From the NCBI RefSeq assembly GCF_003151075.1, contig NZ_CP029482.1:1426001-1490000 (forward strand): a DNA stretch of 64,000 nt. Direction: 5' to 3'. Below are positions 1 to 64,000 of this stretch, piece by piece. The notes below the pieces were generated by a model that did not search any database, had not been told where the DNA came from, and saw only the letters and a program-made list of their open reading frames with translations. The position numbers were made by a program, and so were the translations under genes. The DNA comes from Pseudomonas sp. 31-12. Lineage in GTDB: Bacteria > Pseudomonadota > Gammaproteobacteria > Pseudomonadales > Pseudomonadaceae. Numbering within the stretch: the stretch's first letter is position 1; every line of letters begins with the position of its first letter.

Positions 1-32
1 GAAACGTTGGTGAACTGGACTGCAAGCGTCAT
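1..32 (-). CDS. ABC transporter ATP-binding protein, first codons only (YdcT/PotA-like)
   Basis: Reading the minus strand, an ATG at 32-30 opens a frame that runs off the left edge and reads MTLAVQFTNVS. That resembles the beta-strand before the Walker A region in PotA/YdcT-type ATPases. A GGAGC motif lies about nine bases upstream. The gene follows the binding-protein gene on the same strand after about 250 bases, as ydcT follows ydcS in the E. coli ydcSTUV-ydcW operon. Only ten full codons are visible, so identity rests mostly on context. Confidence 0.55.
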   Translation of the reverse strand, partial: MTLAVQFTNV

Positions 33-281
33 GGTGCGGTGCTCCGAAAAGGCGAGGGCGTCACAGCGGCCCTGCCAGGACATCTGGAAAATCTGAATCG
101 TTGCGGTGTACGCGACCTGCTTTTAGCTCCCTCCCTCTCCCTCCGGGAGAGGGCGGGGGGTGAGGGCCGCGGTGTCGGTCATTCCCAGGAATCGAGGCGG
201 AGTCAAAAACCACCCCTCAACCCAGCCCTCTCCCCACAGGGGAGAGGGGGAAAGGGAGCCGACCGTGTCGCTCTTGAGAAC
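33..281. repeat. Intergenic region with two GC-rich hairpins of a paired repeat
   Basis: No gene is seen here. Two perfect local hairpins are present: 133-153 (CCCTCTCCC / GGGAGAGGG) and 226-248 (CCCTCTCCCC / GGGGAGAGGG). They lie in opposite orientation as halves of a paired repeat whose relatives recur at 13696-13856. The element lies between the binding-protein gene and the ATPase gene, where a stem could reduce read-through after the highly expressed binding protein. That role is inferred. Confidence 0.6.
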
Positions 282-1433
282 TCAGCGACCGCCCATAATC
301 GCGATGTAGTCCTGGGTCCAGCGGCTGTACGGCACGAACTTGCCCCCTTCAGCCTGCGGGGTTTTCCAGAAGGCCAAGTTGTCGAACTGAGCGTAACCAT
401 TGGACGCACACCCCTCGGCACCCAGTAGCTCGCTGGCCTTGCAGCCTTCAGGCACTGCTGGCAATGCGCCGAACCAGGCTGATACGTCGCCTTGCACTTT
501 CGGTTGCAGCGAATGGTCCATCCACTTGTAGGCGCAGTTCGGGTGCTTGGCGTCGGCGTGCATCATGGTGGTGTCCACCCAGCCCGTAGCACCTTCTTTC
601 GGGATGACCGAGGCAACCGGCTGCTTGTCTGCCACGAGACCGTTGACCATATAGCCCCAGGTGCTGGAGGCCACGACACCTTCGTTTTTGACGTCGCTCA
701 TCTGCACGGTCGCGTCATGCCAGTAGCGGTGGATCAAGGGCTGCTGCTTGCGAAGCAGGTCCAGTGCCGCTTTGTATTGCGCTTCGTTGAGCTGGTACGG
801 GTCGTTGATCCCCAGTTCCGGCTGTTTCGCTTTGAGATAGAGCGCCGCATCGGCGATGTAGATCGGGCCGTCGTACGCCTGGACCCGGCCCTTGTTGGAC
901 TTGCCGTCCGGCAGGGTCTGCTCTTCAAACACTACGCTCCAGCTGTCCGGGGCGGTCTTGAAGACATTGGTGTTGTACATCAGGACGTTCGGGCCCCACT
1001 GGTACGGAGTGCCGAAGGTTTGGTTATTGACGACGTACCACGGGCCATCCTTGAGACGAGGGTCGATGTTCTTCCAGTTCGGGATCAGCGCGGTGTTGAT
1101 CGGCTGCACACGCTTGCCGGCGATCAACCGCAACGAGGCATCGCCCGACGCGGTCACCAAGTCGTAACCGCCCTTGGACATCAGGCTGACCATCTCATCG
1201 GAAGTCGCCGCAGTCTTCACATTGACCTTGCAGCCGGTTTCCTTCTCGAAACCGGTGACCCAGTCGTAAGCCTTGTCGCTTTCGCCACGTTCGATGTAGC
1301 CGGGCCACGCCACGATATCCAACTGACCCTCGCCGGCGCCGACGGCTTTCAGCGGTTCGGCGGCCTGGAGGCTGGCGCTGGCCAGCAGCGCCGTGGTGAT
1401 TGCACTAAGCAGTGCGGTCTTATGCACGAACAT
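282..1433 (-). CDS. ydcS: Polyamine-family ABC transporter periplasmic binding protein (YdcS-like)
   Basis: A 383-residue solute-binding protein of the PotD/YdcS family. The ATG at 1433 is preferred over an upstream in-frame start because it is preceded by AAGAGGG and opens a typical Sec signal peptide (about residues 1-24, ending LQA). The mature part carries DIVAWPGYIERG and SYDLVTASGDAS-type segments found in spermidine/putrescine-binding proteins. Downstream on the same strand the ATPase gene begins; upstream lies an aldehyde dehydrogenase matching PatD/YdcW. The gene set mirrors E. coli ydcSTUVW, pointing to uptake of putrescine or a related amine. The exact ligand cannot be read from sequence. 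Confidence 0.85.
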   Translation of the reverse strand: MFVHKTALLSAITTALLASASLQAAEPLKAVGAGEGQLDIVAWPGYIERGESDKAYDWVTGFEKETGCKVNVKTAATSDEMVSLMSKGGYDLVTASGDASLRLIAGKRVQPINTALIPNWKNIDPRLKDGPWYVVNNQTFGTPYQWGPNVLMYNTNVFKTAPDSWSVVFEEQTLPDGKSNKGRVQAYDGPIYIADAALYLKAKQPELGINDPYQLNEAQYKAALDLLRKQQPLIHRYWHDATVQMSDVKNEGVVASSTWGYMVNGLVADKQPVASVIPKEGATGWVDTTMMHADAKHPNCAYKWMDHSLQPKVQGDVSAWFGALPAVPEGCKASELLGAEGCASNGYAQFDNLAFWKTPQAEGGKFVPYSRWTQDYIAIMGGR

Positions 1434-1515
1434 GGGGGTTCCCTCTTCTTTAATTATGGTCGGGGCAGGTGTGAACGTGGTGAAGCATGCCGTGAGCGGC
1501 TTGTTATTAGCGTAG

Positions 1516-3003
1516 TCAGAGATGCTGGCCGTGGCGGGCCATGATGTGCCGCACCACGCTGTAGTCCTGAAGCGAATCGCTGGATAAGTCTTTGCCATAG
1601 CCCGAACGCTTGAGGCCGCCGTGGGGCATTTCGCTGACCAACATGAAATGGCTGTTGATCCAGGTGCAGCCGTACTGCAAGCGCGCCGCGACCTGCATAG
1701 CCTTGTCCAGGTTCTGGGTCCAGACTGAGGAGGCGAGTCCGTATTCCGAATCGTTGGCCCAGTCCACCGCTTGTTCGAGTTGATCGAAACGGGTCACGGT
1801 GACCACCGGCCCGAACACTTCGCGCTGGACGATTTCATCGCTCTGTTTGCAACCGGCCAGCAGGGTGGGCTGGTAATAGAAGCCAGCGCCTGAATGCACT
1901 GCCGCGCCCGTCACCCGCTCGATGTGCGGCTGGCCGAGGGCGCGTTCGACGAAACTGGCCACGCGGTCGCGCTGGCGAGTGCTGATCAGCGGGCCGATCT
2001 CGTTGTCGGCGTCGCGTTTACCGGCAAAGCGCAGGCTGCTGACCGCCGCACCGAGTTCCGCCACCAATCGATCATGAATCCCGGCCTGTGCGTAAATCCG
2101 GCAAGCCGCGGTGCAATCCTGGCCAGCGTTGTAATAACCGTAGGTGCGCACGCCTTCGACCACGGCCTGAATATCCGCATCGTTGCAGACGATCACCGGC
2201 GCTTTACCGCCGAGCTCAAGGTGCGTGCGTTTCAGGGTTTTTGCCGCGGCCTGGAGGATTTTTTGCCCGGTGACGATATCGCCGGTCAGCGACACCATGC
2301 GCACTTTGGGATGACTGACCAAGTGGCTGCCGACGCCTTCACCACCGCCGCAGACGATATTGATTACGCCGCGCGGCAGGATCTCTGCCAGCGTGGGCGC
2401 CAGGGCCAGAATCGACAGCGGCGTGTGTTCGGACGGCTTGAACACCAGCGTGTTGCCGGCGGCGAGGGCCGGGGCAATTTTCCACGCGGCCATCATGATC
2501 GGGTAATTCCACGGCGCAATCGAGACGACCACGCCAATCGGATCGCGACGGACCATGCTGGTGTAGCCCGGTAGGTATTCGCCGCTGAGCTGGCCAGTCT
2601 GGCAACGCACGGCACCGGCGAAGAAGCGGAACACATCGACCGTCGCGCTCAAGTCATCCTGGCGAGCCAGGTGCAACGGCTTGCCGCAGTTCAGGGATTC
2701 GAGGCGGGCGAGGAGGTCGGCTTGTTTTTCGATGGCGTTGGCGATGTCCAGCAACAGGTTCGAACGTTGCTGCGGCGTGGTCCGCGACCAACCGGCGAAG
2801 GCGCGGTGGGCGGCGAGGATGGCCGCTTCGACTTGCTCGGTGCTGGCTTCGGCGATGTGGGTCAGCACTTCCCCGGTGGCCGGGTTGAGGATCGGTTCGA
2901 CAAACCCCTGGCCCGCGACCAATTCGCCATCGATCAACAACGCGGTGAACAACGGGGTCTGCGCGCCAGCCATTTTTCGGGTTCTCTTTTCTTGTGTGGC
3001 CAT
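1516..3003 (-). CDS. patD: Gamma-aminobutyraldehyde dehydrogenase-like ALDH (PatD/YdcW)
   Basis: A 495-residue NAD(P)-dependent aldehyde dehydrogenase. The catalytic glutamate lies in LELGGKAP (about E263) and the nucleophile in GQDCTAACR (about C297). The Rossmann and catalytic domains have normal length. The family oxidises 4-aminobutanal to GABA in the putrescine transaminase pathway, and the neighbouring ydcS-like gene fits that role. The ATG at 3003 is preceded by GGGAGC; an internal ATG at 2973 would give 485 residues, nearer to E. coli PatD, so the start is not settled. A betaine- or other omega-amino aldehyde dehydrogenase is the main alternative. Confidence 0.8.
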
Positions 3004-3104
3004 GCTGCTCCCAGTGACTGGGGCCCCGGCCGTCTTATTGATTCTGCAAGACTAGTGCGCGGGCCCGAGGTCGACAAATTCTAAATACTGAAGGTGGCGT
3101 TCGA

Positions 3105-4019
3105 TTAAATAGATGGCTTGCGCCCGCCGTGGGGTTGCTCCCGAGCGACAGTTAAAAACGGATCAACCAACGCCGGGCGCGCGGTGCCACGGCGCCAGGC
3201 GAGGCCAACGTCAAGAGTCTGGCTCAGGTCGGCAATCGGCCGCGCTTCAATGATGTCGCCCTCCAGTGACCACGGACGGTAGGTCATGTCGGGCTGGATC
3301 GACACGCCTAAACCGGCGGCCACCAGGCTTCGCACGGCTTCCGTCGAGGCCGTTCTCAGGGTGATTCGTGGTTGCAAAGAGGCCGCCGACCACATGCGCT
3401 GGGCGTTGCGGTCCATTTCGTCGACGTTGAGCTGAATCAGCGGCTCGCGGGCCACATCGGCGAGGTTGATGCTGTCGTGTTCCAGCAGCGGATGCTGGGC
3501 CGGCAACCACAGGCGATGGGGCGAGTGAGTCAGCACTTCGGTTTGCAAGGCGTGGCGGTCTTCGAGGTTGGAGAGGATCAACACGCCGACATCGATCTCG
3601 CCGCTGACCAGCAAATGTTCGATATACGGGCGCTCGTCCTCCATCACCCGGATCTCGACGTTGGGGTAGGCGCGCTGGAAACGAGTGAGCAAATCCGCGA
3701 GGTAGTAACCAGCAACGAGGCTGGTCACGCCGATGATCAACTGCCCGGCGACCTGGTCGGTGCTGTGTTGCAGGCTGCGTTTGGCGTTGTCCACCGTAGC
3801 CAGAATCAGGTGAGCCTGACGCAGGAATTGATGGCCCTGGTGGGTCAGGCTCATGCCCTTGGCGTGCCGGTTAAACAGGCCGACGCCAATCTCCTCCTCC
3901 AGTTGCTGGATTGCCAGGGTCAATGTCGATTGGGAAATGAACGCAGTTTGCGCGGCGGCGGAGATCGAGCCGGTCTCGGCCACGGCGATGAAATGGCGGA
4001 TTTGACGCAAGGTCATCAT
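3105..4019 (-). CDS. LysR-family transcriptional regulator
   Basis: A 304-residue LysR regulator. The winged helix-turn-helix occupies about residues 3-62 (LRQIRHFIAVAETGSISAAA), followed by a periplasmic-binding-protein-like effector domain. It lies about 100 bases upstream of the aldehyde dehydrogenase gene on the same strand, so it may be cotranscribed with or control the ydc-like cluster. LysR proteins usually act on a divergent or adjacent target; the divergent neighbour is a YebE-like gene. The effector is unknown. Two consecutive ATG codons begin the frame. Confidence 0.85.
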   Translation of the reverse strand: MMTLRQIRHFIAVAETGSISAAAQTAFISQSTLTLAIQQLEEEIGVGLFNRHAKGMSLTHQGHQFLRQAHLILATVDNAKRSLQHSTDQVAGQLIIGVTSLVAGYYLADLLTRFQRAYPNVEIRVMEDERPYIEHLLVSGEIDVGVLILSNLEDRHALQTEVLTHSPHRLWLPAQHPLLEHDSINLADVAREPLIQLNVDEMDRNAQRMWSAASLQPRITLRTASTEAVRSLVAAGLGVSIQPDMTYRPWSLEGDIIEARPIADLSQTLDVGLAWRRGTARPALVDPFLTVAREQPHGGRKPSI

Positions 4020-4194
4020 GGGGAATTACCGGTGGGCGGTTTTTATAGATTCGCTTGAGTGTATATCGCTTTAATCGATGGCTCTGTTTTTCCAGGCAAC
4101 ATCCAGAAGCACTCTCGTCCCCGGTCGCCGGGCACTTTCGTTCTAGGCTGGTGGCCTTAAGTGTCCGGTTAACCCCTTTCGTGGAGGCGGCAAA

Positions 4195-4917
4195 ATGAAT
4201 ACGCGTGGATTGCTCGATCAACTACTCAAGTCCGGTCAGGACCTGATGCAGAACAAGGCCGGCGCAAATCAAAACAAGTCGTCCAGTGGTGGCTTGGGCG
4301 AATTGCTCGGTGGCAGCGGCGGTTCGGGCGGCCTCGGTGGCCTGCTCTCCGGCGCGGGCGGTGGCGCACTGGCGGCGGGCGCCATGGGCTTGTTGCTCGG
4401 TAGCAAAAAGGCCCGCAATGTTGGCGGCAAAGTCGCCATCTACGGCGGCCTCGCGGCCCTCGGCGTCATTGCCTACAAGGCTTACGGCAACTGGCAGGCC
4501 CAGCAGGGCACTGCGCCGAAGACTGAACCGCAGACACTCGATCGTCTGCCACCTGCGCAGGTCGAGTTGCATAGCCAGGCGATTCTCAAGGCGCTGGTCG
4601 CCGCAGCCAAAGCCGATGGCCACGTTGATGATCGCGAGCGCGCATTGATCGAAGGCGAATTCACCAAGCTCGACAACGATCAGGAACTGCAGCAGTGGCT
4701 GCACGCCGAACTCAGCAAGCCGCTCGACCCGACAGAAGTCGCCCGCGCGGCCAGCACCCCGGAAATGGCGGCCGAGATGTACATCGCCAGCGTGATGCTG
4801 GTGGATGAGGAGAGCTTCATGGAGAAGTCCTACCTCGATGAACTGGCGCGGCAGTTGAAGCTGGAGCCGGGGTTGAAGGCGGAGCTGGAGAAGCAGGTGC
4901 GTCAGGCTTCCCTATAA
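4195..4917 (+). CDS. DUF533 / YebE-type inner membrane protein with TerB-like domain
   Basis: A 240-residue protein. The N-terminal third is glycine-rich and holds two hydrophobic stretches (GALAAGAMGLLLGS and VAIYGGLAALGVIAYKAYG, about residues 60-105), consistent with membrane association. The C-terminal half (about 125-238) is an all-alpha TerB-like domain with AAAKADGHVDDRERALI, the usual metal-coordinating acidic region. This matches the YebE/DUF533 family, whose function is poorly defined. Upstream GTGGAGGCGG supplies the ribosome site. It is flanked downstream by a REP palindrome. Confidence 0.8.
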   Translation: MNTRGLLDQLLKSGQDLMQNKAGANQNKSSSGGLGELLGGSGGSGGLGGLLSGAGGGALAAGAMGLLLGSKKARNVGGKVAIYGGLAALGVIAYKAYGNWQAQQGTAPKTEPQTLDRLPPAQVELHSQAILKALVAAAKADGHVDDRERALIEGEFTKLDNDQELQQWLHAELSKPLDPTEVARAASTPEMAAEMYIASVMLVDEESFMEKSYLDELARQLKLEPGLKAELEKQVRQASL

Positions 4918-4931
4918 GGTTCAAGATCGCT

Positions 4932-4996
4932 TTCGCGGGCAAGCCTCGCTCCACAGGTACTGCGCTGAACTTGTAGGAGCGAGGCTTGCCCGCGAA
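4932..4996. repeat. REP inverted pair
   Basis: Arms at 4932-4952 and 4976-4996 are perfect 21-base inverted copies of TTCGCGGGCAAGCCTCGCTC... separated by 23 bases. They follow the YebE-like stop codon. This sub-variant has CCTCGCTCC in place of the CCCGCTCCC seen in most other REPs here. The rest of 4918-5210 shows no gene. Confidence 0.85.
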
Positions 4997-5210
4997 GGCG
5001 TCCCAACTCTCACCACCTCCCGATGGCCAATCTACGGCTCATTTCTTCCACCACGCCCCTGCGACTCGCCACCCGATCCAACGCAAAGCCCTCCCCAAAG
5101 GCTCTCCTGCGGTTTTCACGCACAAGGCCGAGAACTGGCAAACCCTCGTCTTATAAATGAAACACCCTCAGCTATACTCCGCAGCATTTGAACCGCCCCG
5201 AGGATTGACT

Positions 5211-6833
5211 GTGAAGAACTGGACGTTGCGCCAACGCATCTTGGCGAGCTTTGCGGTGATCATCGCCATCATGTTGCTGATGGTCATCGTCTCGTATTCG
5301 CGGCTGTTGAAGATTGAAACCAGCGAAGCCAGTGTTCGTGAGGACGCGTTGCCCGGGTTGTATTACAGCTCGATGATTCGCAGCGCCTGGGTCGACACCT
5401 ACCTTCGGACCCAGGAAATGCTCGGTTTGAAAGAGGGGCAGGGTTTCAGCGCTGAAGAAGCCGAAAGCTTCAAAAACTTCGAGGCGCGTCTGCAGGAACA
5501 GATGAAGAACTACCAGGCCACCGTCACCACGGATGAAGACAAGGTCGAATACGCGGTTTTTGAAAAACTCCATGATGATTACAACAAGGTTCTGGCCGCT
5601 GTGCTCGACCTGCACAAGCGCAATCAGGAAGCCGACGCCATCAAGATGTTCAACGAGCAACTGACCCCGGCCTGGACCGCAGGTCGCATGAAGCTCAATG
5701 ACATCATTCGCGAAAACAAAGCCGTGGCTGATCAGGACATTGCGGCCATCGATGACGCTGTGATTACCGCGAAAGTGATCATGGGCATTTCCCTGCTGGT
5801 CGCGGTATTGGCCGCCGGCCTCTGTGGTTTGCTGTTGATGCGCGCGATCATGGCGCCGATGAACCGGATTGTGCAGATCCTCGAAATCATGCGCACCGGC
5901 GACCTCAGCGGCCGTCTGAATCTGGAGCGCAAAGACGAATTCGGCGCTGTGGAAACCGGCTTCAACGACATGATGACCGAGCTCACCTCGCTCGTGTCTC
6001 AGGCCCAACGCTCCTCGGTCCAGGTCACCACGTCGGTAACCGAGATCGCCGCGACCTCCAAGCAACAACAGGCCACTGCCACCGAAACCGCGGCCACCAC
6101 CACCGAGATCGGCGCGACGTCCCGTGAAATCGCCGCCACTTCCCGTGATCTGGTGCGCACCATGACCGAAGTCTCCACCGCCGCCGATCAGGCCTCGGTC
6201 GCGGCCGGCTCCGGGCAGCAAGGCCTGGCGCGGATGGAAGAAACCATGCACTCGGTGATGGGCGCGGCGGATCTGGTCAACGCCAAACTGGCGATCCTCA
6301 ACGAGAAGGCCGGCAACATCAATCAGGTGGTGGTGACCATCGTCAAAGTCGCCGACCAGACCAATCTCTTGTCGCTGAACGCCGCCATCGAAGCCGAAAA
6401 GGCTGGCGAATACGGTCGCGGGTTTGCCGTGGTCGCCACCGAAGTGCGGCGTCTGGCGGACCAGACCGCCGTCGCTACCTACGACATCGAGCAGATGGTC
6501 CGTGAGATCCAGTCGGCGGTCTCGGCCGGGGTCATGGGCATGGACAAATTCTCCGAAGAAGTGCGCCGCGGCATGTCCGAAGTGCAGCAGGTCGGCGAGC
6601 AACTGTCGCAGATCATCCACCAGGTTCAGGCGCTGGCGCCGCGGGTGTTGATGGTCAACGAAGGCATGCAGGCGCAAGCCACCGGCGCCGAACAGATCAA
6701 CCACGCGCTGGTGCAGTTGGGCGATGCCAGCAGCCAGACCGTCGAGTCCCTGCGCCAAGCCAGTTTTGCCATTGACGAGCTGAGCCAGGTGGCCGTAGGG
6801 CTGCGGGGCGGCGTCTCGCGATTCAAAGTCTGA
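5211..6833 (+). CDS. wspA: Methyl-accepting chemotaxis receptor WspA
   Basis: The membrane receptor of the Wsp surface-sensing system, 540 residues from the GTG at 5211. GAGGA sits seven bases upstream, and this start removes an 18-residue extension lacking family similarity. TM1 is at about 10-29; a helical-bundle periplasmic domain follows to about 185; TM2 at about 188-210; then HAMP and a cytoplasmic signalling coiled coil. The hairpin tip reads QTNLLSLNAAIEAEKAGEYG, the MCP signature. It signals to the WspE kinase through the WspB/WspD adaptors and is modified by WspC and WspF, all encoded downstream. Its TGA overlaps the next ATG (TGATG), indicating translational coupling. Confidence 0.95.
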   Translation: MKNWTLRQRILASFAVIIAIMLLMVIVSYSRLLKIETSEASVREDALPGLYYSSMIRSAWVDTYLRTQEMLGLKEGQGFSAEEAESFKNFEARLQEQMKNYQATVTTDEDKVEYAVFEKLHDDYNKVLAAVLDLHKRNQEADAIKMFNEQLTPAWTAGRMKLNDIIRENKAVADQDIAAIDDAVITAKVIMGISLLVAVLAAGLCGLLLMRAIMAPMNRIVQILEIMRTGDLSGRLNLERKDEFGAVETGFNDMMTELTSLVSQAQRSSVQVTTSVTEIAATSKQQQATATETAATTTEIGATSREIAATSRDLVRTMTEVSTAADQASVAAGSGQQGLARMEETMHSVMGAADLVNAKLAILNEKAGNINQVVVTIVKVADQTNLLSLNAAIEAEKAGEYGRGFAVVATEVRRLADQTAVATYDIEQMVREIQSAVSAGVMGMDKFSEEVRRGMSEVQQVGEQLSQIIHQVQALAPRVLMVNEGMQAQATGAEQINHALVQLGDASSQTVESLRQASFAIDELSQVAVGLRGGVSRFKV

Positions 6834-7369
6834 TGAGCGAACTTGTGGTCAAACGCGGCGCGGTGGTGCCGGCAAAACACGCGTTGTTTCTGCTGTTTCG
6901 CATCGGCAACGAACGTTATGCCTTGCAGGCGCGCGAAGTGGCCGAGGTGCTGCCGCGCCTGCCGTTGAAGCCGATTGCCAAGGCACCGGACTGGGTCGCC
7001 GGGGTGTTCGCCTATCGCGGCACGGTGGTGCCGGTGATCGACCTCAGCGCGCTGACGTTTGGCGAGCCGGCGCAAGCCCGCACCAGCACGCGGTTGGTGC
7101 TGGTGCACTATTGGCCGGATGAGGAAACCCCTGCACAGTTGCTCGGACTGATTCTGGAGCAGGCCACCGACACCTTGCGCTGCAACCCGGCGGACTTTAA
7201 ACCCTATGGCCTGGACAATCGCCAGGCGCCTTACCTGGGGCCGGTCCGAGAAGATGCCCAGGGTTTGCTTCAATGGGTGCGGGTGGCCGATCTGCTCGAT
7301 GATCAGGTGCGCGCACTGCTGTTTCCTTCGCCACCGCTGGACCCGGCGCTGCTTGAGGAGCGGCCATGA
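6833..7369 (+). CDS. wspB: CheW-like adaptor WspB
   Basis: A 178-residue protein consisting of one CheW domain (LLFRIGNERYALQAREVAEVLPRLPL near the N-terminus; VAGVFAYRGTVVPVIDL in the middle). CheW domains couple receptor to kinase, here WspA to WspE. The start overlaps wspA by one base and the stop overlaps wspC by four (ATGA), so the set is tightly coupled. Order and length match wspB of other Pseudomonas. No unusual feature was seen. Confidence 0.93.
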   Translation: MSELVVKRGAVVPAKHALFLLFRIGNERYALQAREVAEVLPRLPLKPIAKAPDWVAGVFAYRGTVVPVIDLSALTFGEPAQARTSTRLVLVHYWPDEETPAQLLGLILEQATDTLRCNPADFKPYGLDNRQAPYLGPVREDAQGLLQWVRVADLLDDQVRALLFPSPPLDPALLEERP

Positions 7370-8637
7370 GCAGCGATCAGCGTTTTTTCGACTTCCTCAA
7401 GGAACGCATCGGCCTCGACGTGACGTCGGTGGGCCCGGCGATCATCGAACGCGCAGTGCGCCAGCGCAGCACCGCTTCCAGGGCGCTGACGGCCGATGAG
7501 TATTGGCACACGCTGCAAGGTTCGCGAGACGAACAGCAGGCGTTGATCGAAGCAGTCATCGTTCCCGAGACCTGGTTTTTCCGCTACCCGGAATCCTTCG
7601 CGACTTTGGCGAAACTGGCGATCCAGCGCTTGGCCGAGATCAACAACATGCGCGCGTTACGGATTCTCAGCCTGCCGTGCTCCACGGGCGAGGAGCCGTA
7701 CTCCATCGCCATGGCCTTGCTCGATGCCGGACTCAAGCCGCATCAGTTCAAGGTCGAAGGCATGGACGTCAGCCCGCTGTCGGTGGAAAAAGCCAAGCGC
7801 GCGCTGTACGGCAAGAATTCGTTTCGTGGCCAGGACATCGAGTTTCGCGAGCGGCATTTCAGTGCCGAAGAAGAGGGCTACCGCCTCGACGAGCGTGTGC
7901 TGGAACAGGTGCGTTTGCAGGTCGGCAATCTGCTCGATCCGGCATTGTTGGCCAGCGAGCCGCCTTACGATTTTGTGTTCTGCCGCAACCTGCTGATCTA
8001 TTTCGATCTGCCCACCCAGCAGCAAGTCTTCGAAGTGCTCAAACGCCTGACGCATGTCGACGGTGTGCTGTTTATCGGCCCGGCCGAAGGCAATTTGCTC
8101 GGCCGTTTCGGCATGCGCTCGATTGGCATCCCGCAGTCTTTTGCGTTCAGCCGCCAGAGCGCGCCGGCGCCCCAGCCTGTGCCGGTTTTTGTACCGGCGC
8201 CGCTGCCCGTGCGCCAACCGGTGCGCAGCGTGACACCGCCGCCCGTGCGCAATCGTCCGTTCACCACCGTCGCGCCGCTGCCCAACACGCCGAAAACGGC
8301 TATCGCGGACGCTGCCGCGCTGCTGGCGAACATTGCCGCACTGGCCAACGAAGGCAAAAGTGCCGACGCCCGCGCGGCCTGCGAAACGTATTTGCGCAGT
8401 CACGAACCGGTGGCCCAGGTGTTTTACTGGCTGGGACTGCTCAGTGATGTCGGCGGCAGAGTCCTCGAAGCCCAGGGTTTTTATCGCAAGGCGTTGTACC
8501 TCGAACCGCAACACCCCGACGTGTTGATGCACCTGGCTGCCTTGCTGCAATCCCAGGGCGACTCGGCGGGTGCCAAAAGATTGCAGGACCGCGCCGCCCG
8601 CAGCGAGCGCGCCGCCGACAGTGAGCGTAAACGATGA
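7366..8637 (+). CDS. wspC: CheR-type receptor methyltransferase WspC with TPR tail
   Basis: A 423-residue protein. The N-terminal half is a CheR methyltransferase: IPET-type WFFR segment near residue 70, SAM-binding LSLPCSTGEEPYSIAM, and DFVFCRNLLIYFD near residue 205. A proline-rich linker (about 260-305) leads to a C-terminal TPR region (about 315-410; VFYWLGLLSDVGGRVLEAQG and following). It methylates glutamates of WspA, raising signalling. CheR proteins with TPR tails are the usual WspC arrangement. It overlaps wspD by four bases. Confidence 0.93.
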   Translation: MSSDQRFFDFLKERIGLDVTSVGPAIIERAVRQRSTASRALTADEYWHTLQGSRDEQQALIEAVIVPETWFFRYPESFATLAKLAIQRLAEINNMRALRILSLPCSTGEEPYSIAMALLDAGLKPHQFKVEGMDVSPLSVEKAKRALYGKNSFRGQDIEFRERHFSAEEEGYRLDERVLEQVRLQVGNLLDPALLASEPPYDFVFCRNLLIYFDLPTQQQVFEVLKRLTHVDGVLFIGPAEGNLLGRFGMRSIGIPQSFAFSRQSAPAPQPVPVFVPAPLPVRQPVRSVTPPPVRNRPFTTVAPLPNTPKTAIADAAALLANIAALANEGKSADARAACETYLRSHEPVAQVFYWLGLLSDVGGRVLEAQGFYRKALYLEPQHPDVLMHLAALLQSQGDSAGAKRLQDRAARSERAADSERKR

Positions 8638-9317
8638 ACGCCTCCGACACCTTGAGCGTTACCCGTGAAGATGCCCAGGCCATCGATGACTGCTGGAACC
8701 GCATCGGGATCCACGGCGACAAATCCTGCCCGCTGCTGATCGAACACATTCACTGCCGCAACTGCGCGGTGTATTCAGCCGCTGCCACGCGCTTGCTCGA
8801 CCGCTACGCCTTGCAACAGGACGATCGCGAGCAGGTCTCGGTGGCGGTCGAAATCGACGTGAAAACCCGCTCGCTGCTGATGTTTCGTCTCGGCGAAGAA
8901 TGGCTGGGCCTGGCCACCCGCAGCCTGGTGGAAGTCGCGCCGCTGCAAGCGATTCACTCGTTGCCGCATCAGCGCTCCCGGGCGTTGCTCGGCGTGGCGA
9001 ACGTGCGCGGTGCGTTGGTGGCGTGCCTGTCGCTGGTGGAGTTGCTCGGTCTCGATGGCTCCGGCAACGTGGCCTCTGGCGCGCGGGTGATGCCGAGGAT
9101 GCTGATCATTGCCGCTCACGGCGGGCCAGTAGTGGTGCCGGTGGACGAAGTGGACGGGATTCACGCCATCGACGAGCGCATCCTTGAGGCCGCTTCGCAG
9201 TCCGGCACCCAGGCCAGCGCCAGATACACCCGGGGTGTGTTGCAATTCAAGGGTCGCAGCCTGCGTTGGCTGGATGAAGAACAGCTGTTGTCCGCCGTGA
9301 CCCGGAGCCTCACATGA
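8634..9317 (+). CDS. wspD: CheW-like adaptor WspD
   Basis: A 227-residue CheW-family adaptor. A 70-residue N-terminal segment with cysteines (CPLLIEHIHCRNCAVYS) precedes the CheW domain (LLMFRLGEEWLGLATRSLVE onward). A second adaptor in the operon is characteristic of Wsp; both link WspA arrays to WspE. The CPLL...HCRNC cysteine cluster might bind metal, but I do not know that this has been shown. It overlaps wspC and wspE by four bases each. Confidence 0.92.
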   Translation: MNASDTLSVTREDAQAIDDCWNRIGIHGDKSCPLLIEHIHCRNCAVYSAAATRLLDRYALQQDDREQVSVAVEIDVKTRSLLMFRLGEEWLGLATRSLVEVAPLQAIHSLPHQRSRALLGVANVRGALVACLSLVELLGLDGSGNVASGARVMPRMLIIAAHGGPVVVPVDEVDGIHAIDERILEAASQSGTQASARYTRGVLQFKGRSLRWLDEEQLLSAVTRSLT

Positions 9318-11602
9318 CCCCCGAGCAAATGCGCGACGCCTCGTTGCTGGAGCTGTTCAGCCTCGAAGCCGAAGCCCAGACCCAGGTGCTGAGCGCGGGT
9401 CTTTTGGCGCTCGAACGCGATCCGACCCAGGCCGATCACCTTGAATCGTGCATGCGCGCGGCTCACTCGCTCAAAGGTGCGGCGCGGATTGTCGGCGTCG
9501 ATGCCGGCGTCAGCGTCGCGCATGTGATGGAAGATTGCCTGGTCAGCGCGCAGGAAGGGCGCTTGTACCTGCGGCCCGAGCACATCGACGCCTTGTTGCA
9601 AGGCACCGATTTGCTGATGCGCATTGCGACGCCGAATAACAACCCGGGGCCGACGGATATCGAAGCCTATGTGGCGTTGATGGCGCGGCTGCTGGATCCG
9701 CTGGCGTTGGCCGCACCGATCAGCACGCCGATCGCACCGTTCATCAGCGAGTCCGAACCTGAAGCGCTCGCGCCAACGGTCGAAGCACTGATTCCGGTCG
9801 CCGAACCACCACCGCTAGAGCCAGCGAAAAGAACCCGGCGCACCACAGATACTGGCGAACGGGTGCTGCGCGTCACGGCCGAACGCTTGAACAGCCTGCT
9901 CGATTTGTCGAGCAAATCCCTGGTGGAAACCCAGCGACTCAAGCCGCACCTGGCCACAATGCAGCGCCTCAAGCGTATGCAGAACAATGGCCTGCGGGCG
10001 CTGGAAAACCTCAATGTGCACCTCAAGGAACACGCCTTGAGCCTCGAAGCCCAGGAAGCTTTGGGCGATGCCCGACGGCTGCTGGCCGAGGCGCAGCAAG
10101 TGCTGGTGGAAAAAAACGCCGAGCTGGATGAGTTTGCCTGGCACGCCAGTCAACGGGCGCAGGTGTTGTACGACACCGCGCTGGCCTGTCGCATGCGGCC
10201 GTTTGCCGATGTGTTGGGCGGGCAAGTGCGCATGGTTCGCGACCTCGGACGCAGTCTTGGTAAACAGGTGCGGCTGGAGATCGAGGGTGAGAAAACCCAG
10301 GTGGATCGTGACGTCCTGGAAAAACTCGAAGCGCCGCTGACGCACTTGCTGCGCAACGCCGTCGATCACGGCATCGAGTCCCCCGAGCAACGTTTGCTGG
10401 CGGGTAAACCTGAAGAAGGTCTGATTCGTCTGCGCGCCTCCCATCAAGCTGGCTTGTTGGTGCTGGAACTCAGCGATGACGGCAACGGCGTCGATCTGGA
10501 AAAGGTCCGCCGCAGCATCATCGCGCGGCAGTTATCCCCCGCTGAAACGGCTGCCCAGTTGAGCGAAGAAGAGCTGCTGACGTTCCTGTTCCTGCCGGGT
10601 TTCAGCCTGCGCGACACGGTGACCGAAGTGTCCGGGCGCGGTGTCGGCCTGGACGCGGTTCAGCACATGGTCCGTCAGTTGCGCGGCGCGGTGGTGCTGG
10701 AGCAGACGGCGGGCGAGGGCAGCCGTTTTCACCTCGAAGTGCCGCTGACGCTGTCGGTGGTGCGCAGTCTGGTGGTGGAGGTCGGTGACGAGGCGTATGC
10801 GTTTCCGCTGGCGCACATCGAGCGCATGTGCGACCTGGAGCCGGCGGACATTGTTCAGGTCGAAGGGCGTCAGCACTTCTGGTACGAAGGCCGGCACGTC
10901 GGGCTGGTTGCCGCCAGTCAGCTGTTGCAGCGCCCGGCGAGCGCGAGCAGCCAGCAAACCCTGAAAGTCGTGGTGATCCGCGAGCGTGAGGCGATTTACG
11001 GCGTGGCGGTGGAGCGGTTCATCGGCGAGCGGACGTTGGTCGTATTGCCGCTGGACGAACGTCTGGGCAAGGTGCAGGACATTTCCGCCGGGGCTTTGCT
11101 CGACGACGGGGCGGTGGTGCTGATCGTCGACGTCGAAGACATGCTGCGCTCGGTGGACAAGCTGCTCAACACCGGGCGCCTGGAGCGAATTGCCCGTCAA
11201 GGCAGCCAAGTCGTCGAGGCGGCTCGCAAACGGATTCTGGTGGTCGACGATTCGTTGACCGTTCGCGAGTTGCAGCGCAAGTTGCTGCTCAATCGCGGTT
11301 ACGACGTGGCCGTGGCGGTCGACGGTATGGATGGCTGGAACGCGCTGCGTTCGGAGGATTTCGATCTGCTGATCACCGACATTGATATGCCGCGCATGGA
11401 CGGCATCGAACTGGTGTCTTTGTTGCGCCAGGACAATCGCCTGCAATCGCTGCCGGTTATGGTGGTGTCCTATAAGGATCGCGAAGAAGACCGTCGTCGT
11501 GGACTGGACGCCGGAGCCGACTATTATCTAGCCAAAGCCAGTTTTCATGACGACGCCCTGCTTGACGCAGTGGTTGAGCTCATCGGAGGAGCGCGGGCAT
11601 GA
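9314..11602 (+). CDS. wspE: Hybrid CheA-type histidine kinase WspE
   Basis: A 762-residue hybrid kinase. Order: Hpt domain with phosphorylatable H51 in AAHSLKGAARIVG; variable linker; dimerisation and HATPase region (LRNAVDHGIESPEQR N-box; ELSDDGNGVDLE and GRGVGLDAV G-boxes, about 345-450); CheW-like domain (about 475-610); C-terminal receiver (about 635-757; VVDDSLTVRE, acceptor about D689 in LLITDIDMPRMDG). It phosphorylates WspR, the cyclase, and WspF, the methylesterase. It is embedded in the operon with four-base overlaps on both sides. Confidence 0.95.
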   Translation: MTPEQMRDASLLELFSLEAEAQTQVLSAGLLALERDPTQADHLESCMRAAHSLKGAARIVGVDAGVSVAHVMEDCLVSAQEGRLYLRPEHIDALLQGTDLLMRIATPNNNPGPTDIEAYVALMARLLDPLALAAPISTPIAPFISESEPEALAPTVEALIPVAEPPPLEPAKRTRRTTDTGERVLRVTAERLNSLLDLSSKSLVETQRLKPHLATMQRLKRMQNNGLRALENLNVHLKEHALSLEAQEALGDARRLLAEAQQVLVEKNAELDEFAWHASQRAQVLYDTALACRMRPFADVLGGQVRMVRDLGRSLGKQVRLEIEGEKTQVDRDVLEKLEAPLTHLLRNAVDHGIESPEQRLLAGKPEEGLIRLRASHQAGLLVLELSDDGNGVDLEKVRRSIIARQLSPAETAAQLSEEELLTFLFLPGFSLRDTVTEVSGRGVGLDAVQHMVRQLRGAVVLEQTAGEGSRFHLEVPLTLSVVRSLVVEVGDEAYAFPLAHIERMCDLEPADIVQVEGRQHFWYEGRHVGLVAASQLLQRPASASSQQTLKVVVIREREAIYGVAVERFIGERTLVVLPLDERLGKVQDISAGALLDDGAVVLIVDVEDMLRSVDKLLNTGRLERIARQGSQVVEAARKRILVVDDSLTVRELQRKLLLNRGYDVAVAVDGMDGWNALRSEDFDLLITDIDMPRMDGIELVSLLRQDNRLQSLPVMVVSYKDREEDRRRGLDAGADYYLAKASFHDDALLDAVVELIGGARA

Positions 11603-12609
11603 AAATAGCGATCGTCAACGACATGCCCATGGCCGTGGAGGCCCTGCGCCGCGCCCTGGCATTCGAACCGGCGCATGAAGTGGTCTGGGTCGCCAGCAAT
11701 GGCGCCGAGGCGGTGCAGCGTTGCGCCGAATATACACCGGACCTGATCCTGATGGACCTGATCATGCCGGTAATGGACGGCGTGGAGGCTACCCGGCGGA
11801 TCATGGCCGACACGCCTTGTGCCATCGTCATTGTTACGGTCGACCGTCAGCAGAACGTGCACCGGGTGTTCGAGGCCATGGGGCACGGCGCGCTGGACGT
11901 GGTCGACACCCCGGCCCTCGGTGCCGGCAATGCCCAAGAGGCGGCGGCGCCGTTGTTGCGCAAGATCATGAACATTGGCTGGCTGATTGGTGACAAGGGC
12001 AATCGCGAACGACCGGCCCCCAGCCCGCTGCGCAGTTCGGCCTCGCGCCAGCGCCTGATCGCGATCGGCTCGTCCGCCGGCGGTCCGGCGGCGCTGGAAG
12101 TCTTGCTCAAGGGCCTGCCACAGGACTTTTCGACCGCGATCGTGTTGGTGCAGCATGTGGACCAAGTGTTCGCCGCTGGCATGGCCGAGTGGCTCAGCAG
12201 CGCCAGCGGCTTGAACGTACGACTGGCCCAGGAAGGCGAGCCGCCGCAGGCCGGCACGGTGTTGCTGGCGGGCACCAACCATCATATTCGCTTGCTGAAA
12301 AACGGCACGCTGGCCTACACCGCCGAACCGGTCAACGAGATCTATCGGCCCTCGATCGATGTGTTTTTCGAGAGTGTGGCCAGTTACTGGAACGGCGATG
12401 CCGTGGGCGTTTTGCTCACCGGCATGGGGCGCGACGGCGCGCAGGGGCTTAAACTCATGCGCCAACAGGGCTACCTGACCATCGCGCAGGACCAACAAAG
12501 CAGTGCGGTTTACGGAATGCCGAAAGCGGCAGCGGCCATCGATGCCGCCGTGGAAGTTCGCCCACTGGAAAAGATAGCGCCACGATTGCTGGAGATTTTC
12601 CCCAAATGA
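11599..12609 (+). CDS. wspF: CheB-type methylesterase WspF
   Basis: A 336-residue response regulator/methylesterase. The receiver domain has acceptor D53 (LILMDLIMPVMDG); the C-terminal esterase has catalytic serine in IGSSAGGPAALE (about S159) and the GMGRDGAQG segment. It removes methyl groups from WspA and so damps the pathway. In P. fluorescens and P. aeruginosa, wspF loss gives constitutive c-di-GMP production and wrinkly or aggregative colonies. The frame is full length here, so normal feedback is expected. Confidence 0.95.
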   Translation: MKIAIVNDMPMAVEALRRALAFEPAHEVVWVASNGAEAVQRCAEYTPDLILMDLIMPVMDGVEATRRIMADTPCAIVIVTVDRQQNVHRVFEAMGHGALDVVDTPALGAGNAQEAAAPLLRKIMNIGWLIGDKGNRERPAPSPLRSSASRQRLIAIGSSAGGPAALEVLLKGLPQDFSTAIVLVQHVDQVFAAGMAEWLSSASGLNVRLAQEGEPPQAGTVLLAGTNHHIRLLKNGTLAYTAEPVNEIYRPSIDVFFESVASYWNGDAVGVLLTGMGRDGAQGLKLMRQQGYLTIAQDQQSSAVYGMPKAAAAIDAAVEVRPLEKIAPRLLEIFPK

Positions 12610-12657
12610 TGACTTTTCGCAGCAATCCTGGCCCAAGCAGTATTCAGGTGACCGCAC

Positions 12658-13659
12658 ATGACTGACTTACAGCTCGACGACTTCAAGACCGACGAGAACG
12701 CCGCTATGGTGCTGTTGGTGGACGATCAGGCGATGATCGGGGAGGCGGTGCGCCGCGGGTTGTCGAACGAAGACAATATCGACTTCCACTTCTGCGCCGA
12801 TCCGCACCAGGCCATTGCGCAGGCGATCCGTATCAAACCGACGGTGATCCTGCAGGATCTGGTGATGCCCGGCCTGGACGGCCTGAGCCTAGTGCGTGAA
12901 TACCGCAACCATCCGGCGACCAAGAACATCCCGATCATTGTTCTCTCGACCAAGGAAGACCCGCTGATCAAGAGCGCGGCGTTTGCGGCCGGGGCCAATG
13001 ATTACCTGGTCAAGCTGCCGGACAACATCGAACTGGTGGCGCGCATTCGCTATCACTCGCGTTCCTACATGACGCTGTTGCAGCGCGATGCGGCCTACCG
13101 CGCGTTGCGGGTCAGCCAGCAGCAATTGCTCGACACCAACCTGGTGTTGCAGCGGCTGATGAACTCCGACGGCTTGACCGGGCTGTCGAACCGCCGGCAC
13201 TTCGACGAATACCTGGAACTGGAATGGCGCCGTTCGCTGCGCGATCAGAGCCAGTTGTCGCTGTTGATGATCGATGTCGACTACTTCAAGTCCTACAACG
13301 ACAGTTTTGGCCACCTCGAAGGCGATGAAGCCCTGCGTAAAGTTGCCACCGCGATTCGCGACGCCAGCGCCCGGCCGTCGGACCTGCCGGCCCGTTACGG
13401 CGGAGAAGAGTTTGTGCTGGTGCTGCCCAACACCACACCGGGTGGCGCGCGCCTGGTGGCGGAAAAACTTCGCATGACTGTGGAAGCGCTGAAGATTCCG
13501 CACATTGTCCCCAGCGAAGGCTCAAGCCTGACCATCAGCATCGGCCTGTCGACCATGATCCCGCAGCCGGGCAGCGATTGCCGGCAACTGATCTCGGCGG
13601 CGGACAAGGGGCTGTACCTGGCGAAGAACAATGGGCGTAATCAGGTAGGGATTGAGTGA
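12658..13659 (+). CDS. wspR: Diguanylate cyclase response regulator WspR
   Basis: A 333-residue output protein of Wsp. The receiver domain has acceptor D67 ([13 protein letters not shown]); a helical linker follows; the GGDEF domain has active-site GGEEF at 248-252. The product-inhibition I-site RxxD is intact as RPSD at 239-242. It makes cyclic di-GMP when phosphorylated by WspE, promoting exopolysaccharide and biofilm. It starts 48 bases after wspF with no strong terminator between. A GC-rich repeat pair follows and may end the operon. Confidence 0.95.
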
Positions 13660-13983
13660 GGATTGGTTGGGATTTTGTGCTGCGGCTTGAATCCACCCCT
13701 CACCCCAGCCCTCTCCCCAGAGGGGAGAGGGGGAAAGGGAGCAGATCTTCAAGCTTTTCAAAGCCTGAGTTCGACTCGGAATTTCAGGTCGATGTAACTC
13801 TAAGAACAACTCGGTCAGTCCCCTCTACCCTCTGGGGAGAGGGTTAGGGTGAGGGGAGCGATCTCAAGCCAGGCAAATAACCTCAATCCATTCGCCCCTA
13901 AAGCCGCCAGGCGGGCTGCCGTGACAGCTTGATTACGTTATACTCGCCGGCTTTCAAAAGTTCGCCAACGAGTGCTGCCCGCC
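13660..13983. repeat. Intergenic region with paired GC-rich inverted repeat, wspR to prfB
   Basis: No gene is seen. Arms at 13696-13721 and 13831-13856 are inverted copies (CCCCTCACCCCAGCCCTC type; two differences over 26 bases) about 110 bases apart. The left copy also forms a local hairpin CCCTCTCCCCAGAGGGGAGAGGG. It is the same repeat family as 131-260. The 120 bases before prfB include TTATACTCG near 13939, a possible -10 region. Confidence 0.65.
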
Positions 13984-15079
13984 ATGGAAATCAACCCGAT
14001 CCTTAACAGTATCAAGGACCTGTCCGAGCGCTCCGAAACTATTCGGGGGTATCTTTGACTACGATCAAAAGCATGAGCGTCTGACTGAAGTCAATCGCGA
14101 GCTTGAAGATCCGGCTGTCTGGAACAACCCGTCGTACGCTCAGGAACTGGGCCGCGAGCGGTCGCTGCTGGCTCAGATCGTCGAAACCCTCGACGAAATG
14201 CACAGCGGTCTGGCCGATGCCAAAGATTTGCTGCTGATGTCCGCCGAAGAAGAAGACCAGGCCGCCGTCGATGACGTCGCTGCCGAAGTCGAGCGCCTGC
14301 GCGAGTCGCTGGAAAAACTCGAATTCCGTCGCATGTTCAGCGGTGAGATGGACGCCAACAACGCCTACCTGGACATCCAGGCCGGCTCCGGCGGTACCGA
14401 AGCCCAGGACTGGGCCAACATCCTGCTGCGCATGTACCTGCGCTGGGCTGACAAACGCGGTTTCGACGCGACCATCATGGAGCTGTCGGCCGGTGAAGTC
14501 GCCGGGATCAAGGGCGCCACGGTCCACATCAAGGGCGAATACGCCTTTGGCTGGCTGCGCACCGAGATCGGCGTGCACCGTCTGGTGCGCAAGAGTCCGT
14601 TCGACTCCGGCAACCGTCGCCACACCTCGTTCTCGGCCGTGTTTGTGTCGCCGGAAATCGATGACAACATCGAAATCGACATCAACCCGTCGGACCTGCG
14701 CATCGACACCTACCGCTCCTCGGGTGCCGGTGGTCAGCACGTAAACACCACCGACTCGGCCGTACGGATTACTCACGTACCGACCAACACCGTGGTCAGC
14801 TGCCAGAACGAACGCTCCCAGCACGCCAACAAAGACACCGCGATGAAAATGTTGCGGGCGCGCTTGTACGAGCAGGAAGTGCAGAAACGCAACGCCGCCT
14901 CCCAGGCCCTGGAAGACACAAAGTCGGACATCGGCTGGGGTCACCAGATTCGCTCTTACGTGCTCGATGCGTCGCGAATCAAGGATTTGCGCACTAACAT
15001 CGAACGCAGTGACTGCGACAAGGTACTCGACGGCGATATCGACGAATACCTGGTGGCGAGCCTGAAACAAGGGCTGTAA
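13984..15079 (+). CDS. prfB: Peptide chain release factor 2, with programmed +1 frameshift
   Basis: RF2 releases peptides at UGA and UAA. The gene begins ATG GAA ATC at 13984; after 24 codons an in-frame TGA (14056-14058) follows CTT. Reading resumes +1 at GAC (14057) and continues to 15079, giving 364 residues. The tripeptide anticodon SPF (KSPFDSGN) and the catalytic GGQ (GAGGQHVN) are both present. A predictor ignoring the shift would begin at an internal ATG (14198) and lose the N-terminus. It lies 71 bases upstream of lysS, its usual partner. Confidence 0.97.
14043..14059 (+). promoter_or_regulatory. prfB programmed frameshift site
   Basis: The sequence CGGGGGTATCTTTGAC carries the classic elements: an SD-like GGGGG three bases before the slippery CTT, a weak UGA stop with following C, and the +1 shift CTT TGA C to CTT T GAC. 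RF2 shortage slows termination and favours the shift, giving autoregulation. The shift frame restores the full RF2 frame exactly. Confidence 0.95.
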
Positions 15080-15150
15080 ACCGTCAGTCAAGACCTTAAG
15101 TCCCCTGCCCTCGGTGGGGGCAACGAACCTGTGATGGAATTTTTAAAGAC

Positions 15151-16653
15151 ATGAGCGACCTACAACTCGACCCGCAAGCCCTGCAACAGGAAGAAAACTC
15201 CCTGATCGCCCTGCGCAAGGAAAAGCTTGCTGCCGAGCGCGCCAAGGGCAATGCCTTCCCCAACGACTTCCGCCGCGACAACTACTGCGAAGACTTGCAG
15301 AAACAGTACGCGGACAAGACCAAGGAAGAGCTGGCAGAGGCTGCGATCCCGGTCAAGGTTGCCGGTCGCATCATGCTCAACCGTGGCTCGTTCATGGTGA
15401 TCCAGGACATGACCGGGCGCATCCAGGTCTACGTCAACCGCAAGACCCTGTCCGAAGACACCCTGGCCGCGGTGAAAACCTGGGACATGGGCGACATCAT
15501 TGCAGCCGTTGGCACCCTGGCCCGTTCCGGCAAGGGCGACCTGTACGTTGAAATGACCGAAGTGCGCCTGCTGACCAAGTCGCTGCGCCCGCTGCCGGAC
15601 AAGCACCACGGCCTGACCGACACCGAACAGCGCTACCGTCAGCGCTACGTTGACCTGATCGTCAACGAAGAGGTGCGCCAGACCTTCCGCGTGCGTTCGC
15701 AAGTGATTGCGCACATCCGCAGCTTCCTGATGAAGCGCGACTTCCTCGAAGTCGAAACGCCGATGCTGCAAACCATCCCGGGCGGCGCTGCGGCCAAGCC
15801 GTTCGAGACGCACCACAACGCGCTGGACATGGAAATGTTCCTGCGTATCGCCCCTGAGCTGTACTTGAAGCGCCTGGTTGTCGGCGGCTTCGAGAAAGTG
15901 TTCGAGATCAACCGCAACTTCCGTAACGAAGGCGTTTCGACCCGTCACAACCCTGAGTTCACCATGTTGGAGTTCTACCAGGCATACGCCGACTACGAAG
16001 ACAACATGGACCTGACCGAAGAACTGTTCCGCGAACTGGCGCAGCTGGTTCTGGGCAGCACCGACGTGCCGTACGGCGACAAGTTGTTCCACTTCGGCGA
16101 ACCGTTCGTGCGTCTGTCGGTGTTCGACTCGATCCTCAAGTACAACCCCGAGCTGACCGCTGACGACCTGACCGACATCGAGAAGGCTCGCGCCATCGCC
16201 AAGAAGGCCGGCGCCAAGGTGCTGGGCTTCGAAGGTCTGGGCAAGTTGCAGGTGATGATTTTCGAAGAGCTGGTCGAGCACAAGCTGGAGCAGCCGCACT
16301 TCATCACCCAGTACCCGTTCGAAGTGTCGCCGCTGGCCCGTCGCAACGACGAGAACCCAAGCGTTACCGACCGTTTTGAACTGTTCATCGGTGGCCGCGA
16401 AATCGCCAACGCCTATTCCGAGTTGAATGACGCGGAAGACCAGGCCGAGCGCTTCATGGCTCAGGTGGCCGACAAGGACGCGGGCGACGATGAAGCCATG
16501 CACTACGACGCCGACTTCGTTCGCGCGTTGGAGTACGGCATGCCGCCAACGGCGGGTGAAGGGATCGGCATCGACCGCCTGGTGATGTTGCTGACCAACT
16601 CACCGTCGATCCGCGACGTGATCCTGTTCCCGCACATGCGGCCGCAAGCGTAA
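15151..16653 (+). CDS. lysS: Lysyl-tRNA synthetase, class II
   Basis: A 500-residue class IIb synthetase. The N-terminal OB-fold anticodon domain (about 60-165) precedes the catalytic domain, with motif 2 around [17 protein letters not shown] and motif 3 [11 protein letters not shown] near the C-terminus. It charges tRNA-Lys. Length matches the bacterial enzyme. It follows prfB on the same strand, the common gammaproteobacterial order, and is closed by a strong terminator. Confidence 0.97.
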
Positions 16654-16664
16654 GTGTTTCGATA

Positions 16665-16694
16665 AAAAAGCCGCCTGAAATGGGCGGCTTTTTA
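16665..16694 (+). terminator. Rho-independent terminator after lysS
   Basis: GCCGCC (16670-16675) pairs with GGCGGC (16683-16688) around a seven-base loop, with A's before and a run of five T's after. It ends the prfB-lysS unit. Confidence 0.9.
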
Positions 16695-16755
16695 TTGCCT
16701 GTCTGGTACAAACGTATCAAATGGTTACTTTTGAAGTAAGAGAGGAATACCTGTC

Positions 16756-17472
16756 GTGAACCGTGCAATTGCTCAAGAAGGTGCAGCGGGCGTCGCCACT
16801 GCGGTCGCTGAAAGCGTTCAGTACCAGGGTCGCAAGGCCAGCCGACAGGGCAGCGAGCAGCGTCGACAGGAGATTCTCGATGCGGCGATGCGCATTGTCG
16901 TGCGTGATGGCGTGCGGGCCGTGCGTCACCGTGCGGTTGCCGCAGAGGCCGGTGTGCCGCTGTCGGCCACCACTTATTACTTCAAGGATATCGATGACTT
17001 GCTCACCGATACCTTCGCCCAATACGTCGAACGCAGCGCCGCGTTCATGGCCAAGCTGTGGGTGAACAACGAGGGTCTGCTGCGCGAGATGGTGGTCAGC
17101 GGCGACGGCAGCCCCGAGTCGCGCTCGCAACTGGCGGACGACATTGCGCGGTTGATGGCGGACTATGTGCACCGGCAACTGATCAACCGCCGCGAACACT
17201 TGATGGCCGAACAGGCGTTCCGCCAGGAAGCGCTGCTGAACCCGCGCCTGGCGCTGTTGGTGCGTTCACATCAGCAAATTCTGCTACAGGGCACGTGCCA
17301 GCTTTTCCAGGTATTGGGTTCGCGCGAACCGCAACAGGATGCCAAGGTGTTGACGGCGATTATCGGACGGATGGAATATCAGGGCCTGCTCAACGACGCC
17401 GAGCCTGTCGCCGAGGCTGAAATGCTCGGTATCCTGACTCGCTACATGCACCTGGTATTGGCCTCGGTGTAA
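16756..17472 (+). CDS. TetR-family transcriptional regulator
   Basis: A 238-residue TetR regulator starting at GTG 16756, preceded by GAGGAATAC. A 30-residue leader precedes the helix-turn-helix (RRQEILDAAMRIVVRDGVRA, then VPLSATTYYFKDIDDLL, about 36-85). The C-terminal ligand domain is not diagnostic. It is conserved downstream of lysS in Pseudomonas by my recollection. Target and ligand are unknown; no obvious divergent partner exists. Confidence 0.85.
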   Translation: MNRAIAQEGAAGVATAVAESVQYQGRKASRQGSEQRRQEILDAAMRIVVRDGVRAVRHRAVAAEAGVPLSATTYYFKDIDDLLTDTFAQYVERSAAFMAKLWVNNEGLLREMVVSGDGSPESRSQLADDIARLMADYVHRQLINRREHLMAEQAFRQEALLNPRLALLVRSHQQILLQGTCQLFQVLGSREPQQDAKVLTAIIGRMEYQGLLNDAEPVAEAEMLGILTRYMHLVLASV

Positions 17473-17493
17473 TTCCCTGCGGGACTGCGATCC

Positions 17494-17583
17494 TGTGGGA
17501 GCGGGCTTGCTCGCGAAGGCGGTGTGACAGTCGATGTAAATGTTGAATGTTACATCGCCTTCGCGAGCAGGCCCGCTCCCACA
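17494..17583. repeat. REP inverted pair
   Basis: Arms 17494-17520 and 17557-17583 (TGTGGGAGCGGGCTTGCTCG type, 27 bases, one mismatch) face each other across 36 bases that include TGTAAATGTTGAATGTTACA, itself nearly palindromic. It lies between the TetR gene and the lipoprotein gene. Confidence 0.9.
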
Positions 17584-17632
17584 TTGGATCGGTGGCCACC
17601 TGGGGATCGCGTGTGTTCATAGGGAGTGTTAA

Positions 17633-18187
17633 ATGAAAGCCTGGCGTGTCGTTGTGATCGCCTTGTCGTTCCTGCTGCTCAGTGGCTGTCTGGTGACCTT
17701 CAAGGACCCACTGCCCGCCAGCGACCCCGCGCCCAAAGGTTTGCTGGGCAAATGGACCAGCACCAACGCCTGGGGCGAGCCTATGAATCTGGAACTGACG
17801 CGCCTGGGCGACAATCGCTATCAGGCAGTCGGCTACTTCAAGGCCACACCCAAGGAGCGCGAAGCCTATCCGTTTACGGTGTCGCGTCATGGCAGCCGCT
17901 GGTACTTGTCGGCGAAGGTGCCGGCGCAGTTCGGCGGGCATTTCATCATCGCCGGGTTTGAACTCACCGATAAACACGAATTGGTGATCTACAACCTCGA
18001 CCTCGAGCAAATCAATCAAGCCCTCGGACAAGAAGCCCTGAGCGGTGAAGGCTTCCAGACCGATGATGGCGACGGCGTCTTGATCAACAACAGCATGGAC
18101 CAGGTCTTTGCCTACCTCGATGATCCGGCCAATTCCGATGTCTTCGTTGAGGCGGTGCGTTATCAGCGCCTGGCCAAAGCCAAATAG
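17633..18187 (+). CDS. Putative outer-membrane lipoprotein
   Basis: A 184-residue protein with a type II signal peptide: positively charged MKAWR, a hydrophobic core and lipobox LLSGC (cysteine about residue 20). AGGGAG precedes the ATG. The mature part contains beta-rich LLGKWTSTNAWGEPMNLELT and ends with a short helical tail. I do not recognise a named family; it is conserved near lysS in Pseudomonas by recollection. It precedes the QEGLA gene by 36 bases, so the two may be cotranscribed. Confidence 0.75.
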   Translation: MKAWRVVVIALSFLLLSGCLVTFKDPLPASDPAPKGLLGKWTSTNAWGEPMNLELTRLGDNRYQAVGYFKATPKEREAYPFTVSRHGSRWYLSAKVPAQFGGHFIIAGFELTDKHELVIYNLDLEQINQALGQEALSGEGFQTDDGDGVLINNSMDQVFAYLDDPANSDVFVEAVRYQRLAKAK

Positions 18188-18223
18188 ATCCAGCACGTAA
18201 CGGTTTTTCTACAGGAGTTTCGG

Positions 18224-19501
18224 GTGGACGATTACCAGCAGACGATACGCATTTTGTCCGATCGCATTGTGCTGGCGCAGACGCCGATTCGCGTCCTCGA
18301 TGCGGTCAAGTGGGACGACAGCATCCGCAAGGGTTTCCTCAAGGCCAAGGGCAAGGAAATGCCGGCGGTGGACCGCGACTATTACCTCAATCGGCCACTG
18401 TCTTTCGATTCCAGCAAAGTGAAGCTGGAATTCCAGAACATCGAGCGTGACATCACCCGTCAGCTCGGCCAGTTCAACCCGGTCGGCCAGATCATGCGGC
18501 GCATGTGCAAGGAATACCGGATGGTGGTGCGCATGCTCGAAGCGCGCGGCACCGAGGATTTCGGGCTGATTTCCCAGGAGTTGTACGGCGCCGCGTCCGA
18601 CGCGTTCCACGCCGGCGACCCGACGCTGTCCGACCTCGGCCTGATGCTCTCCGATTACCTGAACAACATCGATGGCCGGGGCGACCTGAAGGACGAGCCG
18701 AAAACCCTCACCGCCAAGGATGCCGTGCATCTGCTGCAAACCCGGCTGAGCAAAGTGTTTGGCGAAGCCGAGGAAACCATTCGGGTGTTCGAGTCCGACG
18801 GCATCGTGGCCGATGCGGCGGCCGGTGCCGACTACATCAAGATTCGCACCGACGCGATGTTCAACGAACGTGACGTGCGCGCCCTGGAGGTGCATGAGGG
18901 GCTGGTCCACGTCGGCACCACGCTCAACGGGCTGAACCAGCCGATCTGCACTTTCCTGTCCAAAGGTCCGCCGTCGTCGACAGTGACCCAGGAAGGCCTG
19001 GCGATCCTGATGGAAATCATCACCTTCGCTTCCTACCCGAGCCGCCTGCGCAAACTGACCAACCGCACCCGAGCCATTCACATGGTGGAGGAGGGCGCGG
19101 ACTTCTTGCAGGTCTTCGAGTTCTTCCGCGAGCAAGGCTTTGAAATGGCTGAAAGCTACGGCAACGCCAGTCGGGTGTTCCGTGGTTCGATACCGACCGG
19201 CCTGCCCTTTACCAAAGACTTGTCCTACCTCAAGGGCTTTATCATGGTTTACAACTACATTCAGTTGGCCGTGCGTAAAGGCAAGCTTGAGCAGATTCCG
19301 CTGCTGTTTTGCGGCAAGACCACGCTGGAAGACATGCGCACCCTGCGTCAGTTGGTGGACGAAGGACTGGTGGTGCCACCCAAGTATTTGCCGGATCAGT
19401 TCCGCGACCTGAACGCACTGTCGGCGTGGATGTGCTTCTCCAACTTCCTCAACCACCTGAGCCTGGACCGGATCGAAGCGGATTACTCAAACATCTTATA
19501 A
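18224..19501 (+). CDS. QEGLA-motif protein (DUF1704 family)
   Basis: A 425-residue protein beginning at GTG 18224 with CAGGAG upstream. It carries HEGLVH at about 224-229, QEGLA at about 256-260 and a conserved downstream helix. This matches the family named 'flavohemoglobin expression-modulating QEGLA motif protein' (DUF1704). The HExxxH arrangement plus the glutamate of QEGLA looks like a gluzincin-type metallopeptidase site, which is inference. Its cellular role is not established. No flavohaemoglobin gene lies nearby. Confidence 0.85.
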   Translation: MDDYQQTIRILSDRIVLAQTPIRVLDAVKWDDSIRKGFLKAKGKEMPAVDRDYYLNRPLSFDSSKVKLEFQNIERDITRQLGQFNPVGQIMRRMCKEYRMVVRMLEARGTEDFGLISQELYGAASDAFHAGDPTLSDLGLMLSDYLNNIDGRGDLKDEPKTLTAKDAVHLLQTRLSKVFGEAEETIRVFESDGIVADAAAGADYIKIRTDAMFNERDVRALEVHEGLVHVGTTLNGLNQPICTFLSKGPPSSTVTQEGLAILMEIITFASYPSRLRKLTNRTRAIHMVEEGADFLQVFEFFREQGFEMAESYGNASRVFRGSIPTGLPFTKDLSYLKGFIMVYNYIQLAVRKGKLEQIPLLFCGKTTLEDMRTLRQLVDEGLVVPPKYLPDQFRDLNALSAWMCFSNFLNHLSLDRIEADYSNIL

Positions 19502-19514
19502 GGCAGGTAAGGTC

Positions 19515-19608
19515 CCTGTGGGAGCGGGCTTGCCCGCGATTGCGGTTTAACATTCAACATTGATGTCGCCTGACACACCGCTATCGCGGGCAAGCCCGCT
19601 CCCACAGG
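19515..19608. repeat. REP inverted pair
   Basis: Perfect 26-base arms at 19515-19540 and 19583-19608 (CCTGTGGGAGCGGGCTTGCC type), 42 bases apart. It falls between the QEGLA gene and the hydrolase gene. Confidence 0.9.
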
Positions 19609-19664
19609 TTTATTGTTTCTCCACCAGACCCTGTTCCAACCTATTTTTCGCGAGGTTTCAACGG

Positions 19665-20579
19665 ATGAGAATCCTCGGCATCGTCTGCCTTCTCCTGACC
19701 CTGAGCGGTTGCAGCTCCCTGCTGTTCTACCCTGAACCCGGCCAGTTGTTCACCCCGGAAAAAGCCAGGCTCGAATACCGTGAAGTAACCCTCACTACCG
19801 CCGATGGCCTCCGGCTGAACGCTTGGTGGCTACCGGCGAAAAAAAGCGTCGAGGTCAAAGGCACCGTCCTGCACCTGCACGGCAATGGCGGCAATCTACC
19901 GATGCATCTGGGCGGCAGTTGGTGGTTGCCGAAAGAAGGCTATCAAGTGCTGCTGATCGACTATCGCGGATACGGTTTGTCCGAAGGTGAACCGAGTTTG
20001 CCGGCGATCTATCAGGACATCGACGCTGCCTTCAAGTGGCTCGACCAGGCGCCGGAAGTCAAAGGCAGGCCGCTGATCCTGCTTGGCCAGAGTCTTGGCG
20101 GATCGATGGCGGTGCATTACCTGGTTCAGCACCCCGAACGTCAGAAACAACTCAAGGCCTTAGTTCTTGATGGCGTGCCCGCCAGCTACCGCAGCATCGG
20201 CCGCTTTGCCCTGAGCAATTCCTGGCTGACCTGGGCGTTCCAGGTGCCGCTGTCGTGGCTGGTGCCGGACGGCGACAGCGCGATCAATTCCATGGCGCAG
20301 CTCAACGGCGTGCCGAAACTGATCTATCACAGCATCGACGATCCGATCGTGCCCCTTTCCAACGGCATCCGTCTGTATCAAGCTGCGCCGCCGCCGCGCG
20401 TGCTGCAATTGACCCGCGGTGGTCATGTGCAGACATTTGCCGACCCGGTCTGGCGCAAGGTCATGCTGCGTTATCTCGACGACCCGCAGCATTTCAACGG
20501 CCTGCGCCGATTGGGTGAAATACCCAATTACCCGGCCCCCCCGAATTCAAAAGATGAACCCTCAGAGAGTCCGCAATGA
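19665..20579 (+). CDS. Alpha/beta hydrolase, lipoprotein-anchored
   Basis: A 304-residue hydrolase from the ATG at 19665; the upstream in-frame extension runs through a REP and is rejected. The N-terminus is a lipoprotein signal (CLLLTLSGCSSLLFYP). The catalytic core shows an oxyanion LHLHGNGGN segment, nucleophile S143 in GQSLGGS, an aspartate around HSIDDPIVP and a histidine in TRGGHVQTF. It resembles BEM46/YfhR-type hydrolases. The substrate is unknown. The stop overlaps the next gene (ATGA), implying coupling. Confidence 0.85.
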   Translation: MRILGIVCLLLTLSGCSSLLFYPEPGQLFTPEKARLEYREVTLTTADGLRLNAWWLPAKKSVEVKGTVLHLHGNGGNLPMHLGGSWWLPKEGYQVLLIDYRGYGLSEGEPSLPAIYQDIDAAFKWLDQAPEVKGRPLILLGQSLGGSMAVHYLVQHPERQKQLKALVLDGVPASYRSIGRFALSNSWLTWAFQVPLSWLVPDGDSAINSMAQLNGVPKLIYHSIDDPIVPLSNGIRLYQAAPPPRVLQLTRGGHVQTFADPVWRKVMLRYLDDPQHFNGLRRLGEIPNYPAPPNSKDEPSESPQ

Positions 20580-20905
20580 GTGAAGAACGTAACGCCATCC
20601 CGCTGATCATCACCGGTATCTGCAGCATCCTCGGCACTGTTGGGGCCTTGTGGTACTACGGCTACCTGCACTTCGCCAAACCCGAAGATGCGCTGCTGCT
20701 CAGCGACTTCACCATGATCAAGACCGTGCCGGGTGAAGACTACAAAGTCTCCCTGGAGCCTGCCTCGCAGGTGGCCCAGTGCATCGACGGCGTGCTGGTG
20801 ATGTTCGACACCGAACAGAAAGGTCTGACCGGCGTACTGGTCAACAACAAGAAAAAAGCCGTGCGCTGCATGGGCGAAGAAACCCCGCAGAAACTCGAGG
20901 AATAA
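20576..20905 (+). CDS. Small membrane-anchored protein, unknown function
   Basis: A 109-residue protein with an N-terminal membrane segment (about 8-29, IPLIITGICSILGTVGALWYY) and a soluble C-terminal part containing VKAVR-like MGEETPQKLEE. Its start overlaps the hydrolase stop by four bases, so both are probably made together. I do not recognise a family. The frame has normal codon use for the window, supporting a real gene. Confidence 0.7.
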   Translation: MSEERNAIPLIITGICSILGTVGALWYYGYLHFAKPEDALLLSDFTMIKTVPGEDYKVSLEPASQVAQCIDGVLVMFDTEQKGLTGVLVNNKKKAVRCMGEETPQKLEE

Positions 20906-20931
20906 CCAATCCGGAATTCACTAAAGATCCG

Positions 20932-21023
20932 CTGTGGGAGCGGGCTTGCCCGCGATGAGGCCGGCACTTTCACCCTCATTGTTGCCTGACAGTCTGCTAT
21001 CGCGGGCAAGCCCGCTCCCACAG
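20932..21023. repeat. REP inverted pair
   Basis: Perfect 25-base arms at 20932-20956 and 20999-21023 (CTGTGGGAGCGGGCTTGCCC type) separated by 42 bases, immediately before the bidirectional terminator. Confidence 0.9.
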
Positions 21024-21039
21024 TTTCTTTGAAGACCAA

Positions 21040-21074
21040 AAAAGCCCCGCCTGATCGACTCAGGCGGGGCTTTT
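21040..21074. terminator. Bidirectional Rho-independent terminator
   Basis: AAAAGCCCCGCCTGA (21040-21054) pairs perfectly with TCAGGCGGGGCTTTT (21060-21074) around TCGAC. A run of six A's on the left and TTTT on the right let it serve both the plus-strand pair ending at 20905 and the minus-strand lptF gene ending at 21094. Confidence 0.92.
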
Positions 21075-21093
21075 GTGTTTCAGCAGGCGAAGC

Positions 21094-21882
21094 TTAGTTC
21101 GAGCTGATGGCCGAACGCGGGATCACGGGCTGGTTGTCGTTGGAAATGGTTACTTCCACACGACGGTTCATTGCACGACCCGAGGTGCTGGTGTTTTCAG
21201 CAACCGGGTATTCCTTGCCATAACCCTGAGCAACGATGCGCGCTGGATCAACGCCCATCTTCACCAGCGCCATGCGCACGGAACCGGCACGACGCTCGGA
21301 CAGCGACTGGTTGTGGCTCGCGGTGCCGGTGCTGTCGGTGTAACCCTCGACGATCACTTTGCGATCAGCGTTTTCCTGAAGGAACTGCGCCAGTTTGTTG
21401 ATGTTCACCAGACCGCTGGATTTCAGGTCAGCACGGTCGGTGGCGAACAGCACATCACCGAAAGTCACCAGCGTACCGCGATCGGTTTGCTTGGCGTTGA
21501 GGCTGTCCTGCAGCTGCTTGATCTGCTGATCGCGAGCATCGAGACGCGCCTGGGCACGTTGCGCCGATGCGTTTTTCAGGTTGGCTTCAGCGGTGCGCAG
21601 GGCGATGGTCTGCTTCGCCACTTCAACACGCTGATTGGTCAGGTAGGCCAGCTGATCGACCTCGTTCTGATCTTTCTTGTCCAGATAAGCCTTGTCAGCC
21701 TTGTCCAGGTAATCGCTGGCGTCTTTGGTTTCCAGTGCCGCGACCTTACTGGCTTGCGGATTGGCTTGCAGGCCGCTGTAGTTGGTGCGGGCCTGTTCCA
21801 GGTTCGCGTTAGGCGGGGTGGAGCAGGCAGCCAGTGCAACGCTTGCGGCCAGGAGAGCGGGGATCATCAATTGTTTACGCAT
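21094..21882 (-). CDS. lptF: OmpA-family lipoprotein (LptF-like)
   Basis: A 262-residue outer-membrane lipoprotein: signal with lipobox ALAAC, a DUF4398-type helical region (about 25-130, rich in Q/A/K), then an OmpA C-terminal peptidoglycan-binding domain (about 140-250; VIVEGYTDSTGTASHNQSLS, RRVEVTI). AAGGACG precedes the ATG. By synteny (near ppc, after a DUF4398 gene) and domain order it matches P. aeruginosa LptF (lipotoxin F), which is AlgU-regulated and linked to envelope stress survival. The symbol is by homology from memory. Confidence 0.8.
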   Translation of the reverse strand: MRKQLMIPALLAASVALAACSTPPNANLEQARTNYSGLQANPQASKVAALETKDASDYLDKADKAYLDKKDQNEVDQLAYLTNQRVEVAKQTIALRTAEANLKNASAQRAQARLDARDQQIKQLQDSLNAKQTDRGTLVTFGDVLFATDRADLKSSGLVNINKLAQFLQENADRKVIVEGYTDSTGTASHNQSLSERRAGSVRMALVKMGVDPARIVAQGYGKEYPVAENTSTSGRAMNRRVEVTISNDNQPVIPRSAISSN

Positions 21883-21932
21883 AATAATTCGTCCTTTCTA
21901 TCGATAAGAGCTTCAGAGGTCTGGATGCGCGC

Positions 21933-22346
21933 TTACTGCACAGTGCGCTGACTTTCCTGACGCAGTTCCTGAACCCCTTTCTGAGAGTCCTTCACAGCTT
22001 GTTCGGCTTTCATCGCCTGAGCTTTGCGTTCAGCTACGCGAGCGTCCCACTCAGCTTGCTCGGCCAGCACTTTGGCCTCGGCATACTTCTCGTCGTGCAT
22101 GGCGATTTCGGCTTGTTTGAGCTTGTCTTGCGCGGACTTCATTTCCACGGCAGCAAATTCGGTACCGCCGGCGCTGACGGCGCCATTCACTGCTGATTGG
22201 GTCACGGCGAATTGCTCGGTCGGCGGGTTGCCGGCACAACCGGCCAGTACGAAGCTGCTGCCGATTGCAAGGGCAGCCAGTTTCAAACCGCGCAGTTGAT
22301 TGAACGAGGTCTTGGCAGTGCTGATCTTCATGGTCTTCAACTCCAT
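21933..22346 (-). CDS. DUF4398-containing lipoprotein
   Basis: A 137-residue lipoprotein: a long charged N-terminus, hydrophobic core and lipobox VLAGC (cysteine about residue 37), then a predicted alpha-helical DUF4398 region (LKQAEIAMHDEKYAEAKVLA) with heptad-like A/E/K pattern. AGGAG lies eight bases before the ATG at 22346; a second ATG at 22331 is possible. It is the upstream partner of lptF, 50 bases away on the same strand, so the pair is likely one transcript. Confidence 0.8.
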   Translation of the reverse strand: MELKTMKISTAKTSFNQLRGLKLAALAIGSSFVLAGCAGNPPTEQFAVTQSAVNGAVSAGGTEFAAVEMKSAQDKLKQAEIAMHDEKYAEAKVLAEQAEWDARVAERKAQAMKAEQAVKDSQKGVQELRQESQRTVQ

Positions 22347-22449
22347 TGGTATAACTCCTGAAAAACTTAAAAATCCATGCTGGGCAAGGAGCCGTAACCG
22401 TCAATTTCCGGGGTGTTTTGAAACGGCCGTCCCAGGCGTGGTTACTGGC

Positions 22450-22477
22450 TGTGACCCGAGGCGTTTTTCAAAAGTTC
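22450..22477 (-). promoter_or_regulatory. Possible AlgU (sigma-E type) promoter for the lptF pair
   Basis: On the minus strand GAACTT (22477-22472), 17 bases, then TCACA (22454-22450). GAACTT is the AlgU -35 consensus; TCACA is a weaker match to the TCTGA/TCTCA -10. It lies about 100 bases upstream of the DUF4398 start. P. aeruginosa lptF depends on AlgU, which makes this plausible. Confidence 0.4.
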
Positions 22478-22617
22478 AGAGAAGATGGCCTATCGCCCGA
22501 AAATAATTTGACCGAACGGACAAGGCTCTAAATCGGGAACTTTGGCGATGTGCAGCGGTATACCCGACCTGTTGAAGGCTTGGGGTACGCAATTTTTGAA
22601 GGGGGTACGCAGGTCAA

Positions 22618-22707
22618 TGTGGGAGCGAGTCTGCTCGCGATTGCGGTTGAACATTCAACATTTCTGTTGGCTGACACACCGCTATCGCGAGCAGGCTCGC
22701 TCCCACA
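22618..22707. repeat. REP inverted pair within a gene-free stretch (22347-22721)
   Basis: Arms 22618-22641 and 22684-22707 (TGTGGGAGCGAGTCTGCTCG type, 24 bases, one mismatch). A short direct repeat GGGGTACGCA occurs twice just before it (about 22583 and 22602). Apart from the lptF promoter region, I see no gene in 22347-22721. Confidence 0.85.
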
Positions 22708-22721
22708 GGTATTGGGGGAAA

Positions 22722-23066
22722 TCAGTGTTTCTGCTTGTCGTCACCGGATGACAAATCGTGCAAGTGACGACGGGACAGCGCGAGGAAACGCGGGGTCGGG
22801 CCGACGTCTTCGTACAGCGGATCACCTTCTTCATCGGTGGCCACCACAGTCGATCCTTTCACGTACGGGAAGCTCTTTTCGAGTTCTTCCAGCGCAGCGC
22901 CGATCAGCTCGCCAAGCAGTTCTTCGGGCTGGCGTTTGGGGTACATCTCGGTAATCGCCGCCAGCCGTGCGGCCGCTTCCATGTCCAGATGAATCCTGTA
23001 ACCGGTGTCGGTCAGGCGACCTTTTGCGTTTTCTTCCCAATGCAGGGCAAGTTCGCGGATTTTCAT
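22722..23066 (-). CDS. Conserved hypothetical protein upstream of ppc
   Basis: A 114-residue soluble protein starting MKIRELALHWEENAKGR at 23066, preceded by GAGG. A 17-residue upstream extension in frame is rejected as it lacks a ribosome site. It contains YRIHLDMEAAARLAAITEMY and an acidic segment ATDEEGDPLYEDVGPT. It is divergent from ppc and conserved at this place in Pseudomonas by recollection; some database entries call it a pilin assembly protein, which the sequence itself does not show. Confidence 0.75.
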   Translation of the reverse strand: MKIRELALHWEENAKGRLTDTGYRIHLDMEAAARLAAITEMYPKRQPEELLGELIGAALEELEKSFPYVKGSTVVATDEEGDPLYEDVGPTPRFLALSRRHLHDLSSGDDKQKH

Positions 23067-23281
23067 AAAAACCTCAATTCGCTCCTGCTCGTGGCAGGCG
23101 GTGTGAGAGCCCGCCAATGGTCGGCGGCAAGCCGTTATACGGCTTACTCTTCAGACTAGCTCGAACCCACAAGGTTTAATGTCCCTTCGTCGTCTGCTTG
23201 TAAGAAGCGCTTTAGAGCGGCACTCTCTGTGATCAGAGCATGGCATTCAAAGACACCCGGATTTTCGCTGGAGAACTGCTG

Positions 23282-25912
23282 ATGACCGATATTGATGCAC
23301 GCTTGCGCGAGGACGTTCACCTGTTGGGTGAGCTGTTGGGCAACACCATTCGTGAACAGTACGGGGACGGCTTTCTCGACAAGATCGAGCAGATCCGCAA
23401 GGGCGCCAAGGCCGACCGTCGCGGTTCGATGGACGCTGAACTGAGCGCCAGCCTCAACCAATTGAGCGAAGAAGAGTTGTTGCCGGTGGCGCGGGCGTTC
23501 AACCAGTTTCTCAACCTGGCCAATATCGCCGAGCAATATCAGCTGATTCACCGTCGCGAAGAGTCGCAACCGGCCCCGTTTGAAGCGCGAGTGCTGCCTG
23601 AACTGCTCGCGCGCCTGCGCGCCGAAGGCCATAGCGCCGAATCCCTGGCCCGGCAACTGGGCAGGCTTGAGATCGAACTGGTCCTCACTGCGCACCCGAC
23701 CGAAGTGGCGCGCCGCACGCTGATCCAGAAATACGACGCCATCGCCGCGCAACTGGCCGCCCAGGATCATCGCGACCTGAGCACCGCCGAGCGCGAGCAG
23801 ATCCAGGCGAAGTTGCAACGTTTGATCGCCGAAGCCTGGCACACCGAAGAAATCCGCCGCACTCGACCGACGCCCGTGGACGAAGCCAAATGGGGCTTCG
23901 CGGTGATCGAACATTCGCTGTGGCAAGCGATCCCCAATTACATGCGTAAGGCCGATAAAGCCCTGCACGCCGCCACCGGCCTGCATTTGCCATTGGAAGG
24001 CGCGCCGATCCGCTTCGCCTCGTGGATGGGCGGCGACCGCGACGGCAACCCGAACGTGACGGCCGCCGTGACCCGCGAAGTGTTGCTGCTGGCGCGCTGG
24101 ATGGCCGCTGATTTGTACCTGCGCGATATCGATCACCTCGCCGCTGAACTGTCGATGCAACAGGCCAGCGATGCGCTGAAAGCCAAGGCTGGGGACAGCG
24201 CCGAACCTTATCGAGCGGTGCTTAAACAGTTGCGTGAACGTCTGCGCGCGACGCGTAACTGGGCGCATGCCTCGTTGACCGCCACCACCCCGGCAACCGC
24301 CGATGTGTTGCACAACAACCGCGACCTGCTGGATCCGCTGGAGCTGTGCTACCAGTCTTTGCACGAGTGCGGCATGGGCGTGATCGCGGATGGTCCGTTG
24401 CTCGATTGCCTGCGTCGGGCAGTGACCTTCGGCCTGTTCCTGGTACGGCTCGATGTGCGTCAGGATTCGTCCCGTCACACGGCGGCGATGACCGAAATCA
24501 CCGACTACCTCGGCCTCGGTCGCTACGAAGACTGGAGCGAGGAGGAGCGCATCGCCTTCCTGGTGCGTGAACAGAACAACCGTCGGCCGTTGCTGCCGGC
24601 GTATTTCAAACCCTCGGCCGACACCGCCGAAGTGCTGGCAACGTGCCGGGAAATTGCCGCCGCCCCGGGGGCGTCGCTCGGCTCTTATGTGATTTCCATG
24701 GCCGGCGCTGCATCGGACGTGCTCGCCGTGCAACTGTTGCTCAAGGAATCCGGCGTGTTGCGGCCAATGCGCGTGGTGCCGCTGTTCGAAACCCTTGCCG
24801 ACCTCGACAACGCCGGTCCGGTGATTGAAAAGCTGTTGCTGCTGCCGGGCTATCGCTCGCGCCTGCAAGGGCCGCAGGAAGTGATGATCGGTTATTCCGA
24901 TTCGGCCAAGGACGCCGGCACAACGGCAGCGGCCTGGGCGCAATATCGGGCACAGGAACGTTTGGTCGATATCTGCCGCGAGCAGCAAGTCGAGCTGTTG
25001 TTGTTCCACGGTCGCGGCGGCACCGTGGGGCGCGGCGGTGGTCCGGCGCACGCGGCGATTCTGTCGCAGCCACCCGGTTCGGTAGCGGGACGTTTCCGTA
25101 CCACCGAGCAGGGCGAAATGATTCGTTTCAAATTCGGCCTGCCGGACATCGCCGAGCAGAACCTCAATTTGTACCTGGCGGCGGTGCTGGAAGCGACCTT
25201 GCTGCCGCCCCCGCCACCGGAACCGGCCTGGCGCCATCTGATGGACGAATTGGCCGCTGACGGGGTCAAGGCTTACCGCGCCGTGGTGCGGGAAAATCCG
25301 CAGTTCGTCGAGTATTTCCGTCAGTCCACCCCGGAACAGGAATTGGGCCGTTTGCCGTTGGGTAGCCGCCCGGCCAAGCGTCGCGCGGGGGGTATTGAGA
25401 GCCTGCGCGCCATTCCATGGATCTTCGGCTGGACCCAGACGCGCCTGATGCTGCCGGCCTGGCTCGGCTGGGAAGCAGCGCTGAGCAAGGCGCTGGAACG
25501 CGGCGAAGGTGAACTGCTGGGGCAGATGCGTGAACAGTGGCCGTTCTTCCGTACGCGCATCGACATGCTGGAAATGGTCTTGGCCAAAGCCGATGCCGAC
25601 ATCGCCCGATCCTACGATGAGCGTCTGGTCGAGCCGGATTTGCTACCTTTGGGTGCGCATTTACGCGACCTATTGTCGCAGGCGTGCGCCGTGGTCCTCG
25701 GGCTGACCGGTCAGTCTCAGCTACTGGCACATAGCCCAGCCACCCTCGAATTCATCCGCCTGCGCAACACCTACCTCGACCCGCTTCATCTATTGCAGGC
25801 CGAACTGTTGGCCCGTTCGCGGCAACAGGAAGTGGCGCAGGGCAGCCCGGTAGAACAGGCGCTGCTGGTGTCTGTGGCGGGGATTGCTGCCGGATTGCGA
25901 AATACCGGCTAA
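23282..25912 (+). CDS. ppc: Phosphoenolpyruvate carboxylase
   Basis: An 876-residue enzyme converting PEP and bicarbonate to oxaloacetate. Signature [10 protein letters not shown] (catalytic His about residue 138) and the glycine loop [13 protein letters not shown] (about 575-590) are present, with [10 protein letters not shown] before it and the C-terminal [12 protein letters not shown] and NTG ending typical of the family. The start MTDIDARL at 23282 follows GGAGAAC; an in-frame ATG 42 bases upstream is less likely. It is monocistronic and divergent from the preceding gene. Confidence 0.97.
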
Positions 25913-26181
25913 GGTTTTCGTCGTGGGGGAAGGCGCCCGACGCGAGGTTCGGGTGCCGGCGGGCGAGGGGCGGAAAAGGTCTGCCAGGCGACAGTTAATG
26001 ATGGGGTTGCGACTTGGGGTACCCCGTCGCAAGGTCACGCAAGGCGCGGGTTTCTCCGACTTTCGGCGGCTTGTGTGGTCCGGGCCTGCTGTGTATCTTG
26101 ATCAGCCTTTGACCGTTTGGGCGGTCACGACCCTGTTTTTGAGATTGGCCCCACGAGGCGAATCCGTTGTTATCTATATAA

Positions 26182-26847
<666 letters not shown>

Positions 26848-26869
26848 AAAGACTGATCCGCTTCATCTT

Positions 26870-26893
26870 CTACGGCCCGCTTGCGGGCCGTAG
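26870..26893 (+). terminator. Hairpin after adk
   Basis: CTACGGCCCGC (26870-26880) and GCGGGCCGTAG (26883-26893) pair perfectly around a TT. A short TTGTTTA tract follows, so it probably terminates adk, although the T-run is weak. Confidence 0.75.
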
Positions 26894-26940
26894 TTGTTTA
26901 TACTGGCGCACTTTTTCTGACCTCTCTTACGGAAACATCG

Positions 26941-27615
26941 ATGAGCACCTTGCTGGCCCTGGACACCGCGACTGAAGCTTGCTCCGTTGCCTTGCTGCAT
27001 GACGGCAAGGTCACGAGCCATTACGAGGTGATCCCGCGCCTGCATGCGCAGAAACTGTTGCCGATGATCCAGCAGTTGCTCGCCGATGCCGGGACCACCC
27101 TGCAAGCGGTCGATGCCATCGCATTCGGTCGCGGGCCGGGTGCATTCACCGGCGTGCGGATCGCCATTGGCGTGGTGCAAGGCCTGGCGTTTGCACTGGA
27201 TCGCCCGGTGCTGCCGGTGTCCAACCTGGCGGTGCTGGCGCAGCGGGCGTATCGCGAACACGGCGTGAGCCAGGTTGCGGCCGCCATCGATGCGCGGATG
27301 GATGAAGTGTATTGGGGTTGCTACCGCGAAACGGCGGGCGAGATGCGCCTGGTCGGTAATGAAGCGGTGTTGGCGCCGGAAGTGGCGGCGTTACCGGCCG
27401 ATGCCAGCGGTGAATGGTTCGGCGCTGGCACGGGTTGGGGATATGCCGAGCGCATCGCCGTCAACCTGAGCGGGCAGGACGCGGGCATGTTGCCCCATGC
27501 TGAAGACCTGCTGACGCTGGCGCGGTTTGCCTGGGAACGCGGCGAGGCGATTGTGGCGGATGAGGCTCAACCGGTGTATCTGCGCGACAAAGTGGCGACA
27601 CCGAAAGCGCGTTAA
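26941..27615 (+). CDS. tsaB: tRNA threonylcarbamoyladenosine biosynthesis protein TsaB
   Basis: A 224-residue ASKHA-fold protein (LALDTATEACSVAL at the N-terminus; AFGRGPGAFTGVRIAIG about 60-77). It partners with TsaD and TsaE to make t6A37 in ANN-decoding tRNAs. The chosen ATG at 26941 removes a 20-residue extension reading through the adk terminator; TTACGG precedes it. Located after adk as in other Pseudomonas. Confidence 0.95.
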   Translation: MSTLLALDTATEACSVALLHDGKVTSHYEVIPRLHAQKLLPMIQQLLADAGTTLQAVDAIAFGRGPGAFTGVRIAIGVVQGLAFALDRPVLPVSNLAVLAQRAYREHGVSQVAAAIDARMDEVYWGCYRETAGEMRLVGNEAVLAPEVAALPADASGEWFGAGTGWGYAERIAVNLSGQDAGMLPHAEDLLTLARFAWERGEAIVADEAQPVYLRDKVATPKAR

Positions 27616-27626
27616 TCCCAATGCTT

Positions 27627-27749
27627 TTGTGGCGAGGGAGCTTGCTCCCGTTGGGTTGCGAAGCGACCCCAGGATTCCATCAGCAACACCGAGTCGGCAG
27701 GTTTTGCGACTGCTGCACAGCCGAACGGGAGCAAGCTCCCTCGCCACAA
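27627..27749. repeat. Second-class inverted repeat (GTGGCGAGGGAGCTTGCTCCC)
   Basis: Perfect 26-base arms at 27627-27652 and 27724-27749, 71 bases apart. The core (GTGGCGAGGGAGC / GCTCCCTCGCCAC) differs from the common GTGGGAGCGGGC REP. The same class reappears nested in the palindrome at 51571-51701. Confidence 0.9.
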
Positions 27750-27894
27750 TGAACATTCCAACTGCAGCCAATCGTCGATTTATCCCCCCGCGTTTAAACC
27801 TTTTCGTATTTCTGTGTTCTAGTTATCACTCGGCGGTTTGCGAAGTGGGTTATGTGCCACTAGACTGCCACTACTGATACCGGACATGTACTCC

Positions 27895-28200
27895 ATGCGT
27901 ATAGACGGCGTTTCCTCCCAGTCCTACCCCATCAAGCGCAAGCCCCGCAAAGGCTCGGTGGCGGATGACGACTACGTCGATATCGACGGCGAGCTGGAAA
28001 TCCCGTCCGAAGAGCAAATGGCCGCCCGTGCCGCCAAAGCCTCCGCGCAACGCCTGAGCAACCTTCCGGCCCGTCAGCAAGACATGATCTACCACCGCGC
28101 CATGAGCAAAAGCGTCGCCACGGCACTCGCCAGCTACCTGAGCACTGCCGGTTTTGTCGATTGGGATACCGATGTAATGGGCCTCGACCTGTACATCTGA
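27895..28200 (+). CDS. Conserved small hypothetical protein
   Basis: A 101-residue protein beginning MRIDGVSSQSYPIKRKPRKG, with an alternative ATG at 27886. It has an acidic centre (ADDDYVDIDGELEI) and an alanine-rich helical region (AARAAKASAQRL). No signal peptide or membrane segment. Its TGA overlaps the ATG of the DUF72 gene (TGATG), so they are translationally coupled. I do not recognise a function. Confidence 0.75.
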   Translation: MRIDGVSSQSYPIKRKPRKGSVADDDYVDIDGELEIPSEEQMAARAAKASAQRLSNLPARQQDMIYHRAMSKSVATALASYLSTAGFVDWDTDVMGLDLYI

Positions 28201-29060
28201 TGTTGCTGCCTTACTACCTCGGCTGCCCGTCCTGGAGTGAAAACGCCTGGCGCGATTATCTGTATCCGCCGGACGCCAAATCCGCCGACTTTCTGAATCT
28301 ATATTCCCAAGTATTCAACGCCGTAGAAGGCAATACGACCTTCTACGCGAGCCCGGCTGCCAGCACGGTGCAGCGCTGGGCCGAGACCATGCCCGAACAC
28401 TTTCGCTTCACCGCCAAGTTTCCCGGCGACATCAGCCACGGCGGTGACCTGCGCGAGCAACTGACCGCCGCCGACACCTTCCTGCAGTTGCTCAGCCCAC
28501 TCGGTGAGCGGGTTTCGCCGCTGTGGCTGCAACTGTCCAAAAGCTTCACCCCGCACCGATTGCCCGAACTGGCCGGCTTCATCGATGCGCTTGAGCGACC
28601 GCTGGCGGTTGAAGTGCGGCATGACGAGTTCTTCGCCAAAGGTGATAGCGAGCGAGTGCTCAATCGTCTGCTGCTGGACCGTGGCGTCGAGCGCATTTGC
28701 CTTGATCCACGAGCGCTGTTCAGCTGCACGTCGACCGATCCATCGGTGCTTCACGCCCAATCGAAAAAGCCCAGGGTGCCGCCGCGTCCGGCAGCGTTTA
28801 CCCAATTCCCGCAGGTGCGTTTCATCGGCCATCCACAGCTTGAGGCGAACGATCCGTTCCTGGAGCCCTGGGTCGAGAAAATCGCCGTGTGGATCGAAGA
28901 GGGCCGTACGCCCTACATCTTCCTGCACACCGCCGATAACCTGCTGGCCGCGAAACTGGCGCAACGTTTCCACGCAAAACTGATGCTGCGTTTGCCTGGC
29001 TTGCCGCCGTTGCCTGAGCTATACAGAGAGCCCGCCGCCGAGCAACTTGGCCTGCTCTGA
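28200..29060 (+). CDS. DUF72 (YecE) family protein
   Basis: A 286-residue TIM-barrel-like protein. Diagnostic segments are YYLGCPSWSENAWRDYLYP at the N-terminus, FNAVEGNTTFYASP, FRFTAKFPGDISH, and VEVRHDEFF. This is the DUF72/YecE family, of unknown biochemical role. The start overlaps the previous stop by one base; the longer upstream frame runs inside that gene and is rejected. Confidence 0.9.
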   Translation: MLLPYYLGCPSWSENAWRDYLYPPDAKSADFLNLYSQVFNAVEGNTTFYASPAASTVQRWAETMPEHFRFTAKFPGDISHGGDLREQLTAADTFLQLLSPLGERVSPLWLQLSKSFTPHRLPELAGFIDALERPLAVEVRHDEFFAKGDSERVLNRLLLDRGVERICLDPRALFSCTSTDPSVLHAQSKKPRVPPRPAAFTQFPQVRFIGHPQLEANDPFLEPWVEKIAVWIEEGRTPYIFLHTADNLLAAKLAQRFHAKLMLRLPGLPPLPELYREPAAEQLGLL

Positions 29061-29092
29061 GGCGGACTCGTCCCCCATTCAGGAGCCTGCCA

Positions 29093-29914
29093 ATGGATGC
29101 GCAAACCCTTCGAGCCCAAGCGTTCAAAGCACTGCACGAACGCGAGGGCGCTTTTGTCATTCCCAATCCGTGGGACGCCGGCTCGGCGAAGATGCTCGCC
29201 AGCCTGGGGTTCGAGGCGCTGGCGACCACCAGTGCCGGTTATGCCTTTTCCAACGCGCGGCCCGATGGCGGGTTGACGCTGGACGATACGCTGGCGAACG
29301 TCCGGGCGATTGTCGCGGCAACCGACTTGCCGGTGGCGGTGGACCTGGAAAACGGTTTTGCGGACGATCCGGCCGAATGCGCGCAAAGCATTTTGCAGGC
29401 TGCGGCGGCCGGTGCTGTTGGTGGTTCGATCGAAGATGCCACCGGCCGTGAAGACGCGCCTATCTACTGCTTCGAACATGCCGTGGCGCGCATTGAAGCC
29501 GCCGTTGCAGCGGCACGCAGCTTGCCTTTCCCTTTTATGCTGACCGCCCGTGCCGAGAATTTCCTGCACGGCAATCCTGACCTGGCCGATACCATCCGCC
29601 GTTTGCAGGCATTCGCCGAGGCGGGCGCCGACGTCTTGTATGCGCCGGGTCTGCGCAGCGCTGACGACGTGTTGGCGGTGGTCCGCGCCGTAGCGCCGAA
29701 ACCGGTCAACGTGTTGATGTCCGGCGGACTCAAATTGACGGTCGGGCAGTTGAGCGAGATGGGCGTCATACGCATCAGCGTCGGTTCCGCCCTGGCCTTG
29801 GCGGCCTACGGCGAGTTTTTCCGCGCGGCCGAAGAGATCAAGACGTCGGGCACTTTCGGATTCACGTCGCGGTCCATGCCCTATGCGCAGGCCAATCAAT
29901 TGTTCAAAGGCTGA
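29093..29914 (+). CDS. PEP mutase / isocitrate lyase superfamily protein
   Basis: A 273-residue TIM-barrel enzyme. The metal-binding acids appear in AVDLENGFADDP (about 82-93), the GGSIEDATGR segment (about 110-120) and LTARAENFL (about 150). FVIPNPWDAGSA marks the phosphoenolpyruvate mutase branch. The KKCGH-type cysteine motif of isocitrate lyase is absent. Family members include 2-methylisocitrate lyase, oxaloacetate hydrolase and PEP mutase; which reaction applies is not clear. Confidence 0.85.
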   Translation: MDAQTLRAQAFKALHEREGAFVIPNPWDAGSAKMLASLGFEALATTSAGYAFSNARPDGGLTLDDTLANVRAIVAATDLPVAVDLENGFADDPAECAQSILQAAAAGAVGGSIEDATGREDAPIYCFEHAVARIEAAVAAARSLPFPFMLTARAENFLHGNPDLADTIRRLQAFAEAGADVLYAPGLRSADDVLAVVRAVAPKPVNVLMSGGLKLTVGQLSEMGVIRISVGSALALAAYGEFFRAAEEIKTSGTFGFTSRSMPYAQANQLFKG

Positions 29915-29916
29915 CG

Positions 29917-30612
29917 ATGCGGTTTAGGTGGTGGCTGTTGTTGATGCTGTTGATCATCGGGGCGGCGGGCGTGAGCGTCTGGCGCGGCTGGATTTCGCTG
30001 CCGCCCCAGTGGAACCCTTGGGCACCGCTGGACGTGAAGGCCAAGCCGAACGTTCTGACGCGCTACAAACTGATGCGCCTGCGTGATGATCCGCAATTGT
30101 GTGATCAGGCCTTGAGCAGTTCCGGGTTGCGGGTCACGCATCAGGCCGACAGCCCCGGCGCGACGTGTCCATTGATCAACACCTTGCGTGTGCAGGGCGG
30201 CGATGTCGCGCTAAGCAGCAGCTTCCTCGCCAGTTGTCGCCTGGCGGTGTCGTTTGCCCTGTTCGAACACCATGCCCTGCAACCCGCCGCACAAGCGGTG
30301 TACGGGCAGTCCGTCAGCCGGGTCGATCACCTCGGCAGCTTTGCCTGCCGCAACGTCTACGGCCGCGAAAACGGCAGGCGAAGCCAGCACGCCAGCGCCG
30401 ATGCGCTGGATATTGCCGGTTTCCGCCTGGCGGACGGTCGGGCCATCAGCGTGCTCAAGGATTGGCCGAAGGATAATCAGGACGCACGGTTTCTGCGCCA
30501 GGTTCGCGATGGCGCCTGTGGCTTGTTCAGTGTGGTATTGAGCCCGGACTACAACGCCGCCCATCGCAATCACTTTCATGTCGATGTCGGGCCGTGGTGG
30601 GTGTGTCGCTGA
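29917..30612 (+). CDS. Extensin-like family protein, LAS-type peptidase fold
   Basis: A 231-residue protein anchored by one N-terminal membrane segment (about 5-22). The C-terminal extensin-like domain has SQHASADALDIAGF (H158, D165) and HRNHFHVDVG (H219, H221), the spacing of zinc-binding LAS peptidases such as D-Ala-D-Ala carboxypeptidases, and several cysteines (62, 84, 107, 144, 201, 230) that could form disulfides in the periplasm. A role in cell-wall remodelling is likely but inferred. It starts two bases after the previous stop. Confidence 0.82.
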   Translation: MRFRWWLLLMLLIIGAAGVSVWRGWISLPPQWNPWAPLDVKAKPNVLTRYKLMRLRDDPQLCDQALSSSGLRVTHQADSPGATCPLINTLRVQGGDVALSSSFLASCRLAVSFALFEHHALQPAAQAVYGQSVSRVDHLGSFACRNVYGRENGRRSQHASADALDIAGFRLADGRAISVLKDWPKDNQDARFLRQVRDGACGLFSVVLSPDYNAAHRNHFHVDVGPWWVCR

Positions 30613-30629
30613 GGGTTTTTTGTTGAAGG

Positions 30630-31250
30630 TCAGGCGGCGATGCGCAGGTTCTGCAGGACGATCGGGCGAGCCCAGCCGTTATCGAAGTCGAGTTGTTTCT
30701 GTTGCTCCACCAGTTCTTCGGGGGAGAACGGCGGGAACGGTTTGTCCAGCAGGTCCATTTCGAATTCAGCGATCGGCAAACGCAGCGGGCGCGGTTGTGG
30801 CGCTGGGCCGGCTTCTGGCAGGGGCTGGCCGGCAGTGAGCACGATCGGACGCACCCAGCCACTTTCGAAGTCTTGTTGTTTCTGTTGCGCGACGATTTCT
30901 TCGGCCGGGAACGGCGGGAAAGGTTTGTCGGCCAGGTCCATTTCGAACTCGGCGATCGGCAGGAACAGCGGCTCGGGTGGCTTGACTTCGGTTTCTTTCA
31001 CATCGCATTCGCGCTGGCTGACGATGTGCGCCAACAGCTCACTGCCGACGGTAGGCTCGACCGGGCTTTCAAGATCAACCGGTGGAAAAGTCCCACACGC
31101 CGGCACCACATCGGTCGACTGTTCGGCCAGGGCCTGGGCAAAAAAATCTTGCCACAGGTGACTGACGCCGCTCAGTGCTTGCGAGTTTCGCAGGCCATAA
31201 TCGCCATGACGCGATAGGTAGCCTACGGATGTGGATTGAATGCCTGACAT
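30630..31250 (-). CDS. Protein with internal 42-residue duplication, unknown function
   Basis: A 206-residue soluble protein without signal peptide. Residues 97-138 and 158-199 are copies of one unit (LPIAEFEMDL...GWxRPIVL) identical at 33 of 42 positions, joined by a proline-rich spacer. The N-terminal 95 residues are not repeated. It is divergent from rsmJ and ends 17 bases from the convergent extensin-like gene. I do not recognise the unit as a named domain. A regular codon pattern supports expression. Confidence 0.75.
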   Translation of the reverse strand: MSGIQSTSVGYLSRHGDYGLRNSQALSGVSHLWQDFFAQALAEQSTDVVPACGTFPPVDLESPVEPTVGSELLAHIVSQRECDVKETEVKPPEPLFLPIAEFEMDLADKPFPPFPAEEIVAQQKQQDFESGWVRPIVLTAGQPLPEAGPAPQPRPLRLPIAEFEMDLLDKPFPPFSPEELVEQQKQLDFDNGWARPIVLQNLRIAA

Positions 31251-31343
31251 TTTTCTCGGTCGACGCTCAGCTCTGGCAAAATGCTCGTTAGTTTTGTTAT
31301 CGGCCGTTTTTGCCGATCATTAATTTTTTGAGCGTGTTTTCCC

Positions 31344-32126
31344 ATGATTGAGCAACCTGCGGCCTGCCGCATCCACGTCGAGGCCTCGGCCCCGGCGTTT
31401 CAGCCACAAGCCGAGCAGTGGGCCGAACGCCTTGGCTTGCCTTTGCATGTGGATGACGGCGAGTTTGCCTTGCAGGTGGGCGAACAGGGTTTGCAGCTGC
31501 AACAGCTCGGGCCGGACGCACCCGGGCCGGTGCGGGTGGACTTCGTCGAAGGTGGTGCGGCGCATCGCCGGTTGTTCGGTGGTGGCACCGGGCAGATGAT
31601 CGCCAAGGCGGTTGGCATTGCCCAGGGCGTACGTCCGCGGGTGCTGGATGCCACGGCGGGGCTGGGCAAGGATGCGTTCGTGTTGGCGAGCCTGGGCTGC
31701 GAGATGAGCCTGATCGAGCGCCAGCCGCTGATTGGGGCGTTGCTTGAGGATGGGCTTGCCCGTGGCGCGGAAGATTTCGACGTGGCACCGATTGTGGCGC
31801 GGATGAAGTTGCTCAAGGGCAATTCGATCGAGGTCATGCGCAACTGGGAAGGCGAGCCGCCACAGGTGATCTACCTCGACCCGATGTTTCCCCATCGTGA
31901 GAAAACAGCGTTGGTGAAGAAGGAAATGCGCCTGTTCCGGCCGTTGGTTGGTGATGACCCGGATGCGCCGGCACTGCTCGAAGCCGCGTTGGCACTGGCC
32001 AGCCATCGGGTGGTGGTCAAGCGCCCGCGCAAGGCGCCGTGTATTGCGGGGCCCAAGCCGAGTCATGCGCTGGATGGCAAATCCAGTCGGTATGACATTT
32101 ATCCGAAGAAAGCGCTCAAGCCCTGA
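31344..32126 (+). CDS. rsmJ: 16S rRNA (guanine1516-N2)-methyltransferase RsmJ
   Basis: A 260-residue SAM-dependent methyltransferase. It shows the SAM site [17 protein letters not shown] (about 108-124), acidic SLIERQP (about 130), and catalytic [11 protein letters not shown] (about 180-190). The family methylates N2 of G1516 in 16S rRNA. Length and motifs are normal. It is divergent from the tandem-repeat protein. Confidence 0.95.
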
Positions 32127-32140
32127 GACCGCGTCGCCCC

Positions 32141-32216
32141 CTTCGCGAGCAAGCCCGCTCCCACAGGGATCTATGCAACGCCGTAGATCCCTGTGGGAGC
32201 GGGCTTGCCCGCGAAG
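32141..32216. repeat. REP inverted pair, tail-to-tail
   Basis: Arms 32141-32172 and 32185-32216 (32 bases, one mismatch) in the opposite orientation from the other pairs (CTTCGCGAGC outward), only 12 bases apart, so a near-continuous hairpin forms between convergent rsmJ and the TetR gene. Confidence 0.9.
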
Positions 32217-32242
32217 GCGCCAGACCAGACAACCAAAATCTA

Positions 32243-32887
32243 TCAGGCTGTCTCAGGCCTATAGGCCCGCATAAACAACCCCACCACTTCCCGCACATGC
32301 TCCTCGGCCGCATCGCCGGTCACCGGCTCGCCGCAGCCATACAGCAAGCGGAAATTCCCGGCGCCCTTGAGCAGGCAGAAGAAATGCTCGGCTGCATTGC
32401 GCGGTTTATCAATGCTCAACGCGCCGCTCTGATCAACCTTGGTCAGCAACCGCTCCATGCCATGCAGCATGCGTTGCGGTCCGGCCTCGAAGAAGATCAG
32501 CGAGAGTTTCGGGTCCTGGCTGCCCAGGGCCATCATCAGCCGATGCAGGTTCACCGATTCATCGCTGTTGATCAGCTGATGAAAGCCGCGCGCGATGTTC
32601 AGCAGCACCGTTTCTACCGAAATGCCGTCCGGCAACTCAAAAAACAGCGTGGGCAACTGCTCTTCGCACTTGGCCATTACGGCGGCGGAGAACAGCGTCT
32701 CCTTGTCGTTGAAATGGCTGTAGACCGTCAGCTTCGACACGCCGGCTTCAGCCGCCACGGCATCCATGCTGGTGCTGGCGTAGCCATTACTCAGAAACAG
32801 AATTTTCGCCGCATCGAGGATGGCCTGGCGCTTGGCCAGATCCTTGGGACGGCCCGGACCGTTGGGTGCTGAAAGATTGTTCGACAT
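32243..32887 (-). CDS. mexL: TetR-family repressor, MexL-like
   Basis: A 214-residue TetR regulator. The helix-turn-helix occupies about 15-65 (RQAILDAAKILFLSNGYAST, GVSKLTVYSHFNDKETLF). It is divergent from an RND adaptor-permease pair with a shared dyad operator between them. In P. aeruginosa mexL is the divergent repressor of mexJK at the same place between rsmJ and plsB by my recollection, so the name is offered by synteny; orthology needs a tree. Confidence 0.7.
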   Translation of the reverse strand: MSNNLSAPNGPGRPKDLAKRQAILDAAKILFLSNGYASTSMDAVAAEAGVSKLTVYSHFNDKETLFSAAVMAKCEEQLPTLFFELPDGISVETVLLNIARGFHQLINSDESVNLHRLMMALGSQDPKLSLIFFEAGPQRMLHGMERLLTKVDQSGALSIDKPRNAAEHFFCLLKGAGNFRLLYGCGEPVTGDAAEEHVREVVGLFMRAYRPETA

Positions 32888-32905
32888 TCTTCGCTTTAAT
32901 ACTGG

Positions 32906-32941
32906 ACTGGTGAGTTTGCTATTAATAACATACTCGCCAGT
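32906..32941. promoter_or_regulatory. Dyad operator between TetR and RND genes
   Basis: ACTGGTGAGT (32906-32915) and ACTCGCCAGT (32932-32941) form an inverted repeat with one mismatch and a 16-base AT-rich spacer. TATAAT follows at 32941-32946, suitable as a -10 for the adaptor gene. The position fits an operator for the divergent TetR repressor. Confidence 0.65.
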
Positions 32942-32980
32942 ATAATTATTCCAAGCACCATTAGCGAAAGGTCCTTCACC

Positions 32981-34081
32981 ATGTTCCGCTATGCCTTGCC
33001 CCTCGCGTTGCCAGTCAGCCTGGCGTTTTTATTGTCTGCGTGTGGCCACGAAGAGGCGCCCCAAGTTACCGTTCGCCCGGCCATGGTCGTGCAGCCAGAG
33101 CCTTCGGCCCAGGCAATGGAAAGTTTTCCCGGTGAAGTACGGGCTCGTTATGAGCCGGACCTGGCGTTTCGCATTGGCGGCAAAGTCAGCCGACGATTGG
33201 TTGAAGAGGGGCAGCGGGTCAAGGCCGATCAGCCACTGGCCGAACTCGATCCTCAGGACGTACGCCTGCAACTGGAAGCCACCCGTGCCCAAGTGGCCGC
33301 CGCCGAGGCCAATCTGAGTCTGGTGCGCGCCGAGCGTGATCGCTACAAGACCCTGATGGACCGTCAGATGGTCAGCCGTTCGCAGTACGACAATGCCGAA
33401 AACCTTTACCGATCCGGTGAAGCGCGCCTCAAGCAAATCAAAGCCGAATTTAACGTGTCGACCAATCAGGCCAGCTACGCGGTGCTGCGTGCACCCCAGG
33501 ATGGAGTGGTTGCTAAACGCGCAGTTGAAGTCGGACAAGTGGTGGCGGCCGGGCAAACCGTGTTTACCCTGGCCACCGATGGCGAGCGCGAAGTGTTGAT
33601 CAGCCTGCCGGAACAAAGCTTTGGCCGCTTCAAGGTCGGTCAGCCGGTCTCGGTAGAGCTCTGGACCCAACCCGATCAGCGTTTCGCCGGACGCATCCGG
33701 GAGCTGTCGCCGGCTGCCGATCCAAAGTCGCGCACCTTCGCTGCCCGGATTTCATTCACTGGCGGCAAGGTCCCGGCCGAACTGGGCCAGAGCGCCCGGG
33801 TGTTCGTCCAGACCGCTGACGTGATACCGCTGTCTGTGCCGCTGTCGGCACTGACGGCGGAAAACGGCGCGACCTACGTCTGGGTCGTCAACGCCAACAA
33901 TACCTTGAAGAAAACTCCGGTCCGGGTCGGTGCCTTCGGCGAGAAAACCGTCCCGGTGCTCGAAGGTCTGAGTGCCAGCGACTGGGTGGTGGCCGCTGGC
34001 GTCCATGTCCTGCTCGAAGGGCAGCAAGTGCGCCCGGTGGATCGCTCCAACCGCGTGGTCAATCTGGCGGACAAGGAGTAA
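32981..34081 (+). CDS. mexJ: RND efflux periplasmic adaptor, MexJ-like
   Basis: A 366-residue membrane-fusion protein with a lipoprotein signal (LAFLLSACGHEEAP). The biotinyl-lipoyl domain (EPDLAFRIGGKVSRRLVEEG), helical hairpin (about 95-165), beta-barrel (LISLPEQSFGRFKVGQPVSV) and membrane-proximal domain follow in order. It links the RND pump to an outer-membrane channel. Four bases before its permease gene; no channel gene is nearby, as with mexJK. The symbol rests on synteny. Confidence 0.75.
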   Translation: MFRYALPLALPVSLAFLLSACGHEEAPQVTVRPAMVVQPEPSAQAMESFPGEVRARYEPDLAFRIGGKVSRRLVEEGQRVKADQPLAELDPQDVRLQLEATRAQVAAAEANLSLVRAERDRYKTLMDRQMVSRSQYDNAENLYRSGEARLKQIKAEFNVSTNQASYAVLRAPQDGVVAKRAVEVGQVVAAGQTVFTLATDGEREVLISLPEQSFGRFKVGQPVSVELWTQPDQRFAGRIRELSPAADPKSRTFAARISFTGGKVPAELGQSARVFVQTADVIPLSVPLSALTAENGATYVWVVNANNTLKKTPVRVGAFGEKTVPVLEGLSASDWVVAAGVHVLLEGQQVRPVDRSNRVVNLADKE

Positions 34082-34087
34082 TCCCCG

Positions 34088-37000
34088 ATGGGTTTCAATC
34101 TTTCCGAATGGGCGCTGCGCAATCGCCAGATCGTACTGTTCCTGATGCTCTTGCTGGCCGTCGTCGGCGCGCTTTCCTACACCAAACTCGGCCAAAGCGA
34201 AGACCCGCCGTTCACCTTCAAAGCCATGGTGATCCGCACCAACTGGCCGGGCGCCACGGCGCAGGAAGTCTCGCGCCAGGTCACCGAGCGCATTGAAAAG
34301 AAGCTGATGGAAACCGGCGAATACGAGCGCATTGTCTCTTTCTCGCGCCCCGGCGAATCCCAGGTGACCTTCATTGCCCGTGACTCCATGCATTCGGTGC
34401 AGATTCCGGACCTGTGGTATCAGGTCCGCAAAAAGGTCAGTGACATTCGGCACACTTTGCCGCCGGGCATTCAGGGGCCGTTTTTCAACGATGAGTTTGG
34501 CACTACCTTCGGCAATATCTACGCGCTGACCGGCGACGGTTTTGATTACGCGGTGCTCAAGGATTACGCCGACCGCATCCAGATTCAGCTGCAACGGGTC
34601 AAGGATGTGGGCAAGGTCGATCTGCTCGGGCTGCAGGACGAGAAGATCTGGATCGAGCTCTCCAACGTCAAACTCGCCACACTCGGTTTGCCATTGGCCG
34701 CCGTGCAGCAAGCACTTGAAGAGCAGAACGCGGTGTCCACGGCCGGGTTCTTTGAAACCACCAGCGAGCGATTGCAGCTTCGGGTTTCGGGGAATTTTCA
34801 GACCGTCGACGAGATCAAGAACTTCCCGATCCGCGTTGGTGATCGCACCTTCCGCATCTCCGATGTGGCCGACGTGCGTCGCGGCTTCAACGATCCGCCG
34901 GCACCGCGCATGCGTTTCATGGCGGAGAACGCCATCGGTCTGGCCGTGGCGATGAAGGATGGCGGCGACATTCTGGTGCTGGGCAAGGCGCTGGAAATCG
35001 AGTTCGACCGCATCCAGAAAAACCTCCCGGCCGGCATGCAGCTGCGCAAGGTTTCCGATCAGCCTGCCGCAGTGAAAACCGGCGTTGGCGAGTTCGTTCA
35101 AGTGCTGGTGGAAGCCCTGGCGATTGTGTTGCTGGTGAGTTTTTTCTCCCTCGGCGTGCGCACCGGCATGGTGGTGGCGCTGGCGATTCCGTTGGTGCTG
35201 GCGATGACCTTCGCCTGCATGTATTACCTCGGCATCGGCCTGCACAAGATTTCCCTCGGCGCGTTGGTTCTGGCACTGGGCTTGTTGGTGGACGACGCAA
35301 TCATCGCCGTGGAAATGATGGCGATCAAAATGGAGCAGGGCTTCGACCGCATCAAGGCGGCCAGTTACGCCTGGACCAGCACCGCGTTCCCAATGCTCAC
35401 CGGCACCCTGATTACCGCTGCCGGGTTTCTGCCGATCGCCACTGCGCAGTCGGGCACCGGCGAATACACGCGCTCGATCTTCCAAGTGGTGACCATCGCG
35501 CTGTTGGCCTCATGGATTGTCGCGGTGGTTTTCGTGCCATACCTGGGGGAAAAACTTCTGCCGGACCTGGCGAAAATTCATGCCGCCAAACATGGCACCG
35601 GTCAGCCCGACCCTTACGGCACGCCGTTCTATCAGCGGGTCAGGCGTTTGGTGGAGTGGTGCGTGCGCTGGCGTAAAACCGTCATCGTGCTGACCGTGGT
35701 GTTGTTCATCGGCTCCATCGTGCTGTTCCGCTTTGTGCCGCAACAGTTCTTCCCGGCTTCGGGGCGGCTCGAGTTGATGGTCGATCTGAAACTCGCTGAA
35801 GGCGCGTCCCTGAGCAACACCGCCGACGAGGTCAAACGCCTTGAAGCGCTTCTGAAGGATCACGCCGGCATCGACAACTACGTGGCCTACGTCGGCACCG
35901 GTTCGCCGCGTTTCTACCTGCCGCTGGATCAGCAACTGCCGGCGGCGAGCTTTGCCCAGTTTGTCGTCCTGGCCAAGACCATCGAGGAGCGCGAAACCCT
36001 GCGCACCTGGCTGATCGAAACCCTCAACGAACAATTCCCGACCCTGCGCTCACGGGTTACACGCCTTGAAAATGGTCCGCCGGTTGGCTATCCGGTGCAG
36101 TTCCGGGTGACCGGCGAGCACATCGAGGAAGTCCGCGCGCTGGCCCGCAAAGTGGCGGCCAAGGTTCGCGAAAATCCGCATGTGGTGAACGTCCATCTGG
36201 ACTGGGAAGAGCCGAGCAAAGTCGTCTACCTGAACGTTGACCAGGATCGCGCCCGGGCGCTGGGCGTGAGCACGGCGAACCTGTCCAAGTTCCTGCAAAG
36301 CTCCCTGACCGGTTCCAGCGTCAGCCAGTACCGCGAAGACAACGAGTTGATCGAGATCCTGCTGCGCGGCACCTTGCACGAGCGCACCGAACTGTCATTG
36401 CTGCCGAGCCTGGCGGTGCCGACTGACAATGGCCGCAGCGTGGCGCTGTCGCAGATCGCGACGCTGGAATATGGCTTCGAAGAAGGCATCATCTGGCACC
36501 GCAACCGCCTGCCGAACGTGACGATCCGCGCTGACATCTACGGCAAGGAACAGCCGGCGACGCTGGTGCAGCAAATCATGCCGACCCTCGATCCGATTCG
36601 CGCCGAACTGCCGGACGGTTACTTGCTGGATGTCGGCGGCACGGTGGAAGACTCTGCCCGTGGCCAGAACTCGGTGAAGGCCGGCGTGCCGCTGTTCATC
36701 GTGGTGGTGCTGACCTTGCTGATGCTGCAATTGCGCAGCTTCTCACGCACGGTGATGGTGTTCCTGACCGCGCCGCTGGGCTTGATCGGCGTGACGCTGT
36801 TCCTGATGGTGTTCCGCCAGCCGTTCGGATTTGTGGCGATGCTCGGGACCATCGCGCTGTCCGGGATGATCATGCGTAACTCGGTGATCCTGGTGGACCA
36901 GATCGAGCAGGACATCGCCGCCGGGCTCAAGCCGTGGCAAGCAATTATCGAAGCCACGGTGCGGCGTTTCCGGCCGATCGTGTTGACGGCACTCGCGGCA

Positions 37001-37153
37001 GTGCTGGCGATGATCCCGTTGTCCCGCAGCGTGTTCTTCGGGCCGATGGCGGTGGCGATCATGGGCGGGTTGATCGTGGCGACGGCGCTGACGCTGCTGT
37101 TTTTGCCGGCGTTGTATGCGGCGTGGTTCAGGATCAAGAAAGAGTCGGTGTAA
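34088..37153 (+). CDS. mexK: RND efflux permease, MexK-like
   Basis: A 1021-residue inner-membrane proton antiporter of the HAE family. It has the expected 12-TM plan with two large periplasmic loops; TM4 carries LVLALGLLVDDAIIAVEMM with the proton-relay aspartates, and GLIGVTLFLMVFRQPFGFVAMLG marks the second half. It exports drugs or biocides with the adaptor upstream. P. aeruginosa MexK handles triclosan and macrolides; specificity here is unknown. Confidence 0.78.
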   Translation: MGFNLSEWALRNRQIVLFLMLLLAVVGALSYTKLGQSEDPPFTFKAMVIRTNWPGATAQEVSRQVTERIEKKLMETGEYERIVSFSRPGESQVTFIARDSMHSVQIPDLWYQVRKKVSDIRHTLPPGIQGPFFNDEFGTTFGNIYALTGDGFDYAVLKDYADRIQIQLQRVKDVGKVDLLGLQDEKIWIELSNVKLATLGLPLAAVQQALEEQNAVSTAGFFETTSERLQLRVSGNFQTVDEIKNFPIRVGDRTFRISDVADVRRGFNDPPAPRMRFMAENAIGLAVAMKDGGDILVLGKALEIEFDRIQKNLPAGMQLRKVSDQPAAVKTGVGEFVQVLVEALAIVLLVSFFSLGVRTGMVVALAIPLVLAMTFACMYYLGIGLHKISLGALVLALGLLVDDAIIAVEMMAIKMEQGFDRIKAASYAWTSTAFPMLTGTLITAAGFLPIATAQSGTGEYTRSIFQVVTIALLASWIVAVVFVPYLGEKLLPDLAKIHAAKHGTGQPDPYGTPFYQRVRRLVEWCVRWRKTVIVLTVVLFIGSIVLFRFVPQQFFPASGRLELMVDLKLAEGASLSNTADEVKRLEALLKDHAGIDNYVAYVGTGSPRFYLPLDQQLPAASFAQFVVLAKTIEERETLRTWLIETLNEQFPTLRSRVTRLENGPPVGYPVQFRVTGEHIEEVRALARKVAAKVRENPHVVNVHLDWEEPSKVVYLNVDQDRARALGVSTANLSKFLQSSLTGSSVSQYREDNELIEILLRGTLHERTELSLLPSLAVPTDNGRSVALSQIATLEYGFEEGIIWHRNRLPNVTIRADIYGKEQPATLVQQIMPTLDPIRAELPDGYLLDVGGTVEDSARGQNSVKAGVPLFIVVVLTLLMLQLRSFSRTVMVFLTAPLGLIGVTLFLMVFRQPFGFVAMLGTIALSGMIMRNSVILVDQIEQDIAAGLKPWQAIIEATVRRFRPIVLTALAAVLAMIPLSRSVFFGPMAVAIMGGLIVATALTLLFLPALYAAWFRIKKESV

Positions 37154-37206
37154 TCTCGGCGGCCTTCGGGCCGCCCGCTCTCTTGCTGACGTTCACCGCT
37201 CTAAAT

Positions 37207-37297
37207 TGTGGGAGCGAGCCTGCTCGCGATGGCGTCGTGTCAGGCAATACAATTTCGCAAATGGACGACCGCTTTCGCGAGCAGGCTCGCTCCCACA
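37207..37297. repeat. REP inverted pair
   Basis: Perfect 23-base arms at 37207-37229 and 37275-37297 (TGTGGGAGCGAGCCTGCTCG type), 45 bases apart, following the RND permease. Confidence 0.9.
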
Positions 37298-37337
37298 GTT
37301 AATCTTCTGAATACAAATACCGTGTACGACACAAAAC

Positions 37338-37368
37338 CCTGTGGGAGCGGGCTTGCCCGCGATGGCGA
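37338..37368. repeat. Solitary REP
   Basis: A single unpaired copy, CCTGTGGGAGCGGGCTTGCC..., 40 bases after the pair. No inverted partner follows within 150 bases. The interval 37369-37460 shows no recognisable feature. Confidence 0.85.
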
Positions 37369-37468
37369 TCTGGCAGGCGACTATGTTTAAAGATCTGCCA
37401 AAACATCAGAACCTTCCCACGAAATTTTCAGGTTGTCTGTCGGAAGCGCGATCTCTAGGCTTTTGGGT

Positions 37469-37693
37469 GTCGCTGCAAAAAGCAGCGACCGGGTTTCGCA
37501 GCCCGGTTAAACTTCAGACGCACAGCGTCCACCATCCGAAAGCGGGCGTTTTTTTATGCCTGTGTTATGGCGGCTGTGCGCGGGAGATCTTCGGGTCTGC
37601 CGGGTTCCTGAAGTCCCGGTCTGCGAACCTGCGTACAGCTGCCACCTTATGTTCGTTTCGCAGCGAACGGTGACAGCTCCACTACTTCAGGAG
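37469..37693 (+). ncRNA. C4-antisense-like structured leader RNA
   Basis: A long 5' leader before a DUF6124 gene. Hairpins: GTCGCTGC/GCAGCGAC (37469-37489); AGATC-UUCG-GGUCU (37585-37598, one G-U); CCGGG/CCCGG (37600-37619) with loop TTCCTGAAGT; these two lie inside a closing stem GGCGGCTGT/ACAGCTGCC (37569-37577 with 37635-37643); then GTTCG/CGAAC (37651-37668). Segments such as GCGAACCTGCGTACAGCTGCC resemble, from memory, the C4 antisense RNA family of P1-type phages and many proteobacteria. The loop is complementary to ACTTCAGGA (37684-37692), which contains the Shine-Dalgarno of the gene. AGCTGCCACC (37637-37646) can alternatively pair with GGTGACAGCT (37669-37678; one mismatch). Confidence 0.7.
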
Positions 37694-37700
37694 TTACACG

Positions 37701-38091
37701 ATGATTAAAGACAGCCCAAATCCTCCATACACGGAAGCAGAACTGGAAAAAGAAACCGACCCGGTTTCCCCCCTACGCCTTTCTCGATTCCAAAAAACTC
37801 CACGACGCGGCAATTCGCGCTCTTGATCACTATTTGGCGCCACCACCCGAAAAAAAGGCTAAAGCTGACCGTCGTTCCAGCTCGGTTTCCGTCATCGCCC
37901 CCAACGTTGATTCCGAAACCCTTTTGGCTCACGCCTGCGAAACCCTCGCTTCGGCAAATGGGATGGCCAGTGAGTTAGCCTTCGGTCTGAACGGACCGAA
38001 ATGCAATCTTATGTTGGCGGTTCAACAGATGATTTCGCTGGCGGAGTTATCGGTAAATCGCGTTCTGGATCAGGTTGATCCGCACCAGTAG
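37701..38091 (+). pseudogene. DUF6124-family gene, frameshifted in a C tract
   Basis: Reading from the ATG at 37701 (SD AGGAG) the start MIKDSPNPPYTEAELEKETD runs into a run of six C's (37768-37773) and would stop at TGA near 37826. Removing one C joins it to the frame YAFLDSKKLHDAAIRALDHY... that continues to TAG at 38091. The joined protein of about 129 residues matches the small DUF6124 proteins common in Pseudomonas (VDSETLLAHACETLASANGM, MISLAELSVNRVLDQVDP). The extra base could be a real mutation, phase variation or a sequencing error. A terminator follows. Confidence 0.8.
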
Positions 38092-38100
38092 CGCAAACGG

Positions 38101-38139
38101 AAAAAGCCCACTGACCTGTAAAGACCAGTGGGCTTTTTT
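38101..38139 (+). terminator. Rho-independent terminator after the DUF6124 gene
   Basis: AAAAAGCCCACTG (38101-38113) and CAGTGGGCTTTTT (38126-38138) pair perfectly, followed by T. It can also work on the minus strand for the DUF4197 gene ending at 38161. Confidence 0.92.
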
Positions 38140-38160
38140 GCGAGTTTCAATTGCCTGGAA

Positions 38161-38850
38161 TTAAAGCGTACCAAAGACCTTCTTCGCCAGACTCGTCGCC
38201 GCAGCCGCCGGATTCTGGCGGATGGTTTCTTCCTGTTTACCGATCATCTCGAACAAACCGTTCAACGCCTGCTCGGTCACGTAGCTTTCGATGTTGGCGT
38301 TCTTCGCATCCAGCACGCCCATGGTCGCTGCCTGGCCCGCGAAGGTGTTGTATTGCTTGGCCAGGCCGACCTGGTCGGTGGCTTGTTTGACGATAGGGAG
38401 GAACTTGACGCGAATCTGTTCGCGGCTGGTTTTGCTCAGGTATTGGGTGGCCGAATCGTTGCCGCCGCTGAGAATCCCTTTGGCGTCCTCGACGCTCATC
38501 TTCTTGACCGCGTCCACCAGAATTGGCTGGGCTTGGGTCACGGCGGTTTCCGCCGCTTTGTTCATGCTGGTTTCCAGCTGAGTGACCTGGTCGCCCATGC
38601 CGAACTGTTTCATTTTGCTGGCGACTTTGCCCAGTTTGCCCGGCAGTTCGATTTTCACGTCCGGGTTGTTGCTGAAGCCGCCCGGCGTGCCGAGTTGTTT
38701 GACGGCCAGCTGCGCGCCTTGGGTCAGGGCGTCTTTGAGGCCGCCGGTAGCGTCCTTTTGCGACAGGTCATTGAGCGACAGCGCCAGCGCGCTGGCGGAG
38801 ATCATCAAGCCTGCGAAAAGGCCGGCGAAGCGAAGGGTAGGGCGGAGCAT
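38161..38850 (-). CDS. DUF4197 domain protein, exported
   Basis: A 229-residue protein with a Sec signal peptide (MLRPTLRFAGLFAGLMISAS, cleavage near ALA about residue 24). The start ATG at 38850 has AAGGA seven bases upstream; an in-frame TTG six codons earlier is less likely. The mature all-alpha region (LNDLSQKDATGGLKDALTQG at its start, GMGDQVTQLETSMNKAAETA) is DUF4197, of unknown role. It lies just upstream of the YbaY-like genes' convergent end. Confidence 0.88.
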   Translation of the reverse strand: MLRPTLRFAGLFAGLMISASALALSLNDLSQKDATGGLKDALTQGAQLAVKQLGTPGGFSNNPDVKIELPGKLGKVASKMKQFGMGDQVTQLETSMNKAAETAVTQAQPILVDAVKKMSVEDAKGILSGGNDSATQYLSKTSREQIRVKFLPIVKQATDQVGLAKQYNTFAGQAATMGVLDAKNANIESYVTEQALNGLFEMIGKQEETIRQNPAAAATSLAKKVFGTL

Positions 38851-38877
38851 GGCGGCTTCCTTGTTCAAAAAGAGAAA

Positions 38878-39276
38878 TTAGCGAACGGCGTCGACGCGGA
38901 TTTTCAGGGGTTGCGGATCGCGGCCATCAAGCTGCACGGCGTGGTGTTCGGTGGTGATGAACATCAGCTTGCCGTCGACTTCGATGCGCGCGCTGACCGA
39001 ATAGCGATGACCAGGTTTGACCTGGGCCGGATCGTAACTCAGATGAAACGGCAGTGGCACCTGGCCTCTGACCGGGCCTTTCTGTTCATTGAGGATAACG
39101 GCGGGCGCATCCGCGAGGGACACGTCCTGCAGGCTGATGCTCAAGGTGGCGCTCGCCGGCAGGGCGATGCGTTGGAGGTAGAAGACTTCGCCATCGAGGC
39201 TGGTTTTCGCGGCAGGTTGCAGGGTCTGGCAGGCGCTGAGCAAAGCAGCCAGTCCCAGAAGCGAGCATTTTTTCAT
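38878..39276 (-). CDS. YbaY-family lipoprotein
   Basis: A 132-residue lipoprotein (MKKCSLLGLAALLSACQTLQ; lipid cysteine about residue 16). The mature domain is a YbaY-type beta-sandwich: GEVFYLQRIALPASATLSIS, LSYDPAQVKPGHRYSVSARIE, then HHAVQL. The family is annotated as lipoprotein of unknown function, sometimes linked to glycoprotein/polysaccharide metabolism. It is the most downstream of three related genes on the minus strand and 27 bases from the DUF4197 start. Confidence 0.85.
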   Translation of the reverse strand: MKKCSLLGLAALLSACQTLQPAAKTSLDGEVFYLQRIALPASATLSISLQDVSLADAPAVILNEQKGPVRGQVPLPFHLSYDPAQVKPGHRYSVSARIEVDGKLMFITTEHHAVQLDGRDPQPLKIRVDAVR

Positions 39277-39352
39277 GAATTTGATCCTTGTCCCTGGCGC
39301 CCGAAGAAGACCGGCGCCAATGACAATTTAACGGATTTTTTCAGCTCAAGAC

Positions 39353-39718
39353 TTAGAAGTTACTGTCTGGTTTCGTACGAACGTTGCGGACAATAACGTC
39401 CTCGGGACGGAGGTGGTCGACACCCAGTTGCACTGCGTGATCCTTCGTGGTCGCGAAGATCACTTGTTCGGTGGTTTCGATCCGCGCACGGATGGCATAG
39501 CGGTGATCAGGCAGGACATCGGCAACCTTGTAAAGCAAGTTAAAGTCCAAGCCCGTTGTCTCTGCGTTAGGGATGACTTGCCTTGCGAGTTCTTTGGCCG
39601 GAACGTCTGTGGAAGTGACATCCAGCAGATTGACGTGAAGTGTCGAGTTGGGCGGTAATTGAATTCTCAGTAGATAGTGCACGGTACCACCGATGCTCTT
39701 TTCATATTCGTTGCTCAT
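39353..39718 (-). CDS. YbaY-like beta-sandwich protein without signal peptide
   Basis: A 121-residue protein beginning MSNEYEKSIGGTVHYLLRIQ with AAGGAAA upstream. It repeats the YbaY plan: LLRIQLPPNSTLHVNLLDVT, VADVLPDHRYAIRARIETTE, KDHAVQLGVDHLRPEDV, the same blocks in order as the lipoprotein downstream. It lacks a signal peptide or lipobox. Base composition is less GC-rich than the flanks. Probably a diverged duplicate; function unknown. Confidence 0.75.
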   Translation of the reverse strand: MSNEYEKSIGGTVHYLLRIQLPPNSTLHVNLLDVTSTDVPAKELARQVIPNAETTGLDFNLLYKVADVLPDHRYAIRARIETTEQVIFATTKDHAVQLGVDHLRPEDVIVRNVRTKPDSNF

Positions 39719-39870
39719 TTTGATTTCCTTATCAGATTAATCGTCGGGAATGACGAATTGCCAGCATATCGTCGAGAGCCGCGAACGCTATGTAGGGTAT
39801 TTCCTTACTTGTTGAACGAATAGGCTGCGAAATAGATGGCGCGCGACAAATTACATTTTTCGACTGTCTT

Positions 39871-40473
39871 TCAAGTCGTGCTGAAGGGCTTCAATACAAC
39901 GGAGCCCGGATAGACCGCTATTGAATTCAGGTATTCGTTTTCAGTGGCGGTCAGGGTGTAGCGTTTACCGGGGACGACAGTGGCTGGATCGTATTCCAGG
40001 TAAAACGCCTGCGCCTGATTTTCGCTGATATGTATCTGAGTGACGAGGGCTTGGGTGTCGTCGTGCTCGTGGGCGGCAACGGTGACGGCGTGTTCGGGTT
40101 CGACCGTTCGAGGTGCTTGCGCCTGTATGTAGAGACGGCCTATCGGGCTCAGGTGCAGGATCTGTCGGTGCGGCGCGTGGTGGACGATCACGAAGTAGTC
40201 CAGGTCAATCAACAGGGGAACTCCGTTATGGGTCATGTTGATGGTCACAAGGTATTTGACGCTGATATCGGAATAGTTGTGTGGGAACGAAAAGTTCCAG
40301 GATCCGCTGTACAGGTTTGGTGTACGCGATTGCGCCACGTTGATGGGGAAGGAGGAGTTGGCAGTTTGCACGCCTATAAAGGTTTCGCCGTTGCCATCGT
40401 CTGGGGGCAGAAAGTCTTCAGGCAAACTGAAAGTGAGGGTGACGTAGTTGCTAGTGTTTTCAAGCGGGGTCAT
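39871..40473 (-). CDS. Two-domain protein with C-terminal YbaY-like segment
   Basis: A 200-residue protein without signal peptide. The N-terminal 100 residues are beta-rich (TLTFSLPEDFLPPDDGNGET, GSWNFSFPHNYSDISVKYLV) and unassigned. The C-terminal half (about 105-200) carries SPIGRLYIQAQAPRTV and FYLEYDPATVVPGKRYTLTA, aligning with FHLSYDPAQVKPGHRYSVSA of the downstream YbaY lipoprotein. The ribosome site is weak. Lower GC and many A/T-ending codons suggest a transferred or relaxed gene. Confidence 0.65.
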   Translation of the reverse strand: MTPLENTSNYVTLTFSLPEDFLPPDDGNGETFIGVQTANSSFPINVAQSRTPNLYSGSWNFSFPHNYSDISVKYLVTINMTHNGVPLLIDLDYFVIVHHAPHRQILHLSPIGRLYIQAQAPRTVEPEHAVTVAAHEHDDTQALVTQIHISENQAQAFYLEYDPATVVPGKRYTLTATENEYLNSIAVYPGSVVLKPFSTT

Positions 40474-40520
40474 CGCGATATCTATATCGGAACTTAAGAG
40501 GGTCTCTATTAATTCATAAT

Positions 40521-40562
40521 TGACAGATTATAAGAACATCCGTGTTCTTATAGTCATTGTCA
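40521..40562. other. AT-rich palindrome between plsB and YbaY-like cluster
   Basis: TATAAGAACA (40529-40538), loop TCCG, TGTTCTTATA (40543-40552) is a perfect 10-base dyad, extended by outer TGACA (40521-40525) / TGTCA (40558-40562). It could terminate plsB (minus strand) or serve as an operator for the next gene; no T-run follows on either strand. Confidence 0.6.
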
Positions 40563-40583
40563 GAAAGTTACAGCCGACTGCAA

Positions 40584-43067
40584 CTAAGCCTGGTCCGCCG
40601 CATCTTCACTTCGATGCAAGGCCACCTGGCGGATCGACAACCGGATCTCCGCAGGCAGCACCCGTTTGGCCGCACCTTCCGCCAGTTCACCCAGCAACTC
40701 GTGATAGCTCAACTTGCCGGCTTCGTCGCGCTTGAGCACGTCGAGATCCAGCATCGTCTGAATGAAGTGGCGGAACAGACTCTTGTCGAAGAACTCCGGG
40801 GCATTCAGGCCATGGAGGATCGACAGGCGCTGAGCCATGACGGTGCACAGGTCTTCCAGTTCTTCGGCGCTGATGCTGTTCTGGCCGCTGTTGAGCAGCA
40901 GGGACACGGTCATGTAGAAGCGTTGCAGCGTCTGGGCGATGCTCTTCGACAACAACGTCAGCAAGACAAAATGCCGTGAGCTTGGTGCCGGGCGCAGGTA
41001 AACGTCGTTCTCGAAACGCAGCAGACCTTGCTCGACGAACGCGTCGAGCCATTGATCGATCACGCCATCCAATTCATCCAGCGTCCAGCGAATGAACAGC
41101 TCCGATTGCAGGTACGGATACAGCGCCCGGGTGTAGCGCAGGATCTGTTCGCGGCTCATGCGCGACGCGCTCTGGAAGAAACTCGCGAGCAGCGCCGGCA
41201 AGGCGAAGATGTGCAGCACGTTGTTGCGGTAGTAGGTCATCAGGACGGCGTTCTGCTCGTCCAGATACAGAATCTTGCCCAGCGCATCGCTCTGTTCGGA
41301 CAGCAGGTCCATGTCCTTCACATGCTCGATCAGCGCCCGGCCATCTCCTTCCGGCAGCGTAGTGTGCGGCGAGTACGGAACCTTGCGCAGCAGCGCCAGA
41401 TACAAATCCAGCACCCGCGCCATGGCGCGATCATCCAGGGCCAGACGGGTGGTGGACAGCAGCGCCAGGGCCACCAGATTCACCGGGTTGATCGCCGCCG
41501 CTTCGTTCAGATGCTGCGCGACTTTCTCGCCGAGACGGTTGGTGGTTTCGTTGAGCCAGGCCGGTTTGAACTGCGGGCCGAGTTCCTGTTTACGCCAGTC
41601 GGGCTGTTCGCTGTCGAGGAATTCCGCGAGTTTGATCGGCTCGCCGAAGTTCACCGCCACTTGGCCGAAGCGCTGCTTGAGCGCGCCGATGACTTTGAAG
41701 ATGTCGAAGATCGATTCTTTCTTCTTGCTCGCGCCGCGCAGTTCGCCGAGGTAGGTCCGGCCTTCCAGCACACGCTCGTAACCGATGTACACCGGAATGA
41801 AGACGATGGGCATGCGCGACGAACGCAGGAAACTGCGCAGGGTAATCGCCAGCATCCCGGTCTTCGGTTGCAGCATGCGCCCGGTGCGCGAGCGGCCGCC
41901 CTCGACGAAGTACTCGACCGGGAAACCTTTGGTGAACAAGGTGTGCAGGTATTCGTTGAACACCGAGGTGTACAGCGGGTTGCCCTTGAAGGTGCGGCGC
42001 ATGAAGAACGCGCCGCCACGCCGCAGCAGGCTGCCGATCACCGGCATGTTGAGGTTGATCCCGGCGGCGATGTGCGGCGGGGTCAGGCCGTTGCGAAACA
42101 GCAAGTAAGACAGCAGCAGGTAGTCGATGTGGCTGCGATGGCACGGCACGTAGATCACTTCGTGACCCTGAGCAACTTTCTGCACGCCTTCGATGTGGTT
42201 GACCTTGATCCCGTCGTAGATCTTGTTCCAGAACCAGCTCAGCACCACTTCCAGGAAACGGATTGCGGTGTAGGTGTAGTCCGAGGCGATCTCGTTGCCG
42301 TAGCGCAGGGCCTGGGCCTTGGCTTTCCCCGGGGAGATGTTTTCCCGTTCGGCTTCGTCGAGGATCGCTTGCTTGACCAGCGGCTGATTGAGCAAGCCTT
42401 TGACCAGGTTGCGACGGTGGGAAATGTCCGGGCCTATCACCGCGGCCTTGAGGTTGCGGAAGTGCACGCGCAGGATCCGCTGGGCCATGCGCACGGTGCG
42501 CTCGTGGCCTTTGTTGTGGTCGATCAGTTCGCGCAAGTGAATCGGTGCCGAGAACTGCACGCGGGTCTTGCGCCCGAGCACGATGATGCTGAGCAACCGA
42601 CGCAGGCGCCCAGTCACGGCCCAGCTGTCGGCGAAGAGCAGTTTCCACGGGCTCGATTCGCTGTCCGGCGACTGCCCCCAGAACACGCTGACCGGAATGA
42701 TCTGCGCGTCTTCGGCGGCATTCTGGCTCAGGGCGCTGACCAGGCGGGTCAGGGTGGGCGGCGCACCGCGTTTGTCCTGGCGGCCGAGCCAGTCGGGCTC
42801 CGGCGTGAGGTAGAAAAACGCGGCGGGTTCCACCAGGTTGCCTACCGACACGGGCAGCACCGGGCGGGGCAGGCCGGCCTTGCTGCATTCGGTGTCGACC
42901 ACGGCCAGGTCGGTCAGCGAAGGGTTTTGCAGGACGTAGAACACCGGACGGCTGCGGTCGAGGTTGAGGGTGAACGACGACTGATTGATCGTCTCCGAGC
43001 GAACCCAGAGATAGAGCAGTCGGCGCAGGGTGCCAAACACAAGACGGCGGAACGGGGAACGGGTCAT
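40584..43067 (-). CDS. plsB: Glycerol-3-phosphate 1-O-acyltransferase
   Basis: An 827-residue inner-membrane enzyme that acylates sn-glycerol 3-phosphate, the first step of phospholipid synthesis. Block I HRSHID (about residue 305), [13 protein letters not shown], block [14 protein letters not shown] and block [11 protein letters not shown] are present in order. The start MTRSPFRRL at 43067 matches other Pseudomonas PlsB; an 11-residue upstream extension is rejected. No truncation. Confidence 0.97.
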
Positions 43068-43234
43068 ACGGCTTCTGCGTGAGTGGATAAAACCAAGCAA
43101 ATGCTTGGGCGGGCGATAGTGTGCCGGATTCGCCGAAAATCGGCAAAAAAGCGGCTAAGTAAAGTTGGGTTGAGAGTTTTGGCGCCTGTCATATACTCGG
43201 CGGCTCAACAATAAAAAGAAGGGGGTATCGACTC

Positions 43235-43444
43235 ATGGCTACGCGCGAAACCGGCAATGTGAAGTGGTTCAACGACGCCAAGGGCTACGGCTTCATCCAG
43301 CGCGAGGACGGGGTGGACGTGTTCGTGCACTACCGCGCGATTCGAGGCGAGGGGCATCGTTCGCTGGCTGAAGGTCAGCAGGTTGAATACGCCGTGGTGA
43401 CGGGCGAGAAGGGGTTGCAGGCTGAGGATGTGGTGGGGCTGTAA
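43235..43444 (+). CDS. Cold-shock domain protein
   Basis: A 69-residue single CSD with RNP1 KGYGFI (16-21) and RNP2 VFVHY (29-33). It binds single-stranded nucleic acid, probably as an RNA chaperone or antiterminator. AGAAGGGGG precedes the ATG. The family has several paralogues per genome, so a specific csp/cap symbol is not assigned. It is divergent from plsB. Confidence 0.95.
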
Positions 43445-43469
43445 CCCCACCCTCCAGATCACCGAAACC

Positions 43470-43562
43470 CCTGTGGGAGCGGGCTTGCCCGCGAAGACGG
43501 CTGCACATTCGATATTGATGTGACTGACACACCGCAATCGCGGGCAAGCCCGCTCCCACAGG
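43470..43562. repeat. REP inverted pair
   Basis: Perfect 25-base arms at 43470-43494 and 43538-43562 (CCTGTGGGAGCGGGCTTGCC type), 43 bases apart, between convergent genes. Confidence 0.9.
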
Positions 43563-43577
43563 TTTTGTGTACAGACT

Positions 43578-43955
43578 TTAAACAGTTTTCCAGGTGATCT
43601 CTTCTTCACCGTCGGCGCTGATGCGCATCCAGCGATCCGCTGTTTCCTCACCTTCTTCCTCGACCCACGTACCCGGCGCACAACGCACTTCGACGTTCAG
43701 CGCGGCAAACGCAGCGCGGGCGCAGGCGATGTCGTCTTCCCACGGGGTCTGGTCGCTGTCCAGGAACAGGCTGTTCCATTTGCCGACGGCTTTTGGCAGC
43801 CAAGTGACGGGCACGTTGCCGGCCTTGCACTTGTAGGTCTGGCCCTTCTTGACCCATTCACTGCACTGGCCCAACGCTTCGCTAAGCCAGTCTGCGACGG
43901 CCTTGTAGTCGACGTCGGCGTCTTTCAGGTAAATCTCGATATCGGGTTGGCGCAT
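43578..43955 (-). CDS. Conserved hypothetical protein
   Basis: A 125-residue soluble acidic protein from the ATG at 43955 (MRQPDIEIYLKDADVDYKAV); a longer in-frame start lacks support. It contains LGQCSEWVKKGQTYKCKAG with two cysteines, and an acidic tail. Conserved next to rlmA in Pseudomonas by recollection. No named domain is recognised. It lies downstream of rlmA on the same strand with a 75-base gap. Confidence 0.75.
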   Translation of the reverse strand: MRQPDIEIYLKDADVDYKAVADWLSEALGQCSEWVKKGQTYKCKAGNVPVTWLPKAVGKWNSLFLDSDQTPWEDDIACARAAFAALNVEVRCAPGTWVEEEGEETADRWMRISADGEEEITWKTV

Positions 43956-44030
43956 GGATGTCCTCACTGCGGGTCTGAAAAATCCATTCGCGGATTTAGC
44001 CGGCCTCGAGCCGTTGCTCAAGACCAAAAA

Positions 44031-44840
44031 TTATTGAAGTACGAAATAATCGTAGCGCATCGACACGGTGACCTCGAACGGCTCAACCTGCTCGATGACC
44101 GCCGCTCGGCGTTCGGCACTGGCGCGCCAGCCATGGGGCGTCATGGCCAACAGGTTGGCGCGATCCTGACCCTTTGAAAGCGTCAGTTTGAATTCCAGGG
44201 TTTCGCTGTGTTGCAGCGCCATGCCTTCCGGCACTAGGGCCAGATGCTTGTCGTCGGTGTATTCACGGACTTCGTCGTACAGCCGCTCGCGCAATTCCAT
44301 CAGATGGCCGCTGGTCGGCCCGACTTTCATCAAGCCGCCGCCGGGGCTGAGCAAGCGCTTGGCTTCCTCCCAATCCAGCGGACTGAAAACGCTGGCGAGA
44401 AACTGGCAACTGCCCGAGGCCAACGGGACCCGCGCCATGCTGGCGATCAACCAGGTCAGCTGCGGGTTGCGTTTGCAGGCGCGTTTGACCGCTTCCCGGG
44501 AGATATCCAGCGCGTAACCGTCAGCGTTGGGCAAGGCCTCGGCGATTTGCGCAGTGTAGTAACCCTCGCCACAACCGATGTCCAGCCAGCGCTGCGGCGC
44601 ATATTCAGCAGCCAGCTCTGCCAGGCGCTTTGCCACCGGTGCGTAATGGCCGGCGTTCAGGAAGTCGCGACGGGCTTCGACCATGGCGAGGTTATCCCCA
44701 GGGTCGCGGCTGTTCTTGTGCTGCACCGGCAGCAGGTTCAGGTAACCCTGCCGCGCACGGTCGAAACGATGCCCGGCGGGGCAGGCCACGCCGTTGTCCA
44801 CCGCGTTCAGCGGTTCGCTGCAGATCGGGCAGGCGAGCAT
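44031..44840 (-). CDS. rlmA: 23S rRNA (guanine745-N1)-methyltransferase
   Basis: A 269-residue methyltransferase. The N-terminal zinc finger is C4-C7-C20-H24 and the SAM motif is WLDIGCGEGYYTAQI (about 85-99). SVFSPLDWEEAKR is typical of RlmA. It methylates G745 of 23S rRNA. Its start overlaps the dapE stop by one base, so the two are coupled. Confidence 0.93.
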   Translation of the reverse strand: MLACPICSEPLNAVDNGVACPAGHRFDRARQGYLNLLPVQHKNSRDPGDNLAMVEARRDFLNAGHYAPVAKRLAELAAEYAPQRWLDIGCGEGYYTAQIAEALPNADGYALDISREAVKRACKRNPQLTWLIASMARVPLASGSCQFLASVFSPLDWEEAKRLLSPGGGLMKVGPTSGHLMELRERLYDEVREYTDDKHLALVPEGMALQHSETLEFKLTLSKGQDRANLLAMTPHGWRASAERRAAVIEQVEPFEVTVSMRYDYFVLQ

Positions 44841-45991
44841 CAGGCGAGCAACTTGATCAGGGTCTGGTAGTAGATTTCGGTCAGCACGTCGAGGTCGGCA
44901 GCCAGTACGCGCTCGTTGACCTGGTGGATCGTCGCGTTGACCGGGCCCAGTTCAACCACCTGAGTGCCCATGGTCGCAATAAAGCGTCCATCGGAGGTGC
45001 CACCGCTGGTGGAGGCTTTGGTGTCGCGACCGGTTACGTCCTTGATGCTTGAAGCGACGGCATCCAGCAACGCACCCGGTTCGGTCAGGAACGGTAGGCC
45101 GGACAGCGCCCAGTCGATGTGCCAGTCCAGGCCATGTTTGTCGAGAATGTCGGCGACACGCTTTTGCAAGCCTTCAACGGTGGATTCGGTGGAGAAGCGG
45201 AAGTTGAACACCGCCACCAGATCGCCCGGAATCACATTGGTCGCGCCAGTGCCGGAATTGACGTTGGAAATCTGGAAACTGGTCGGCGGGAAGAAATCGT
45301 TGCCATGGTCCCAATGCTCGGCGGCCAGTTCGGCCAGGGCTGGGGCGGCGAGGTGGATCGGGTTCTTCGCGAGATGTGGATAGGCCACGTGACCCTGCAC
45401 ACCGCGTACGGTCAGCTTGGCGCCGAGGGAGCCACGACGGCCGTTCTTGACCACGTCACCCACCAGGGTGGTGCTCGACGGTTCGCCGACGATGCACCAG
45501 TCCAGACGTTCCTTACGGGCGGCGAGGCGTTCGACCACTGCCTTGGTGCCGTGGTGCGCCGGGCCTTCTTCGTCGCTGGTGATCAGGAAAGCGACCTTGC
45601 CTTTGTGGTCCGGGTAGTCGGCGACGAAGCGCTCGGCCGCCACTGTCATCGAGGCGAGGCTGCCTTTCATGTCCGCCGCGCCACGGCCGCAGAGCATGCC
45701 GTGTTCGTCGATCAGCGCGTTGAACGGGTCGATCTGCCAGGCGGACACCGGGCCGGTCGGCACCACGTCGGTGTGACCGGCGAAGCACAGCACCGGACCG
45801 TCGTGTTTGCCGTGGGTGGCCCAGAAGTTATCCACATCTTCGATGCGCATCGGTTCCAGGGTGAAGCCGGCATCGCCCAGGCGCTGCATCATCTGCTTCT
45901 GGCAATCGGCGTCAACCGGCGTCACGGACGGACGGCGGATCAGGTCGATGGCGAGTTGAAGGGTCGGCGAAAGGTCGGCGTGGGCCGTCAT
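44840..45991 (-). CDS. dapE: Succinyl-diaminopimelate desuccinylase
   Basis: A 383-residue M20 metallopeptidase in lysine/meso-DAP synthesis. The zinc ligands and catalytic acids lie in [13 protein letters not shown] (about 70-80), [10 protein letters not shown] (about 100) and [12 protein letters not shown] (about 135). [11 protein letters not shown] near residue 325 holds the dimer-interface segment. It yields L,L-DAP and succinate. A REP-like palindrome follows upstream between it and ndvB. Confidence 0.96.
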
Positions 45992-46030
45992 GGAAAACTC
46001 CGGAAATCTTGAATATGGGCGCGGACTAAA

Positions 46031-46120
46031 TGTGGGAGCCAGCCTGCTGGCGATGGCGGTGTGTCAGTCAACATAAACGTTGATTGTTACATTGCCATCG
46101 CCAGCAGGCTGGCTCCCACA
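46031..46120. repeat. REP-like inverted pair, variant class
   Basis: Perfect 27-base arms at 46031-46057 and 46094-46120 (TGTGGGAGCCAGCCTGCTGG type), 36 bases apart. The stem core CCAGCCTGCTGGCG differs from the CGGGCTTGCCCGCG core of other copies; compensatory changes on both arms keep the fold. Confidence 0.9.
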
Positions 46121-46211
46121 GGGATGGATATCACGCCAAGCCCTGCAAAATGGCGGTTATCTTAAAGCAAAACGGCGACCATTGGCCGCCGTTTAGTGCA
46201 TCTGTAGAGAT

Positions 46212-48803
46212 TTAGACTGCCGGTGCCGTCTCTGTCGCGACCACCGGTTTCGGCAGCGAAGACAGGAACGCCATGATCAGCGCCGCCAGGTACGGCAGCG
46301 ACTGAACCAGCAACATGGTCACCCAGAAGCGCATGTCGTTGCTCGGCATGCCGTTCACCAAGTAAATCCCCAGTGCCGCGCCCCACAACAGCAGCATGAT
46401 GAACACCTCTTCGCGCGCCTCCGAGATCGCCACCCAGAAACCGTGGTTATCGGCGTTCTTCGGTGTGCGGAAAAACGGAATGCTGCTGGTGAAGAAGCCG
46501 TACAGCACCGCTTTGGCGATGGTGTGCGACAACGCCAGGCCGGCCAGTGCCGCGCAGAACGCATCCTTGAGGTTGACCCCCACTGCACGGCGGTAGAGGA
46601 AGATGATCTTGCCGACCTTGAACACGAACAGCGCCAGTGGCGGGATCGCGAAAATCAGCAACGGCGGATCGACCCGCTGCGGCACGATGATCATCGCCGC
46701 CGACCACAACAAGGCGCCCACGGTGAAGAAGATGTTCATGCCGTCCGCGACCCACGGCAACCAGCCCGCGAGGAAGTGGTAACGCTGGCCACGGGTCAGC
46801 TCGGTGCCCTTGCCGCGAAGCAAGCTGGTGGTGTGACGCTTGATGATCTGAATCGCGCCATAGGCCCAGCGGAATCGCTGTTTCTTGAAGTCGATAAAGG
46901 TATCGGGCATCAGGCCTTTGCCATAGCTGGTGTGGTAATACGCCGCCGACAGGCCTTTCTCGAACACGCGCAGACCCAACTCGGCGTCTTCACAGATGCA
47001 CCAGTCGGCCCAGCCCAGTTCCTCGAGCACAGAGCGTCGGGTCATCGTCATGGTGCCGTGCTGGATGATCGCGTCACGGTCGTTGCGGGTGACCATGCCG
47101 ATGTGGAAGAAGCCTTTGTATTCCGCGTAGCACAGCTTTTTGAAGGTGCTTTCGTTCTGGTCGCGGTAATCCTGTGGCGACTGCACCACGGCGATTTTCG
47201 GATCGGCGAAGTGCGGCACCATGTGCTTGAGCCAGTTCGGGTCGACGCAGTAGTCCGAATCGATCACCGCAATGACTTCGGCATCCTTGGCGGTGTGCGG
47301 AATCAGATAATTCAGTGCACCACCCTTGAAACCGGCCAACGGCGCGACGTGGAAGAACTTGAAGCGCGGGCCGAGGGTTTCGCAGTAATCGCGCACCGGT
47401 TCCCAGACCGCCGGGTCCTTGGTGTTGTTGTCGATGATCAGGACTTCGAAGTCCGGATAGTCGAGGTTGGCCAAGGCGTTGAGGGTCTGTTTGACCATCT
47501 CCGGCGGCTCGTTGTAGCAAGGGACGTGGATCGATACCTTCGGTCTGTAGTCCGATTCGCCGACCACCGGCAGGAATTCACGCCGGCGCTTGTGGGTCCA
47601 GACCGCCTCGGCCAGTTCATGCGCCTCGGTCAGTAGCACGATAAAGACCCCGAGTGCGCCGAGTGCGAGTAGGCCCCCGACCGTCAGGCTGAACCAGGTG
47701 CTGTATTGCAGGCTGTAGTCGTAACCGATCCACACCAGCACCGATCCGCAAAGGAAGGCGATAAAGGTCAGGAAGGTGCGGCCGCGTTGACGCAGGGCCG
47801 AGCCGTCGATCATCAGCAGGGTCAGGGACAGCAGCGCCAGGACCACCGAACCGACCGCCAGCACGCGCCATTGCGGGATCGCAACGACCGGGCCTTCGAA
47901 GTTGAATTTCTGCTGGCGTGCGGCGTTGAAAACACCCCAGTAAGCGCCCACCGAACCTTCGTCGCTGGCCTTCCATGGTTGGTCAAACGCTTCGATCACG
48001 AAGTAGTTGAAACCCTGGCGGTTGAGCTTGTTGACCAGTGTGCGCAGGTAAATCGCCTGGTCTGCCGGCGATGCATCGGCACCGCCGCGCATACGACCGT
48101 TGCTCGGCCAGCCGACTTCCGACAGCAACAGCGGTTTTTTCGGGAACATTTTTTTCAGATCACGGGCACGGTCCAGTACGAACTGCCCGGATTGCTCCAT
48201 CGGCACATGTTCCCAGTACGGCAGGACGTGGGCAGCGATCAGGTCGACGTGCTTGGCCAGGCTCGGGTTTTCTTCCCAGACGTGCCATTGCTCGGACGTG
48301 GTCACCGGCACTTTCACCGCCGCGCGAACGCGATCCAGAATAATGCTGAGTTCTGCAGCGGTAATTTCCTTACGGAAGATCGCCTCGTTGCCTACAACCA
48401 CGCGAACCACGCTGCGGGAGGTGTTGGCGAGTTCGATGGCGCGCAGGATCTCACGCTCGTTGCGCTCCTCGTCCGGGCTGATCCAGATACCGAGGGTGAC
48501 CCGCAGACCGAATTCTTCCGCCAGTTTGGGGATGTCTTGCAGGGAGCCGTCGACCGAGTAAGTACGGATGTTGTCCGTCAGCTTGCTCATGATCTCCAGG
48601 TCGCGACGCATTTCATCGTCGGTCGGATACTGCTCTTTTTGTGGGTACTGACCCTGCTGGAACGGCGAGTACGAAAAGCCGGAGATCTGCTCAGGCCAGT
48701 TGGGAGCGGTGACCGGGCGATTGATCAGCGCCCAGAAGCCGGTAAACAAGGCTGCGATGGCGAGCACCACGACCAGGTTGAGTCCAAATTTACGCGATGA
48801 CAT
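46212..48803 (-). CDS. ndvB: NdvB-type beta-glucan synthase with N-terminal GH17 domain
   Basis: An 863-residue membrane protein. TM at about 7-27; a GH17-like domain (about 40-305) with both glutamates in GNE (E140) and SEVGWPS (E229); two or more TMs; a GT2 domain with SIHVPCYNEPP, a VIDSDYCVD metal motif and QRFRWAYG; then C-terminal TMs. It matches P. aeruginosa NdvB, which makes periplasmic cyclic beta-1,3-glucans tied to biofilm tolerance. The GH17 unit probably transfers or cyclises the chain. dapE lies downstream, as in PA1162-PA1163 by memory. Confidence 0.88.
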   Translation of the reverse strand: MSSRKFGLNLVVVLAIAALFTGFWALINRPVTAPNWPEQISGFSYSPFQQGQYPQKEQYPTDDEMRRDLEIMSKLTDNIRTYSVDGSLQDIPKLAEEFGLRVTLGIWISPDEERNEREILRAIELANTSRSVVRVVVGNEAIFRKEITAAELSIILDRVRAAVKVPVTTSEQWHVWEENPSLAKHVDLIAAHVLPYWEHVPMEQSGQFVLDRARDLKKMFPKKPLLLSEVGWPSNGRMRGGADASPADQAIYLRTLVNKLNRQGFNYFVIEAFDQPWKASDEGSVGAYWGVFNAARQQKFNFEGPVVAIPQWRVLAVGSVVLALLSLTLLMIDGSALRQRGRTFLTFIAFLCGSVLVWIGYDYSLQYSTWFSLTVGGLLALGALGVFIVLLTEAHELAEAVWTHKRRREFLPVVGESDYRPKVSIHVPCYNEPPEMVKQTLNALANLDYPDFEVLIIDNNTKDPAVWEPVRDYCETLGPRFKFFHVAPLAGFKGGALNYLIPHTAKDAEVIAVIDSDYCVDPNWLKHMVPHFADPKIAVVQSPQDYRDQNESTFKKLCYAEYKGFFHIGMVTRNDRDAIIQHGTMTMTRRSVLEELGWADWCICEDAELGLRVFEKGLSAAYYHTSYGKGLMPDTFIDFKKQRFRWAYGAIQIIKRHTTSLLRGKGTELTRGQRYHFLAGWLPWVADGMNIFFTVGALLWSAAMIIVPQRVDPPLLIFAIPPLALFVFKVGKIIFLYRRAVGVNLKDAFCAALAGLALSHTIAKAVLYGFFTSSIPFFRTPKNADNHGFWVAISEAREEVFIMLLLWGAALGIYLVNGMPSNDMRFWVTMLLVQSLPYLAALIMAFLSSLPKPVVATETAPAV

Positions 48804-49021
48804 AGTTATTTCAGGTTCCAAAGGCTGTGGAACGAAGGACCGGTCGGCGTGTGCCAAGGGGCGCGCATCCTACACCGGGCATTCCTTGAGCGTATAGCTG
48901 GCAGGGAAATGCCCTACGTTTGGCAATCCCGTTTCGCATAAGTTCTTTCGCTTGTCGCGGTAACTTAGATCTTGTTGCAGTACTAGCCCTATAATGCGCG
49001 CCGGTTTTTGGGGTAATGGTC

Positions 49022-49834
49022 ATGAGTACAGAAGATCCGCGGTTTGCAGGCATCGCCCGTTTGTATGGCATCGACGGCCTGGAGCGCCTGCGCGCAGCCC
49101 ATGTGGCGATCGTCGGCGTCGGTGGCGTCGGTTCCTGGGCGGCGGAAGCCATCGCCCGGTGTGGCGTGGGCGAGATTTCGCTGTTCGACCTCGATGACGT
49201 CTGCGTCAGCAACGCCAACCGTCAGTTGCACGCGCTGGACAGCACCGTCGGCAAACCCAAGGTCGAGGTGATGGCCGAGCGTTTACGCGGTATCAACCCG
49301 GACTGCACGGTGCACGCGGTGGCGGATTTCGTCACGCGCGAAACCATGGCCGAGTACATCACGCCGAACATCGACTGCGTGATCGACTGCATCGACAGCG
49401 TGAATGCGAAAGCGGCGCTGATTGCATGGTGCAAACGCCGCAAGATCCAGATCATCACCACCGGCGGGGCGGGCGGGCAGATCGACCCGACGTTGATCCA
49501 GGTCTGCGACCTGAACCGGACTTTCAATGATCCACTGGCGTCGAAAGTGCGCTCGACCCTGCGCCGGGACTACGGCTTCTCGCGCACCGTCACGCGTCAT
49601 TACAGCGTGCCGTGCGTGTTTTCCACCGAACAACTGCGCTACCCGAAGCCGGATGGCAGCATTTGTCTGCAGAAGAGTTTTGTCGGCGATGGAGTGAAGC
49701 TCGACTGCGCCGGCGGGTTTGGCGCGGTGATGATGGTGACGGCGACGTTCGGCATGGTCGCGGCGACCAAGGCTGTGGATAAGATTGTGGCGGGTGTGCG
49801 GCGGCCGGCGGATCGGGTCAAACCTCAAGTTTGA
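49022..49834 (+). CDS. tcdA: tRNA threonylcarbamoyladenosine dehydratase TcdA
   Basis: A 270-residue E1-like enzyme making cyclic t6A37. It has ATP site GVGGVGSWAAEAIARCG (about 32-48), DLDDVCVSNANRQ and a catalytic CIDSVNAK segment. The ATG at 49022 has GGGG eight bases upstream, better than the ATG at 49016. It is divergent from ndvB and convergent with csdE; the csd neighbours fit its alternative name CsdL, since CsdA-CsdE supply sulfur to it in E. coli. Confidence 0.92.
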   Translation: MSTEDPRFAGIARLYGIDGLERLRAAHVAIVGVGGVGSWAAEAIARCGVGEISLFDLDDVCVSNANRQLHALDSTVGKPKVEVMAERLRGINPDCTVHAVADFVTRETMAEYITPNIDCVIDCIDSVNAKAALIAWCKRRKIQIITTGGAGGQIDPTLIQVCDLNRTFNDPLASKVRSTLRRDYGFSRTVTRHYSVPCVFSTEQLRYPKPDGSICLQKSFVGDGVKLDCAGGFGAVMMVTATFGMVAATKAVDKIVAGVRRPADRVKPQV

Positions 49835-49853
49835 TGGTGTGGTTGATGGCCCT

Positions 49854-49919
49854 CTTCGCGAGCAAGCCCGCTCCCACGTTGGAATGCATTCCCCTGTGGG
49901 AGCGGGCTTGCTCGCGAAG
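49854..49919. repeat. REP inverted pair, tail-to-tail
   Basis: Perfect 24-base arms at 49854-49877 and 49896-49919 (CTTCGCGAGCAAGCCCGCTC type outward), 18 bases apart, between convergent tcdA and csdE. Confidence 0.9.
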
Positions 49920-49923
49920 GCGA

Positions 49924-50328
49924 TTAGCCTGCCAACTCATTCATTCGCTGTAATACAGCATTGAGACCATTACTGCGCGAAGGCGACAGTTGCCGCGAAA
50001 GCCCAAGCTGACTGAACCACTCCGGCAAATCCACCTGCCGCAACTCATCCGCCGACAACCCGTTGACCCGCGCCAGCAGCAAGGCCACCAACCCGCGGAT
50101 CAACCGTGCATCGCTGCTCGCCGCAAACTGCCAGTGACCGTCATCCAGCGAACCCACCAACCACACCTGGCTTTCACAGCCATGCACACGGTTGGCGTCG
50201 ATTTTATCCACATCGTTCAAGGCAGGTAGACGGTCGCCCCATTGCATCAGCAACCGCGCCCGCTGTTCCCAGCCCGGCGCATTCTGAAAGGTTGCTAGTG
50301 CGATAGCGGCATCGGCCGGCAAGCTCAT
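49924..50328 (-). CDS. csdE: SufE-family sulfur acceptor CsdE
   Basis: A 134-residue SufE/CsdE protein. The persulfide-accepting cysteine is C51 in NRVHGCESQVW. It takes sulfur from the CsdA desulfurase encoded just upstream (overlap ATGA) and passes it on. No separate SUF cluster is seen here, so the Csd name is preferred over SufE. Confidence 0.9.
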   Translation of the reverse strand: MSLPADAAIALATFQNAPGWEQRARLLMQWGDRLPALNDVDKIDANRVHGCESQVWLVGSLDDGHWQFAASSDARLIRGLVALLLARVNGLSADELRQVDLPEWFSQLGLSRQLSPSRSNGLNAVLQRMNELAG

Positions 50329-51530
50329 CGCAACAACTCCAGCGCCTGATCCAGCGCTTCAAAGAATCGCTCCAGATCTTCAGAGTCGTTGTACAGCGCC
50401 AACGACACCCGGATCGCCCCGGCCAGCTCGAAGCTTTTGAGCAACGGCATCGCGCAGTGATGTCCGGCGCGCACCGCGATCCCCTGTTCGGTCAGCAAAT
50501 GCGCCAGATCAGAGTTATGCACACCCTCGACGACAAAACTGGCCAACGCCAGTTGCGGCCTGCCCAGCAGCCGAATGCCATTGCGCGCTTCAAGACCTTT
50601 CAACAAATAGTCATGCAGCGCCGCTTCATGGGCAGACACGGCGTCCTGATCAAGCCCCGCCAGATAATCCAGCGTTGCCCCCAGACCGATCACGCTGGCA
50701 ATCGGGGGTGTGCCTGCCTCGAAACCCAATGGGGCAGGGCGAAAGCGTGAACTGTGGTAATCCGCATCCAGCACCATCTCGCCGCCAAACTGCCAATGGC
50801 GCAGTTGTTTGAGCGCTTCATGGCGACCGAACAGCACGCCCAGACCATCGGGGCCATAGAGCTTGTGGCTGGAGAACACATAAAAGTCGCAACCCAGCGC
50901 CTGCACGTCATGCCGGCCATGAACCACGCCTTGCGCGCCATCGACCACGGTCAATGCGTCGTGCGCCTTGGCCATCGCCAGCAAGGCGGGCAAGGGCTGC
51001 CAGGCGCCGAGCACGTTCGATAGCTGACTGACCGCCAGCAAACGGGTGTGCGGAGTGATCAATTGCGCGGCGGCATCAAGGTCGATCAAACCGTCAGCGT
51101 CCAGCGGCAGAATCACCAGTTTCAAGTCGCGACGCAGAGCCAGTTGTTGCCACGGCAGCAAGTTGGCGTGATGCTCCAGGGCGCTGATGACAATCTCATC
51201 GCCCGGGTTTAATAAGTGCTCCAGGCCATACGCCAGGAGGTTCAGCGCGGAAGTCGCGCCGTGGGTAAAGATGATTTGCCCGCAATCGCCGGCATTCAGC
51301 CATTGGGCGACTTTGCTGCGGCTGGCCTCGAACGCCTGGGTGGCATGGGCGCCGGGCAAGTGTTGCGCCCGGTGCACGTTGGCCGCGCCATTGGCGTAGT
51401 AATGCGCCAAAGCGTCCAGCAGGGCTTGAGGTTTTTGCGTGGTAGCGGCGTTGTCCAGATAGGTCTGGTCTTGCCGTTGCAGCGCGGCGATGGCCGGGAA
51501 GTCGGCGCGCCAGGGAGAGGGAATCATCAT
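50325..51530 (-). CDS. csdA: Cysteine desulfurase CsdA (SufS-like)
   Basis: A 401-residue PLP enzyme of class V fold releasing sulfur from cysteine. The PLP lysine is in FSSHKLYGPDGLG (about residue 222) and the reactive cysteine in AGHHCAMP (about 358). The start at 51530 (MMIPSPWRAD) avoids an upstream extension that reads through the nested palindrome. It is coupled to csdE and near tcdA, forming the CSD sulfur-transfer set. Confidence 0.9.
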   Translation of the reverse strand: MMIPSPWRADFPAIAALQRQDQTYLDNAATTQKPQALLDALAHYYANGAANVHRAQHLPGAHATQAFEASRSKVAQWLNAGDCGQIIFTHGATSALNLLAYGLEHLLNPGDEIVISALEHHANLLPWQQLALRRDLKLVILPLDADGLIDLDAAAQLITPHTRLLAVSQLSNVLGAWQPLPALLAMAKAHDALTVVDGAQGVVHGRHDVQALGCDFYVFSSHKLYGPDGLGVLFGRHEALKQLRHWQFGGEMVLDADYHSSRFRPAPLGFEAGTPPIASVIGLGATLDYLAGLDQDAVSAHEAALHDYLLKGLEARNGIRLLGRPQLALASFVVEGVHNSDLAHLLTEQGIAVRAGHHCAMPLLKSFELAGAIRVSLALYNDSEDLERFFEALDQALELLR

Positions 51531-51570
51531 GGTGTTCGGCCCTGTTGAACATGGGCGGATATGCGCCGGA

Positions 51571-51701
51571 CCTGTGGGAGCGGGCTTGTGTGGCGAGGGA
51601 GCTTGCTCCCGCTCGGCTGCGGAGCAGTCGCAAAGCTTTTGGGGCCGCTTCGCGATCCAGCGGGAGCAAGCTCCCTCGCCACACAAGCCCGCTCCCACAG
51701 G
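51571..51701. repeat. Nested 43-bp perfect inverted repeat of two REP classes
   Basis: Arms 51571-51613 and 51659-51701 are exact reverse complements over 43 bases with a 45-base loop. The outer part is the GTGGGAGCGGGCTT REP and the inner part is the GTGGCGAGGGAGCTTGCTCCC class seen at 27627-27749, so the second element lies inside the first. Located between dapD and csdA. Confidence 0.95.
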
Positions 51702-51715
51702 TGTTTATGTGACGC

Positions 51716-52750
51716 TTAGTTGTGAGCGTGCAGCGCTTCGTTCAGTTCGATCGCCGATTTGTGGGTTTTGCATTCCACGGCACCGGTTTCCGAATTGCGG
51801 CGGAACAGCAGGTCAGGCTGACCCGCCAGTTCACGGGCCTTTACGACTTTGACCAGCTGATTTTTTTCATCCAGCAGCGCGACTTTGGTACCGGCAGTCA
51901 CGTACAGGCCCGACTCGACGGTGTTGCGATCGCCCAACGGAATGCCGATACCGGCGTTCGCGCCGATCAGGCAGCCTTCGCCGACCTTTATCACGATGTT
52001 GCCGCCGCCCGACAGGGTGCCCATGGTCGAGCAACCGCCGCCCAGATCCGAGCCCTTGCCGACGAAGACGCCAGCCGATACACGGCCTTCGATCATGCCC
52101 GGGCCTTCGGTGCCGGCGTTGAAGTTGACGAAACCTTCGTGCATCACGGTGGTGCCTTCGCCGACGTAAGCACCCAGACGAATACGCGCCGCGTCAGCGA
52201 TACGCACGCCGGCCGGAACGACGTAGTCGGTCATTTTCGGGAACTTGTCTACCGAGAACACTTCCAGCAACTCACCGCGCAGACGGGCTTCCAGCTGATG
52301 CTCGGCCAGTTCGGCCAGGTCGATGGCGCCCTGGCTGGTCCAGGCCACGTTCGGCAGCAGCGGGAACACGCCCGCCAGGTTCAGGCCATGCGGCTTGACG
52401 AGACGGTGGGACAGCAGGTGCAGTTTGAGGTAAGCCTCAGGCGTGGAGGTCAACTGAGCGTCTTCGGCCAGAATGGTCGCGACCAGCGGCTTGTGGCTCT
52501 CGGCCAGACGGGTCAGCAAAGCAGCTTGTGCAGCGTCGACGCCTTTCAGCGCTTCTGCCAGTTGCGAAGCCTGAGCGGTGGTGAAGGCGATAGCCTGATT
52601 GCCTTCGGCGTAGCCCAGAACTGGTGCGATAGCCGCGACCAGTTCGGCCGATGGGTTAAGCAGTGGCTGTGCGTAAAACACTTCCAGCCATGCGCCTTGA
52701 CGGTTTTGAGTGCCGACACCAAAGGCCAGGCTGAACAGGGTAGTGGACAT
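51716..52750 (-). CDS. dapD: Tetrahydrodipicolinate N-succinyltransferase
   Basis: A 344-residue acyltransferase that succinylates tetrahydrodipicolinate in DAP/lysine synthesis. The left-handed beta-helix hexapeptide region (about 175-290; EGTTVMHEGFVNFNAGTEG, LIGANAGIGIPLGDRN) is clear and the length fits the Pseudomonas type. It lies 33 bases downstream of the arsC-like gene and near dapC and dapE of the same pathway in this window. Confidence 0.96.
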   Translation of the reverse strand: MSTTLFSLAFGVGTQNRQGAWLEVFYAQPLLNPSAELVAAIAPVLGYAEGNQAIAFTTAQASQLAEALKGVDAAQAALLTRLAESHKPLVATILAEDAQLTSTPEAYLKLHLLSHRLVKPHGLNLAGVFPLLPNVAWTSQGAIDLAELAEHQLEARLRGELLEVFSVDKFPKMTDYVVPAGVRIADAARIRLGAYVGEGTTVMHEGFVNFNAGTEGPGMIEGRVSAGVFVGKGSDLGGGCSTMGTLSGGGNIVIKVGEGCLIGANAGIGIPLGDRNTVESGLYVTAGTKVALLDEKNQLVKVVKARELAGQPDLLFRRNSETGAVECKTHKSAIELNEALHAHN

Positions 52751-52783
52751 GTTGATACCTCTAACAAAATGGAACGGGCTGCC

Positions 52784-53146
52784 TTACTTGAGCGCTGCCG
52801 CGTAGATATCTGGCTTGAAGCCAATCAGGGTTCGGTCACCGAGATCGAGCACCGGGCGCTTGATCATCGAGGGTTGTGCGAGCATCAGTTCGATCGCTTT
52901 CGCTTGGTCGAGATCGGCTTTGCGTTCGTCGTCGAGTTTGCGAAAGGTTGTGCCTGCACGGTTCAACACCACTTGCCAGCCGTGCTCGTCGCACCATTGG
53001 TTCAGGTGTTCACGGTCGATTCCGGCCGTCTTGTAATCATGGAAGTCATAGCTGACAGCGTGTTCATCGAGCCAGGTGCGCGCCTTTTTCATGGTGTCGC
53101 AGGCTTTGATGCCGAAAAGGTGCAACGTTTTGCTTGAAACGGTCAA
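52784..53146 (-). CDS. ArsC/Spx-family reductase (YffB-like)
   Basis: A 120-residue thioredoxin-fold protein with FGIKACDTMKKA (single active-site cysteine) and RPVLDLGDRTLIGFKPD near the end, matching YffB rather than true arsenate reductase. The start is a TTG at 53146, with GGGGG seven bases before; no ATG gives a sensible N-terminus. It is likely cotranscribed with dapD. The substrate is unknown; a role in arsenate reduction is not implied. Confidence 0.85.
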   Translation of the reverse strand: MTVSSKTLHLFGIKACDTMKKARTWLDEHAVSYDFHDYKTAGIDREHLNQWCDEHGWQVVLNRAGTTFRKLDDERKADLDQAKAIELMLAQPSMIKRPVLDLGDRTLIGFKPDIYAAALK

Positions 53147-53615
53147 GGAATTGCCCCCTTTGCAGGTGCTGGAAATTAAAGGTGACGGATTATGCCATGA
53201 CCGAGCGGTTTCGCGTCGGCCGTGGTTGTCATGCCACCGCAAAACCTGTGGGAGCGGTGTGTCAGGACGATGCGGCATGGGCTCAACAGCCAGCCCGCAG
53301 TCTAAGTAGCTAATATGGCACTTCAATGCTGTCAATCGCCTGGGCGCCGCGTTTTATGCAAACCGCCTGCAACGTCCGGGTTCGCTTTGGTTGGCAATAA
53401 CAGGCGTGTATCACTGGCCAACGCCGATGTGGCGTTCGTAAAAGGCGCCGCGGGCGCAGCGCCTGGAGTTGTATAGTCTCTGTCGTCATCACCAGATGGG
53501 TGATGACGTATTACAAGAGGTGTCGTGTGGGCCGGATTTGAGTGAGACCAATCCAGGATCGGTCAAATAGGCCTCCAAGGCCAATAGCGAGGTGACTCAG
53601 GCTGCTGGGCCTGAA
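53147..53615. other. Gene-free interval with REP remnant and perfect hairpin
   Basis: This 469-base stretch separates the arsC-like gene from the protease pair. It holds a truncated REP (CCTGTGGGAGCGG, 53245-53257) with no partner and a perfect hairpin CGTCATCACC / GGTGATGACG (53484-53508) with loop AGATG. A weak stem GACTCAGGC / GCCTGAATC lies near 53593-53616. No gene is supported; a 60-codon minus frame at 53310-53492 has no ribosome site. Confidence 0.6.
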
Positions 53616-54362
53616 TCAGACGGCGTCGATCGATCGAAACTTCGGATAGGCTTTGCGCATGACTCGCCTGTCCAGCATGCTGATTTTTGTGTTGATACCC
53701 ACCTCCCAATCCTCAGTCGTCAACTCGTTCGGAACCGGGTAGTGCATGATCGAATCCTTATCGTAGGGGCCCGATAAATAGTCGCTGCCTTGAAGGGGCG
53801 TCAGGACATTAAGGTCCGTGTCTTCATCGGTCCACCCATAGTTGGTTTTATAAAATTCGTAGACTTTCGGTTTGTCCCAGGGAATGTTTGCCTTTGGGTG
53901 TTGCTGCTCGTGCTTTAGCCCCAGTGCGTGACCGAACTCGTGCAGCACGGTTGCTTCGAATTCTGGATGGTCCATTTCAATGTTCAGATTCAGCGTCGGC
54001 TGGTGTTGTTCGTACAACAGCGCATCGGTTCCCACTGCGGAGTCGTTGGTTGCGCTGTATGTGGAAATCCTGATCTCGCTTTCACCGTCATCAACAAATT
54101 CGAAGTGCAAGTTGACTGAGGGTTGCCATTGTTTGATCAACGCTTCGATGGCTAGCCGTTTCGTTTGAGTTGGAGTATCCACGAACGCGATTCTTAACGT
54201 CCGGCCGTTACCCCAGAATTTGCTCCAGATGCCGATGGCGCGCTTGGTACGTCGACCCGCAGAAGAGGGTTGGGCGTTGCGGGGGTTTTCCAGGATGGCT
54301 GCGTCGTAAGAGGCGAGTTCATCAATGGGGTGGATTGTTTTGCATGGAGTAATAGAGTGCAT
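53616..54362 (-). CDS. Astacin-like zinc metalloprotease
   Basis: A 248-residue M12A-type protease. Zinc motif HEFGHALGLKHE (H141, E142, H145, H151) and a Met-turn SIMHY (204-208) are intact; GRTLRIAFVDTP (about 53-64) resembles the N-terminal strand of the paralogue upstream. There is no signal peptide, unlike most secreted astacins, and the first 45 residues could act as a pro-segment or be unstructured. It is 111 bases from its paralogue. Composition is less GC-rich than the core. Substrate and export route are unknown. Confidence 0.8.
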   Translation of the reverse strand: MHSITPCKTIHPIDELASYDAAILENPRNAQPSSAGRRTKRAIGIWSKFWGNGRTLRIAFVDTPTQTKRLAIEALIKQWQPSVNLHFEFVDDGESEIRISTYSATNDSAVGTDALLYEQHQPTLNLNIEMDHPEFEATVLHEFGHALGLKHEQQHPKANIPWDKPKVYEFYKTNYGWTDEDTDLNVLTPLQGSDYLSGPYDKDSIMHYPVPNELTTEDWEVGINTKISMLDRRVMRKAYPKFRSIDAV

Positions 54363-54473
54363 GATTAACTTACTTGTCGTTCGCTTGCTGAGGTTTTGTC
54401 CGTTGGCGTAAGAACAGGGACTTTGTTTTTGATGGCCATAACAAATTAACTGCGTTCTGTGAAAGCCGGCAAC

Positions 54474-55121
54474 TTACTCATTGTCAGGATGCGGATAAGC
54501 CTTCGCCATGAAAGCCTTGTCTTTTTCGCTGAGATCAAAATTGAGAAAAACCTGGAAGTCACCTTCGGTCCAGGATTGCTGGATGACGTAGTGCATGATT
54601 GACTTTCGGTCGTACTCTGAATAAACGCTTGCGTCGGGGGCTGCGCGATCCAGGTACCATTGGTGCAGTCTTTCTCGCGTCACTCTGGCGCGGTAGTTGT
54701 CTTCTTCAGGGTTGTCGGTTATTCCATGTTGCGCATAAAGGGCTGACGTGTTCCAGGGGATGTTTGCCGTCGGGTGGGTCTGCTCATGTTCTGCCCCCAG
54801 CATATGTCCGAATTCATGCATCACATTGGCTGCAAAATAACGAGCGTGGATGGGTGAGTGTGGCCAGAGCCTCATTGTCGGCTCATCTGCAGATAACAGT
54901 GCATCTGTGCCGACTTTAGACGAGAACGTTCCTTCCTCGCTCAGTATGCGGATGTCGCCTTCTTTACCTTCGACGAATTCGAATTTCAAGTTGATGTGCG
55001 GCAGCCAATGGTTGGCTGCAAAGATGGTCGCGGCTTTAAATTCTTCGGTGCCATTGAGAAAGGCGATGCGAAGAGTGCGGCCGGGAGGCCAGAACTTGGA
55101 AGGATTTTTCTTGGCCCACAT
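54474..55121 (-). CDS. Astacin-like zinc metalloprotease, paralogue
   Basis: A 215-residue paralogue lacking most of the N-terminal extension: it starts almost at the fold (WPPGRTLRIAFLNGTEEFKA). Zinc motif HEFGHMLGAEHE (H102, E103, H106, H112) and Met-turn SIMHY (174-178) are intact. No signal peptide. AGGAG lies about ten bases upstream. Its ATG overlaps the stop of a 37-codon ORF (TAATG), so expression may be coupled. Located between dapC and the arsC-dapD pair, an apparent insertion point in a housekeeping run. Confidence 0.8.
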   Translation of the reverse strand: MWAKKNPSKFWPPGRTLRIAFLNGTEEFKAATIFAANHWLPHINLKFEFVEGKEGDIRILSEEGTFSSKVGTDALLSADEPTMRLWPHSPIHARYFAANVMHEFGHMLGAEHEQTHPTANIPWNTSALYAQHGITDNPEEDNYRARVTRERLHQWYLDRAAPDASVYSEYDRKSIMHYVIQQSWTEGDFQVFLNFDLSEKDKAFMAKAYPHPDNE

Positions 55122-55234
55122 TATTTTGCAACTCCTGGGGAAACCTGAGTTGGCGTGTGTGCTGTATTTGCAAAGTGACAGAGGGCGTCGAAGTCTTTGG
55201 GCGCTGTTATAGAAAAAGTTACGCTGTAATCCAT
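55121..55234 (-). CDS. Candidate 37-residue small protein coupled to the protease
   Basis: An ATG at 55234 opens a frame of 37 codons beginning MDYSVTFSITAPKDFDALCH and ending at TAA, whose last base is the first base of the downstream protease ATG (TAATG). AAGGAAG, a strong Shine-Dalgarno, lies eight bases upstream. It is too short for usual predictors. No membrane segment; one cysteine. It may be a translational-coupling leader, a small partner or an inhibitor; none is shown. Confidence 0.5.
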   Translation of the reverse strand: MDYSVTFSITAPKDFDALCHFANTAHTPTQVSPGVAK

Positions 55235-55263
55235 GGTCTAACTTCCTTGTTTGATTAATAGGG

Positions 55264-55473
55264 GTGCGGCTTTTTACGGAAGTAGAATTTAGTATTGGTG
55301 ACAGGTTTAGTAAAGTGGAAAACTTGCGGGTGTGTTACTTGGTGTTGTTAGAATTGTCGGGTATTGCACTCGACAAACAATATGGCTTTGTAAACGCTGT
55401 AGTGTCTTATGATGGAGTAGAGCTGGTTGTATTGAAGTCGGATCTGGTCATACAAGTTGCCGTGCCAGATTGA
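55264..55473 (+). CDS. Doubtful small ORF in a low-GC stretch
   Basis: A 69-codon frame from GTG at 55264 in an AT-richer interval: MRLFTEVEFSIGDRFSKVEN, ending VVSYDGVELVVLKSDLVIQV. The amino-acid sequence looks protein-like, but AGGGG abuts the GTG so the ribosome site is poorly placed. It is opposite to the flanking genes. It could be a remnant of a transferred gene. A hairpin CGTGCCAG / CTGGCACG (55461-55481) overlaps its end. Confidence 0.3.
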   Translation: MRLFTEVEFSIGDRFSKVENLRVCYLVLLELSGIALDKQYGFVNAVVSYDGVELVVLKSDLVIQVAVPD

Positions 55474-55491
55474 CTGGCACGGCTTCATGGA

Positions 55492-56691
55492 TTACTGCTT
55501 GCGGGTAATAAACGCGCGAATACGTTCGGCGGCTTCCACGCATTCCGCCAGAGGCGCGACCAGCGCCATCCGCACCCGACCGGCGCCTGGGTTGACGCCA
55601 TCCACCTCACGGGACAGGTAAGAACCCGGCACTACCGTCACATGTTCTTCAACAAACAGATCACGGCAAAACGCTTCGTCGTCGCCTTCAACATTCGGCC
55701 ACAAGTAAAAACCGCCGTCTGGACGCTGCACGTCCATCACTGGACCGAGGATCTCCAGCACCGCATCGTACTTCTCGCGGTACAGCGCTCGGTTGGCGCG
55801 TACATGCACTTCGTCATTCCACGCGGCGACGCTGGCCAGTTGGGTCTGAACCGGCATGGCGCAGCCGTGGTAGGTGCGATAGAGCAGGAAACCTTTGAGG
55901 ATGTCGGCATCACCGGCGACAAATCCTGAGCGCAGGCCTGGCAGATTGGAGCGCTTGGACAAGCTGTGGAACACCACGCAGCGCTTGAAGTCCTTGCGGC
56001 CCAGTTCCACGCAGGCACTGAGCAGACCGGCCGGCGGGGTCTGTTCGTCGAAGTACAGTTCGCTGTAGCACTCGTCGGCGGCAATCACGAAGTCGTATTC
56101 GTCAGCCAAGGCGATCAGCTTCTTCAGGGTGTCGACTGGAATCAGCGCGCCGGTCGGGTTGCCTGGTGAGCACAGGAACAGGATCTGGCAGCGTTTCCAG
56201 ATGTCTGGCGAAACAGCGTCGAAATCCGGGTTGAAGCCGTTTTCGTCCAGGCATGGCAGGTAATGCGGCTTGGCCCCGGCGAGGAACGCTGCGCCTTCGT
56301 AGATCTGATAGAACGGGTTCGGGCTAACCACCAGGGCGTCTTCGCCACGGTTGACCACGGTCTGGGTGAAGGCAAACAGCGCTTCGCGGGTGCCGTTGAC
56401 CGGCAGCACGTTGCGCGCCGGGTCAAGCCAGCCGGTCGGAACGTTGAAGCGGCGTTCGCACCATGCAGCGATGGCTTCACGCAAAGCCGGGATGCCGAGA
56501 GTGGTCGGGTACACGGCCATCTGATCCAGATTGCTTGCCAGGGCTTCGGCGACGAAGCTTGGCGAACGGTGCTTCGGCTCGCCAATGGACAGCGCGATGG
56601 CGCGCTTGTCCGGGTTTGGCGTGACGCTGCCGAGCAGGGCGCGGAGCTTCTCGAAGGGGTAGGGCTGCAACTGGTTCAGAGCGTTGTTCAT
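55492..56691 (-). CDS. dapC: Succinyldiaminopimelate transaminase DapC
   Basis: A 399-residue class I/II PLP aminotransferase. The PLP lysine lies in SLSKRSNLPGLRSG, with AADECYSELYFDE (aspartate to pyridine N) and CSPGNPTGALIP before it. The DapC branch is favoured by context: dapD and dapE are in the same window and glnD is directly upstream as in other Pseudomonas. The ATG at 56691 follows GAGG. An alanine or aspartate transaminase activity cannot be excluded by sequence alone. Confidence 0.88.
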   Translation of the reverse strand: MNNALNQLQPYPFEKLRALLGSVTPNPDKRAIALSIGEPKHRSPSFVAEALASNLDQMAVYPTTLGIPALREAIAAWCERRFNVPTGWLDPARNVLPVNGTREALFAFTQTVVNRGEDALVVSPNPFYQIYEGAAFLAGAKPHYLPCLDENGFNPDFDAVSPDIWKRCQILFLCSPGNPTGALIPVDTLKKLIALADEYDFVIAADECYSELYFDEQTPPAGLLSACVELGRKDFKRCVVFHSLSKRSNLPGLRSGFVAGDADILKGFLLYRTYHGCAMPVQTQLASVAAWNDEVHVRANRALYREKYDAVLEILGPVMDVQRPDGGFYLWPNVEGDDEAFCRDLFVEEHVTVVPGSYLSREVDGVNPGAGRVRMALVAPLAECVEAAERIRAFITRKQ

Positions 56692-56706
56692 GGGGGCCTC
56701 TTCTAA

Positions 56707-56768
56707 TGTGGGATCGAGCTTTTGTGGTGAGGGGATAAATTCCCTCACCACAAAAGCTCGATCCCACA
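56707..56768. repeat. 27-bp perfect palindrome between glnD and dapC
   Basis: Arms 56707-56733 and 56742-56768 (TGTGGGATCGAGCTTTTGTG type) are exact reverse complements around GATAAATT. It shares the TGTGGGA tip with REPs but has a different core. It ends 16 bases from the dapC start codon, so it lies in the dapC leader. Confidence 0.92.
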
Positions 56769-56784
56769 GGGAAAGTTGGTTAGT

Positions 56785-59487
56785 TCAAATACTCAAGCGT
56801 GACAATTTGATATCGGGTTCGTTACTGACAGTCAGCTGTTCAACGATCGCATCCTGCAAGCGGGTGCACAGCAACGGGTCGGACAGCGGATGGTTGTTCG
56901 CGTCGGTGATGAAGAACACGTCTTCCACGCGTTCGCCGAGGGTCGCAATCTTGGCGTTCTGCAGCGACAGGTCGAACTCGAGGAAGATCGTGCCGATTCG
57001 CGCCAGCAGCCCCGGGCGATCCGGCGCGCTGAGTTCCAGCACTGTCACCGGGCGCTGCGCGTCATTGTGGATCGTCACCTGTGGCGCAAACGCAAAATGC
57101 TTGAGCTGGCGCGGCACGCGGCGCTGGATGATGGTCGGGTAGTCGTCCGGATTGCGCAACGCTTCGGTCAGGCCTTCGCGGATCTGTTTGACCCGTGCCG
57201 GGTTATCGCCGATCGAGTCGCCGTCAGTGTCGAGCACGATGTAGGTGTCGAGGGTGAACTGGCTGCTGGAGGTGATGACCCGGGCGTCGTGAATGTTCAG
57301 GTTGAGCTGATCCATCGCGGCCACAGTCACGGCGAAGAAGTCATGCTGGTCAGGTGCGTAGATGAAAATCTGCGTACCGCCCTCGAATTCGCGCTGGGTG
57401 GTTTCCTTGATCAATACCAGCGGCCCGCCATCGGCTGGTTGCTGGAGGATCGCGTCACTGTGCCAGGCGACGTCGCCGGCGGTGTGACGCAGGAAATAGT
57501 CATCGCCCAATTGCGACCACAGCTGTTCGACATCGTCCGGATCGGTGCCGCCGCGCACCAGAATGTCCAGGGCGGCGCTTTGGGTCTGACGGATCTGCAT
57601 TTCGCGGTCCACCGGGTTTTCCAGGCCGCGGCGCAAGGCGCGCTTGGTCTCGGTGTAGAGCTGGCGCAGGAGGCTGGCACGCCAGGAGTTCCACAGCGTC
57701 GGGTTGGTGGCGTTGATATCGGCGACGGTCAGCACATACAGATAGTCGAGACGGGTTTCGTCGGCGACGGCCTGTGCAAAGTCGTGGATCACCTGCGGGT
57801 CGGACAAGTCCTTGCGCTGGGCGGTGGTCGACATCACCAGGTGGTTCTGCACCAGCCAGACGATCAGGCGGCTGTCCCACACCGGGAGCTGGTGGCGCTG
57901 GCAAAAGGCTTCGGCATCCACCGCACCGATTTCCGAGTGATCGCCATGCCGACCCTTGCCGATGTCGTGGTACAGCCCGGCCAGATAAATCAGCTCGGGT
58001 TTGGGTAGCTTGGCCATGAGCTTGCTGGCCAGCGGGAATTTTTCCGACACTTGCGTGTACTGCAACTTGCGCAGGTGCTTGATCAGATTCAGGGTGTGGG
58101 CGTCGACCGTATAAATGTGAAACAGGTCGTGCTGCATCTGCCCGACAATGAAGCCGAACTCCGGCAGATAACGCCCAAGGATGCCGTAGCGGTTCATTCG
58201 GCGCAGGTTGCGGTGGATGCCGATCCTGCACTTGAACAGCTCGATAAACAGACTGGTGTTGCGGATGTCATTGCGGAAATCGTCATCGATCAGGTGACGG
58301 TGTTCGCGCAGCAGACGAATGGTATCGGCGCGCACGCCTTTGATTTCCGGCTGCTGGGCCATCAGCACGAAGATCTCGAGCATGGCGAACGGCGTGCGGC
58401 GGAACACGTTGTCGTTGCGCGCTTCGATATAGCCATCGTGCAGCTGGAACCGCGAGTTGATCGGCTGCGGCGGCGCTTCGTCCTCCGGGGCGAGGATGAC
58501 TTCTTCGAAGTGCTGGATAATCAAGTCGCTGAGCTGGGCAATGCTCATGACCACCCGGTAATACTGCTGCATGAAGTTTTCGATGGCTTGCTTGGCGTCA
58601 TCGCCCTCGAAACCCAGCAGCCCGGCAATCGATCGCTGGTGGTCGAACAGCAGGCGGTCTTCGGAGCGCCCGGCGAGCATGTGCAGCGCGTATCGGACCT
58701 TCCACAAAAACTCCTGGGACGAGGCCAGCAGGGCGTTTTCGCTTTCGACCAGGAAGCCTTCACCGGCCAGGGCCCGCAGGTTCAGGGTGCCGTATTCGCG
58801 GCGGGCCACCCACAGAATCGTCTGAATATCCCGCAGGCCGCCAGGCGAGCCTTTGACGTTGGGTTCCAGGTTGTATTCGGTATCGTTGTATTTGTGGTGA
58901 CGGGCCTTTTGCTCGGCGCGCTTGGCCAGGAAAAAGTCCTTGCTCGGCCACATGTGCGCGGTACTGGTGACGTCGAGCATGCGCTGGCGCAAACGCTCGG
59001 GGCCGCAGATGGTACGGCTCTCCATAAGGTTGGTGACGACTGTCAGGTCGGCGCGGGCCTCGACGGCGCATTCGTCGACCGAGCGAACGCTCTGACCGAC
59101 TTCCAGGCCGATGTCCCACAACAACGTCAGAAAACGCTCGATGGAGTCACGGAAAACTTCGTGATCGGCGCTGTCCAGCAGGATCAGCAGGTCGATGTCG
59201 GAATAAGGGTGTAACTCGCCGCGACCGTAGCCGCCGACCGCGACCAGCGCGATGTCGGCGTCTTCGCTCCAGTTGAATTGCTCCCAGGCCTTTTGCAGGA
59301 TGTTATCGACGAACCAGGCGCGATCCTCGATCAGCCGGCGAATGTCCCGGCCGCTGCGAAAGCGCCCGTCGAGCACCTCGCGGGCCTGGCGGATCGCCTT
59401 CTTGAAGGCCGCGATCGGGCTTGCCTTCAAGGCCAGTTCAGCCTGGAACTGGCCGCGGTCGAAGAGTTCGGGATCCACCTGCGGCAT
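56785..59487 (-). CDS. glnD: [Protein-PII] uridylyltransferase / uridylyl-removing enzyme
   Basis: A 900-residue nitrogen sensor. Nucleotidyltransferase motif [17 protein letters not shown] (about 88-104), HD domain [18 protein letters not shown] (about 505-522) and two C-terminal ACT domains (about 705-790 and 815-890) binding glutamine. It uridylylates PII under nitrogen limitation and reverses this in glutamine excess. Full length; cotranscription with map upstream (50-base gap) is likely. Confidence 0.96.
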
Positions 59488-59537
59488 CGATTGGCTTTCC
59501 TATCTATCTATAAGGCTGGGAGCTGCCTGGGGGCGGA

Positions 59538-60320
59538 TCAGGCCGAAACGCGCGGGATGGTGTCATCGGCGCGCAGGGTGAAGATCTCGTAACCGGTGTC
59601 TGTCACCAGCAGGGTGTGTTCCCACTGGGCCGACAATTTGCGGTCCTTGGTGATCGCGGTCCAACCGTCGCCCAAGACCTTGGTGTCAGCCTTGCCCTGG
59701 TTGATCATCGGCTCGATGGTGAAAGTCATGCCTGCTTTCAGTTCCATGCCGGTGCCGGCGCGGCCGTAGTGCAGGATCTGCGGCTCTTCGTGGAATACCT
59801 TGCCGATACCGTGACCGCAGAACTCACGAACCACCGAGAAACCGTTCTTTTCAGCGTGTTTCTGGATGATTTCACCGATGTCGCCCAAGCGGCAGCCGGG
59901 TTTGACGATCTCGATGGCCTTGTACATGCATTCCTGAGTCACCTGCGACAGGCGCTCGGCCCAGACCGGCACAGTGCCGACGTGGAACATGCGGCTGGTG
60001 TCGCCGTGGAAACCGTCCTTGATGACGGTGACGTCGATGTTCAGGGTGTCGCCATCCTTCAGCGGCTTCTCGTTCGGGATGCCATGGCAGACCACGTGGT
60101 TGATCGAGGTGCAGATCGACTTCGGGTAGCCTTTGTAGTTGAGCGGGGCGGGGATGGCTTTCTGCTCGTTGACGATGTAGTCGTGGCAGATGCGGTCCAG
60201 TTCTTCGGTGGTGATCCCCGGCTTGACATGTTCGGCAATCATTTCCAGCACATCGGCGGCCAGTTTGCCGGCGACACGCATCTTTGCGATGTCCTCGGGG
60301 GTTTTGAGGGTGACGGTCAT
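59538..60320 (-). CDS. map: Methionine aminopeptidase, type I
   Basis: A 260-residue enzyme removing initiator methionine. Metal ligands appear in HVVCHGIPNE, NIDVTVIKDGFHGDTSRMF, GHGIGKVFHEEP and the glutamates in FTIEPMINQGK. Length fits MAP type Ia. It is divergent from rpsB with a 373-base shared upstream region, the standard gammaproteobacterial arrangement. Confidence 0.96.
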   Translation of the reverse strand: MTVTLKTPEDIAKMRVAGKLAADVLEMIAEHVKPGITTEELDRICHDYIVNEQKAIPAPLNYKGYPKSICTSINHVVCHGIPNEKPLKDGDTLNIDVTVIKDGFHGDTSRMFHVGTVPVWAERLSQVTQECMYKAIEIVKPGCRLGDIGEIIQKHAEKNGFSVVREFCGHGIGKVFHEEPQILHYGRAGTGMELKAGMTFTIEPMINQGKADTKVLGDGWTAITKDRKLSAQWEHTLLVTDTGYEIFTLRADDTIPRVSA

Positions 60321-60548
60321 ACAGGCTCTCTCTGCGCTCGATGGCGCTTGCTAAAACGAAATGGGCATTGCGCGTTCGATCTTCGCGGCCCTGAAAAACG
60401 CGATTCTAACAGACGATCAGCGCAAATCTGAGCCTCTGTGCATCGCTTCTCTCTATAGATTGGCGCATTCTTGGGCGATTCCAAGGGCCCTGTTGAAGTC
60501 ACGCACCAGGAATCGAGAATCCGGGTTCCGTTTTTGCAAGCCTTGTGA

Positions 60549-60693
60549 TATAAAATGCGCCGCTTTCCGGGGATACCCCGAAAGGCTTAAATCCACACAC
60601 GTGTCGACACGATGACCTGGGTGCCTTCAGCTGATGCTGCTGGTTGGTCATTGGGATACGTGGAGGCCAAACCCGACTTATTAAGGAACTATC
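60549..60693 (+). promoter_or_regulatory. rpsB promoter and structured leader
   Basis: TATAAA (60549-60554) lies 17 bases after a weak TTCCGT -35 candidate. The transcript would start near 60560 and carry a hairpin CTTTCCGGGG / CCCCGAAAG (60563-60584) and a long 5' UTR to ATG 60694. S2 represses its own rpsB-tsf leader in gammaproteobacteria, so this UTR is the likely operator. The map-proximal part (60321-60548) shows no gene. Confidence 0.55.
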
Positions 60694-61431
60694 ATGTCCC
60701 AAGTCAACATGCGCGATATGCTGAAGGCCGGTGTGCACTTCGGTCACCAGACCCGTTACTGGAACCCGAAAATGGGTAAGTACATTTTCGGCGCGCGTAA
60801 CAAGATCCACATTATCAACCTTGAAAAAACCCTGCCAATGTTCAACGAAGCTCTGACTTTCGTAGAGCGTCTGGCCCAGGGCAAAAACAAGATTCTGTTC
60901 GTCGGCACCAAGCGTTCCGCTGGCAAGATCGTTGCTGAAGAAGCAGCACGTTGCGGTTCGCCGTACGTCGATCACCGCTGGTTGGGCGGCATGCTGACCA
61001 ACTTCAAAACCATCCGTGCTTCCATCAAGCGTCTGCGTGACCTTGAAGTGCAAGCCGAAGACGGTACTTTCGCCAAGCTGACCAAGAAAGAAGCGCTGAT
61101 GCGCACTCGCGATCTTGAGAAGCTCGATCGTTCCCTGGGTGGTATCAAGGACATGGGCGGTCTGCCAGACGCTTTGTTCGTTATCGACGTTGATCACGAG
61201 CGCATCGCGATCACCGAAGCCAACAAGCTGGGTATCCCGGTTATCGGCGTAGTCGATACCAACAGCAGCCCGGAAGGCGTTGACTACATCATCCCAGGCA
61301 ACGATGACGCAATCCGCGCTATCCAGTTGTACATGGGTTCGATGGCTGACGCAGTCATCCGCGGTCGCAACCACGTTGCTGGCGGCACCGAGCAGTTCGT
61401 TGAAGAAGCTCCGGCAGCTGCAGCTGAGTAA
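60694..61431 (+). CDS. rpsB: 30S ribosomal protein S2
   Basis: A 245-residue S2. It opens [20 protein letters not shown] and carries [14 protein letters not shown] and [20 protein letters not shown], family signatures. AAGGA precedes the ATG. First gene of rpsB-tsf-pyrH-frr. A strong attenuator-like hairpin follows before tsf. Confidence 0.98.
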
Positions 61432-61457
61432 TTGACGCCCTGGCGTTGACTCAGTAA

Positions 61458-61486
61458 GCAAAAAGGGGGCTTGGCCCCCTTTTTGC
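61458..61486 (+). terminator. Hairpin between rpsB and tsf
   Basis: GCAAAAAGGGGGC (61458-61470) pairs perfectly with GCCCCCTTTTTGC (61474-61486) around TTG. The run of T is inside the stem, so it probably lowers, not abolishes, read-through to tsf. Confidence 0.85.
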
Positions 61487-61622
61487 CACCTCGAAAACCG
61501 TTTGTGAGCAGCGCAGCTACAGCCTTTGTAACGTGCAGCCGCTAACAAGTGGGGTCGGGAAGAATTGATCGCCCGTTCGATCGGGTGGAATGGTTGAAAA
61601 CCTATCCAAGAGGAATTTTAAA

Positions 61623-62486
61623 ATGGCAGAGATTACTGCAGCGTTGGTTAAAGAACTGCGTGAGCGTACTGGCGAAGGCATGATGGACTGCAAAAAGGCC
61701 TTGACCAAGGCCGGCGGCGACATCGAAAAAGCCATTGATGATATGCGTGCTTCGGGCGCCATCAAGGCTGCCAAGAAAGCAGGCAACGTAGCTGCTGAAG
61801 GCGCGATCGCTCTGAAAGAAGACGGTAAATCCGCCGTTCTGCTGGAAGTGAACTCGCAGACCGACTTCCTGGCTCTGCAGGACGACTTCAAGGCATTCGT
61901 TGCTTCCAGCGTTGAAAAAGCATTCGCTGACAAGCTGACTGATGTTGCTCCGCTGATCGAAGCACAAGAAGCTGATCGCCTGGTTCTGGTCGGCAAGGTT
62001 GGCGAAAACGTCAACATCCGTCGCCTGGCTCGCGTTGAAGGTGATGTTGTTGGTGGTTACCTGCACGGCAACAAGATCGGTGTTGCAGTTGTCCTGAAAG
62101 GCGGCAACGTTGAGCTGGCCAAGGACATCGCTATGCACGTAGCGGCCACCAACCCTGAATTCCTGCTGCCATCGGAAGTTTCCGCTGAAGCGGTCGAGCG
62201 CGAGAAAGGCGTGTTCCTGACCCTCAACGCTGACAAGATCGCCGGCAAGCCGGAAAACATCGTTGAAAACATGGTCAAAGGCCGTATCAGCAAGTTCCTG
62301 GCTGAAGCGAGCCTGGTTGAGCAGGCGTTCGTCAAGAACCCTGAAATCAAGGTTGGCGAACTGGCCAAGAAAGCCGGTGCAGAAATCGTTTCTTTCACCT
62401 ACTTCAAGGTAGGCGAAGGCATCGAGAAGCCGGTCGACAACTTCGCTGAAGAAGTTGCTGCCCAGCTGGCTGCCGCCAAGCAATAA
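61623..62486 (+). CDS. tsf: Elongation factor Ts
   Basis: A 287-residue guanine-nucleotide exchange factor for EF-Tu. TGEGMMDCKKAL and NSQTDFLALQ are family signatures in the N-terminal half. The start MAEITAALV at 61623 follows AAGAGGAA; an ATG 11 codons upstream lies before this site and is rejected. Confidence 0.98.
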   Translation: MAEITAALVKELRERTGEGMMDCKKALTKAGGDIEKAIDDMRASGAIKAAKKAGNVAAEGAIALKEDGKSAVLLEVNSQTDFLALQDDFKAFVASSVEKAFADKLTDVAPLIEAQEADRLVLVGKVGENVNIRRLARVEGDVVGGYLHGNKIGVAVVLKGGNVELAKDIAMHVAATNPEFLLPSEVSAEAVEREKGVFLTLNADKIAGKPENIVENMVKGRISKFLAEASLVEQAFVKNPEIKVGELAKKAGAEIVSFTYFKVGEGIEKPVDNFAEEVAAQLAAAKQ

Positions 62487-62508
62487 GACGGTTTTTAACT
62501 GTCGCCCT

Positions 62509-62543
62509 GAAGAGGCTGCCCGCTAACGCGCGCAGCCTCTTTT
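62509..62543 (+). terminator. Terminator after tsf
   Basis: AAGAGGCTGC (62510-62519) pairs with GCAGCCTCTTTT (62532-62543) around a GC-rich loop, followed by C/T. It separates rpsB-tsf from pyrH-frr. Confidence 0.8.
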
Positions 62544-62694
62544 CAGATGGGGCACCAATTTTTATTGGTTTCCCTTTGGAACTGGCTTACAAAGCCATGT
62601 TCCGATGGCGCTGAAGCAGCGCCAAGCTAGAGTGAACGCCAGCTGTAAACAGCTCGCAAAGAATTTTTAAAATACGCCGCAGGAGAGATTCGCA

Positions 62695-63438
62695 ATGGCT
62701 CAGCAGGGCAGTGGTTATCAGGCTCGCTATAAACGCATTCTACTCAAGCTTAGCGGCGAGGCCCTGATGGGCTCGGAAGAGTTCGGGATCGATCCGAAAG
62801 TTCTGGATCGCATGGCGCTTGAAGTCGGCCAACTGGTCGGCATCGGTGTTCAGGTCGGTCTGGTGATCGGCGGTGGCAACCTGTTCCGCGGTGCAGCGCT
62901 GAGCGCGGCCGGCATGGATCGGGTAACTGGCGACCACATGGGCATGCTGGCCACTGTGATGAACGCCTTGGCGATGCGCGATGCGCTGGAACGTGCCAAT
63001 ATCTCGGCCATCGTGATGTCGGCCATTTCCATGGTGGGCGTGACCGATCATTACGATCGCCGCAAAGCCATGCGTCACCTGAACGCCAAGGAAGTGGTGA
63101 TTTTCGCGGCCGGTACCGGTAATCCGTTCTTCACTACGGATTCGGCAGCCTGCTTGCGAGCGATCGAAATCGATGCCGATGTCGTGCTCAAGGCGACCAA
63201 GGTCGATGGCGTCTACACCGCTGACCCATTCAAAGACCCGCATGCCGAGAAGTTCGATCATCTGACTTACGATGAAGTGCTGGATCGCAAGCTGGGCGTG
63301 ATGGATCTGACGGCCATTTGCCTGTGCCGCGACCACAAGATGCCGTTGCGTGTCTTTAACATGAACAAGCCCGGCGCCCTGCTGAACATCGTGCATGGCG
63401 GCGCTGAAGGGACCCTGATCGAGGAAGGCCAACAATGA
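62695..63438 (+). CDS. pyrH: Uridylate kinase
   Basis: A 247-residue bacterial UMP kinase of the amino-acid kinase fold. [11 protein letters not shown] at the N-terminus, GGGNLFRG (about 62-69) and [15 protein letters not shown] (about 138-152) are conserved. It makes UDP from UMP. GGAGAG precedes the ATG; its stop overlaps frr (ATGA). Confidence 0.97.
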
Positions 63439-63992
63439 TCAATGAAATCAAGAAAGACGCTCAAGAGCGCATGAAGAAATCCGTGGAATCGCTGCTGCAC
63501 AACTTCGGCCGTATTCGTACCGGCCAGGCGCACCCAAGCATTCTTGAAGGTGTGATGGTGCCGTATTACGGTTCCGACACCCCGATCAAGCAAGTGGCGA
63601 ACATCACCGTCAAAGACGCCCGTACCCTGCAAGTTGTTGCCTTTGAGCGCAACATGCTCGGTGCCGTCGACAAAGCCATTGGTAGCGCGGGTCTGAACCT
63701 CAACCCGACCAACCTGGGTGAGTTGCTGCTGATCTCCATGCCGGCCCTGACTGAAGAAACCCGCAAGGGCTTCACCAAGCAGGCTCGCGATGTCGCTGAA
63801 GATGCCCGTGTTGCCGTGCGCAACATCCGTCGCGATGCCAACAGCTCGCTGAAGGATCTGGTCAAGGAAAAAGAAATCAGCGAAGACGAAGAGCGTCGCG
63901 CCACTGGCGAGATCGACGATTTGACCAAGAAGTACGTGGCTGAAATCGACTCGCATCTGGCACAGAAAGAAAAAGACCTGATGGCCGTATAA
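63435..63992 (+). CDS. frr: Ribosome recycling factor
   Basis: A 185-residue RRF that splits post-termination ribosomes with EF-G. The three-helix bundle N-terminus ([20 protein letters not shown]) and C-terminal [18 protein letters not shown] are typical. It overlaps pyrH by four bases. The window ends eight bases after its stop. Confidence 0.98.
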
Positions 63993-64000
63993 GGGTCGCG

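Follow-up and report, generated by a model that had tools for sequence, protein, structure and literature searches.

Can an RNA described as a phage immunity device act as the switch of a bacterial gene? The question is raised by a leader on the plus strand of a 64,000-nt stretch of the Pseudomonas sp. 31-12 chromosome (hereafter the window; contig NZ_CP029482.1, positions 1,426,001 to 1,490,000), which runs up to the start codon of a gene of the DUF6124 family. The original prediction, made from the letters alone, saw here a self-contained translation switch on a chromosomal gene, in which the loop of a C4-like hairpin pairs with the ribosome site downstream. That interpretation fits our results and is supported by the sequence comparisons. 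Indeed, the observation was correct and understated: an upstream a1/b1 set, a second pairing (a'/a2), about 50 sister loci and a frame break in the target gene lay beyond it. Our best explanation, to which we assign a probability of about 0.78, is that positions 37455-37700 form a DUF6124 leader like the immI region of phage P1, in which C4 locks the gene off, an a1-b1 RNA frees it, and most chromosomal copies regulate mainly themselves.

The proposed resemblance to C4 is borne out by a covariance model search. The Rfam C4 model (RF01695) matches 37563-37649 with 82.5 bits (E 1.2e-15; cut-off 45), placing the RNA within the family. Two Rfam matches exceed their cut-offs in the whole 64-kb window, this one and a t44 RNA; the latter (RF00127, 60576-60672, 71.4 bits) is ordinary. 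The extent first proposed, 37561-37700, does hold a real C4 leader, but the C4 is only one part of a longer leader, laid out as follows:

37455-37700, plus strand: the whole leader (a1, b1, C4, a2, c, b2), ending just 5' of the ATG at 37701-37703.
37455-37509, plus strand: c4-a1b1 element (Rfam RF03163), the first hairpin and the a1 hairpin on the 5' side of the leader.
37495-37501, plus strand: a1 target site TTCGCAG, exact complement of a' (7 nt), covarying with a' over 52 leaders.
37511-37517, plus strand: b1 target site ACTTCAG, exact 7-nt complement of the b' loop.
37525-37555, plus strand: possible weak intrinsic terminator (hairpin and T run), which could yield a short a1-b1 (IsrK-like) RNA.
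37569-37646, plus strand: C4 antisense RNA in its predicted mature form, positioned by comparison with P1 C4.
37600-37604/37615-37619, plus strand: C4 hairpin CCGGG/CCCGG, read from the sequence.
37606-37614, plus strand: b' loop TCCTGAAGT, with nine Watson-Crick pairs to b2.
37621-37627, plus strand: a' linker CTGCGAA, the 7-nt linker of the Rfam structure, covarying with a1 and a2.
37637-37646, plus strand: 3' arm of the C4 closing stem, AGCTGCCACC, with segment c as its alternative partner.
37657-37663, plus strand: a2 target site TTCGCAG in a hairpin loop, exact complement of a'.
37669-37680, plus strand: segment c, GGTGACAGCT (37669-37678) plus CC, able to pair with the C4 3' arm or, through 37677-37680, with the Shine-Dalgarno (SD) sequence.
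37684-37692, plus strand: b2 target site ACTTCAGGA, overlapping the SD AGGAG (37689-37693).
37701-38091, plus strand: target gene of the DUF6124 family, frame-broken, with a 41-codon ORF from 37701 and then the DUF6124 domain at 37834-38091 in another frame.

The loop TTCCTGAAGT and the ribosome-site segment ACTTCAGGAG lie where they had been placed, and form nine Watson-Crick pairs (37606-37614 with 37684-37692) plus a G-U pair (T37605/G37693). As in other C4 RNAs, a' and b' are complementary to a2 and b2 of the downstream gene, with b2 over the ribosome site, and an upstream a1/b1 set with exact 7-nt sites is present. A GG stands at the P1-equivalent 5' end of C4, the predicted position of RNase P processing, which for the C4 family gives an RNA of ~77 nt. 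The leader folds far better than its shuffles (z -6.9, 200 shuffles).

The 5' part of the leader scores slightly below threshold. RF03163 gives it 43.2 bits (cut-off 46.7), and gives 57.7-66.1 to seven leaders of related genomes (L103, L104 and L107-L111). The isrK model (RF01394) gives 42.9 bits, under its cut-off of 50, which leaves the window leader outside that family; a number of leaders in other genomes exceed both cut-offs. The a1/b1 sites and C4 probably share one transcript. A promoter scan found no promoter, and a terminator scan found three terminators, all on the minus strand, and did not call the hairpin and T run at 37525-37555.

Might all this be no more than an accidental palindrome, or a common hairpin or terminator that happens to lie by a start codon? 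REP-like repeats flank the region, as such a reading would have it, but the C4 model score, 55 paralogues and covariation make it vanishingly improbable, and on these grounds we rejected a chance hairpin, a terminator and a REP element. The one REP-like Rfam match (h2cR, E 1.6) lies at 37210-37289, separate from the leader. By eye, REP-like inverted repeats occupy 37205-37375, between an upstream transporter-like gene and the leader.

The paralogues are numerous. At E<=0.001 the single 6.73-Mb contig of the window's genome yields 55 C4 matches, 52 of them over the cut-off, and 14 control genomes gave no C4 match. The same genome has 49 a1b1 matches (18 over the cut-off), and 48 of these 49 lie no more than 200 nt before a C4. 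Seen from the other side, 48 of the 55 C4 matches have such an element and seven have no match to the a1b1 model. The 49th a1b1 element (L137, G000:C1:6461450-6462100; 41.8 bits, below the cut-off) is followed almost immediately by a DUF6124 gene, with no C4 found between the two. L137 is possibly a natural C4 deletion, which would leave its gene unrepressed.

Each C4 loop matches its own locus better than it matches the others. We took the longest complementary run of every C4 loop against the target regions of every locus, for all 55 loci, and set the result against 10,000 re-pairings. The own mean for b'-b2 was 7.02 nt, against 4.82 for other loci and 5.36 for the best re-pairing; the corresponding values were 6.73, 5.13 and 5.64 for b'-b1, 6.95, 4.34 and 5.11 for a'-a2, and 6.98, 5.18 and 5.71 for a'-a1. 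On average, then, own pairing exceeds all 10,000 re-pairings for all four contacts. The own site was at least tied for best in 32, 18, 32 and 19 of the 55 rows (b2, b1, a2 and a1, respectively) and strictly best in 16, 8, 14 and 3; it is often not strictly best because paralogues share addresses and short runs tie. Three C4 matches (52, 53 and 55) have weak own b1/b2 matches of 4-6 nt, and a b2 run of 6 nt or longer close to the assigned start is present at only 34 of 52 loci.

The same pattern appears outside this genome. Other genomes and phages, among them P1, supplied 35 distinct loci (reduced from 41 rows, many of them chosen by similarity to the window); here the own, other and best re-paired means were 8.43, 4.62 and 5.89 for b'-b2, 7.23, 4.34 and 5.23 for b'-b1, 7.09, 5.21 and 6.03 for a'-a2, and 7.09, 5.48 and 6.09 for a'-a1. 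Predicted duplex energies within the window's genome agree: for a'/a2 plus b'/b2 the own target ranked first at 37 of 51 loci and among the top three at 47, the others ranking 4, 6, 9 and 24. (The energy tests leave out locus 21 as well as 52, 53 and 55.)

Covariation points the same way. A mutual-information scan of column pairs in 52 aligned leaders, which was not told about the pairing, returned a1-a2, a1-a', a'-a2 and the arms of the C4 hairpin P2 at the top. In a 7-pair window, 93.9% of a1:a' cells are paired, compared with at most 72.9% in 500 row shuffles and 52.3% in slid registers; for a':a2 the figures are 91.7%, 73.8% and 48.6%. Both sides have changed at six of the seven pairs in each window. 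Counted over eight pairs instead, a1:a' stands at 83.6%; the controls belong to the seven-pair count. Loci 52, 53 and 55 were left out of the scan and the paired-cell counts, as they were from the SD and T-run counts below. The whole-leader alignment of these 52 leaders did not recover b'-b2 covariation, probably because loop length varies, so b'-b2 rests on the alignment-free tests. Because the paralogues are related, these covariation figures should not be read as probabilities. The own-versus-other tests suffer less from this, since shared ancestry lifts the 'other' values as well. At the level of sequence, these comparisons establish C4 membership, the a1/b1/a'/b'/a2/b2 pairing set, covariation among paralogues and some 50 sister loci, and most chromosomal C4 copies are apparently addressed to their own gene.

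Related leaders in other genomes change in concert, and with the own b'-b2 advantage at the 55 loci they uphold the expectation that loop and SD covary. The window's flanking genes were found around L102 (G005), L103 (G104) and L104 (G036) only, so these three represent the same locus. All keep b1 ACTTCAG, loop CTGAAGT and b2 ACTTCAGG; being invariant, they are conserved but uninformative on covariation. Five further leaders (L107, L108, L109, L110 and L111), 80-86% identical to the window leader over the matched part and without its flanking genes, have b1 ACTCTAG, loop CTAGAGT and b2 ACTCTAGG, so that all three sites differ together. L105 has the loop and b2 of these five, with b1 one letter off.

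The leader also has a second possible fold. The second segment of the original prediction, AGCTGCCACC, can indeed pair downstream as well as close the C4 stem; its partner is GGTGACAGCT, with one mismatch, and such a partner is a trait of the family. The duplex between the C4 3' arm and c has an own mean energy of -13.2 kcal/mol, compared with -12.0 for other loci and -8.2 for shuffled segments (n=51), and the best of 10,000 permutations (-13.0) falls short of it. Split by arm class, the permutations come up to the own value in 0.06% of cases for the main class (44 loci) and in 27% for the small one (7 loci).

The fold predicted for the window leader joins 37677-37680, at the end of c, to the SD letters GGAG (37690-37693), with the b2 letters ACTTCA in the loop. 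The C4 closing stem is formed and the b' loop open, with part of a' tied up with hairpin 1. At least three of the four SD letters are paired with upstream letters in 40 of 50 sister-locus folds; when c is shuffled, 22.6 do on average, and never more than 29. (This test used 50 loci of the window's genome, G000, leaving out locus 43 besides 52, 53, 55 and 21.) The folds of these 50 loci thus predict a conserved hairpin between a2 and the start codon, closed by pairing of c's end with the SD and displaying b2 in its loop; in it the SD can be hidden without C4. Segment c would then have two possible partners: the SD, with the ribosome site hidden and b2 displayed, or the C4 3' arm, with C4 undone and the SD freed. 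The functional consequences of this choice we infer.

These folds invite a purely cis-acting account, an attenuator in which c either masks the SD or takes the C4 3' arm as its partner, and no antisense RNA is released. The SD hairpin of the window fold and of 40 of the 50 sister loci speaks for it, as does the conserved pairing of the 3' arm with c. We nevertheless consider it unlikely, since it leaves unexplained the locus-specific match of b' and a' to b2/a2 and b1/a1, and since a free C4 RNA is produced in P1/P7 and, it appears, in Acinetobacter, according to the accessible text of PMC5320573.

In the P1-like scheme that we prefer, a1-b1, the C4 RNA, a2, c and b2/SD would all lie in one transcript. 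The end of c is predicted by folding to pair with the SD, which would hold b2 in a loop facing the C4 loop. C4 would be cut out of the longer transcript by RNase P at GG, as reported for P1/P7; once freed, its a' and b' would pair with a2 and b2, locking the ribosome site and turning the gene off. The inducer would be an a1-b1 RNA from the upstream part, produced if transcription ends ahead of C4. By pairing with the same C4 loops it would free the gene, much as happens with the short IsrK RNA in Salmonella. As long as the mRNA is uncut, the C4 3' arm could pair with c; this would unfold C4, free the SD and give an on state. The chromosomal copies would have drifted to private addresses, so that most regulate mainly themselves. 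A T run of at least five precedes C4 at only 16 of 52 loci; early termination may therefore belong to some loci only, and an IsrK-like terminated RNA is not evident everywhere.

The model for this scheme is P1 itself. In record AF234172 the order is a1 (48255-48261), b1 (48269-48276), c4 (48343-48419), a2 (48423-48429), b2 (48452-48459) and icd (from 48470), and the annotation has C4 repressing icd-ant via a2 and b2. Median spacings at 51 loci, accurate to about 2 nt because the mature C4 was taken as the Rfam match less 5 nt at each end, are ~74 (a1-C4), 61 (b1-C4), 9 (C4-a2), 30 (a2-b2) and 9 (b2-start codon); those of P1 are 88, 74, 4, 29 and 10. The window leader thus shares with P1/P7 immI (a1 b1 - c4 - a2 b2 - icd-ant; RF01695, RF03163) the covariance model, the order of elements, a/b sites of 7-8 nt and similar spacing. 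Processing of P1/P7 C4 by RNase P at GG is cited in PMC5320573. Unlike immI, these leaders are chromosomal, number about 50 in the genome, mostly precede DUF6124 rather than icd-ant genes, and differ in address from locus to locus. The target here is a chromosomal DUF6124 gene instead of a phage-borne icd-ant, and three sister loci have Bro-N genes.

The upstream half of the leader has a counterpart in Salmonella. On the minus strand of prophage Gifsy-1, isrK (34240-34316) and C4 (34131-34214) adjoin, 25 nt apart, which makes IsrK look like the a1/b1 half of such a leader. In P1 a weak isrK match (48230-48311; 35.1 bits, under the cut-off) accompanies the C4 match at 48337-48422. This suggests that the isrK and C4 families of Rfam describe parts of one layout, and the most likely scheme is then a promoter, an a1-b1 RNA (inducer), C4 (repressor) and the target. 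IsrK is a tested switch: a short terminated RNA that activates translation of its own read-through mRNA on binding to it in trans (PMC4825925). It controls orf45-anrP in Gifsy-1, whereas the window leader is chromosomal and below the isrK cut-off; within the same leader type it occupies the a1-b1-terminator half. The terms 'C4 RNA', 'P1 phage', 'immI' and 'icd' are absent from the main text of PMC4825925.

Two other systems bear comparison. The CI immunity RNA of satellite phage P4 (seqA, seqC) is likewise a processed leader RNA that pairs up- and downstream of itself (PMC4825925); the likeness is by description only, and CI acts by transcription termination, unlike the C4 scheme. In type I toxin-antitoxin systems an antisense RNA is encoded opposite a small toxin gene; the C4 described here lies on the same strand as its gene, in the gene's own leader.

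What does the window's leader control? A DUF6124 gene had been read as starting at 37701. The ATG is there (37701-37703), but its ORF has 41 codons only, and the DUF6124 domain (E 6.7e-25) follows in another frame. The break falls at a C-run before the domain and is possibly a sequencing error in this homopolymer. In L102, the 99%-identical relative in G005, the gene is intact, a single ORF of 129 codons.

This copy may be dying, its target already broken and its leader surviving only until decay, so that it controls nothing in this strain. The 41-codon ORF and frame break are what that account would lead one to expect, as are the eight differences from G005 in the ORF zone and none in the leader, and the frame or stop breaks at further loci (frame breaks at 23, 46 and 50; a stop at 33). 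Against it, the leader does not differ in a single letter over 37455-37700 from that of G005, where the gene is intact, and the homopolymer leaves room for a sequencing error. We regard decay as possible but doubtful.

Among the 55 loci, 47 have an ORF of at least 60 aa directly after the leader (starts picked by a simple SD rule), and Pfam assigns 31 of these to DUF6124, 3 to Bro-N and 2 to DUF3077, with 11 lacking a family at E 0.001. Conversely, 35 of the 41 DUF6124 genes in this genome have a C4 no more than 500 nt upstream. Of the Bro-N proteins, which are antirepressor-like, two were compared with PHROGs, and both matched phage anti-repressor Ant families; P1 C4 controls a protein of this class. 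At loci 2, 4 and 45 (L040, L042 and L082) a 28-38-codon ORF follows b2, and its stop overlaps the DUF3077 start (ATGA), which is the icd-ant1 arrangement of P1.

Beyond this genome, C4 was found in 138 of 149 genomes sampled from the genus (over the cut-off in 137), and 33 of the 149, the window's included, have at least 27 candidates; DUF6124 occurs in 118. In a sample of the class, 18 of 274 genomes have C4, the window's among them, and none of the other 17 has above six (with 15 candidates scored per genome and stricter filters). On these samples the C4 expansion looks like a genus trait.

The Pseudomonas phages phiAH14b (L131), vB_Pae_U10 (L132) and CF24b (L134) carry the same leader type. 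The chromosomal C4 RNAs could thus be mainly a trans-acting repertoire against phages and prophages with C4-type leaders, a form of superinfection control to which the linked genes are secondary. This is one of two options offered for Acinetobacter in the accessible text of PMC5320573, and a chromosomal leader with the letters of a phage leader also speaks for it: L095, from another genome of the genus, is identical to the phiAH14b leader in the compared stretch. Pure defence, however, would not need loops that on average fit the gene downstream of them better than they fit other loci, and we find this account distinctly improbable.

How much of this is new? C4 in Pseudomonadales was already known, as cited in PMC5320573, and Weinberg et al. 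2010 (PMC2864571) listed C4 in Proteobacteria and phages. Nor is it new to find many C4 RNAs in one genome: the Group 1 C4-like sRNAs of Acinetobacter baumannii comprise 21 chromosomal sequences, apparently processed at a GGW motif, and two more sRNAs are said to be antisense to these (PMC5320573). The accessible text of that account gives no cognate genes or matched a1/b1/a2/b2 sets, whereas here there are 55 matches, most with their own set and a linked gene. The literature searched (without most subscription papers and supplements) yielded no linkage of C4 to DUF6124, DUF3077 or Bro-N genes, no private a/b addresses of chromosomal C4 copies, no union of IsrK with C4, and no use of the name DUF6124.

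It seems that a phage immunity device became a large family of bacterial RNA switches. In its fullest form, which we hold at even odds, the proposal is that Pseudomonas turned the C4-IsrK switch of P1 and Gifsy into about 50 chromosomal three-part riboregulators (inducer a1-b1, repressor C4, target a2-b2/SD) with co-evolving private addresses, which would switch dozens of small DUF6124, DUF3077 and antirepressor-like proteins separately, with some cross-talk; C4 repression in P1 and trans activation by IsrK would be the two halves of one device. A chromosome with 52-55 copies of a phage immunity RNA, most apparently self-addressed, would be a natural set of near-orthogonal RNA switches, and its copies would illustrate the divergence of antisense specificity through compensatory changes at three sites. 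Treating IsrK and C4 as one layout predicts for both that genes silenced by C4 are activated by a short RNA made upstream of it.

The C4 leaders would also give a regulatory handle on DUF6124. Eight target proteins run against the PADLOC defence families gave no match, and NCBIfam gave the target proteins one match, far under its cut-off. The DUF6124 profile found no convincing relative of solved structure (best E 0.46) and compared with a DUF3077-like set at probability 1.3 and E 0.041. The N-termini of many DUF6124 proteins and of one Bro-N protein (locus 34) are alike, M(F/I)KxTPNPP, as if the leader cassette had included the first codons of the C4-linked proteins.
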